Positions 1-35,913 of a DNA stretch of 35,913 nt are shown in pieces. Origin of the DNA: Rhodospirillaceae bacterium (GTDB lineage Bacteria; Pseudomonadota; Alphaproteobacteria; Azospirillales; Azospirillaceae); assembly GCA_029267445.1 (NCBI GenBank), contig JAJUIU010000041.1, positions 1-35,913 of the forward strand. Reading direction: 5' to 3'. The notes under the pieces are model-generated. The model ran no database searches and had not been told where the DNA came from. It was given only the letters and a program-made list of their open reading frames with translations. A program made the translations under genes and the position numbers. How positions within the stretch are numbered: position 1 is the first letter of the stretch; the number at the start of each line of letters is the position of its first letter.

Positions 1-881
1 CCATCGTCGGCACCATCGTGACCGAAAGGATCGTGGAGCCGCGCCTGAACGCCACCGCCCCGGTGACGGCCAAGGTGGACGTCTCCGAGGACCTCGTCCG
101 CGACTCCGGCCGGATGGAGCGGGAGCGGCGCGGCCTGATCTTCGCGGGCGTGGCCCTGCTGGTCCTGGTCGGGCTGGTGCTGCTGCTGGTGCTGCCGGAG
201 GGGGCGCCGCTCGTCGATCCCGCGAACGCCAACAACCCCTACGACCCGTTCCTGCGCAGCCTCGTCGCCATCCTGTTCATCGCCTTCCTGGTCACCGGCA
301 TCGCCTACGGCATCGGCGCGCGGGAGATCCGGTCCGACAAGGACGTGGTCGGCATGATGGGCGCCAGCATGTCCGACATGGGCGTCTACATCGTGCTGGC
401 CTTCGCCGTGGCCGTGTTCATCGCCCTGTTCGGCTGGTCGAACCTCGGCGTCATCCTGGCGGTGAACGGGGCGGAGTTCCTGAAGGCCATCGGCTTCACC
501 GGCCTGCCGCTGATGATCGGCATCATCGTCGTCACCGGCCTGATCAACATCCTGATCGGCAGCGCCTCGGCCAAATGGGCCATCCTGGCGCCGGTCATGG
601 TGCCGCTGCTGATGCAGGTCGGCGTGACGCCGGAGGCGACCCAGGCCGCCTACCGCGTGGGCGACGCCTTCACCAACATGATCACGCCCTTGCTGCCCTA
701 CTTCCCGCTGATCCTGGTGATCTGCCAGCGCTACGTGCCCAGCTTCGGCATCGGCTCACTGGTGGCGACCATGCTGCCCTACTCCATCGCCTTCGGCATC
801 AGCTCCAGCATCCTGTTCGCGATCTGGTTCGGGCTCGGGCTGCCGCTGGGGCCGGGCATCGCCACCACGATGCCGGGGTGA
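1..881 (+). CDS. AbgT-family transporter, C-terminal part (5' end outside window)
   Basis: The reading frame is open from the first bases (first full codon at 3) and stops with TGA at 879-881, so only the C-terminal ~292 residues are present. The opening residues IVGTIVTERIVEPRL match the conserved segment of the AbgT (p-aminobenzoyl-glutamate transporter) family that precedes the second half of the protein. At least six hydrophobic segments follow, including LIFAGVALLVLVGLVLLLVL and the family-typical region GLINILIGSASAKWAILAPV with a later DAFTNMITPLLPYFP stretch. AbgT proteins are inner-membrane permeases or proton-driven exporters of p-aminobenzoyl-glutamate and some antifolate drugs; the substrate here cannot be read from sequence. 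The exonuclease gene begins 31 bases after the stop. Confidence 0.88.
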   Translation, partial: IVGTIVTERIVEPRLNATAPVTAKVDVSEDLVRDSGRMERERRGLIFAGVALLVLVGLVLLLVLPEGAPLVDPANANNPYDPFLRSLVAILFIAFLVTGIAYGIGAREIRSDKDVVGMMGASMSDMGVYIVLAFAVAVFIALFGWSNLGVILAVNGAEFLKAIGFTGLPLMIGIIVVTGLINILIGSASAKWAILAPVMVPLLMQVGVTPEATQAAYRVGDAFTNMITPLLPYFPLILVICQRYVPSFGIGSLVATMLPYSIAFGISSSILFAIWFGLGLPLGPGIATTMPG

Positions 882-912
882 CGCCGGCTCCGGCGGGGCT
901 ATATTCCAGGCC

Positions 913-1944
913 ATGACCGCCACGCCGCCGAAGCCCGAAAGCTGGGTCCAGCCCTGCCCGATCGACCGGGACGGGGGCCTGTGGGTGGAGCCGGGCGGCT
1001 TCCATGTGGACCCGGTGCGCCCCGTCCCGCGCGCTGTCATCACCCACGGCCATTCCGACCATGCGCGGCCGGGCCACGCCCATGTGCTGGCGACCCCCGG
1101 CACGCTCGCCATCATGCGGGCCCGGCTGGGCGATCAGGCGGGCGCCGCCCTCCAGCCCCAGCCCTACGGCGCCGCCATCCGCGTGGGGGAGGTGACGGTC
1201 ACATTCGTGCCCGCCGGCCATGTGCTGGGCAGCGCGCAGGTGGTGCTGGAATGGCGGGGCAGCCGCGTGGTCGTCTCAGGCGACTACAAGCGCCGGCCGG
1301 ACCCGACCTGCGCTGCGTTCGAGCCGGTGCCCTGCGACGCCTTCATCACGGAGGCGACGTTCGGCCTGCCGGTGTTCCGCCATCCCCCGGCGGAGGCTGA
1401 GATCGCGAAGCTGCTGCACAGCCGCGACCTGTTCCCGGACCGCTGTCACGTCGTCGGCGTCTACGCGCTCGGCAAGTGCCAGCGGGTGATCGCGCTCCTG
1501 CGGCAGGCGGGCTACGACCGGCCGATCTGGCTGCACGGCGCCCTGATCCCGATCTGCGAGCTCTACCGCGAACACGGCGTGGACCTCGGCGAACTGCGCC
1601 CCGCCACCGGGGCCGCGAAGGAGGAGATGCGCGGCGAGATCGTGCTGTCCACCCCGTCCGCCATCCAGGACAAGTGGAGCCGCCGCCTGCCCGACCCGGT
1701 GGTCGCCTACGCGTCCGGCTGGATGCGGGTGAAGCAGCGGGCGAAGCAGCGCGGCGTGGAGCTGCCGCTCATCATCTCCGACCATGCCGACTGGGATGAG
1801 CTGACCCAGACCCTGCTGGACGTGGGCGCGCCAGAGGTCTGGGTCACCCATGGCCGGGAGGAGGCGCTGGTCCACTGGGCCCAGGGCCGCGGCTACGCCG
1901 CCCGCCCGCTGCATCTGGTCGGGTTCGAGGACGAGGATGTGTAG
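913..1944 (+). CDS. Ligase-associated DNA exonuclease (MBL/beta-CASP fold)
   Basis: This 343-residue protein is a metallo-beta-lactamase-fold nuclease of the Snm1/CPSF-like type usually annotated as ligase-associated DNA exonuclease. The metal-binding motif HGHSDHARPGH is near residues 45-55, followed by FVPAGHVLGSAQV, SGDYKRRPDPT, ISDHADWDEL and WVTHGREEAL, in the order expected for the MBL, beta-CASP and C-terminal parts. In many alphaproteobacteria this gene sits beside an ATP-dependent DNA ligase, a Lhr-like helicase and a metallophosphoesterase, and is thought to process DNA ends for repair. Here the ligase is close downstream, but a toxin-antitoxin pair lies between and no helicase is seen. 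The ATG at 913 gives a full-length N-terminus beginning just before the family's first conserved block. Confidence 0.93.
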   Translation: MTATPPKPESWVQPCPIDRDGGLWVEPGGFHVDPVRPVPRAVITHGHSDHARPGHAHVLATPGTLAIMRARLGDQAGAALQPQPYGAAIRVGEVTVTFVPAGHVLGSAQVVLEWRGSRVVVSGDYKRRPDPTCAAFEPVPCDAFITEATFGLPVFRHPPAEAEIAKLLHSRDLFPDRCHVVGVYALGKCQRVIALLRQAGYDRPIWLHGALIPICELYREHGVDLGELRPATGAAKEEMRGEIVLSTPSAIQDKWSRRLPDPVVAYASGWMRVKQRAKQRGVELPLIISDHADWDELTQTLLDVGAPEVWVTHGREEALVHWAQGRGYAARPLHLVGFEDEDV

Positions 1945-2014
1945 TGCTGTCGGCGGCTGGCGGGTCGCCGGCGCGAATGCTAGTGTGCGTGTGTTCGTGA
2001 CCCGGATGCGCGCC

Positions 2015-2302
2015 ATGGTTGATTTCGATCCGGACAAGGACAGGCGGAACCGGGCGAAGCACGGGGTGCCGCTGGCGCTCGGCGGGCGGGTGATCGCCGA
2101 TCCGTGGCTTATGGAATGGCCCGACAGGTCGGCCGATTATGGTGAAACCCGCTGGATCGGTATCGGAATGGTCGATGGCGGGGTGTATGTGGCGGTCTAC
2201 ACGGATCGGCTCGATCATGTCAGGATGATCTCCGTCCGCCGGGCGACCAGGGCCGAGGCGGATATCTACTATCGCTCCCGGGACGCCGGTGGGGACCCAT
2301 GA
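2015..2302 (+). CDS. brnT: BrnT-family toxin
   Basis: A 95-residue protein starting MVDFDPDKDRRNRAKHG, the N-terminal signature of BrnT ribonuclease toxins (D-x-x-K-x-x-x-N-x-x-KHG). The C-terminal part has a YTDRLDHVRMISVRRATRAE stretch matching the BrnT R-x-I-S-x-R-x-A core and ends near the usual YY. BrnT is a type II toxin with a RelE-like fold that cuts RNA. I chose ATG 2015 because it gives the usual short BrnT N-terminus; ATG 2006 and GTG 1991 are in frame and would add 3 or 8 residues. The stop overlaps the antitoxin start as ATGA (2299-2302), implying translational coupling. The pair stands between two DNA-repair genes on the same strand. Confidence 0.85.
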   Translation: MVDFDPDKDRRNRAKHGVPLALGGRVIADPWLMEWPDRSADYGETRWIGIGMVDGGVYVAVYTDRLDHVRMISVRRATRAEADIYYRSRDAGGDP

Positions 2303-2583
2303 CCGACGAGAACGATCCGCTGGACCGGGAGCTTGCTCCCGACATTCTCGACGCCATGCGGCGCCCGCCTCTGGCACGCCGGGTGAGACTGGCCTCCGGT
2401 CTGTCCCGTGTGGCTTTCGCCAGGGTATACGGCATCCCCGAAGAGTTGCTCCGACGTTGGGAAAACGGGGAATCAGACCCCGAACCGGTCGCCGCCGCCT
2501 ATCTGCGTGCCATCCTGAACGATCCGGAGGCCGTGGCCGCCGCGTACAACAAGCCCGGCACCGGCAAGACCGCCGCCGAATGA
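2299..2583 (+). CDS. HTH-type antitoxin paired with BrnT
   Basis: This 94-residue protein has a helix-turn-helix region around residues 30-70 (LARRVRLASGLSRVAFARVY, then GIPEELLRRWENGESDPEP) followed by a short helix AAAYLRAILNDPEAVAAAY. That arrangement resembles the C-terminal XRE-like domain of YiaG/NadS/HigA-type antitoxins, in which a WE-x-G motif follows the recognition helix. It starts inside the toxin stop codon (ATGA), the usual sign of a toxin-antitoxin operon, with toxin first as in brnTA. Classical BrnA is a ribbon-helix-helix protein, so this is a BrnT paired with a different antitoxin class. Antitoxin function is inferred from partner and position. The ligase start follows 19 bases after its stop, so all three genes are probably on one transcript. 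Confidence 0.8.
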   Translation: MTDENDPLDRELAPDILDAMRRPPLARRVRLASGLSRVAFARVYGIPEELLRRWENGESDPEPVAAAYLRAILNDPEAVAAAYNKPGTGKTAAE

Positions 2584-2602
2584 GCGCCGCCGCCATCGCC
2601 CG

Positions 2603-4222
2603 ATGAACCGTTTCGCCGCACTGATCGACGCGCTGCTGTTCATGCCGTCGCGCAACGGCAAGATCCGGCTGCTGACCGACTATTTCGCCACCACGCCGGA
2701 CCCGGAACGGGGTTGGGCGCTGGCGGCGATCACCGGCGACCTGAGTTTCAGCGCCGCGAAGCCGGCCGCCGTGCGCGCCCTGGTGATGGAGCGGGTGGAC
2801 CCGGCCCTGTTCGGCTGGTCCTACGACTTCGTCGGCGACCTCGCCGAGACCGTGGCCCTGATCTGGCCGGAGCGGCCGGGCACCAACCGCCCGCCGCCGC
2901 CCCTGTCGGAGGTGGTGGACGAGCTGGACCGGGCCAAGCGGGCGGAGGTGCCGCGCCTGATCGAGGGCTGGTTGGACGCGCTGGACGGTACCGGGCGCTG
3001 GGCCCTGCTGAAGCTGATCACCGGCGGGCTGCGCATCGGCGTGTCGGCGCGGCTGGCGAAGACCGCGCTGGCGGAATGGGGGGCGGCGAACGGGGCGGGC
3101 TGCGACGTCGACGCCATCGAGGAGCTGTGGCACGGGCTGAAACCGCCCTACACCGAGCTGTTCGCCTGGCTGTCCGGTGCCGCCGACCGCCCGACGGTGA
3201 GCGACACCGGGGGCTTCCGGCCCCTGATGCTGGCCCACCCGCTGGAGGAGGAGGACATCCGCGCCCTCGACCCCACGTCATACCGCGCCGAATGGAAGTG
3301 GGACGGCATCCGGGTGCAGGTGGTGGCCCGCACCCTGGGCGAAAGCCGCCTCTACAGCCGCACGGGCGACGAGATCGGCCGGGCTTTCCCGGACATCGTC
3401 GGCCGCCTGTCCTTCGACGCCGTGCTGGACGGGGAGCTTCTGGTGGGCGTGCCGGGCGATGGGGGCATGCATGAGGTCCGCCCCTTCAACGACCTGCAGC
3501 AGCGGCTGAACCGCAAGCAGGTGACGGCGAAGATGGCGAAGGATTTCCCGGCCTTCGTCCGCCTCTACGACATCCTGTTCGACGGGGCGGAGGATCTGCG
3601 CGGCCTCTCGTTCGACGCCCGCCGCGCCCGGCTGGAGGATTGGCATGCGCGGGTGCGCCCCGCCGGAATGGACCTGTCCCCGATGGTGCCGTTCGCGACC
3701 TGGGAGGAACTGGCGGACATCCGCGCCGGCACGCGGGAGAACGCGATCGAGGGGCTGATGCTGAAGCGGGGCGACAGCCCCTACACGGCGGGCCGGCCGA
3801 AGGGGCCCTGGTTCAAGTGGAAGCGCGGGCCGCTGACCGTCGACTGCGTCCTCATGTACGCTCAGCGCGGGCACGGCAAGCGGTCCAGCTACTACAGCGA
3901 CTACACCTTCGGCGCCTGGACGGCGGAGCCGGCGGCGGGCGGGGAACTGGTGCCCGTGGGCAAAGCCTATTTCGGCTTCACGGACGAGGAGCTGGCCCAG
4001 ATCGACCGCTGGGTCCGCAACCACACCACCAACCGCTTCGGCCCGGTGCGGGAGGTCTCGCCCGGCCTCGTCTTCGAGGTGGCGTTCGACAGCGTCCACC
4101 GCTCCACCCGGCACAAATCCGGCGTGGCCATGCGCTTCCCCCGCATCAGCCGCATCCGCTGGGACAAACCCGCGCACGAGGCCGACCTTCTGGCGACGAT
4201 CGAGCGCATGGTGGTGGCCTGA
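2603..4222 (+). CDS. ATP-dependent DNA ligase
   Basis: A 539-residue ATP-dependent DNA ligase of the bacterial LigB/LigC-like group associated with the exonuclease upstream. The adenylation motif I is EWKWDGIRV with the catalytic lysine at residue 232; further nucleotidyl-transferase motifs are YSRTGDEI (motif Ia/III region), VLDGELLVG, IEGLMLKRGDSPY (motif IV) and PWFKWKRG (motif V). The N-terminal ~200 residues form the helical DNA-binding domain, and the C-terminal part after residue 410 is the OB-fold. These enzymes seal nicks through a lysyl-AMP intermediate. The ATG at 2603 has no strong ribosome-binding site, consistent with coupling to the upstream toxin-antitoxin genes. The 3' end runs into a 334-base region of REP-like palindromes facing the convergent pagL-like gene. 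Confidence 0.95.
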   Translation: MNRFAALIDALLFMPSRNGKIRLLTDYFATTPDPERGWALAAITGDLSFSAAKPAAVRALVMERVDPALFGWSYDFVGDLAETVALIWPERPGTNRPPPPLSEVVDELDRAKRAEVPRLIEGWLDALDGTGRWALLKLITGGLRIGVSARLAKTALAEWGAANGAGCDVDAIEELWHGLKPPYTELFAWLSGAADRPTVSDTGGFRPLMLAHPLEEEDIRALDPTSYRAEWKWDGIRVQVVARTLGESRLYSRTGDEIGRAFPDIVGRLSFDAVLDGELLVGVPGDGGMHEVRPFNDLQQRLNRKQVTAKMAKDFPAFVRLYDILFDGAEDLRGLSFDARRARLEDWHARVRPAGMDLSPMVPFATWEELADIRAGTRENAIEGLMLKRGDSPYTAGRPKGPWFKWKRGPLTVDCVLMYAQRGHGKRSSYYSDYTFGAWTAEPAAGGELVPVGKAYFGFTDEELAQIDRWVRNHTTNRFGPVREVSPGLVFEVAFDSVHRSTRHKSGVAMRFPRISRIRWDKPAHEADLLATIERMVVA

Positions 4223-4243
4223 GCAACCCGCGACGAAAGTTTT

Positions 4244-4295
4244 CCCCTCTCCCTGAGGGAGAGGGTGGTGAGCGCCAGCGAACCGGGTGAGGGGT
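4244..4295 (+). repeat. REP-like palindromic element, copy 1
   Basis: The element contains a perfect 9-bp stem, CCCTCTCCC (4245-4253) and GGGAGAGGG (4257-4265), with a TGA loop, followed by the tail TGGTGAGCGCCAGCGAACCG. The same stem and tail recur at 4456-4508 in the same orientation. Together with the inverted copy at 4334 these fill the gap between the 3' ends of the ligase and the convergent pagL-like gene. Such elements are common between convergent genes in high-GC proteobacteria; here the hairpin may also protect or end the transcript, which is inference. Confidence 0.75.
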
Positions 4296-4333
4296 TACGG
4301 TCCCTCCATCATGGACCGAACCACGGCACCGTT

Positions 4334-4388
4334 CCCCCTCACCCCCCTCGCTCCGCTCGGGACCCTCTCCCGCAGGGGGAGAGGGGGG
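4334..4388 (-). repeat. REP-like palindromic element, copy 2 (inverted)
   Basis: The same 9-bp stem is present at 4363-4371 and 4377-4385 with a 5-base loop, but the conserved tail lies on the other side, so the copy is inverted relative to copies 1 and 3. Its tail region diverges (CTCGCTCCGCTCGGGA, which itself contains a short inverted repeat). Copies 1 and 2 thus form a BIME-like facing pair. Confidence 0.7.
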
Positions 4389-4455
4389 ATTTGGCGCCGG
4401 CATCGTTCGTGATGACCGGTTGGCTGGTCTCAGATGCAGCGGCGGCCCATGTGAA

Positions 4456-4508
4456 CCCTCTCCCCCTGCGGGAGAGGGTGGTGAGCGCCAGCGAACCGGG
4501 TGAGGGGT
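4456..4508 (+). repeat. REP-like palindromic element, copy 3
   Basis: Stem CCCTCTCCC at 4456-4464 pairs with GGGAGAGGG at 4470-4478 across a CCTGC loop. The following 30 bases (TGGTGAGCGCCAGCGAACCG and on to GAGGGGT) are the same as in copy 1, so copies 1 and 3 are direct repeats about 210 bases apart. Confidence 0.75.
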
Positions 4509-4556
4509 GCAGCCCTGTATCCCTGGTCAAGGGCAGGCCGGCTCCCGGACCATTCC

Positions 4557-5087
4557 TCAGAACCGCCAGCCCAGGCGGGCGCCGATGGTGTCCATGCCGG
4601 GGTTGAAGTCGGAGGTCCCGGCGTTCGACATGTGGTCGAAGTAGGCGGAGAGGCTGAGGCGCTCCGTCACCCGCACGCCCGCCTCGAACGGCACATGGAA
4701 CAGAAGGCTGGACCCGAACTGGCGGCGCCGGCCGAAAGTGGCGCGGTTCTCCGTCTCCCCGTTGTGCAGGGCCGCACCGATGCCCAGGCGGAGGAACGCG
4801 ACCTCCCCCGACAGCTCCCAGTTCAAGCCCGCGTACACCTTGTCCACCTCCGAACCGGGCGCGAGGGTGCCGCCGACGAACGGGATCACCCGCCCGCCGA
4901 TCAGGCCGCCCACGGGATCGAACGCCAGCTCGGCGTTCAGAGCCCAGCCGCGCTCGTAGGTGCGCCCCGCCGCCCACCAGCTCGCGAAATCCTGGCGCAG
5001 CACGCCGCCCCGCAGTTCCAGCGCGGGGGCCGCCACGGGTGACAGGCTCAGGGTCGTGGCGACGACGAGGGCGGCGGCACGGCGCAT
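4557..5087 (-). CDS. Lipid A 3-O-deacylase (PagL-like) / acyloxyacyl hydrolase family
   Basis: A 176-residue outer-membrane beta-barrel candidate with a cleavable signal peptide (first ~22 residues, ending in SPVAAPALE), alternating beta-strand pattern throughout, and a C-terminal aromatic residue (GARLGWRF). The motif FDHMSNAG with His152 and Ser154 corresponds to the PagL catalytic His-x-Ser. PagL removes the 3-O acyl chain from lipid A at the outer membrane and so alters LPS. The residue at the expected position of the catalytic glutamate, twelve after the serine, is Asp166 (NPGMDT). ATG at 5087 is preceded by a GGGAG ribosome-binding site. It is 57 bases downstream of the DUF2256 gene on the same strand. 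Confidence 0.82.
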   Translation of the reverse strand: MRRAAALVVATTLSLSPVAAPALELRGGVLRQDFASWWAAGRTYERGWALNAELAFDPVGGLIGGRVIPFVGGTLAPGSEVDKVYAGLNWELSGEVAFLRLGIGAALHNGETENRATFGRRRQFGSSLLFHVPFEAGVRVTERLSLSAYFDHMSNAGTSDFNPGMDTIGARLGWRF

Positions 5088-5143
5088 CCGGGAACTCCCA
5101 TCATTTCGGAAGGGTCAACGCGCCGATGCCGCCGAACGATCCG

Positions 5144-5320
5144 TCAGACGGCGGCGCCGCGCCCGCCCGTCCGGTCCGGCACCTTGCCCCGCCGGCACGC
5201 GTCGGAGCAGAAGCGAACCGCGTCCCAGACCTTCGCCCACTTCTTCCGCCAGGCGAACGGGCGGCCGCACTGGGCGCAGACCTTGGTCGGCAGGTCGGCC
5301 TTCTTGCGCATCTTCGCCAT
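5144..5320 (-). CDS. DUF2256 small zinc-ribbon-like protein
   Basis: A 58-residue basic protein beginning MAKMRKKADLPTKVC. It carries C-x2-C (CAQCGRPF) followed by FAWRKKWAKVWDAVRFCSDA with a second C-x3-C pair, so four cysteines could bind one metal ion. This pattern is that of DUF2256 proteins, which occur beside or fused to cryptochrome/photolyase genes. The start lies four bases after the photolyase stop, so the two genes form an operon. No function is established; an accessory role with the photolyase is inferred from gene linkage. An alternative start at the second Met (residue 4) is possible. Confidence 0.85.
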   Translation of the reverse strand: MAKMRKKADLPTKVCAQCGRPFAWRKKWAKVWDAVRFCSDACRRGKVPDRTGGRGAAV

Positions 5321-5324
5321 GGGG

Positions 5325-6866
5325 TCAGAAGTCCAGGCTCAGCTGCCCGGCGGGCCTGCGCCGCGCTTTGGCCGGGTTGCTGGGCTTCAGGCCGGATTTG
5401 CGCGACCCGTGGCGTTCCTGGATGGCGTCGGCGGCGTCGTGGAACGCGCGGCTCCGGCGCACGGCCCAGACCCGGTCCCGCGCCTCCCGCGCCGCCGCCA
5501 CATGGTCTACGATAGGGGCGGGATAGTCGCGCCCCAGCACGCAGCCGGCCGCCCGCTGCTCCCCCATGTCCATGGTCCAGGGCTCGTGCAGCCGGTTTGG
5601 CGGCACGCCCGCCAGCTCCGGGACCCAGCGGCGGATGAACACACCCTGCTGGTCGTGGTCCAGCCCCTGCTTCACCGGATTGTAGATCCGGATGGTGTTG
5701 ATGCCGGTGGTGCCGGACTGCATCTGGCACTGGTTCCAGTGGATGCCCGGCTCGTAATCCGTGAACAGCCGGGCCAGCACCCGCCCGCTGTCGCGCCAGT
5801 CGATCCACAGGTGGTAGCTGGCCACCGCCATCAGCATCGCCCGCATACGGAAATTGATCCAGCCGGTGGCGATCAACGCCCGCATGCAGGCGTCGACGAA
5901 GGGCAGGCCCGTGCGCCCCTCCGCCCAGGCGGCCAGCTTCGCCGGGTCGGTCGTCCGCAACCCGGCATAGGCGGGGTGGGCGTCGGTGACTTCCAGGTCC
6001 GGCTGGCTTTCCAGCTTCTGGATGAAGTGGCAGTGCCAGTGCAGCCGCTCCACGAAGGCGCCGATGGCCCGGCGCCACTGCGCGGCCTCGCCGGGCGGGC
6101 CGGCCTCAAGCCCGTCCATCCGGGCGCGCGCCGCCTGCACCACCTCCCGCATCGACAGGGTCCCGAAGGCGAGGTGGGGCGACAGTCGGGAGCAGGCGTC
6201 GAAGGCGGTGACGGGGCTGGACAGCTCCCGGTGATAGGCGCGACCGCGCGTCAGCAGGAACCCGTTCAGCACGCCCACCCCCTTGTCCCGCCCACCCGGC
6301 TGCCGGCCGGGGCAGGGGTCGGGGGCGAGGCCAAGGTCGGCCGCCGTGGGGATGGCACCGATGTCCAGGCCGGGCAGGGGCTCCAGGGCGCCCGGCTCCG
6401 TCGCCTGCGGCTGGCGCATGCGCGCCTCCCACCGCGCGGCCCAGCCGTCCCGGTTCCGCAGGCGCCGGATCACGCCGAACTGCGGCAGCTCCGTCCAGGG
6501 CAGGCCATGCGCCTTCGCCCAGGCGCCGACGCGGCGGTCGCGGGCATAGGTCCAGCCGTTGCCCGTCTCCTCATGGCTCCAGAGGGCGACCGCACCTTGC
6601 TCCCGCCGCAGCGCCTCCAGCACCGCCACCGCGCCGCCGGTCCGCACCACCAGCGGCTGGCCCAGGCGGGCGAGGTCGCGGCGCAGGGTGGCGAGGCTTT
6701 CGGCGCAGAAGTCCCACTGCCGGCCCGACGCGTCCGGCTGCGCCCACAGCTCCGGCTCCGCGATATACAGCGGCAGCACCGGGCCGCGCCGTGCCGCTTC
6801 CGCCAGCGGGGCGTGGTCCTGGATGCGCAGGTCGCGCTTGAACCAGACGATCTGAAGGCCGCTCAT
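5325..6866 (-). CDS. Deoxyribodipyrimidine photolyase / cryptochrome family protein
   Basis: A 513-residue flavoprotein. The N-terminal photolyase alpha/beta domain begins GLQIVWFKRDLRIQDHAPLA; the C-terminal FAD-binding domain includes FVERLHWHCHFIQKLE, FVDACMRALIATGWINFRMR and GIHWNQCQMQSGTTGINTIR followed by IYNPVKQG. In ordinary class I CPD photolyases the corresponding segment reads WQWxAGxGxDAxPYFRIFNP, so this belongs to a divergent group with WNQCQMQSGTTG. Photolyases use light and FADH- to split pyrimidine dimers, while cryptochromes of similar sequence act as blue-light sensors; I cannot tell which applies. The C-terminal tail (SRKSGLKPSNPAKARRR) is basic. DUF2256 follows after four bases. 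The start at 6866 puts the first beta-strand directly after MSG, as in the family. Confidence 0.92.
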   Translation of the reverse strand: MSGLQIVWFKRDLRIQDHAPLAEAARRGPVLPLYIAEPELWAQPDASGRQWDFCAESLATLRRDLARLGQPLVVRTGGAVAVLEALRREQGAVALWSHEETGNGWTYARDRRVGAWAKAHGLPWTELPQFGVIRRLRNRDGWAARWEARMRQPQATEPGALEPLPGLDIGAIPTAADLGLAPDPCPGRQPGGRDKGVGVLNGFLLTRGRAYHRELSSPVTAFDACSRLSPHLAFGTLSMREVVQAARARMDGLEAGPPGEAAQWRRAIGAFVERLHWHCHFIQKLESQPDLEVTDAHPAYAGLRTTDPAKLAAWAEGRTGLPFVDACMRALIATGWINFRMRAMLMAVASYHLWIDWRDSGRVLARLFTDYEPGIHWNQCQMQSGTTGINTIRIYNPVKQGLDHDQQGVFIRRWVPELAGVPPNRLHEPWTMDMGEQRAAGCVLGRDYPAPIVDHVAAAREARDRVWAVRRSRAFHDAADAIQERHGSRKSGLKPSNPAKARRRPAGQLSLDF

Positions 6867-6919
6867 GGCCGGAAAGATAGGCCGCCGAACCGTCCGGCCC
6901 AGCCGCCCCCAGCCCGGCC

Positions 6920-8041
6920 TCAGGCCATCGCCGCCCGCCGCCCGCCCATCAGCCGGCCCAGCAGGGCCCCCATGCCCAGTGCCACGGCCAGCAGGATCGC
7001 CAGTTCCCCCGCCACCGGCACAAGGCCCAGCAGCGTCAGGAACACCGCGAAGAAGCCGAAGCGGATCAGCAGTTCCCGGTTCCGTCCGAAGGCTGGTGGC
7101 CGGTCCCGTCGCGCCAGTTCGGCCAGTCCGAAGCCCGCGACGGCCAGCCCCACCGGGAACGCCACCGCGTACAGCATCAGCAGCAGCAGCCCCACGGGAA
7201 TGCCGATGATGGTGACCATGAACAGCACGGCCACCACCGGCGCCAGGATGATGGCGACGAAGCCGAGCGCGATGTTCCGCACCGGCCGCGCGCGGATGTC
7301 GGCCGTCGTGTCGCGCACCAGACCGGGGAAGGCCAGCCAGACGACCCAGCCCAGCACGAACAGGGCCACGGCCTTGCCGAGCGTGCCCAGCACGGTGGGG
7401 CCGCCGCCGCCATCCGCGTCGATCCGCGCCTGCACGGTCTCCCTGGCCTCCACCGTGGCGCCGGGATTGACCACGACCTGGTCCGGCGCCCTGTGCCGGA
7501 TGGTGCCGTTCACCCGGGCGCCGGGCAGCAGTTCCAGTTCGCCGGCGGCGACGTCCACGTCCCCGTTCACGCTGCCCGACAGCACCACCCGGCCACCGGC
7601 CACGCGCAGGGACCCCGCGATGCCGCTGGCGACCGTCACCTCCCCGCCGGAGACGTTGAGGTCGCCCGCGATGTCGGCGCTGCGGGCGACGGTGACGCTG
7701 CCGCCCGTCATGGTGGCGTCCCCCGCCACCGGCGCGTTCAGCGTCAGGTCGGCCGCCCCGGCGATCAGGTCGCCAGAGATCGGTCCGTCGATCGTCACCT
7801 CGAAGCCGGCCACATAGGCCGACTCGCCGACCGGCGCCACCAGGGCGATGTTCAGCCCGGCGGCGAACAGGTCGCCCCCGACCGGCCCGCTGATGCCGAC
7901 CGTCCGTCCGGCGATGAACAGGTCGTCCTGAAGCGGCTGGGACCACTGGACCGTGTCGCCGCTGCGGAATTCCGCCGCCGGCACCGTCACCGGTGCCGAC
8001 AGGACCGCCGCCAGCAGGACGAGCGCATTGATGCAACGCAT
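6920..8041 (-). CDS. Bactofilin-like beta-helix protein with signal peptide and C-terminal membrane helices
   Basis: A 373-residue protein in three parts. Residues 1-23 are a signal peptide (MRCINALVLLAAVLSAPVTV, then PAAEF). Residues ~30-190 consist of short glycine-rich turns such as ISGDLIAGAADLTLNAPVAG and NVSGGEVTVASGIAGSLRVA, the hexad-like pattern of polymer-forming (bactofilin-type) right-handed beta-helices. Residues ~215-370 hold about four to five hydrophobic helices, including KAVALFVLGWVVWLAFPGLV and FGFFAVFLTLLGLVPVAGEL. Proteins of this shape are often annotated as polymer-forming cytoskeletal proteins, but the signal peptide places the helix domain outside the cytoplasm. Function is not known. 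It is the most upstream gene of the minus-strand run that includes the photolyase, with 53 bases between them. Confidence 0.78.
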   Translation of the reverse strand: MRCINALVLLAAVLSAPVTVPAAEFRSGDTVQWSQPLQDDLFIAGRTVGISGPVGGDLFAAGLNIALVAPVGESAYVAGFEVTIDGPISGDLIAGAADLTLNAPVAGDATMTGGSVTVARSADIAGDLNVSGGEVTVASGIAGSLRVAGGRVVLSGSVNGDVDVAAGELELLPGARVNGTIRHRAPDQVVVNPGATVEARETVQARIDADGGGGPTVLGTLGKAVALFVLGWVVWLAFPGLVRDTTADIRARPVRNIALGFVAIILAPVVAVLFMVTIIGIPVGLLLLMLYAVAFPVGLAVAGFGLAELARRDRPPAFGRNRELLIRFGFFAVFLTLLGLVPVAGELAILLAVALGMGALLGRLMGGRRAAMA

Positions 8042-8173
8042 GGATGGAATCCCACGGTTGTTCTGAGTGTTCGATCGTGCCGGGCGGGGCAGGGGCACAG
8101 TGTCACGCCGCTGAAATGGTTTGGCAAGCGGCACCGGGTTACAGTTCGTAACGGCTTCATGGGGTGGAGAGCG

Positions 8174-8944
8174 ATGACCCGCATCACACTGGACGGCAAG
8201 CGCGGCCTCGTCGTCGGCATCGCAAACGGCAGCAGCATCGCCTATGGCTGCGCCCGGGCGTTCCGCGACATGGGGGCGGACATCGCCGTCACCTATCTGA
8301 ACGCCAAGGCGGAACCGCATGTCCGCCCCCTGGCGGAGGGGCTGGGTGCCGACATCGTCGTCCCCTGCGACGTGCGCGAACCGGGACAGCTGGAGGCCGT
8401 GTTCGAGACGATCCGGGAACGCTGGGGCCGGCTCGATTTCCTGCTGCATTCCATCGCCTTCGCCCCGCGTGAGGATCTGCACGGCCGGGTGGTGGACTGC
8501 ACGCGCGACGGGTTCCTGATGGCGATGGACGTCTCCGTCCATTCCTTCATCCGCATGGCCCGGCTGGCGGAGCCGCTGATGACCGACGGCGGCTGCCTCC
8601 AGACGGTCACCTTCTACGGGTCTGAGAAGGTGGTGGAGCATTACAATCTAATGGGCCCGGTGAAGGCCGCGCTGGAGAGCACCGTGCGCTACATGGCCGC
8701 CGAGCTGGGCCGCAAGGGCATCCGGGTGCACGCCCTGTCGCCGGGGCCATTGGCCACGCGCGCCGCCAGCGGCATTGACCGCTTCGACGAGCTGCTGGCC
8801 CGCGCGGCGGACCGCGCGCCGACGCACCAGCTCGTCACCATCGACGATGTCGGCGCCTACGCCGCCTTCCTGGCGAGCGACGCCGCCAGGGCCGTCACGG
8901 GTTCGGTAGAATACATCGACGGCGGCTACAACATCGTGGATTGA
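8174..8944 (+). CDS. Enoyl-ACP reductase FabI-type (SDR family)
   Basis: A 256-residue short-chain dehydrogenase of the FabI type. The cofactor loop GIANGSSIAYG replaces the usual SDR glycine motif, as in FabI; LLHSIAFAP is the family core; and the catalytic pair lies in VVEHYNLMGPVKAALE (Tyr-x6-Lys). It ends DGGYNIVD, the usual FabI C-terminal region. FabI reduces trans-2-enoyl-ACP in the last step of fatty-acid elongation. It is isolated from other fab genes, and differences from housekeeping FabI (for example FYGSEKVVEH) suggest a second paralogue, which is inference. ATG 8174 has GGAGA five bases upstream; an in-frame ATG at 8159 has none. Confidence 0.85.
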   Translation: MTRITLDGKRGLVVGIANGSSIAYGCARAFRDMGADIAVTYLNAKAEPHVRPLAEGLGADIVVPCDVREPGQLEAVFETIRERWGRLDFLLHSIAFAPREDLHGRVVDCTRDGFLMAMDVSVHSFIRMARLAEPLMTDGGCLQTVTFYGSEKVVEHYNLMGPVKAALESTVRYMAAELGRKGIRVHALSPGPLATRAASGIDRFDELLARAADRAPTHQLVTIDDVGAYAAFLASDAARAVTGSVEYIDGGYNIVD

Positions 8945-8950
8945 GGCGGC

Positions 8951-8973
8951 ACCGGCCGGGAGCGCCTGCCGGT
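8951..8973. terminator. Possible bidirectional hairpin between convergent genes
   Basis: ACCGGC (8951-8956) and GCCGGT (8968-8973) can form a 6-bp stem with an 11-base loop between the convergent fabI-type and hutG-type genes. There is no T-run, so this is only a weak terminator candidate. Confidence 0.3.
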
Positions 8974-9797
8974 CATTCCGCCGCGCGGGACCGGCGGCGG
9001 CCGGACTCGGCCATCGCCCAGTCGATCAGCGTGCGCACCAGCATCTCGATCACAGGGCGCACCTCGCCGGCCCGGTCGCTGCGGAACCGGAAGGGTGCCT
9101 CCTCGTCCATGTAGAGGTGGCGCCCGATCTCCAGCTGCACGGCGTGGATGCCCTCGCGCGGACGGCCGTACAGGCGGGTGGAATAGCCGCCCTTGAACCG
9201 GCCGTTCAGCTCGGAGGAGGCGTCGTCGTCCGCCCGCAGCACGTTCAGCAGCCGGCCCGTCAGCCCCTTGTCGGCGGTGGTGCCGTCGGCCGTGCCCAGG
9301 CAGAAGTCGGGAAGCTGCCCCTGGAACAGGCGCGGCACCCGGCTGCGGATGGAGTGCGCCTCGAACAGCACGGCCACGCCATGTCGGGCGCGCAGGGCCT
9401 GCAGCTCGTCCCACAGCTTGGCGTGGTACGGCCGCCAGTATTCGGCGATGCGGCCGGCCATCTCGGCCGCGTCGGGGCCCGCCCCGTCCTGGTACAGCGG
9501 CTGGCCGTCGAAATCCTGCACCGGCACGACGCCCGTGTTCGCCACGTCCTCATAGACGGACCGTCCGTCCGGATCGCGGTTCAGATCGACGACATAGCGG
9601 GAATGGGTGGGCACCAGGAAACCTGTGCCAAGCGCCGGGGCGAAATTGTACAGCCGGTCCAGATGCCAGTCCGTGTCCGGCAGGGTCCGGGCCCGGTCCG
9701 ACATCCGCGCGGCGATCTCCGGCGGCAGATGCGTGCCGCAGTGGGGCATGGACAGCAGCACCGGCGTATCGCCGCGCTGGAACCGCCACAGTTCCAT
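8973..9797 (-). CDS. hutG: N-formylglutamate amidohydrolase (HutG-like)
   Basis: A 274-residue protein of the N-formylglutamate deformylase family, which releases formate and glutamate from formylglutamate at the end of one histidine-degradation route. Visible family features are PVLLSMPHCGTHLPPEIA near the start, DTDWHLDRLYNF, VVDLNRDPDG, LFEAHSIRSRVPRLF and QLEIGRHLYMDE toward the C-terminus, which carry the metal-binding and substrate residues. ATG 9797 is chosen because GGGAGG lies a few bases upstream and it starts at the family position; an ATG at 9836 would add 13 unlikely residues. No hutU, hutH or hutI is nearby, so the gene stands alone here. Confidence 0.9.
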   Translation of the reverse strand: MELWRFQRGDTPVLLSMPHCGTHLPPEIAARMSDRARTLPDTDWHLDRLYNFAPALGTGFLVPTHSRYVVDLNRDPDGRSVYEDVANTGVVPVQDFDGQPLYQDGAGPDAAEMAGRIAEYWRPYHAKLWDELQALRARHGVAVLFEAHSIRSRVPRLFQGQLPDFCLGTADGTTADKGLTGRLLNVLRADDDASSELNGRFKGGYSTRLYGRPREGIHAVQLEIGRHLYMDEEAPFRFRSDRAGEVRPVIEMLVRTLIDWAMAESGRRRSRAAE

Positions 9798-9985
9798 GAC
9801 CGCCTCCCGATGACGTTCCCATGACCGTACGAACATGACAGATCGTTGACATGGTGCCCCACCTTGGGCCGGAGTAGCGCCCGCGGCGACGACGAACCGA
9901 AAAATGTCCGATCTGCGGGCGACCGGTCCGCAGCCGCCCGAATATGATCGTAACAGGAATTTCGCACTTGCGAAGGAAAGAGTCC

Positions 9986-10525
9986 ATGAAGGGGGCGGGA
10001 ATCGACATTCTGCGGCTGGACGCCGGGGGCGCCCGCGACCATGCCGACGCCCTCGCCGCCCTGCTGCGGGAGACCGTGCGGGGCGGCGCCTCCGTGAGTT
10101 TCCGCCATGTTCCGGAGCAGGCGGAGGCCCACGCCTTCTGGCTCAAGGTCGCCGACATGGTCGCCGACGGGCGCTGCGATCTGCTTGTTGCGGTGCGGGA
10201 TGGGCGGGTCCTGGGCACGGTGCAGCTCCACGCCGTGCCGATGGAGAACCAGCGGCACCGGGGGGAGGTGGCCAAGATGATGGTGCACCCCGACGCCCGG
10301 CGGCAGGGCATCGCCGCCGCCCTGATGCGGGCGGTGGAACCGCTGGCGCGGGCGCGCGGGCTCACCACCCTGGTGCTCGACACGGCCAAGGGCGACCCGG
10401 CCGAGGCGATGTACGCCAAGCTGGGTTGGGTTCCGGCGGGCAGCATCCCGGACTATGCCCTGGACCCCGCCGGCCGCATGCGGGCGACGGTGCTCTTCTA
10501 CAAGCTGCTGGGACGGGACGGATGA
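9986..10525 (+). CDS. GNAT-family N-acetyltransferase
   Basis: A 179-residue GNAT protein. The acetyl-CoA-binding motif is MMVHPDARRQGIAAALMRAV (R-x-x-G-x-A form), preceded by a beta-strand GRVLGTVQLHAV and followed by GLTTLVLDTAKGDPAEAMYA and KLGWVPAGSIPDYAL, the usual order of GNAT motifs A and B. The acceptor substrate cannot be predicted. ATG 9986 has AAGGAAAG five bases upstream; an in-frame ATG at 9944 lacks such a site. The stop overlaps the next gene as ATGA, so the two are translationally coupled. Confidence 0.88.
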   Translation: MKGAGIDILRLDAGGARDHADALAALLRETVRGGASVSFRHVPEQAEAHAFWLKVADMVADGRCDLLVAVRDGRVLGTVQLHAVPMENQRHRGEVAKMMVHPDARRQGIAAALMRAVEPLARARGLTTLVLDTAKGDPAEAMYAKLGWVPAGSIPDYALDPAGRMRATVLFYKLLGRDG

Positions 10526-11493
10526 GCGTTCTCCGCGTCGGCGTGATCGGCCTCGGCATCATGGGCCGGCGCATGGTTCAGCGCATGCTGGACCATGGGC
10601 GGTTCCAGGTCGTCGCCGGTTGGGACCCCTCGGCCGAGGCCTGCGCCCTCGCGCGCGAGCTGGCGCCGGGACTGGCGCTTGAACCGGGGCCGGAGGCGCT
10701 GGTCGCGCGCGGCGATCTGGACCTCGTCTACGTCGCCTCCCCGCCCCGCTTCCATATGGCCCAGGCGGGCCTCGCCTTCGACCGGGGCCTTCCGGTCCTG
10801 TGCGAGAAGCCGCTGGCGGTGGACCATGCGGAGGCCGCCGCCGTGGTGGCGCGGGTGGAGGGCGAAGGCCATCGCGCCGCCGTCAACTATGTGCTCGCCA
10901 GCGCCCCGGCCATCCTGGCCATGCAGCGCCTGATCGCCGAGGGGGAGATCGGCGCGGTGCGCGGGGCGGCGGTCAGCGTCGGTTTCCGCGAATGGCCCCG
11001 GCCCTGGCAGAAGGGGGCGGCTCCCTGGCTCGCAGGCCGGGCGGAGGGGGGCTTCACGCGGGAGGTGGTGTCCCACTTCCTGTTCGCGCTGCGCCGCCTG
11101 CTGGGCCCGCTGGAGGTGATCCAGGCGACGGTGGACTGGCCCGCCGATCCGGCCCTGTCCGAACGCGACCTGCTGGCGACCCTGACGGCGGGCGGGGTGG
11201 GGGTCCACCTGTCCGGCCATGTCGGCCGCATCGCCGCCGACGACAAGAACGAGATGGTCGTCACCGGCGAGCGGGGCGCCTTGCGGCTGGTCGACTGGCG
11301 CCACCTTGAGATGGCGGACCGGGGCGGCTGGAAGCCGGTGCGGGAGGCGAAGGACTCGAGCGGTCCCGGCATGGCGCAGCTCGACGCCGTCGCCGCGTGG
11401 CTCGACCGTGGCGCCCACCCCTTGGCCAGCTTCCGCGAGGCTCTGGATGTCCAGACCTGCGTGGAGGAGATGCTGGCGGGGGTGGAGGATTAG
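10522..11493 (+). CDS. Gfo/Idh/MocA-family oxidoreductase
   Basis: A 323-residue NAD(P)-dependent oxidoreductase. It opens with the Rossmann motif LRVGVIGLGIMGRRM, has DLVYVASPPRFHMAQA and the family hallmark LCEKPLAVDHAEAAAVV near residue 95, and a C-terminal alpha/beta substrate domain (EVVSHFLFALRRLLGPLEVI, with a catalytic-type His). Members act on sugars, inositols or similar polyols; the substrate is unknown. It begins within the stop codon of the GNAT gene. Its 3' end is 17 bases from the convergent receiver gene. Confidence 0.9.
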   Translation: MSVLRVGVIGLGIMGRRMVQRMLDHGRFQVVAGWDPSAEACALARELAPGLALEPGPEALVARGDLDLVYVASPPRFHMAQAGLAFDRGLPVLCEKPLAVDHAEAAAVVARVEGEGHRAAVNYVLASAPAILAMQRLIAEGEIGAVRGAAVSVGFREWPRPWQKGAAPWLAGRAEGGFTREVVSHFLFALRRLLGPLEVIQATVDWPADPALSERDLLATLTAGGVGVHLSGHVGRIAADDKNEMVVTGERGALRLVDWRHLEMADRGGWKPVREAKDSSGPGMAQLDAVAAWLDRGAHPLASFREALDVQTCVEEMLAGVED

Positions 11494-11510
11494 CGTCGGC
11501 GCGCCCGCCC

Positions 11511-11891
11511 TCAGGAAGGCCCGCCCAGCACCTTCCGGATCGACGCTTCCAGCTGCTCCGGCAGGATCGGTTTGAACAGGACCTCCGCCGGATGATCCTG
11601 GTGGATGCGGTCAATGGTCTCCTGCTCGCGTGAGCCGGTGATGAAGACGACCGGGGCGATATGCTGCCGATGAATTTCCTTCGCGGCGAAGACCCCGTCC
11701 TCCTTGCCCTTCAACCGGACATCCATGAGGACGAGCATCGGACGATGCTCAGTCGCGAGTTGGATGGCGCGAAGGGCCGTCGCGGCCGTGCCGCAGACGC
11801 GCAAGCCCAGATTCTCGACGACATCGCAGAGCGCCAAGGCGATCAGCGCCTCGTCCTCGACGATCAGAACACAGGCATCCGGCAGCGTCAT
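11511..11891 (-). CDS. Stand-alone response-regulator receiver protein
   Basis: A 126-residue CheY-like single-domain protein. The acidic pair is Glu12/Asp13 (LIVEDEALIAL), the phospho-accepting Asp57 lies in LVLMDVRLKGKEDG, the conserved Thr in VVFITGS, and the Lys in EVLFKPILPEQ. There is no output domain, so it probably acts by protein contact or phosphorelay. Its ATG overlaps the stop codon of the HisKA_2 kinase (TCAT on the plus strand), so they form a cognate pair. RLKGKEDG at the end of strand 3 is typical of receivers linked to HWE/HisKA_2 kinases. Confidence 0.9.
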   Translation of the reverse strand: MTLPDACVLIVEDEALIALALCDVVENLGLRVCGTAATALRAIQLATEHRPMLVLMDVRLKGKEDGVFAAKEIHRQHIAPVVFITGSREQETIDRIHQDHPAEVLFKPILPEQLEASIRKVLGGPS

Positions 11892-13054
11892 GTTTCCTCC
11901 CGCCGGGGGACGACGATCGTAACCTCGGTGCCGTTCCGCCGGTCGATCGCGATCTCGCCCTCGAGCTGCGTCACCAGGGCCCGCGTGATCCGCCAACCGA
12001 CGGTTCCCGGCGTCATCGGCGACCGGGGGGCCCCATCTCGATCGTCATCCCTCACCGTAAGGACGACCTGGTCCGGGTCGGGAAGCCTCAGCGCCACCGC
12101 GACATGGCCCGTGTTCTGGCCGGTGAACCCATGCTTGAGGGCTCCAGCTACGAACTCCGTCACCAGCAGTCCGATGGGAATGGCGAAATCCAAATCGGTC
12201 AGCATCGTGTCGGCCTCGACGCTCACCGTGATCCCCCGGTCCCCAGCCCCCGTGAAGGTTGCCAGATTGGCGCACAGCTCCTCCAGGAAGGGTCGGATGT
12301 CGAAGGTGGCGAGGTCGCGGGACTGCATCAGTTGTTGGTGCACGAGGCCGAGGGCATGTACCCGGCCGCGTAGCTCGTCCAGCGCGCTCCTGGCTTCGGC
12401 ATCACGAAGGCGGGAGGCCTGGAAGCTGAGCAGGCTGTCCACGACCTGCAGGTTGTTCTTCACCCGGTGATAGACCTCTCGCAAAAGCAGGTTCCGCTCG
12501 TGAATCAGGGTGTCCTTCTCCGCGATCGCCCGCTTCAGGTCCGTCACGTCCAGGACAACCCCGTCCCAGACGATGGAACGGTCGCCGCGACGGTGGGTCC
12601 GGGCGGCTGTCCGCACCCACCGGGTGGAACCGTCCGGCCCGATGACGCGCCCCTCCAGTTTGAACGAATCCAGCGTCTCTGCCGTCCTGCGGATGGTCGC
12701 CATCCACCTGTCCCTGTCCTCCGGGAAGATGCGGCGGGCGATGTCCTCCAGGGATGTGATCCGTGTCCCCTCCGATGGCGTCATCCCGACCAGCTCCTCG
12801 ATGCCGGGGCTGAGATAGGGGTAGCTGACGCGTCCGTCCGGATGCAGGACGCGCCTGTAGATCAGTCCGGGGAAGTTGGCGGCGACCGCCGTAAGCCGTT
12901 CCTCGGGGGAAATGTCATCTTCCACTGCCGCACACCCAGGTCGCGGGGCCCGGACATGGGCGCATGCTCCGGGTCCCCTCCGCACGGATGTACCAACCCG
13001 CCGACCGCGCTCCATGTTCCAGAAGGCGACCCGTGCCGACGCGTTTCCCTCCAT
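11888..13054 (-). CDS. PAS / HisKA_2 sensor kinase with degenerate ATP-binding boxes
   Basis: A 388-residue soluble sensor kinase with no membrane segment. A PAS fold covers residues ~55-170 (NFPGLIYRRVLHPDGR through SIVWDGVVLDVTDLKRA), a short coil follows, and the HisKA_2 phospho-acceptor box is LLLREVYHRVKNNLQVVDSL with His196. The HATPase part (residues ~280-385) looks altered: the N-box reads LLVTEFVAGALKHGF, with Gly304 where HisKA_2 kinases have Asn; the G1 region is VRDDDRDGAP instead of DDGVGLP; and G2 is GTVGWRIT instead of GLGL. It may bind ATP poorly or act as a phosphatase or scaffold. The stop overlaps the receiver start. The N-terminus is uncertain: Met14 (13015) or a GTG near residue 44 is also possible, and none has a clear ribosome-binding site. 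Confidence 0.85.
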   Translation of the reverse strand: MEGNASARVAFWNMERGRRVGTSVRRGPGACAHVRAPRPGCAAVEDDISPEERLTAVAANFPGLIYRRVLHPDGRVSYPYLSPGIEELVGMTPSEGTRITSLEDIARRIFPEDRDRWMATIRRTAETLDSFKLEGRVIGPDGSTRWVRTAARTHRRGDRSIVWDGVVLDVTDLKRAIAEKDTLIHERNLLLREVYHRVKNNLQVVDSLLSFQASRLRDAEARSALDELRGRVHALGLVHQQLMQSRDLATFDIRPFLEELCANLATFTGAGDRGITVSVEADTMLTDLDFAIPIGLLVTEFVAGALKHGFTGQNTGHVAVALRLPDPDQVVLTVRDDDRDGAPRSPMTPGTVGWRITRALVTQLEGEIAIDRRNGTEVTIVVPRREET

Positions 13055-13102
13055 CGGAACACGGGGCTGCGCTCAGGCGGGCGCCTCCGCGCCTGACCGG
13101 GC

Positions 13103-14227
13103 CTACGCCGTCAGCAGCTTGGCACCCTTGCCGGCCAGCGGCTCGGCCCCGGCGATCACCACCACCATCTCGTCCGGGTTCACATAGCGCCGGTGCTGCC
13201 GCGACCAGACCAGGCCGGCCGTGGTCGCGGTGCAGGGGTGGCGTGCGCCGGTGAAGGGGTCCAGCACCAGGGCCACCGTCTGGCCGGCGGTGACCGTTTC
13301 CCCCAGCTCCACCGTGAACAGCACCACGCCCGCCACGGGTGCCGTCACCCGGTCCAGGCCGGCCAGCGGGGTCGGCGCGCAGGCGGGCGGGGCGGGCGGC
13401 GGATCGCCCGCCAGCACGCCGCGCACCCGCAGATGGTCCAGGATCGCGGCCGCGTCGGCGGCCCCCTGGGCGTCGTCGATGGCCTCGTAGCCGCGCAGCT
13501 CGATCGTGGTGGCGGCGCAGGCGTCGGGCAGCGGCACCTCCGCCGGCACCAGGGCGCGCAGGCGGGGCCAGAAGCCGGAGCACGCCTCGTCGAACGGCTC
13601 CCCGCCCGAGACGTCCGCCAGGAACGCGGCCGCACAGCCCAGCCGTGCCGCCAGATCGGCGAACCCGTCCCACAGGGCCGGCATGGTGTAGAGATGCATC
13701 AGCGCCTCGCTGTCGCAGTGCAGGTCCAGCACCACGTCGGCGTCCATCGCCAGCGACAGCAGGGTCTTGCGCAGGCTGTCCCCTTCCGTCCGCGTCGGCA
13801 GGGCGGCCAGCGCCTCGGCCAGGGCCGCGCGCACCATGTCCACATTGCCGGACACGTCGGCACCCAGCCGATCCCGCACCCGCTCCGCCACGGCGGGGGC
13901 GAGGTCGGGATAGTCCCGGTTGAAATTGACGCCGGTCGCCAGTTCGAACCGGCCGATGCGCCCGCCCAGCAGGGGTTGATCCATGCCGATCGGGTTGGCC
14001 ACCGGCACCACCGCGATCTCCCCCCGTACGGCACCGGCGGCATCCAGCTCTGCCAGACGGTCGATCAGATGCCGGGCGACCAGAAGGCCCGGCGTCTCGT
14101 CCGCGTGCAGCCCGGCCTGGATGTAGGTCTTGGGCCGCGCCCCCGGCCGGCCGAAGCGGTACAAGGGAAGCACCCGCCGCGTGCCGGGGCGGGTGTGGGC
14201 GAGGGGTAGTTCGTCATGGCGCGTCAT
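13103..14227 (-). CDS. Succinylglutamate desuccinylase/aspartoacylase-family zinc hydrolase
   Basis: A 374-residue M14-like zinc hydrolase. The zinc-binding H-x-x-E lies in YIQAGLHADETPGLL, the catalytic arginine region is VNFNRDYPDL, and the third zinc ligand His is in VVLDLHCDSEALMHLY. A C-terminal beta-rich domain (residues ~295-374, DRVTAPVAGVVLFTVELGET) is typical of AstE/AspA-family proteins annotated as succinylglutamate desuccinylase/aspartoacylase. The reaction is cleavage of an N-acyl or peptide-like bond; no ast operon genes are near, so arginine succinylation is not supported. ATG 14227 is followed by MTRHDELPL; the upstream extension in the same frame lacks protein-like composition. 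Confidence 0.85.
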   Translation of the reverse strand: MTRHDELPLAHTRPGTRRVLPLYRFGRPGARPKTYIQAGLHADETPGLLVARHLIDRLAELDAAGAVRGEIAVVPVANPIGMDQPLLGGRIGRFELATGVNFNRDYPDLAPAVAERVRDRLGADVSGNVDMVRAALAEALAALPTRTEGDSLRKTLLSLAMDADVVLDLHCDSEALMHLYTMPALWDGFADLAARLGCAAAFLADVSGGEPFDEACSGFWPRLRALVPAEVPLPDACAATTIELRGYEAIDDAQGAADAAAILDHLRVRGVLAGDPPPAPPACAPTPLAGLDRVTAPVAGVVLFTVELGETVTAGQTVALVLDPFTGARHPCTATTAGLVWSRQHRRYVNPDEMVVVIAGAEPLAGKGAKLLTA

Positions 14228-14656
14228 GCCGCCGATGATGCACAGCCCGCCGCCGCCGTCCAGGGCCGGGCGGATCGTCCGTCGGCCCGCACACTTCAAT
14301 CCACTTTCAAGCGCCGCGTGTTCCGGATATGTTCTCGTTCTCATGGGCTCCGTCGGGCCCACGGATCTTGGACTCGTGAATAGCGCCGCGCATCGCCCCG
14401 TTCCGAAGGGGGCGGTCGGTGCATGGCCGCACGCTGGCGGGGCGATCCCGCACGAATGATGTCACCTTTGTCACCTTAGAGGGCGTAAGTGACTGGAATC
14501 CCTCGATTCCCATGTCACCTTTGATGTCACCTTAGATGTCGCCTTTGTCACCTTAGATGTCACCTTTGTCACCTTAGATGTCACCTTAGAGGCGCCGGCC
14601 CCGCTGGGCGCGGGGGCCCGGCCGTGTCATGCTCCGTCGGCACGTCCTGGTGGAAC
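14228..14656. other. Intergenic region between divergent genes
   Basis: No protein-coding or RNA gene is convincing in these 429 bases. The left part, to about 14455, is ordinary high-GC sequence that must hold the divergent promoters. The right part holds the TGTCACCTT array described separately. Confidence 0.6.
14458..14590. repeat. Array of nine TGTCACCTT 9-mers
   Basis: The 9-mer TGTCACCTT begins at 14460, 14469, 14513, 14525, 14537 (one-base variant TGTCGCCTT), 14546, 14558, 14567 and 14579. Two adjacent 9-mers flanked by GA and A make a 21-bp unit, present at 14458-14478, 14535-14555 and 14556-14576, with a half unit after that. A 35-base spacer (14478-14512) with GGAATCCCTCGATTCC interrupts it; this holds the inverted repeat GGAATC/GATTCC. 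The array is more AT-rich than its surroundings and is placed before the polysaccharide genes. It could be a multi-site operator, a slippage-prone microsatellite or a family of dispersed repeats. Confidence 0.85.
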
Positions 14657-15895
14657 ATGGTCCGGACCCACTCGCCCACGCTCGCCCTGCCGCTGCGGAC
14701 CGCCCTGGCGCCCATCCGTCTGGCGGCCCTGGCGCTCGCGTTGCTGGCCTATGGGCTGTTCAGCGCCCCGGCGCCGCCGGGCATCGGCACGGCGGAACTC
14801 GCCATCGCCCTGGCCGGACTGGCCGCCGTCGGCGTCAGCCGCCCGCTGTCGCTGCTTGCGGGACAGACCCTGACGGCACCCGACCGGTTCGAGGCGTTTG
14901 GCGCCACCGCCTTCCTGCTCCTGCTCTGGCCGCCGCTCGTCGTCGGCATGCTGGCGGGGGCGGGGATGGCGGACATCGTGCGGGACGTCCTGCCCCTCGG
15001 CTTCCTGTTCCTGCCGCTGCTCCTGCACCGCTCGATCCTGGCCCTGCCGGCGCGCGCGGTCGATCTCCTCGCCCATGCCCTCGCCCTGGCCGGCGTCGGG
15101 TTCGCCCTGCGATGGTGGATCGACGGCGGCGGCACCATCCAGGGCATCGGGCGTGCGGCCCACGGGGACGGGGACCTTTACCTGCTCAACAGCGCGGCCG
15201 TGTCCTTCGCCGCCGTCTGGCTGGTGCTGGTCGGCGTGCCGTTGCTGCGGCGCGGGGTCTTGGCCGCCGCGCTCGGTCTCGCCCTCCTGGCGGGAAGTGC
15301 GGTCTGTCTCGCCGCGTTGGTCGCCGCCGTCCATCGTGGTGCCGTCGCCCTGACGGGGGCCGCCCTGCTCGTCGCCGGCCTGCATTGGGCGGCGCGCCGC
15401 CCGGCCCGACTGCTGGCGGTCGGCGCCCTGGCCCTGGCGGCGATGCTGGCCTGGGGTGCGTCGATGGACGGCGCGCTGGGGCTGCTGCTCGCCAAGACGG
15501 ACGCGGTCGGCCTCAACCTGCGTGGGCCTGAGTTCCTCGCCGTCCTGCGTCAGGTGACCGCGTCGCCCCAGGCCTTCCTGTTCGGGCAGGGGTGGGGTGC
15601 CCTGCTGGCGAACCCCGCCGTCGGCGGCCTCCAGGTCTCCTATACGCACAGCGCCCTGGGGTACGCCCTGCTGAAGGGCGGCGTTCTGGGGGTGGCCGCG
15701 CTGCTCCTCTATCTCACGGCCTTCCTGCCGATCCTGCGCCGGGCGGTTCGGGCCCGGCCGGACATCGTCCTGGCCTGCGCACCGCCGCTGCTGTCCGGCC
15801 TCCTGCTGCACACAAGCTACAAGTATCTGTGCTTCGGCATATGCCTGAGCATGCTGCTGATGGGTGCGGGGGCGGTGGCTAGGCGCACAAGTTGA
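14657..15895 (+). CDS. O-antigen ligase / Wzy polymerase-like membrane protein
   Basis: A roughly 412-residue integral membrane protein with about ten to twelve hydrophobic helices, many Leu/Ala-rich (for example LAALALALLAYGLFSA and AFLLLLWPPLVVGMLAGAGM). A large periplasmic-type loop carrying GQGWGALLANPAVGG and VSYTHSALGYALLKGG is placed as in O-antigen ligase/Wzy proteins, where a late loop with charged and aromatic residues is functional. It would join or polymerise lipid-linked repeat units in the periplasm. Assignment rests on topology and on glycosyltransferase and Wzz-like neighbours rather than on a strict motif. The start is uncertain: ATG 14657 follows GGTGG; GTG 14624 would add 11 residues. 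Confidence 0.72.
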   Translation: MVRTHSPTLALPLRTALAPIRLAALALALLAYGLFSAPAPPGIGTAELAIALAGLAAVGVSRPLSLLAGQTLTAPDRFEAFGATAFLLLLWPPLVVGMLAGAGMADIVRDVLPLGFLFLPLLLHRSILALPARAVDLLAHALALAGVGFALRWWIDGGGTIQGIGRAAHGDGDLYLLNSAAVSFAAVWLVLVGVPLLRRGVLAAALGLALLAGSAVCLAALVAAVHRGAVALTGAALLVAGLHWAARRPARLLAVGALALAAMLAWGASMDGALGLLLAKTDAVGLNLRGPEFLAVLRQVTASPQAFLFGQGWGALLANPAVGGLQVSYTHSALGYALLKGGVLGVAALLLYLTAFLPILRRAVRARPDIVLACAPPLLSGLLLHTSYKYLCFGICLSMLLMGAGAVARRTS

Positions 15896-15980
15896 ATTCT
15901 GTTGTAGGATGTCGCGCGGCTGTGCATTCTGGCCGGGTTGCAAGAGTTGGTCAGCCGTTGAACCCACGGTGGCGCGCGCG

Positions 15981-17198
15981 ATGTCGCCCGGTCCCTCCAT
16001 CCTGTTCCTCAACCGCGTGCTGCCGCCGATGCCGGGCGCCACCGGGCGGATCGTCGCCGACATGGCCGCGCGGCTTGCCGAATCGGGGTGGCGGGTCACG
16101 ATCGTCAGCGACGGCGGGGCCGACGAACCCTGCGATCCGCCGGGGGTGGCCGTGATGCGGACCGGCGCCGGCGGGGTCTGGCCGGGGGCGGCGGGCTATC
16201 TCGCCGCCATGATGCGGGTGGTCCGCCGGGCCCTCCTGCTGCCCCGTCACGATCTGGTCGTCACCATGACCGATCCGCCGCTGCTCTGCCTGCTGGGGCC
16301 CCTGCTGCGGCTGCGCCACGGGGCCGCCGTCCATTGGTCGCAGGACCTCTATCCCGAACTTCTGGAGGTCGCGGGCAGGGCGCCGCCTCCGGTGGTCGTC
16401 CGCCTGCTCGCCCGCCTCTCGACGGCCGCCCTTCGCCGTCATGACGCCGTCGTGACCATCGGCCCCGGCATGGCGCGGCGGCTCGCCGACCGGGGCGTGC
16501 CACGGGACCGGCTGCATGTCCTGCCGAACTGGGCCCAGCCCTCGCTGGCGCCTCGGCCGCCCGATGCCGCCCGGTCGCCCGGCTTCACCGTGCTTTACGC
16601 CGGAACGCTGGGCCTCGTTCACCCCGTGGACACCCTGGTCGGCGCGGCGATGCGTCTCCTGCGCAGCCGTCCCGAGGTGCGTTTCGTCGTCGTCGCGGGC
16701 GGCCGCCGCCGCGACGGGCTGGCGCGGGCGGTCGAACGGCATGGGTTGGCGAACCTCGTCCTGCTTCCCCGCCAGTCCGAAGGGGCGCTCCGCGATCTCG
16801 CGGCCGGCGCCGATGTCCACCTCGCCCTGCTGGACGCGCGGGCCGGGGGCCTGCTGGTGCCGTGCAAGGTGCAGGCGGCCTTCGCCAGCGGGCGCCCCGT
16901 GATCCTGGCGGGACCCGGGGATTGCGACGCGGCGCGGACGATCCGCGAATCAGGCGCCGGGTGGATCGTCCCACCGGAGGGTGGCGATCGTCTGGCGGCA
17001 CTGGTCGAGCATCTGTGCGGGAATCCGGTCGCCGTGGCCGACGCGGCGACGGCGGCGTCCGTCCTGGGTGCCGGCTGGACGGCGGACATGGCGGCGGCCC
17101 AGTTCGCCCGCATCTGCCGGGCCACCCTTCACGCCGCCGGTCACGTCGGCGTCCGGGCGCCGGCACCGCTGTCCGCGCCGGAGGTGCCGCATGGCTGA
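15981..17198 (+). CDS. Glycosyltransferase family 4 (WbuB-like)
   Basis: A 405-residue GT-B glycosyltransferase. The N-terminal acceptor domain starts ILFLNRVLPPMPGATGRIVA and has VVTMTDPPLLCLLGPLLRLR and VHWSQDLYPELLEVAG, typical of WbuB-like GT4 enzymes. The C-terminal donor domain includes VLPNWAQPS, FTVLYAGTLGLVHPVDTLV and a sugar-nucleotide-binding end, LVPCKVQAAFASGRPVILAG. It would add a sugar to the lipid-linked repeat in the cytoplasm. ATG 15981 is chosen because the first beta-strand follows at once; ATG 15909 is also in frame. The stop overlaps the next start by eight bases. Confidence 0.88.
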   Translation: MSPGPSILFLNRVLPPMPGATGRIVADMAARLAESGWRVTIVSDGGADEPCDPPGVAVMRTGAGGVWPGAAGYLAAMMRVVRRALLLPRHDLVVTMTDPPLLCLLGPLLRLRHGAAVHWSQDLYPELLEVAGRAPPPVVVRLLARLSTAALRRHDAVVTIGPGMARRLADRGVPRDRLHVLPNWAQPSLAPRPPDAARSPGFTVLYAGTLGLVHPVDTLVGAAMRLLRSRPEVRFVVVAGGRRRDGLARAVERHGLANLVLLPRQSEGALRDLAAGADVHLALLDARAGGLLVPCKVQAAFASGRPVILAGPGDCDAARTIRESGAGWIVPPEGGDRLAALVEHLCGNPVAVADAATAASVLGAGWTADMAAAQFARICRATLHAAGHVGVRAPAPLSAPEVPHG

Positions 17199-18117
17199 CC
17201 TCGCGGCGGAGGGCGAAGCCCCGCTTGGGCGCCTCCTGGCCGATCTGGTCCGCCTACGCCTGCGTCTGCTCGGCACCACGGTGGCCGGCCTGTGCCTCAC
17301 CCTCGCCGCGCTCTGGGTGCTGGAGCCGCGCTACACGGCCACCATGATGGTCGGACCGACCTCGCGGCTCGGGCCTGCGGGGATGGGACCGGCGCTGCCC
17401 GCCGGTACCGGCGGACTCCCCCGCGCCTTGGCGGAGCCCGGCTCGGGCGAGGAGGCGCTGTCCGACTATGCGCGCTATCTGGAGCTGCTGACCGCCCCTC
17501 CGGTCGCGGCCGGGCTCGCCGCCGATCCGGAGATCATGACCACGATCTTCCGTCATCATTGGGATCCGGCCGCCGGGCGTTGGCGCGAGCCCGCCACGCC
17601 CGGGTTCCTTGTCCGGCGCCTCTTCTTCGGGATCGCGGGCCAGACCGCCTGGTCGCCGCCGGACGCCGAACAGCTCAGCCGCTATCTGGCCCGCTCCATC
17701 CGGATCGAGCGGGTCGGGACAAGCCCGATTCGGCGCGTCACATACCAGCATCGCGACCGCGCCTTCGCCCTGCGCCTGCTGGGCCGCCTCCACGCCGTGG
17801 CCGACGGGCTGATCCGGGACGAGGCCGGGCGGCGCATCGCCGTGGAGATCGACTATCTGCGCGGACGCCTCACCGAAGTCACCATCCAGGAGCATCGCAT
17901 CGCGATGACGAGCCTTCTGGGCGATCAGGAGCGGATCCGGATGATGATCTCGGTCGACCTCCCGTTCGCGGCGGACAGCGTCGTGCCGCCGACGGCTGCC
18001 GCCCTTCCGGACTGGCCGGACCCGACCGTCCTGCTGCCGTTCGGCGCCCTCGTCGGCTTCGCCGCCGGGCTCATCTGCCTTTATGCGGGGGTGGCATGGA
18101 CGCGGCATTCCGGCTGA
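17191..18117 (+). CDS. Wzz-like polysaccharide chain-length / co-polymerase protein
   Basis: A 308-residue protein with an N-terminal membrane helix (LRLLGTTVAGLCLTLAALWV) directly followed by LEPRYTATMMVGPTSRLG, the start of a Wzz-type periplasmic domain, and a second helix near the C-terminus (LLPFGALVGFAAGLICLYAG) preceded by a proline-rich segment PPTAAALPDWPDP. This two-helix topology is that of polysaccharide co-polymerases, which set chain length together with Wzy. No cytoplasmic kinase domain is attached. The region between has a predicted helical stretch (DRAFALRLLGRLHAVADGLI) as in Wzz. ATG 17191 has GGAGG upstream and overlaps the GT4 stop. Confidence 0.82.
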   Translation: MADLAAEGEAPLGRLLADLVRLRLRLLGTTVAGLCLTLAALWVLEPRYTATMMVGPTSRLGPAGMGPALPAGTGGLPRALAEPGSGEEALSDYARYLELLTAPPVAAGLAADPEIMTTIFRHHWDPAAGRWREPATPGFLVRRLFFGIAGQTAWSPPDAEQLSRYLARSIRIERVGTSPIRRVTYQHRDRAFALRLLGRLHAVADGLIRDEAGRRIAVEIDYLRGRLTEVTIQEHRIAMTSLLGDQERIRMMISVDLPFAADSVVPPTAAALPDWPDPTVLLPFGALVGFAAGLICLYAGVAWTRHSG

Positions 18118-19100
18118 GCCAGGGGCGGGCGCGTGCAGAAGCCCCGATCCCGGCCAGCGTCGTGGTCATGACCCGTGACGAGGCCGACAACCTGCCAGAC
18201 TGTCTGGCCAACCTGGACGGGTTCGCGCAAGTGTTCGTCGTCGACAGCGCGAGCGGTGACGGCACGGCGGAGATCGCCCGCGCCCAGGGCGCCACCCTCG
18301 TCCCCTTCGATTGGAATGGGCGCTATCCGAAGAAGAAGCAGTGGTGCCTGGACACGCTTCCGTTCGCCTGCGAATGGGTCTTGTTCGTCGATGCCGATGA
18401 ACGCGTCAGCCCGGCTCTCGCCGCGCAGCTCGCCCATCGCCTCTCCCCGCCCGGACCGCCGCCGGAGGTTGCCGCCTTCATGCTCGACAGCAGGCCGGTG
18501 GTGCTGGGGCGGGCGCTTCGGTTCGGGCCCCGCTACAGCAAGATCGCGCTGATGCGGCGGGGGCGCGTGCGATTCCCCGAATGCCGCGACCTCGACGTGC
18601 CGACGATGTGGGAGGTGGAGGGGCACTATCAGCCGTTGGTCGACGGGACCGTCGAACGGCTTTTGGAACATCTCCTCCACGAGGATCGGAAGCCCCCTTC
18701 GGCTTGGTTCTCCCGGCACAACCGCTACAGCGATTGGGAAGCGGCGCTGGCGGCCGAGCCTGCGCGGCGCGCCGCCTTGCTCGCGGCGGAGGGGCCTTGG
18801 CGACGTCTGCTCAAGCGCCTGTTCGCACGCTTGCCCGCGCGGCCTTTGTTCGTGTTCCTGCACGCCTATGTCATCCGCCTCGGCGCGCTGGACGGATTGC
18901 CGGGCCTGCATCATGCGCTGGCCCGGGCCTTCTACTACTGGCAGATTGCGTACAAGGTCGCGTGGTCACGCGCCGAGGCGCGGCGCGCGGCAAGCGGCAA
19001 CAGTCCCTTGAACCGTCAGACCGGCTCCTCGCCGTCGCCCGCCAGCGCCTTCACAAGCTCGAAGGCCCGGCGACGCACGGATTCCTCCGGAATACGGTAA
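18096..19100 (+). CDS. Glycosyltransferase family 2 (WaaE/KdtX-like)
   Basis: A 334-residue GT-A enzyme. It begins PASVVVMTRDEADNLPDCLA, has the nucleotide-sugar motif VFVVDSASGDGTAEIA, the FDWNGRYPKKKQWCLDTLP region seen in WaaE/KdtX-type LPS glycosyltransferases, and the metal-binding LFVDADERVS. A hydrophobic segment near ARPLFVFLHAYVIRLG could touch the membrane. It overlaps the Wzz-like gene by 22 bases. The last ~28 residues (NRQTGSSPSPASAFTSSKAR and on) are encoded antisense to the end of the convergent regulator gene and look unlike a folded protein, so the natural stop may have been lost. Confidence 0.88.
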   Translation: MDAAFRLSQGRARAEAPIPASVVVMTRDEADNLPDCLANLDGFAQVFVVDSASGDGTAEIARAQGATLVPFDWNGRYPKKKQWCLDTLPFACEWVLFVDADERVSPALAAQLAHRLSPPGPPPEVAAFMLDSRPVVLGRALRFGPRYSKIALMRRGRVRFPECRDLDVPTMWEVEGHYQPLVDGTVERLLEHLLHEDRKPPSAWFSRHNRYSDWEAALAAEPARRAALLAAEGPWRRLLKRLFARLPARPLFVFLHAYVIRLGALDGLPGLHHALARAFYYWQIAYKVAWSRAEARRAASGNSPLNRQTGSSPSPASAFTSSKARRRTDSSGIR

Positions 19101-19480
19101 TAGGCGCGCACCAGCTCCAGCGTCTCCCGCCGGGCCATCGATTCGAACTCCTGCGTCTCGCTGGGCGGCTCAGTACCGAGCTGCGGTCCCTGTGCTGGCA
19201 GATCCTCGAAGAAGAAGGTCACGGGGACCCCCAGGACCTGGGACAGGTTGAACAGGCGGCTGGCGCTGATCCGGTTCGCGCCGCGCTCATATTTCTGAAG
19301 CTGCTGGAAGGTGATGCCGACGGCTTCGCCGAGCGTCTCCTGGCTGAGGCCGAGAAGGGTGCGACGCAGCCGCAGCCGCTGCCCCACATGGATGTCGATC
19401 GGGTTCGGGCCCTCGCCACGCTTGGACAGCGAGTAAGCCTTCGCGAGAGAGGCCTTCTTCGAGCTCTTCTTAGCGCTCAT
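19016..19480 (-). CDS. XRE-family regulator (PraR/PhrR-like)
   Basis: A 154-residue DNA-binding protein. A basic N-terminus (SAKKSSKKASLAKAYSLSKR) is followed by the HTH domain NPIDIHVGQRLRLRRTLLGL, SQETLGEAVGITFQQLQKYE and RGANRISASRLFNLSQVLGV, then PVTFFFEDLP. This is almost the consensus of the alphaproteobacterial PraR/PhrR group, which regulates surface attachment, polysaccharides and quorum functions in rhizobia. It divides the polysaccharide locus and is convergent with the GT2 gene. ATG 19480 has GGAGA six bases upstream and is preferred to ATG 19492. Control of the neighbouring genes is inferred from position. Confidence 0.9.
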   Translation of the reverse strand: MSAKKSSKKASLAKAYSLSKRGEGPNPIDIHVGQRLRLRRTLLGLSQETLGEAVGITFQQLQKYERGANRISASRLFNLSQVLGVPVTFFFEDLPAQGPQLGTEPPSETQEFESMARRETLELVRAYYRIPEESVRRRAFELVKALAGDGEEPV

Positions 19481-19511
19481 TACGATCTCCAACGTTGAAC
19501 GGCGCCCCTCA

Positions 19512-19539
19512 CGTATAGAGCATGAACCTTAGCAAGCAA
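19512..19539 (-). promoter_or_regulatory. Candidate sigma-70-type promoter of the XRE regulator
   Basis: On the minus strand TTGCTT (19534-19539) and TATACG (19512-19517) are separated by 16 bases and lie just upstream of the regulator. A palindrome CAACGTTG (19490-19497) lies between this promoter and the start and could be an autoregulatory operator. Both are read by eye and untested. Confidence 0.4.
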
Positions 19540-19593
19540 AACAAATTATACATGGCCGGTGCATACTTCGGATACAAGCTTCCGGTCGTAGTA

Positions 19594-20457
19594 TCACGGC
19601 GCAGGGTTGTGCCAGCGAACCCCATGCCGCGAACTGGAACAGGATGCTTCCTGGTCTCTCGCCTTGGGTTCCTCGTCACGGCCGTCATAGCGGAGCGTAT
19701 CGTAAATTCTGGGAAGGGCGATACGCAGCTTTGCCGCGCAACTCTGACCGGCCTCGACGATGGCCCCGAGGACCGGATTCACCTTCAGCGTACCGCGGCG
19801 TACCCCTCTCTGCTGCCGCCTTCCGGCCGCCGCCTGGACCTGGGACAGGCCTCCGGGGGCGAATGCGGCAATCGGGAAACCGCACCGGGTGACGGTGGCG
19901 CCACCCGCTATCAATCCGGCCGTCAGCGCGTAATCGGCCGCGATGGACAGGGATTCGGGAAAGCGCCTGCCGGCGAGCGCCGCCCGACTGTAGAGGATCG
20001 CGCAGTGGTGGGTCGGCATGCCATAGATGATCCATGCTGGCGGGCGCGCCCGCTTGCGGCGAAGGAGGCCCGTCGCGCTCCGCTCCAGGGCGTCGCCCAG
20101 CAGGATGTCGGGCGCAGGCCTCTTGGCGACGGTTTCAGCGAGGCGCCGCAACACCTCGTTGTCGACCAGACAGTCGCCGGCATTCAGGAAGAGGACGTAT
20201 CCGCCCCGCGCCACGGGCAGCGCCCTGTTCATGCCGGCATACGGGCCGTCGTCGGCCCTGCTGTCGGCCCAGGCCGCATGCCCGTTCCGCAACGCCGCCA
20301 AGGCGTCTTCCGCCGTACCGTCCTGCGATCCCCCGTCGGCGATCAGCCATTCGAACCCCGTGTACGACTGCATGGTCAAGGATGCCTGTGTCCGCGCGAA
20401 GCCCGCGCGGTCGTCCTTCGCCACCGTGATGATGGAAAGAAGGGGGGGCGGGCTCAT
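19594..20457 (-). CDS. Glycosyltransferase family 2 (WcaE-like)
   Basis: A 287-residue GT2 enzyme. Features in order are LLSIITVAKDDRAGFARTQA, the donor-binding LIADGGSQDGTAEDALAAL, SRADDGPYAGMNRALPVARG, and GGYVLFLNAGDCLVDNEVL (with the family's Asn-Ala-Gly-Asp), then a middle region with MPTHHCAILYSRAALAG. This order is that of WcaE-like glycosyltransferases in colanic-acid-type pathways. The start codon overlaps the stop of the SLBB export gene as ATGA, so the two are co-translated. The C-terminal tail (SCSSSRHGVRWHNPAP) is unusually polar and may be extended. Confidence 0.88.
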   Translation of the reverse strand: MSPPPLLSIITVAKDDRAGFARTQASLTMQSYTGFEWLIADGGSQDGTAEDALAALRNGHAAWADSRADDGPYAGMNRALPVARGGYVLFLNAGDCLVDNEVLRRLAETVAKRPAPDILLGDALERSATGLLRRKRARPPAWIIYGMPTHHCAILYSRAALAGRRFPESLSIAADYALTAGLIAGGATVTRCGFPIAAFAPGGLSQVQAAAGRRQQRGVRRGTLKVNPVLGAIVEAGQSCAAKLRIALPRIYDTLRYDGRDEEPKARDQEASCSSSRHGVRWHNPAP

Positions 20458-23450
20458 TGACCCACCAGTACGGTAAGGGCGACGGCGGCGATCGCCAGCT
20501 GCCCCAGGACGTTTGCCAAACTCTCCGCATTCGGAAGGAACTCGAACGGCTCTGGATCGCGCGGGACGACGATGATTGCGCCGGGCGGAATGCTGAGCAA
20601 ACGGTGGCGTCCCGTTCGGCCACGCACCGGTTCTGAGCTTCCATCCGGGTAAAGCACGAAGATGCGCCGCGAGTCCGCGTACCGGGTCAGCCCGCCGGCC
20701 TCCCGCAGATAGGCGTCCAGTTTCTTGCCGGACGTGAATTGGAGCGATGCCGGAGACAGCACCTCGCCGGACACCGTGACGGTCAGAGGCCGTTTCGGAA
20801 TGTGGATGCGGTCGCCGTCCTCCAGCAGGATGTTCTCCTGAGGCCTTACGGAGAGAACAATCGGATCCGCCTCCACCGTGATCCTTCCCACGGCGGGCAT
20901 TGTCCTCAACGTGTCGGCCAGTTGCCGGACCAGTTCCACCCGGGTGCCGTCCGGCGGGTCCTGTCGGAGGAGGGCGAGTGCCAGTCCACGATCCAGTTCG
21001 GTGGCTGCCCGCCTCAGCCCCTCTTCCTCCGCCCGACGGGCGCTCACACGGGTGAAGACGGCCCCGTCCGGGTAGGCCTGGGGGGTCAGACCGCCGGCCC
21101 GTTCCAGGACCGATGCCAGCTTCTCCCCGGGAAGAAGGTCGTAACGGCCGGGCCGCGCCACCTCGCCTGTCACCAGGATGCTGCCGCCAGGGCGCGCCCG
21201 AGGCGCGATCCGGACGGCGTCCCCGGCGCGGATACGCACGGCGGGATCGGTGAGCGCGACGGTGAGCCGCTCGGCCGGATCTCCAGACCGCGTCACCTCG
21301 ACCAGCCCCTGGTCCGCATCCCTTGAGAGCCCGCCCGCCGCCGCGACGATATCGGGCAGGCCCACCTCGCCGGCGGCTGGGTAGGTTCCCTCCACCATCA
21401 CCGCCCCGCGCACCCGGATCATGTTGTCCCGTGCCAGCGCCAGGATGGCGGCCTCCGGGGATGGCCGGCTCCGTCCGTTGATTGCCGCCGCCTCCCTGTC
21501 TCCCGCGTCGAAGCTTCCAGCTCCATTGGAGTCCTTGAGTGCCGGTGGGGCGGTCGTGGCATCGGTATCCAGTGGATTGAGATCGCGGCGGTCGAGGATG
21601 TGCACCCGGTCACGGTCCTGCAGGGCCAGGTCGGCCCGGCCCGCGATCACCGCCAGCGGAGCGAAAGGCACGAACTCCGCGCGCACGCCGGTGGGATCGA
21701 ACCGCTCCACGACCGCGAACAGGCCATAAGCCTCGTTGGCGAGGATGCGTCCGTCGCCAAGCAGTCGGCGGAGCGTCGGGGCTTCCAACACCGTTCGCAC
21801 GCCGGGGGCGGAGACGGCGCCCGTTAGGTCGACGCCTGACGGGGCCGCATCGAGGACACGCCCGTCCGGCGAGCCCGAAACCATCTCCAGCGGCCCCTGC
21901 ACACGTCCGCCGGCCGCCGCCACCAATGATTCGGTGGCGATCGCGTCCACCGCTGGATAGGGCCCCGGCCGCAGCACGCCCCGGCGCAGGAACACGGACC
22001 GGCCCAGGAGATAGGGCAGCAGATCCGGATGTTCCGCGAACAGGGGTGGACAGGGCTGCGCCGGGCCTGCCAGCCCGGCTGCCGCCCTCGCAAGAGGCCC
22101 CGCCGCCAGGCCGCCGCCGGGGTCGGCCGTCAGGACCGCCGCGAGCGCGTCCAGCCCTGGACACGTGCCGGGCGCATGAACGCCTCGCGCGAGCAGGCCC
22201 ATCACGTCGGCGGACCCCAGGTAGGCGACATCGGCGTGACCGAGAACGATCACGGTGTCGCCGCCCATGAGATGGGGGCCGGGACGGGGCCCTCGCACAC
22301 CGGACGTCAGCGCCGCGAGGTCGACCGGCAGGTATAGGGTGCCGCCGGTCGACGGATCGCGTCGCGCGATCGTCGCCAGGGGGAGGTACGCCTCGTCCGT
22401 CAGGCCGCTCGGGTCGAGATGCGCCTCGAGCCCTGCCTCAGGGATCAGGGGAAGTGGCCCCGGCCGCCGGACTTGGCCTGTGAACTCGACCGTGGCAGTC
22501 CTGTCCATGCGCGCCGGCGCGTAAATGAGTATGTCACCATCCGCGTAAAGCTCGGCCGCGCCGCCGGGTTCCACCGGCCGCGCCGTCTCCGTTCCATCGC
22601 GACCGAACCCCAGCCGAATGGACTCCTGGGGCCCCGGCCGCAGAGGGCCGCCAGCCAGCGCCAGCAGCTCGCTCAGCGCCAACCCGGGCGCCCCTGGCGG
22701 AAGCTCATAGATGCCGGGCCGCTTCACCTGCCCGCCCACGGCGACCGTGGCGCCAAGCGGTGGCACGACGATCCGCGCCCCATCCGGCACGCGCGCGCTG
22801 GCCATCGGCGCCACTCCGTCGGACAGGAGGGCATAAAGGTCGAGGGTGTCCGTCCGGCCGTCGGGCCGGACGACCCGGATGGTTCGGAGCGTACCACCGG
22901 GGCGTATGCCGCCCGCCGCGAACAGCGCGTCGAGCACGGTGGCGAAGGCCGACAGCTCGTGCCGGCCCGGCGTCTCCACCTCCCCCACGACCAGGACCGA
23001 GACGCGGCGCACGCTCGTCAGGCTGACGAAGCTTTCGGTCTGCAGGTGGGCGGCCGCGACAGTGGCCGCGATCTCCTCCCGCACGTCGGCCAGCGTCCGT
23101 CCCGCCGCCTGTATCGGACGGAAGCCCTCCATCAGGATCGTTCCGTCCGTGCCGACGGGATGCGTGCCGCTGCGCGAGAGCTGCCCGCGCAGGTTCACTT
23201 GCAGCACGTCGCCGATGCCGAGCACATGATCGTCCTGCACGGCGCCGAGCACTGCGCCCGGTGCCCCTGTGCCAGCGCGGAACAGGTCGTAACCGAACTG
23301 CCGCAGGGGCTCCCCGGCGCGCTCCGAATAGGCGGACTCGAGACGGGTGGGCGTGCCCGTCGCACCCGTGGCGGATGCGGTGGGAGGAGCCAAGGTGAGC
23401 GCGAGCGAGCCCAGCAACGGCACCAGCCAAGCACGAAGCGACCATCCCAT
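20454..23450 (-). CDS. Long multi-SLBB polysaccharide export protein
   Basis: A 998-residue protein, more than twice the length of ordinary Wza-type exporters (~380). It has a signal peptide (MGWSLRAWLVPLLGSLALTL to ASA), a PES domain near residues 75-140 (DDHVLGIGDVLQVNLRGQLS), and at least six SLBB-like units, for example VLVVGEVETPGRHELSAFAT, VAVGGQVKRPGIYELPPGAP, ILVTGEVARPGRYDLLPGEK (near 755) and VTVSGEVLSPASLQFTSGKK (near 890). The C-terminus holds a likely membrane helix (NVLGQLAIAAVALTVLVGQ). It probably forms an outer-membrane/periplasm-spanning channel for the polysaccharide. There is no lipobox Cys after the signal peptide, unlike Wza. ATG 23450 has GGAG upstream. Confidence 0.9.
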   Translation of the reverse strand: MGWSLRAWLVPLLGSLALTLAPPTASATGATGTPTRLESAYSERAGEPLRQFGYDLFRAGTGAPGAVLGAVQDDHVLGIGDVLQVNLRGQLSRSGTHPVGTDGTILMEGFRPIQAAGRTLADVREEIAATVAAAHLQTESFVSLTSVRRVSVLVVGEVETPGRHELSAFATVLDALFAAGGIRPGGTLRTIRVVRPDGRTDTLDLYALLSDGVAPMASARVPDGARIVVPPLGATVAVGGQVKRPGIYELPPGAPGLALSELLALAGGPLRPGPQESIRLGFGRDGTETARPVEPGGAAELYADGDILIYAPARMDRTATVEFTGQVRRPGPLPLIPEAGLEAHLDPSGLTDEAYLPLATIARRDPSTGGTLYLPVDLAALTSGVRGPRPGPHLMGGDTVIVLGHADVAYLGSADVMGLLARGVHAPGTCPGLDALAAVLTADPGGGLAAGPLARAAAGLAGPAQPCPPLFAEHPDLLPYLLGRSVFLRRGVLRPGPYPAVDAIATESLVAAAGGRVQGPLEMVSGSPDGRVLDAAPSGVDLTGAVSAPGVRTVLEAPTLRRLLGDGRILANEAYGLFAVVERFDPTGVRAEFVPFAPLAVIAGRADLALQDRDRVHILDRRDLNPLDTDATTAPPALKDSNGAGSFDAGDREAAAINGRSRPSPEAAILALARDNMIRVRGAVMVEGTYPAAGEVGLPDIVAAAGGLSRDADQGLVEVTRSGDPAERLTVALTDPAVRIRAGDAVRIAPRARPGGSILVTGEVARPGRYDLLPGEKLASVLERAGGLTPQAYPDGAVFTRVSARRAEEEGLRRAATELDRGLALALLRQDPPDGTRVELVRQLADTLRTMPAVGRITVEADPIVLSVRPQENILLEDGDRIHIPKRPLTVTVSGEVLSPASLQFTSGKKLDAYLREAGGLTRYADSRRIFVLYPDGSSEPVRGRTGRHRLLSIPPGAIIVVPRDPEPFEFLPNAESLANVLGQLAIAAVALTVLVGQ

Positions 23451-23527
23451 GCACAACTCCGGGAAACTGCCCGGACATCATACACAAGCAGGGCGCGTCC
23501 TGTCAGGTCCGTTCGCGTGCCTGCCGC

Positions 23528-24397
23528 TCAGGCCCGCCCATCAAGGGACAGGATGGAGCGGTAAAGCTCCGGCCGCCGGTCACGGAACACGCCCCAGGCA
23601 CGGCGGGTCCGGGCGACATCGTCCAGGTCGAAGGTCGCGGTCAGCACGGTCTCACCGCTTCGGTCGGCCTCGGCGACCTTCTCGCCATGCGGCCCGGCGA
23701 TGAAGGACGAGCCGTAGAACGTGATGGCGCAGCTGTCGCCCTGCTCGGTGCCGACGCGGTTGCTGGCGATCAGGGGCATCAGGTTGGCGCCCGCGTGTCC
23801 CTGCATGACCCGCTGCCAGTGGTCCCGGCTGTCGATGCTCGCATCGTGCGGCTCGGAGCCGATTGCGGTCGGATAGCAAAGAACCTCGGCTCCCTGGAGG
23901 GCCAGGCTGCGGGCGGTCTCGGGGAACCACTGGTCCCAGCAGATGGCGGCGCCGACCATCGCGTACTTGGTCCTGAACACCTTGAAGCCGGTGTCTCCCG
24001 GGCTGAAGTAGAACTTCTCCTGATAGCCGGGCCCGTCGGGGATATGGCTCTTCCGGTAGACGCCCAGGATGGTCCCGTCCGCGTCGATCATGGCGAGCGA
24101 GTTGTAGTAGGCGTTGTTCGCCCGTTCGAAGAAGCTGACCGGCAGAACCACATCCAATTCCCGAGCGAGCCGGCTCATCCGCGCCAGCATCGGGTGGCCC
24201 TCGGCCGGGGCCGCGAGGTCGAAATGCGCGGCTTTCTGGTCCTTGCAGAAGTAGGGCGTCTCGAACAGCTCCTGAGGCAGGATGATCCGGGCGCCTGCGG
24301 CGTGGGCGCGGCGCACCGCGTCCTCCACCTTCCGGATATTGTCCTCCCGGTCCCAGCTGCAGGACAGCTGTGTGGCCGCCAGGGTCACCTTCCGCAT
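23528..24397 (-). CDS. aguB: N-carbamoylputrescine amidase
   Basis: A 289-residue nitrilase-superfamily amidase. The catalytic Glu43 lies in IILPQELFETPYFC, Lys116 in GVYRKSHIPDGPGYQEKFY, and Cys153 in AAICWDQWFPETAR, with the AguB-type downstream sequence CYPTAIGSEPHD. AguB hydrolyses N-carbamoylputrescine to putrescine, CO2 and ammonia in the agmatine route. The usual partner AguA (agmatine deiminase) is not in the window. ATG 24397 is preceded by AAGGAACGAGG; the in-frame ATG 24451 adds residues unlike the family. It is 77 bases upstream of the SLBB gene on the same strand, but a functional link is not evident. Confidence 0.92.
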   Translation of the reverse strand: MRKVTLAATQLSCSWDREDNIRKVEDAVRRAHAAGARIILPQELFETPYFCKDQKAAHFDLAAPAEGHPMLARMSRLARELDVVLPVSFFERANNAYYNSLAMIDADGTILGVYRKSHIPDGPGYQEKFYFSPGDTGFKVFRTKYAMVGAAICWDQWFPETARSLALQGAEVLCYPTAIGSEPHDASIDSRDHWQRVMQGHAGANLMPLIASNRVGTEQGDSCAITFYGSSFIAGPHGEKVAEADRSGETVLTATFDLDDVARTRRAWGVFRDRRPELYRSILSLDGRA

Positions 24398-24878
24398 CGC
24401 CTCGTTCCTTTCCCTCGAACGTCCATCCACCGGCGTCCGGCGCGGCGGCATAGATGGGCGCAGGCGATCTTATCGGCATCGGCCTGGAATGCGAGTCCGG
24501 CATGCCTGATCCGCATGCGCAGTGTCACCTCGGCGGGTGGGAAGTCATGGGACAGTCAAACCATGCAATAACCCCACGAATATTGCGGCCACTCTGTGAA
24601 CAAATAAACTTAGATTGCTAAGCGTTTTTTTCTTTCGAATCTTTTTTAGCGATAGCTTATTTTTCTATCGTGGAGAGCCATTGCCAAACCAGAGCAAAGC
24701 AAGCAAATTCGCCAACAGGATTACCAAAGGTAACGCTTCAGGTCGAAGGTGCTAGTCTTGGTTACGGGTTCGGTTGCGGCCGGGGATCGCGCGTGCAAAG
24801 TCTGCGGGGCCTGTGACCTTTGGCTGACCGCGTCGGTAAGCGGCATCCTTGGCTGGCCACGAATGGGTGTGACTCCGC
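24398..24878. other. Intergenic region with AT-rich block and palindromes
   Basis: This 481-base gap between the divergent aguB and marR-type genes has no convincing gene. Bases 24601-24660 contain only 17 G or C (28%), in a genome that is otherwise strongly GC-rich. Two inverted repeats are visible: CGATAG (24650-24655) with CTATCG (24665-24670), and TTACC-AAA-GGTAA (24721-24733). The latter is a good candidate operator for the MarR-family regulator. It must contain both divergent promoters. Confidence 0.65.
24721..24733. promoter_or_regulatory. Candidate MarR operator palindrome
   Basis: The perfect inverted repeat TTACCAAAGGTAA lies about 145 bases upstream of the marR-type start in the AT-rich intergenic region. 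MarR proteins bind as dimers to short palindromes near their own promoters. This is read by eye and is not a known consensus. Confidence 0.35.
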
Positions 24879-25388
24879 ATGGTCGCTGAGAAGGACGAGA
24901 AGACCACAATGTCCGCCGACGGTGGCGCCCAACCGCCACCGGGACAGACTTGGCTCGGCCAAGTGCTGCGCGACGCGCATCGCGCCTTCTCGCGTGCCCT
25001 TCAGTCGCGCATCGCCGCCCATGGGGTCACCATGGGTCAGTGGTCCTTCCTCCGCGCGCTCTGGGAGGAGGATGGCCTCACCCAACGGCAGCTTTCGCAG
25101 CGGGTCGGCATGATGGAGCCGACCACCGTGACCGCGCTCAATGGGATGGAGCGGAGCGGACTCGTCGTCCGGGTCCGCAACCCCGCCGACCGGCGCAAGG
25201 TGAACATCTTCCTCACCGAAAAGGGGCGCTCCCTCCAGTCCGTCCTGATCCCGCACGCCCATGAGGTCGCCCAGCAGGCGACCGACGGGCTGTCGGCGCC
25301 CGAACTCCAGGCCGCGATCGAAGCCTTGACGCGTGTGATCGCAAATCTCGACCGATCCGGCGACGACTTCCTTGACGGGTTCGACTGA
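24879..25388 (+). CDS. MarR-family transcriptional regulator
   Basis: A 169-residue winged-helix regulator. The core runs WLGQVLRDAHRAFSRALQSR, GVTMGQWSFLRALWEEDGLT, then the recognition helix LTQRQLSQRVGMMEPTTVTA and wing LVVRVRNPADRRKVNIFLTE, the MarR signature D-R-R-x3-(I/V)-x-L-T. Effector and targets are unknown; MarR proteins usually respond to phenolic or aromatic compounds and often control a divergent gene. The divergent neighbour here is aguB. Met11 (24909) has a GAGAAG upstream and is an equal candidate for the start. Confidence 0.9.
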   Translation: MVAEKDEKTTMSADGGAQPPPGQTWLGQVLRDAHRAFSRALQSRIAAHGVTMGQWSFLRALWEEDGLTQRQLSQRVGMMEPTTVTALNGMERSGLVVRVRNPADRRKVNIFLTEKGRSLQSVLIPHAHEVAQQATDGLSAPELQAAIEALTRVIANLDRSGDDFLDGFD

Positions 25389-25403
25389 GCGGCCGGCATT
25401 CCG

Positions 25404-26165
25404 TCACCCGCCGGTGAGGCTGAAGACGATCGGTACCTCGATGGCGGACGCCTCGGGGCGCCCATCGCGAAGGGCGGGCTGGAACCGCCAGCCCTCCACC
25501 GCCTCTATCGCGGCATCGTCCAACTGGGCCCAGCCGCTGCTTTCAACCAAAGTGATGGATCGCGGCTCCCCCTCGGGCGAGACGGTGACGCGCAGCAAGA
25601 CCTGTCCCTGCAGACCCTTGCCGCGGGCCTCGTCCGGATAGGCGGGCGGCGGATTGTCGGCAAGCGCCTGGGCCGGACGCAGGGAAGGCGCGGCGGGGCC
25701 CGCCGCCGTCCGGAACCCGCGCTCCAGGTTGACGGGATCGGACGGCGGTATCGGCGGGGGCGCGTCCGGCGCCTGGAGCCCTTGTGAAAGCTGCAGGGCG
25801 ATTCGGGGCGGTTTGATCCGGACCGGAATGTCGGGCCAACGGATCGCCGGTGGCGGCTTCACGTCGGGCGGGTCAGCCGCTGGCTCCAAGGCGCCGGGAA
25901 GGTCGACGGCCGACCGCATGGCGGCGGCCGCGCTCTCCGCCACACTCGGCACGGGCCGCTCCGCCGGCGTGCGCACAGCGACGACATCGACCGGCGACAG
26001 GACCGGGGGCGTGGGACGGGTCAGGCTCCAGGCGGCCAGCCCGACAGCGAGGAAGGCGTGCAGCCCGACGGACAGCGCCAGCGCCCGTCCGAAACGCGAT
26101 GGCTGGGACAGGGGAGGCGGATCCGTCGGGGATCGCGTCAGCGGTCCGGCGTCGCGTGTCGCCAT
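25404..26165 (-). CDS. tonB: TonB energy transducer of the cobalamin operon
   Basis: A 253-residue TonB. The N-terminal inner-membrane anchor is FGRALALSVGLHAFLAVGLA (with the Ser-x3-His pattern of TonB); a proline-rich periplasmic linker follows (for example PSVAESAAAAMRSAVDLPGA and DAPPPIPPSDPVN); the C-terminal TonB domain has NPPPAYPDEARGKGLQGQVL, RVTVSPEGEPRSITLVESSG and AIEAVEGWRFQPA. It couples the proton motive force, with ExbBD, to outer-membrane receptors. Its start overlaps the btuD end by 28 bases, so it is probably a dedicated TonB for the BtuB in the same operon. No exbB or exbD is nearby. Confidence 0.92.
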   Translation of the reverse strand: MATRDAGPLTRSPTDPPPLSQPSRFGRALALSVGLHAFLAVGLAAWSLTRPTPPVLSPVDVVAVRTPAERPVPSVAESAAAAMRSAVDLPGALEPAADPPDVKPPPAIRWPDIPVRIKPPRIALQLSQGLQAPDAPPPIPPSDPVNLERGFRTAAGPAAPSLRPAQALADNPPPAYPDEARGKGLQGQVLLRVTVSPEGEPRSITLVESSGWAQLDDAAIEAVEGWRFQPALRDGRPEASAIEVPIVFSLTGG

Positions 26166-26923
26166 GGCAGAAGTATCCGCGTCCCGTCCACATCCAGGGG
26201 CACCATGCCGACACCATACACGGCCTCGAGCAGGTCCGTCCGCAGGGCCTCGCCGGTGGGCCCGTCGGCCACGATCGCGCCCTTGTCCAGAAGGACGACG
26301 CGGCCGCAGTATCGCGCCGCCAGGGTCAGATCGTGCAGCACGACCACCACGGCCGCCCCGTCGCCCGCCAGCCCGGCAAGCACGTCCATGACCCGCAACT
26401 GGTGATGGGGATCAAGTCCGGCAACCGGCTCGTCGGCCAGCAGAACCTCCGGCCGAACCGCGAGCGCGCGGGCAAGCAGCACCCTGGCCCGTTCCCCGCC
26501 CGACAGGGTGGTCACCGGCCGCTCCTTCAGGTCCGACACGCCGCAACGCTCCATGGCGTCCGCGATCACGGCCGCGTCCGCGGCACCCGGCCGCTGCCAG
26601 GGGCCGATATGCGGCAGTCGGCCGAGCGCCACGGCGCGATCCACGGTCAGCGGCCAGTTCACCTCGGCACCCTGGGCCAGATAGGCCACCCGGCGGGCGA
26701 GCGCGGCGCGGGGAACGCTCGCGATGTCGCGTCCGCACAGGCTGACGCCGCCGCCATCGGGACGGATGAGCCCCGCCAGGCAGCGCAGCAGGGTCGTCTT
26801 GCCGGCCCCGTTCGGGCCGATCAGTCCGACCAGCTCCCCCGGTCCGACGGACAGGGTGGCGTCGGCGAGGATGGTGCGCCCCGCGCGGACGACCCGCAGG
26901 TCCCGTCCGGCAAGCCGGCTCAT
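26138..26923 (-). CDS. btuD: Cobalamin ABC transporter ATP-binding protein
   Basis: A 261-residue ABC ATPase of the FepC/BtuD group. Walker A is GLIGPNGAGKTTLLRC, the signature is TLSGGERARVLLARALAV, Walker B is VLLADEPVAGLDPHHQL, and the switch His is in VVVLHDLTLAARY. It powers the BtuC permease at the inner membrane. The start overlaps the btuC stop as ATGA. The cobalamin riboswitch upstream of the operon is the reason for preferring B12 over heme or siderophore. Confidence 0.92.
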   Translation of the reverse strand: MSRLAGRDLRVVRAGRTILADATLSVGPGELVGLIGPNGAGKTTLLRCLAGLIRPDGGGVSLCGRDIASVPRAALARRVAYLAQGAEVNWPLTVDRAVALGRLPHIGPWQRPGAADAAVIADAMERCGVSDLKERPVTTLSGGERARVLLARALAVRPEVLLADEPVAGLDPHHQLRVMDVLAGLAGDGAAVVVVLHDLTLAARYCGRVVLLDKGAIVADGPTGEALRTDLLEAVYGVGMVPLDVDGTRILLPWRHATPDR

Positions 26924-27924
26924 GCCAGCCTCCGTCGCGTGCGCAGCACCAGGGCCAGGAAGAACGGGGCGCCCAGCAGCGCCGTGACCACGCCCAGCTT
27001 CAGTTCCGGCCCCGGCGCGCCAAGGCGCACGGCCACGTCGGCCGCCAGCAGCAGCGCCGCCCCGCCCAGCGCCGACAGCGGCAGCAGGCGGCTCGGTTGA
27101 TGGCCGACGAGCGGGCGCAGCAGATGGGGGACGATCAGGCCGACGAAACCGATGGCGCCGGTCACTGCCACCGCCGCCCCCACTGCCAGCGCCGATCCCA
27201 GGATCACCAGCGCGCCCAGCCGCCCCATTGAGAAACCCAGTGAACGGGCCGTGTCCTCCCCCAGGGTCAGCGCGTCCAGGCCACGTCCCGTCGCCAGCAG
27301 CAGAACCGCTCCGGCCAGCATGAATGGTCCCGCCAGCCAGACATGGTCCAGGCTCCGGTCCGCCAGCGATCCAAGCATCCAGAACACGATCTCCGTTAGG
27401 GCGAACGGGTTGGGGGAAAGCGATAGGGCAAGGGAAGTGAGGGCCCCTGCGAGGCTGCCAACGGCGATTCCGGCCAGGATCAGGGTCATTACCCCGGCGT
27501 CCCGGCCGGCCAGAGCATATAGCAAGGCGACGGCGACGAAGGCCCCGATCATGCCCCCGATAGGCAGCGCCAACGGGAAGGCCGTGCTGAGGCCGGAGTA
27601 GAAGGCGACGACGGCTCCCAGCGCCGCGCTGGGGGAGATGCCGACCAGCCCCGGCTCGGCCAGGGGGTTACGCAGCAGCCCTTGCAAGGCGGCACCCGCG
27701 AGGCCCAGAACGGCACCGACCAGAAGGCCGAGCAAGGCGCGTGGCAGCCGGATTTCCGCGAAGATCACCAACGCGGTCCCGTCGCCCTGGCCGCGCCAGT
27801 CGGCGAGCGCCGTCCCGATCCCCACGGGACTGGGGCCGACCGACAGCGACGCGACGAACAGCAGTGCCACAAGGGCCGACAAGGCGGGACCGACGGCGCG
27901 GTCCCATTGTGCCGGGGCGTTCAC
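26920..27924 (-). CDS. btuC: Cobalamin ABC transporter permease (FecCD/BtuC family)
   Basis: A 334-residue FecCD-family permease with about ten membrane helices. Hallmarks are EIRLPRALLGLLVGAVLGLA followed by GAALQGLLRNPLAEPGLVGIS, and AVTGAIGFVGLIVPHLLRPL, the conserved permease segment that meets the ATPase. The start is GTG at 27924, overlapping the btuF stop as GTGA. Ten helices and the B12 riboswitch context support BtuC. Confidence 0.92.
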   Translation of the reverse strand: MNAPAQWDRAVGPALSALVALLFVASLSVGPSPVGIGTALADWRGQGDGTALVIFAEIRLPRALLGLLVGAVLGLAGAALQGLLRNPLAEPGLVGISPSAALGAVVAFYSGLSTAFPLALPIGGMIGAFVAVALLYALAGRDAGVMTLILAGIAVGSLAGALTSLALSLSPNPFALTEIVFWMLGSLADRSLDHVWLAGPFMLAGAVLLLATGRGLDALTLGEDTARSLGFSMGRLGALVILGSALAVGAAVAVTGAIGFVGLIVPHLLRPLVGHQPSRLLPLSALGGAALLLAADVAVRLGAPGPELKLGVVTALLGAPFFLALVLRTRRRLA

Positions 27925-28787
27925 CGCCGATCACTCCCGGCTGCGGCGACCTCAGGCCCGCCGCGCCGCAGGTCCCGCCGCGCGGCCGCCAGCAGTTCCA
28001 CCGCCTCCACCGTGAAGGGGCCGCCGCAGGTCCAGAGCGCTGCGGGCACGCGTCGGCGCGCTTCCAGTGGCAGGCTCCGATCCAAGGCCGGATGCGACAG
28101 CATCCGTCCCGCGAGCGAGGGATGTCCGGGCCGCTCCCGGCCGGCCACCAGCAGGTCCGGCGGATCGGCCGCCACGGATTCGATCGGCAGATATCCATAT
28201 CCGTTCAGGCCACGCCCGGCGGCGTAGTTCTCCAGCCCGGCCGCCCGCATCACCGCGTCGGACAGGGTGCCCGATCCGGCCGTGAAGCCGCCCGGCGCGA
28301 AGGTGAGGGCGCGGGGGCGCCGGTCCTCCGCCGCCGGTGCGGCGGCGGCGAGGCGGCGGTCCATCTCCGCCAGCAGCGCCTCCGCGCGCTCGGGCACGCC
28401 CAAGGCGGCCGCGACGGTCCTTGTCTGGTCCCGGATATCGTCGAAGTCGCGGGTAAGGCCCAGCTCAAGCACCGGAATGCCCCTGGCCCGCAGCAGGCGG
28501 ACCGTGGGCCGGGTGGTGAAGGTGCCCGCCAGGACAAGGTCGGGCTTGAGCGGCAGGATCTCCTCCGCCGTGCCGTGGACCACCGGCAGGCTCGCGGCCC
28601 GCTCCGCCACGTAGGACAGGTCGGCATCACGGGCGAGGAAGGAGACGGCCGCGATCCGCTCCGGCGGCAGCAACAGGACCGCCAGCTGGTCTGTGCACAG
28701 GTTCAGCGACACCACCCGCTGCGGTGGCGCCGCCAGGGCTGGGCACGCCAGACAGATCGCCAGCAGGATCGCGGCCGCGACGCGCAT
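27921..28787 (-). CDS. btuF: Periplasmic cobalamin-binding protein
   Basis: A 288-residue type III substrate-binding protein with a signal peptide (MRVAAAILLAICLACPALAA) and the fold's N-terminal strand PQRVVSLNLCTDQLAVLLLP. The two lobes are joined near LELGLTRDFDDIRDQTRTVA. RVVSLNLCTDQLA is typical of BtuF-like proteins. It would hand B12 from BtuB to BtuCD. The start overlaps the btuB stop by one base (TGATG). Confidence 0.9.
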   Translation of the reverse strand: MRVAAAILLAICLACPALAAPPQRVVSLNLCTDQLAVLLLPPERIAAVSFLARDADLSYVAERAASLPVVHGTAEEILPLKPDLVLAGTFTTRPTVRLLRARGIPVLELGLTRDFDDIRDQTRTVAAALGVPERAEALLAEMDRRLAAAAPAAEDRRPRALTFAPGGFTAGSGTLSDAVMRAAGLENYAAGRGLNGYGYLPIESVAADPPDLLVAGRERPGHPSLAGRMLSHPALDRSLPLEARRRVPAALWTCGGPFTVEAVELLAAARRDLRRGGPEVAAAGSDRR

Positions 28788-30796
28788 CAGAACCGCGCCC
28801 TGACGCCGACAAGGCCGCCCCGGTCGGGCCGGGCGAAGCCGTTCGGGTCCTCGATCGTCCGATCCAGCAGGTTGCCGCCCCGGGCATAGAGGCTGACGTC
28901 CGCCGTCACTCGCCAGACGGCGGCCAGGTTGACCTGCCAGTGGCCGCCGACCGGCCGCGTACCGACGAAACCGCCGCTGTCGGCGTAAACCACGTCGAGC
29001 CGCTGGCCGACATAGACGATCTCAGGCGACAGGGTGAAGCCTCGCACCGGCTCGATCCGGGCATCCAGGCTGAACTGGTGCTCGGGCCGGCGGAGCAGGC
29101 GCTGGCCGGTCTGGGCGTTGCGCGCGTCGGTCCAGGTCCAGGCCAGTCCCAGTTCCACCGCGCGGACGGGGCGGACCGTGGCCTCGGTTTCCACGCCCTC
29201 GATTTCCGCCGACGCGATGTTGACGGAGGTGTTCCGGACGAAGTCGAACTGGATCAGGTTGTCCACGTCGCTGGTGAACCAGGTGGCGGAAAGTCCGGCG
29301 AAGTCGTTGCGTCCGAAGCCGGGGACATCCGCCTCGACGCCCGCTTCCCAGCCGATCGACTCTTCCGCGTCCAAGTCCGGGTTGCCGCGATAACCGAAGT
29401 TGGTCCGGCCGAACCGGTCGTACAGCGTCGGCGCCTTGTAGGCGGTGCCCGCGGCGGCCTTGATGCGGGCCGGCGTGCCGGGCAGCGGGACAACGGCTCC
29501 CACCCGCCACGTCGCCCGGTCGCCGAAATCGTCGGGGCTGTCGAAGCGGATACCCGCCGTCACATCCACCGCCCCGCCGAACCGCGCCTGGGCGTGCGCG
29601 AACAACGCCGCCGTGTCCGCCTCCGCGTCGACGTCCTGGTTGAACGGTCCAAAGGCGGAGGTGGAGCGGGTGCGGAACTCCGCGTCTTCCCGGCTGAAGC
29701 TGCCGCCGAACGCCAGGACGGCGTCCGTTACGGCGTCGACCGGCGGCAGGGTCAGGGTGTTCTGCAGGTCCACATGGGTGCGCACGCTGTCGAAGCTGTC
29801 GTCGTTGGTGCCGACCGACAGCGCGTCCGCCCGGTTCGTGAAGCCGCGGTCGAACCGGCTCTGACCGATGGCGAGGCGGGACGTCAGGCGGCCGGCGATC
29901 AGCTCCGCCTCCGCCGCCGTCTGCCACGCGAGATGCCGGCTTTCGCCGGTCGAGTTCGGGTCGTCGGTGGGCACATTGTCGAGCGCGAACTCCGCGTCGC
30001 GCCAGCGCAGCAGGCCTTCCAGCCGCACACTGTCAAGCCTGTAGGCGGCCTTCGCCGTGGCGGTCAGGTTGTCGAACCCGTCGGACTCGCCGAGATTGCG
30101 CGAGGCGACGCGCGACGGGGTGTTGTTGTCGCCATCCGTGCTGAAACCCTCCAGCGTCAGCCCGTAGTCGAACCGGTCGACGCTGCCGCGCAGCCCCGCA
30201 GCACCCCGCCAGGTGCCGTCGCTGCCGAGGCCGGCGTCGAGGGTCGCCACCGCCGGGCGGTCCGCACCGGCACCTGTGATCAGATTGATCACCCCGCCGA
30301 TGGCGTTGGAGCCATAGAGGCTGGAGGCGGGGCCGCGCACGACCTCGATCCGGTCGAGCCCGCCCAGCAGATCGTCACCGAAGTTGAAGGCGCCGGCGGA
30401 CAGGGCCGGATCGTTGATCGGCATGCCGTCCAGCAGCACCAGCACATGGTCGCTGTTGTTGCCGCGCAGGAAGACGGAGGTGTTGGCCCCCGGCCCGCCG
30501 CTGGAGACGACGTTCAGTCCGGGCGACGTCCGCAGCGCCTCCGGCAGGGTCTGCCAGGCGTTGCGTTCGATGTCGCGGCGGGTCACCACGCTGACCTTTG
30601 CCGGGGCGCGGTCCAGCGGTGTCGCGATACGGGTGGCGGTGACCACCACGGGCGCCATTCGCGCGGTGGCGGGACCAGTCTGCGCGGCGGGAGGCGGGGC
30701 GGTCTGCCCCAGCGCTGGCGTGGCCAGCAGCGACAGTGGAAGGGCGGCAAGGCGAAGCGCCTTGCCGGGCTTTCTGGGCGTTCTATTTCGGCTCAT
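28787..30796 (-). CDS. btuB: TonB-dependent cobalamin receptor
   Basis: A 669-residue outer-membrane receptor. It has a signal peptide (first ~30 residues, ending TPALGQ), a TonB box-like VVVTATRIATPLD, a plug domain (NAWQTLPEALRTSPGLNVVS, VFLRGNNSDHVLVLLDGMPI, IEVVRGPASSLYGSNAIGGV), and a 22-strand-type barrel ending GLVGVRARF with a terminal Phe. It imports B12 across the outer membrane using TonB. ATG 30796 fits the signal peptide; the upstream extension in frame is not protein-like. The distance from the riboswitch to this start is about 256 bases, unusually long. No good ribosome-binding site is visible at this start. Confidence 0.93.
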   Translation of the reverse strand: MSRNRTPRKPGKALRLAALPLSLLATPALGQTAPPPAAQTGPATARMAPVVVTATRIATPLDRAPAKVSVVTRRDIERNAWQTLPEALRTSPGLNVVSSGGPGANTSVFLRGNNSDHVLVLLDGMPINDPALSAGAFNFGDDLLGGLDRIEVVRGPASSLYGSNAIGGVINLITGAGADRPAVATLDAGLGSDGTWRGAAGLRGSVDRFDYGLTLEGFSTDGDNNTPSRVASRNLGESDGFDNLTATAKAAYRLDSVRLEGLLRWRDAEFALDNVPTDDPNSTGESRHLAWQTAAEAELIAGRLTSRLAIGQSRFDRGFTNRADALSVGTNDDSFDSVRTHVDLQNTLTLPPVDAVTDAVLAFGGSFSREDAEFRTRSTSAFGPFNQDVDAEADTAALFAHAQARFGGAVDVTAGIRFDSPDDFGDRATWRVGAVVPLPGTPARIKAAAGTAYKAPTLYDRFGRTNFGYRGNPDLDAEESIGWEAGVEADVPGFGRNDFAGLSATWFTSDVDNLIQFDFVRNTSVNIASAEIEGVETEATVRPVRAVELGLAWTWTDARNAQTGQRLLRRPEHQFSLDARIEPVRGFTLSPEIVYVGQRLDVVYADSGGFVGTRPVGGHWQVNLAAVWRVTADVSLYARGGNLLDRTIEDPNGFARPDRGGLVGVRARF

Positions 30797-31052
30797 ATCC
30801 AGCGGTTCGGGCTTCCGGCGCCCCGCGGTCGACTTCGATGTCGGCAGGGGGCGGCGGTCGATTGCGGCACGGCCGCCCTGGACCGATCGGAACGGACGTC
30901 CGCCGCGGCACCGGTATGGCGTCGCGCGCTCGGGCGTCGGTCTGACCAAGGAACGCAAAAGCGCGCCTCCGTCCACGGCAACCAACGGGCACGTCACCGC
31001 AAACGGTAGGCCGTTCCACCGGGGCACCCCGCCCGATGGCCGCGGGACGTTA
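30797..31052 (-). other. Long leader between riboswitch and btuB
   Basis: Bases 30797-31052 are high-GC leader with no convincing small gene on either strand. It would be transcribed between the riboswitch and btuB and could hold the expression platform; no terminator hairpin with a T-run is visible, so control may be at translation or through Rho. Confidence 0.45.
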
Positions 31053-31285
31053 CGTGCCGGCAGGTCTCCTGGCTCTCGGGTCACCGTCGCTCGCCCGGCC
31101 TTCCCAGGAACCCTTTGGAACGGGCTCCCAGTGGCGACCGCGGGGGCTGTTGAAGCCTCCGGGGGGCGGCGGACTCTCCGATCACAGTTGCGGGGGCAGC
31201 CACGGCGTAGGCGCCGTCCGATCCGTTACCGGATCGCTTGGCGCCGCACCGTGTTCCCTTTTCACCCTGTCGAGGGACCGACACG
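31053..31285 (-). ncRNA. Cobalamin riboswitch (minus strand, upstream of btuB)
   Basis: Read on the minus strand, the RNA starts CGTGTCGG (31278-31285) and ends CCGGCACG (31053-31060); these pair to form an 8-bp P1 helix with one G-U pair. Inside lie GGGTGAAAAGGGAA, the conserved GCTGCCCCCGCAACTGTGA (31182-31200), GCCACTG (31129-31135) and the 3' B12-box-like CCAGGAGACCTGCC (31059-31072), all in the canonical order. Adenosylcobalamin binding represses downstream uptake genes. It governs btuB-btuF-btuC-btuD-tonB. Confidence 0.95.
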
Positions 31286-31387
31286 CGGGGAGCATCCTAG
31301 GCCCCGTCCGTCCGGCGGGCAAGCCACACGTGATCGTCTTCCGCGCCTGACAATTCAACAGTATCGTCTTGGACTATGAGATGTGAC

Positions 31388-31960
31388 ATGCCCATCCACC
31401 GAGTTGGTGTGACCGGAAGTGCCGGAACCGGCAAGACCACGCTGGTGACGACGGTGTCGCGCGCCCTCGGCGTTGCGATCGTGCCGGAGGCGATGCGGGC
31501 GATGCTGGAGGCAGGGTTCGACTTCCACACGCTGACGCGGGCGGGCCACATGGACCTGCTGCGGCGGCAGACGGACGATCTTGCCCGGCGACTCGCGGCC
31601 TCCGGTGACAGCCTCGTCACCGACCGGACGCCGTTGGATTTCGCGGCCTTCTGGCTGTCGAACGGATACGGGGTCGATGATCCCGCCGCGACGGCGGCCC
31701 TGCTGGAGAGGGCCGTGGCGGCCATGGCCGACTATACCGCCGTGGTGCTGCTGCCCTGGGGCCGTTTCGCGCCGGCCGCCGATGGGGTGCGCAGCCCGAA
31801 CCCATGGCTCCAGCTTCATTTCCAGACCGTGCTGGAAGGCCTGTGCCGCCGCTGGATCGCACCGGACAGGCTCTGGATCGTCCCTGAGTCCGCCGCCGAT
31901 CCGTCGGCACGGGCCGACTGGGTGCTGGACAGGCTGGGGCGGGTGGCGGTTCCGGCCTGA
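31388..31960 (+). CDS. NadR-like P-loop ATP-binding protein (AAA_28-type)
   Basis: A 190-residue P-loop protein beginning MPIHRVGVTGSAGTGKTTLV with Walker A Lys16 and Thr17. A later segment, SLVTDRTPLDFAAFWLSNGY, resembles the T-D-R-x-x-(L/I)-D-(F/Y) stretch of NadR/AAA_28 kinase-like proteins, and a LID-like region follows. These resemble nicotinamide riboside or nucleoside kinases, but the substrate is unknown. ATG 31388 places the P-loop at the expected distance; ATG 31376 would add four residues. It is divergent from the riboswitch-btuB operon and convergent with the pentapeptide gene. Confidence 0.75.
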   Translation: MPIHRVGVTGSAGTGKTTLVTTVSRALGVAIVPEAMRAMLEAGFDFHTLTRAGHMDLLRRQTDDLARRLAASGDSLVTDRTPLDFAAFWLSNGYGVDDPAATAALLERAVAAMADYTAVVLLPWGRFAPAADGVRSPNPWLQLHFQTVLEGLCRRWIAPDRLWIVPESAADPSARADWVLDRLGRVAVPA

Positions 31961-31972
31961 GCCCGCCGGGTC

Positions 31973-33277
31973 TCAGTCGTCGTCCTCGTCATCGTCCGCG
32001 CGCGGCAGCACCGTCCGGATGATGATCGCGTCATCCATCAGCGCGCCGCGCACATTGGCGTCGAACAGGTTGGCCTCGGTCAGGTCGGCCTGCCGAAGGT
32101 CGGCGCCCGACAGGTTCGCGTTGCGGAGCTTTGCGCGGACAAGGCTCGCCTTCAACAGTTTGACGCCGCTGAGATTGGCCGGCCACAGGCGGCCTGTGGG
32201 CTTCCCGTCGGGGCCCTTGATGTCGACGGAGCCGACCTCCGCCCCGTCCAGCCTGGCGCCCGACAGGTCGGCGCCGCGCAGATTGATCCCGTCCAGGGTG
32301 GAGCCGGTCAGGTCGGCGTTCTGCAGATTGGCGCCGGCGAGATCGGACATGATCATCTGGCACTCGCGCAGCTTCGCGCCGACCAGCAGCGCCCGCTTCA
32401 GGTTGGCGCCGCTCAGGTTCACCTTGTTCAGGTCGATGTGTGACAGGTCCTCGCCCTCCAGATCCGCCCGGACGCCCTTGGCGCCGTTGGAGTTGATCCA
32501 GACGTAATGGGCCTGGAGCGTGTCCTGTATCTTCTGCGAGAAATTGTCGGCCGTGCGGACGAGGTTGGCGCCACTGATGTCCGCGCTGGACAGGTCGACG
32601 CCCTCCAGATTGGCGCCCACAAGGTCGGCGTTCCGCAGGTTGGCGCCCATCAGGTTGGCGCCCATCAGATTCGTGTCGCGCAGTTTGGCGCCCTGCATGT
32701 TGCAGTTGGCGAGGTTCACGCCCCGCATGTCGCAGCGGCTGAGGTTCGCGTTCTTCATGGTGGAATTCGCGAAGTTGCAGCCCGCGAACTGCGCGCCCTC
32801 GCAGTCCGCACCCGACATGCTCGTCTCGCTGAGGTCGGCGCCTGACAGGTTGGCGCTGCCCAGCCGCGCCTCGTCCATGTCCGCGCCGGTCAGGTCGGCC
32901 TGTTGCACGCTGACGGCGCCTGGGCTGCGCCGGTCCAGCAGCGCCCCGCCGCGAAGGTCGGCCTCGCGCAGGATGGCGCCCTTGAGTTTGGCGCCGCGCA
33001 GATGCGCGCCACGCAGATCCGCCTTGGTCAGATTGCAGTTGGTCAGGATCGCCCGCGACAGCCGGACCGCGAACAGGTCCGCCATGCTGAGGTCGGCGCC
33101 GCTGAAGTCGCAGTCTGACAGGTTGGCGCCGGACAGCTTGGCCGACTGCAGGTTCGCGGCGACGAAGTTGTGGCCCTGCAGGTCAGCCAGCGGCAGCATG
33201 GCCCGCGCCCCGTTGGTCAGCTTCTTCAGCCAGCGCTCGTGCTTCTGAAGGACGGCGATCAGGTCGTGCGGGGTCAT
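31973..33277 (-). CDS. Large pentapeptide-repeat protein
   Basis: A 434-residue protein. After an N-terminal helical cap (MTPHDLIAVLQKHERWLKKL) it has two blocks of A(D/N)LXX pentapeptide repeats, residues ~40-255 and ~300-415, as in LSGANLSDCDFSGADLSMAD and TLDGINLRGADLSGARLDGA. The blocks are separated by a non-repeat linker, QKIQDTLQAHYVWINSNGAK, and the tail is strongly acidic (RADDDEDDD). Such repeats form a right-handed quadrilateral beta-helix. Some relatives (Qnr, MfpA) mimic DNA and protect gyrase; most have no known role. Several cysteines lie at the repeat's second position. Start chosen at ATG 33277, where repeats begin soon after. Confidence 0.9.
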   Translation of the reverse strand: MTPHDLIAVLQKHERWLKKLTNGARAMLPLADLQGHNFVAANLQSAKLSGANLSDCDFSGADLSMADLFAVRLSRAILTNCNLTKADLRGAHLRGAKLKGAILREADLRGGALLDRRSPGAVSVQQADLTGADMDEARLGSANLSGADLSETSMSGADCEGAQFAGCNFANSTMKNANLSRCDMRGVNLANCNMQGAKLRDTNLMGANLMGANLRNADLVGANLEGVDLSSADISGANLVRTADNFSQKIQDTLQAHYVWINSNGAKGVRADLEGEDLSHIDLNKVNLSGANLKRALLVGAKLRECQMIMSDLAGANLQNADLTGSTLDGINLRGADLSGARLDGAEVGSVDIKGPDGKPTGRLWPANLSGVKLLKASLVRAKLRNANLSGADLRQADLTEANLFDANVRGALMDDAIIIRTVLPRADDDEDDD

Positions 33278-33481
33278 GTGGGCGACCGGTTCCAAACTTC
33301 GGGCTGTGATGACAATGAAGGTAAAATACTGCTGTTCATTTAACGGATAAACGCGACGCTGCGGAACAGTCTTGTCCAAGCGGTCATCGCTGCTTTCCCG
33401 GAACCGTCCGGCCAGCCGCCCGTTAGCACGCAATCCGGCGGTGATCGCGTCGCCGGTGGGGCGCCTGGGGAGGGCAGCAGC
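33278..33481. promoter_or_regulatory. Divergent promoter region of the pentapeptide and hemerythrin-like genes
   Basis: The 204-base gap contains an AT-rich part (33305-33350, with TAAAATAC and TTCATTTAACG) which is the likely promoter area for the pentapeptide gene. No operator is recognised. Confidence 0.4.
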
Positions 33482-33910
33482 ATGATCGCGGACCGCATCA
33501 TCGCCGACCAGGAGGCGGCCCGCGCGATCCTGCAGGTGATCGGCAATTCCCCGCAGCAGGGCTTCGAGGAGCGCGCGGACGGCTTCTCCCGCCTGGGCGA
33601 CCTTTGGAAGGGGCACGGGGCGATGATGGCGGCGCTCCATCCCCATCTCGGCGCCACGCGCGCATGGCCCGACCCGGTGGCGGCGGCCAGTGAGCTCCAG
33701 CGCGAGGTGGAGATGCTGGCCGACGATCTGGCGGCGCGCGAGGCCGCCGATGACGAGCATTGGCGGACGGACTTCGTGCGGCTCCAGACCGTGTTCGAGC
33801 AGCTGTGCCGGATCGAGCAAATGGAACTGATGCCGATGGTCCTGGCGCTGCCGCCCGACGTCCTGGCGGGCCTGTCCCGTCTGGCATCCGGTCGCCGCGC
33901 GGCGGGCTGA
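33482..33910 (+). CDS. Small helical protein, possibly hemerythrin-like
   Basis: A 142-residue, mostly helical protein. WKGHGAMMAALHPHL followed by EREVEMLADDL-type helix (LQREVEMLADDLAAREAADD), DEHWRTDFVRLQTVFEQLCR and IEQMELMPMVLALPP gives a four-helix pattern with histidine and glutamate at places like those of hemerythrin HHE domains (H...H..., H..., E...E). The iron-ligand set is not complete by eye, so metal binding is inferred. It is divergent from the pentapeptide gene. Confidence 0.5.
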   Translation: MIADRIIADQEAARAILQVIGNSPQQGFEERADGFSRLGDLWKGHGAMMAALHPHLGATRAWPDPVAAASELQREVEMLADDLAAREAADDEHWRTDFVRLQTVFEQLCRIEQMELMPMVLALPPDVLAGLSRLASGRRAAG

Positions 33911-33990
33911 CCCCTCCCGGCACGGCGCTTGCTTCCATGGGGAGTAGGCCGGGGCGACCCGGCAAAACCGACCCATCGGACCCGGACGCC

Positions 33991-34788
33991 ATGCCCATGC
34001 CCCGACCGCACCGCCCCCAGCACCGCGCCTCCCACCCCGCCATGCGCCTGATCGCCGCCGGCCTCGCCATGTCGGCCCTGGCGCTGGCCGGCTGCGCGGA
34101 CCGCCCCGCCGCCACCGGCTTCCTGCCCTCGGCCCAGCAGCATCTTCAGTCGGCCGGGCATTGGGCCGTGGTGGCCGACGATGTCGCCTCGGCAGTTTCC
34201 GCCTACCTGACCCGGCAGGCCACACCGGCCGACCTGGCTCAGCCGGTTCCGCCGCCGGCACCCGTCAGCGTCATGATGATCCGCGGCAACGGCACCGTGT
34301 TCGCCGACGCCTTCCTCAGCAGCCTCCGCACGCGCTTCGTGCAGCTGGGGCACCCGGTGGCGACGGCGGCGCGGGAGGGCACCGTCCTGATCGGCATCGA
34401 CATGATGCTGATCCGCAACCAGCCGGGCTCCCGCCGCGCCTGGACCTCGCCTGGGCCGCTGACGGCCCTGGCCGGCGGTGCCGCCGTCGGCTCCTACCTG
34501 CTGGACACGTTTCCCTGGGCGGTCACCGCCATCCCGCTGGGCCTGGGCACCGACGCGGTGCTGTCCAAGCCGCCGGAGACGGATACCGAGATGATGCTGA
34601 CCGTGTCGATCGAACGGGACGGCTTCCACATCTTCCGGTCCAGCGCTGTCTACTACATCAACACCCGCGACATCGGTCATTACGAGGGGCTGGGCGGATT
34701 CGCCGTCCGCAGCCTGAACGAGGTGCCGCAGGGCGCCATCGCCTACGACATCGCGGGCAAGCCCTATGTGATGCGGGAGCCCCGCTGA
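33991..34788 (+). CDS. Lipoprotein of unknown function
   Basis: A protein of up to 265 residues with a lipoprotein signal, MRLIAAGLAMSALALAGC, whose lipobox is LAGC. This signal begins at Met18 (ATG 34042), which may be the real start; ATG 33991 and 33997 are upstream in frame. The mature part has a beta-alpha-rich region VSVMMIRGNGTVFADAFLSS that is weakly like FlgO-type proteins, and a hydrophobic segment TALAGGAAVGSYLLDTFPWA. I do not recognise a family, and the lipid anchor is the only firm feature. Confidence 0.7.
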   Translation: MPMPRPHRPQHRASHPAMRLIAAGLAMSALALAGCADRPAATGFLPSAQQHLQSAGHWAVVADDVASAVSAYLTRQATPADLAQPVPPPAPVSVMMIRGNGTVFADAFLSSLRTRFVQLGHPVATAAREGTVLIGIDMMLIRNQPGSRRAWTSPGPLTALAGGAAVGSYLLDTFPWAVTAIPLGLGTDAVLSKPPETDTEMMLTVSIERDGFHIFRSSAVYYINTRDIGHYEGLGGFAVRSLNEVPQGAIAYDIAGKPYVMREPR

Positions 34789-34834
34789 ATCCCTCCGGTT
34801 GACCGGGCTGCGGGGCGGGGGCATACCCCTTGCC

Positions 34835-35404
34835 ATGGACCTGGACGATCGCCTGGCCGCGCATGTACGGGGTAGCCCGACACTGATGGCGGTGCTTCGG
34901 ACCGCCGCGCGGCTGGACCTGCCGGACTGGATGGTCATGTCCGGTGCGGTCTATCAGACGGTCTGGAACGCGCTGACCGGCCGTCATCCGGACTACGGCA
35001 TCCAGGATTACGATCTCGTCTACTTCGATCCGGATCTGTCGGCCGAGGCGGAGGCGGCGACGCAGGCGCGGGTCGCGGCGGCCTTTCCGCCCGGCCTTGC
35101 TGAAAAGGTGGAGGTCTGCAACCAGGCGCGCGTCCACCTCTGGTTCCCCCAGGCGCACGGCCGCCCCTATCCGCCTTTGCGGGACACGGCCGACGCCTTG
35201 ACCCGCGCGCTCGCCACGGCCCATGCCGTCGGCGTCCGGCTGGACCCCGCCGGCCGGTTGACCGTCGCGGCCCCGTTCGGCCTCGCCGACATCTTCGCGC
35301 TGGTGCTGCGGCCCGCACCCGGCTGCGGGTCTATAAAGGCCCACCTGGCCAAGGCGGCGGGCGCCAAGGCGCGGTGGCCCGAGCTCACCGTCCTCGACGC
35401 CTGA
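34835..35404 (+). CDS. DUF925 nucleotidyltransferase-like protein
   Basis: A 189-residue protein resembling the NTP_transf_6/DUF925 family. The typical motif is MSGAVYQTVWNALTGRHPDY followed by GIQDYDLVYFDPDLS, where the D-x-D would bind metal; the family usually has an Asp-x-Asp as here (DYD). The later KVEVCNQARVHLWFPQAHG segment is also typical. Substrates are unknown. ATG 34835 is chosen because the upstream extension (from TTG 34799) is not protein-like. It is convergent with the SbtA-like gene, five bases apart. Confidence 0.8.
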   Translation: MDLDDRLAAHVRGSPTLMAVLRTAARLDLPDWMVMSGAVYQTVWNALTGRHPDYGIQDYDLVYFDPDLSAEAEAATQARVAAAFPPGLAEKVEVCNQARVHLWFPQAHGRPYPPLRDTADALTRALATAHAVGVRLDPAGRLTVAAPFGLADIFALVLRPAPGCGSIKAHLAKAAGAKARWPELTVLDA

Positions 35405-35409
35405 CCGCC

Positions 35410-35913
35410 TCAGCGCAGCAGCCCCTGCCAGAACAGCGCCATCTGGTAGTAGATCGGCAGGCCCAGCATAAGATTGAACGGGAAGGTGATCCCCAGCGAC
35501 CCGGTCAGATAGATGCTGGGGTTCGCCTTGGGGAAGCTCGCGCGCACGGCGGCCGGCGCGTCGATGTAGCTGGCGCTGGCCGCCACCGCGCCCAGCACGA
35601 AGGCTCCGCCCACCGACAGCCCTGCCAGCGTGCCCAGGAACGTGCCGATCACGCCGTGGATCAGCGGCACCACGATGGCGAAGCCCAGCATGAACCATCC
35701 GACCTTGGCGAACTCGCGGAGCTGCCGGGCCGCCGTCATGCCCATCTCCAGCAGGAACAGCACTAGGAACCCCCGGAACAGCCCCTCGAAGAAGGGCTGG
35801 ATCTGCTTGTATCCGCTGTCCGTGGTGAACAGCCCGATCAGCATGCCCCCGCCCAGCAGCACGATGCCGCGCGACCGCAGGGTCGACAGGAACAGGTCGC
35901 GGAAGTCGCTCTC
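35410..35913 (-). CDS. SbtA-like sodium-dependent bicarbonate permease, C-terminal part
   Basis: The frame is open to the window edge, so the N-terminal part is outside. The present 167 residues contain a membrane-rich segment, FRGFLVLFLLEMGMTAARQL, then GFAIVVPLIHGVIGTFLGTL, and the SbtA hallmarks GAVAASASYIDAPAAVRASF and NPSIYLTGSLGITFPFNLML. SbtA-type permeases take up bicarbonate with sodium in cyanobacteria; in proteobacteria their role is less known. No SbtB-like PII protein is visible inside the window. Confidence 0.88.
   Translation of the reverse strand, partial: ESDFRDLFLSTLRSRGIVLLGGGMLIGLFTTDSGYKQIQPFFEGLFRGFLVLFLLEMGMTAARQLREFAKVGWFMLGFAIVVPLIHGVIGTFLGTLAGLSVGGAFVLGAVAASASYIDAPAAVRASFPKANPSIYLTGSLGITFPFNLMLGLPIYYQMALFWQGLLR

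Follow-up and report, generated by a model that had tools for sequence, protein, structure and literature searches.

A run of short direct repeats lies ahead of polysaccharide genes in a 35,913-nucleotide stretch of DNA (the window) from the draft genome of a Rhodospirillaceae bacterium (G000; 4.23 Mb, 174 contigs), and it raises the question of whether these repeats serve the adjacent genes or belong to something larger. The original prediction described nine 9-mers and offered a multi-site operator, a phase-variable microsatellite or a genome-wide repeat family as explanations. The nine TGTCACCTT sites are confirmed here within 14460-14587 (starts at 14460, 14469, 14513, 14525, 14537, 14546, 14558, 14567 and 14579), eight of them being exact and the one at 14537 reading TGTCGCCTT. 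The whole window holds 16 matches with at most one mismatch, far above the mean of 3.0 (sd 1.45, maximum 7) obtained in 100 dinucleotide shuffles of the whole window. The predicted arrangement in 21-bp paired units describes part of the array but not the rest, the site-to-site spacing being 9, 44, 12, 12, 9, 12, 9 and 12 bp. The longer repeats and unique spacers of a CRISPR-type array were not found in the window array, whose sites are contiguous and 9-12 bp. The features of the element are collected in Table 1.

Table 1. Features of the element in the window
Feature	Position	Strand	Description
Possible boxB-like hairpin	14341..14364	+	Directly before boxA
boxA-like GGATCTTGGACTCGTGAA	14363..14380	+	98 bp before the array; 18.5 bits with a matrix trained on another genus (36 G027 and G032 elements), reached by 0 of 500 shuffles
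First site pair	14460..14480	+	Two TGTCACCTT sites 9 bp apart, plus AGA; pair present in nine of nine genomic copies
35-base spacer	14478..14512	+	Inverted repeat inside, not conserved
Main array, seven sites	14513..14590	+	Spacing 12, 12, 9, 12, 9 and 12 bp; in helical phase with the pair

Copies in the source genome and in its relatives

A search of G000 with the 21-bp unit gave 28 matches with at most three mismatches and none for the reversed control. They form nine loci (C1, C28, C50, C52, C59, C74, C106, which is that of the window, C134 and C150), all presenting the pair, the spacer and the main array, so that the predicted genome-wide repeat family is borne out. Site positions 0, 9, 53, 65, 77, 86, 98, 107 and 119 are common to eight of the nine copies (at most one mismatch per site), two of these eight carrying one further site match, while the sites of the C1 copy deviate from the others by 1-13 bp. 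That eight copies in one genome have identical positions for the nine sites speaks against a phase-variable microsatellite. The inverted repeat predicted in the spacer does exist in the window (a perfect 6-bp GGAATC/GATTCC), but an arm of at least 6 bp was found in just two of the nine copies, so that it is not a family feature.

The sequence flanking the arrays differs between copies. In the window, an unassigned reading frame and then two glycosyltransferase genes follow; the neighbours of the other copies encode a DUF2383 protein (below the Pfam cut-off), an acyl-CoA thioesterase, an EF-hand protein, an esterase, an NAD-glutamate dehydrogenase, a DUF808 protein and a TPR-methyltransferase (the end of contig C150 is too near its array for a neighbour to be read). 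Since the other copies lie beside unrelated genes, the polysaccharide genes are only one of many neighbours. On our reading, the downstream gene has the direction of the element in five of eight copies and is convergent in three, tallies that are approximate because genes were called with a simple GC3 script; the five same-direction cases disfavour a mere terminator separating convergent genes. The window itself would agree with a local multi-site operator of the polysaccharide operon, as the next frame has the same direction there, with its first possible start 34 bp past the array and the glycosyltransferase genes behind it. Because the genes behind the other copies are unrelated, and several of these genes are convergent, we regard such an operator as very improbable. 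What stands of that proposal is a multi-site protein platform, which the helically phased sites fit, with no link to polysaccharide genes. With regard to an iteron origin, no replication-initiator family was found among the 10 proteins of the window and 10 proteins beside the seven other copies outside C150.

Among 99 genomes (G000 and 98 relatives), five contained matches, and only G000, G027 and G032 contained more than two. G000 was the sole member of its genus in the genome sets searched. An 18-bp pair pattern applied to 82 genomes of the family gave 38 matches in G027, 18 in G032 and 28 in G000, plus one or two isolated matches in each of four others (G101, G041, G022 and G034). Both G027 and G032 belong to the Niveispirillum clade of the family Azospirillaceae, and diverged copies are abundant in them. 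The 45 arrays that we read in these two genomes (L121-L137, L139-L164, L166 and L167) have the element order of G000, with a longer spacer, extra inverted sites and a spelling that is mostly GTCNCCTTAAG. In three G027 copies (L167, L169 and L177), most sites, the inverted ones included, are respelled GTAAAGTTAAG or alike and the promoter motif and boxA are retained; this subfamily looks like a second binding specificity within one genome. Of 28 G027 copies, 20 face a convergent next gene, which in 15 of the 20 ends 110-145 bp past the first site, at the far end of the array; in G032 such a gene follows 10 of 17 copies (three without a call). Nothing convincing was found in 385 sampled genomes of the class, in plasmid and phage collections or in IMG/VR, the last yielding no exact match. 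Pattern matches were present in 11 other genomes of that class sample, and a contig pattern scan gave 22 matches, the one that was read (L057) being a repeat inside a reading frame. A phage or plasmid origin was rejected, the searches having returned just a 39-bp plasmid match and matches in tail and structural genes of Lactobacillus phages.

Two local situations were also observed. One G027 element (L162, contig C270) lies directly behind the groEL terminator, and six groEL 3' flanks examined from other genomes of that genus carried no element. In G032, insertion sequence ends starting TGGACTGC.CCCC are inside or adjoin five elements (L168, L174, L180, L184 and L138), and in L176 the leader is followed by what was judged by eye to be an IS1595-like transposase gene; the arrays may be insertion hot spots.

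The leader upstream of the arrays

Upstream of most arrays we found, in this order, the promoter motif TGGACAAAATTCCTAT, a hairpin of variable sequence and GGGTCTTGGACATGTGAA, a boxA. The array begins mostly about 40-145 bp after this leader and has around nine direct sites on one helix face. The motif matrices were trained on G027 and G032 elements chosen by a looser motif search and by a strict promoter-to-boxA pattern, the latter occurring 20 times, always in G027 or G032, with none in the other 80 family genomes (G000 included) and none in the control. A promoter or a boxA was scored within 260 bp of 39 of the 45 G027 and G032 arrays, the six others being L121, L123, L131, L133, L156 and L161. 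In G000, six of the nine arrays, that of the window included, have a boxA within 200 bp upstream (p <= 0.012, 500 shuffles each); the promoter matrix found its motif at six of the nine, and the window copy displayed no recognisable one (p 0.288). The C1 copy, scored as a miss, carries the full module 436 bp upstream, and the other sequence lying between leader and array (L083, about 8930-9365) contains an apparent palindromic intergenic repeat of the CTCGCCCTTCGACAAGCTCAGGGTGAGG type. The hairpin before boxA reached p <= 0.05 against shuffles in 19 of 40 copies, with a mean z of -1.66 (the L146 module was too short for this test and was dropped), whereas the fold of the window copy (14332-14365, -12.0 kcal/mol, z -1.24, p 0.12) is not significant alone.

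The boxA was compared with those of rRNA operons. Two G032 rRNA leaders identified by 16S matches (L069 and L075) carry GGTTCTTGGACAAGTGAA about 200 bp before 16S; including a third G032 leader (L072) and one from G027 (L070), both recognised by eye, the element boxA matrix scores the four boxes 22.7-23.1 bits. The window boxA is identical in 16 of 18 bases to the box before the G027 16S, GGATCTTGGACAAGTGAA, the start of that 16S having been recognised by eye. Judged by its sequence, the leader region upstream of the array contains an rrn-type boxA. The rRNA genes that such a leader would drive were not found, there being no Rfam match at 13800-15000 of the window and no 16S rRNA in G000, though this genome is rated 100% complete; for the same reason, the boxA of G000 elements has no rrn counterpart from its own genome to be compared with. 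The element is like an rrn leader (boxB-boxA, Nus antitermination) in having a promoter, a hairpin and a boxA that matches the rrn boxes of relatives, but it differs in presenting a site array where rrn has rRNA. The available parts of PMC5725501 and PMC7862264 indicate that boxA is known outside rRNA, from suhB leaders and CRISPR leaders.

An orphan HTH family and the reading of the sites

Two of the six arrays with no scored leader, L156 in G027 and L131 in G032, are at the 3' end of homologous genes encoding a helix-turn-helix (HTH) protein, with the stop codons inside the array. On our reading, L121 and L133 adjoin insertion-sequence ends, and no HTH gene was found alongside L123 and L161. 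This HTH gene is the sole called neighbour common to different genomes. Its product P0001 has 395 aa (459 aa in the G032 homologue) and contains a resolvase/homeodomain-like HTH, with no recognised catalytic domain. A model built from the G027 and G032 proteins, whose own scores are high by construction, was run on the 82 genomes: G000 came best after the sources (C153, 80.9 bits; C20, 49.8 bits), all remaining genomes gave at most 37.2 bits, and 33 of the 82 had some match at E <= 0.01. In all genomes other than the two sources, G000 included, the matches are confined to the later stretch of the model, which bears the HTH. The C153 gene (57535-58151) reaches the end of its contig, so that any array behind it is out of view, and the 340 bp examined at the end of the C20 gene contained no phased cluster. 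No relatives of the protein were found in phages or in IMG/VR; one of seven family members gave a weak match to phrog_7344 (terminase, E 0.0019), and the two weak matches in PDB included no terminase.

According to the promoter matrix, the HTH genes carry the promoter motif 53-57 bp before their starts (C20, 21.3 bits, and G032, 10.5 bits, 0/500 shuffles each; G027, 11.2 bits, p 0.022; C153, 8.3 bits, p 0.028), and boxA is absent at all four. In stretches chosen around elements, 166 kb of G000 gave eight promoter matches of at least 12 bits, namely seven array elements and the C20 HTH gene, and 90 kb of G027 gave nine, all but one being elements; no match at 13 bits was found in 200 kb of A. 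lipoferum plasmids. Among Azospirillum HTH genes, at least 12 bits was reached in six of nine and at least 16.8 bits in five of nine in a first set, two genes of which had a misplaced start. In a second set just five of 17 reached at least 12 bits, so that the motif is common to part of the HTH family only.

The Azospirillum genes also carry sites after the stop codon, spelled GTTTCA, GTTCCA or GTTCAC and not GTCACCTT. A direct pair 9 or 10 bp apart was found within 100 bp of the stop in 23 of 25 genes (orthologues included, hence not 25 independent events, and L324 and L340, with identical 3' flanks, may be one gene counted twice) versus one of 3880 control windows, all taken from A. lipoferum plasmids. 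An inverted site is present in 20 of the 25; it precedes the first direct site by 20-22 bp in 14 genes and by 29 bp in four, distances near the 22 and 31 bp of G027 arrays. The HTH and site expressions behind these counts were written after viewing some of the same flanks. On the basis of co-location, co-occurrence and promoter similarity, the array sites are probably the targets of the P0001 HTH family. On two Azospirillum plasmids, the HTH genes (L333 and L334) have a replication initiation gene about 2.1 and 1.3 kb away, and their 3' sites, GTTTCAC/GTTCCAC, resemble half a parS site.

The same family bears on whether the elements could be mobile-element ends or non-autonomous copies, with sites that bind a recombinase or transposase and the HTH unit as parent. 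The elements are dispersed, G000 having nine copies and G027 and G032 showing dozens of matches, and they are restricted to three of 82 family genomes; their only shared neighbour is the HTH gene. Moreover, of the eight further copies of the Azospirillum HTH unit, five start to match at nearly one base (query positions 106-116 of 551) and three start at 144, 187 and 204. However, the HTH protein is devoid of a recognised catalytic domain, no terminal inverted repeats or target duplications were seen by eye, and the comparison of related genomes gave no second boundary and no near relative with an empty site. In addition, the Azospirillum HTH loci retain the same neighbours in several species, and the copies share motifs but not intervening sequence, as expected of a selected function and not of recent copying. 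A mobile origin of this kind thus seems to us rather unlikely.

The array might instead work as RNA: it could load Rho, serve as an anti-Shine-Dalgarno sponge or form a structured non-coding RNA. In favour of this, the array probably belongs to an untranslated transcript that has boxA, the sites of G000 are rich in C and uniformly oriented, and UCACCUU of the array RNA resembles the 16S 3' end. Against this, site distances of 30 bp or more are most coherent at 10.75 bp in both G000 and G032 and at 10.5 bp in G027, and the main array mostly follows the pair at 44, 53 or 64-67 bp across the three genomes, which means that the spacer has changed by roughly whole helical turns. Inverted copies occur in G027 and G032, no Rfam match was found, and the GTAAAGTTAAG-site subfamily is neither C-rich nor anti-SD. 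RNAalifold gave just -1.2 kcal/mol on 28 G027 copies, and overall covariation was absent in the two inverted-site helices of these copies (83.7% of cells paired, versus 83.3% in shuffles). Six pairs showed one double change, a number reached in eight of 500 shuffles, and on our reading all of these are in the respelled L167. That pattern, like the matching respelling of inverted and direct sites in the three G027 copies, fits base pairing, and a changed protein specificity explains the L167 pattern equally. Hairpins formed by the inverted arms were rejected as the middle base of GTCNCC showed no covariation (first inverted pair, 28 copies: T/A 10, A/A 8, T/T 6, T/G 3, A/G 1), and neither the 28 G027 copies nor the nine G000 spacers contain a conserved hairpin of REP/BIME type. 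Taken together, an RNA function appears improbable and, since the phase is kept across differing spacers and RNA covariation is lacking in the G027 copies, the sites are most likely read on DNA. Repeated mini-ORFs (ATG TCA CCT TTG TCA CCT TAG, MSPLSP-stop) were also considered and discarded, as the 10- and 11-bp spacings of G027 and G032 break the frame.

A proposed unit and its counterparts in other systems

We lean, with little more than even confidence, towards the window array being one of at least nine dispersed and probably non-coding units, in which an rRNA-like leader runs into phased sites that are read by an HTH protein and form the 3' boundary. The best reading of the array is that of a 3' site cluster in the non-coding, antiterminated counterpart of the transcription unit of the HTH gene. 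RNA polymerase would start at the promoter motif upstream of boxA, and Nus factors acting at boxA would make it Rho-resistant, as would be needed because the RNA is untranslated, so that it would run into the array. There, the orphan P0001-family protein would read the sites on DNA, and the protein-covered array would most likely act as the 3' boundary of the unit, either as a roadblock or as an insulator, this being the least secure step. A likely consequence is that the array would titrate or autoregulate the HTH protein.

As read from the sequences, the design common to the two kinds of unit would be a transcribed stretch with phased sites at its 3' end and often one class of promoter. The coding units (the four HTH genes) are without boxA, which would follow from their being translated, and the non-coding units usually have it. 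According to the available part of PMC5725501, Nus complexes at boxA prevent Rho-dependent termination, and this fits polymerases reaching the site cluster in both unit types. A more far-reaching proposal, which we hold possible but doubtful, is that of an undescribed system in which an orphan HTH family marks 3' ends with phased arrays (an inverted site, then direct sites), a non-coding form, with an rRNA-type boxA leader in place of the coding region, having multiplied in three genomes. Antiterminated polymerases would then enter protein-covered DNA, and the array would be a protein-dependent terminator or domain boundary, with a logic like that of TTF-I arrays. No description of the element was found in the literature searched, which covered few subscription journals.

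Several known systems share part of these features. CRISPR arrays led by boxA (Stringer et al., as cited in PMC7862264) have their repeats downstream of boxA in a transcript that is non-coding, the distance to the first repeat being 58 or 90 bp in the constructs of PMC7862264 itself; unlike those, the element has contiguous repeats of 9-12 bp, with no unique spacers, that are apparently read on DNA. The HTH rings of small terminases and their pac sites, as presented in the accessible text of PMC4737164, also combine an HTH protein with direct repeats beside its own gene, but no phage relative was found for the HTH family of the element, and its terminase match is weak and limited to one of seven members. 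The TAACTGA repeats of Beggiatoaceae are likewise short direct repeats scattered through intergenic regions, with neighbouring genes that are functionally unrelated; however, their 7-bp unit lies mostly just before start codons, a translational role has been proposed for them, and the portion available of PMC4679880 mentions no leader or cognate HTH gene. At the 3' ends of eukaryotic rDNA, TTF-I/Sal box arrays provide several protein sites. The element may be likened to them, by analogy, in that rRNA-type transcription would have several protein sites at its 3' end, but there is no homology and its role in termination is inferred.

If the proposed unit is correct, rRNA-type antitermination would be linked to units that are neither rRNA nor CRISPR and are dispersed over the chromosome. 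A DNA target would also be assigned to a multi-copy HTH family that is labelled as no more than hypothetical in the annotated Azospirillum plasmid records examined. What looked like an ordinary microsatellite belongs to a coherent family in which a leader, an array of phased sites and a probable cognate protein go together, and the elements would offer a natural system for the behaviour of Nus-modified RNA polymerase at arrays of bound protein.

Elsewhere in the window, several repeats with a 15-bp period (32055-33022) overlap long minus-strand reading frames, which suggests a pentapeptide-repeat protein.
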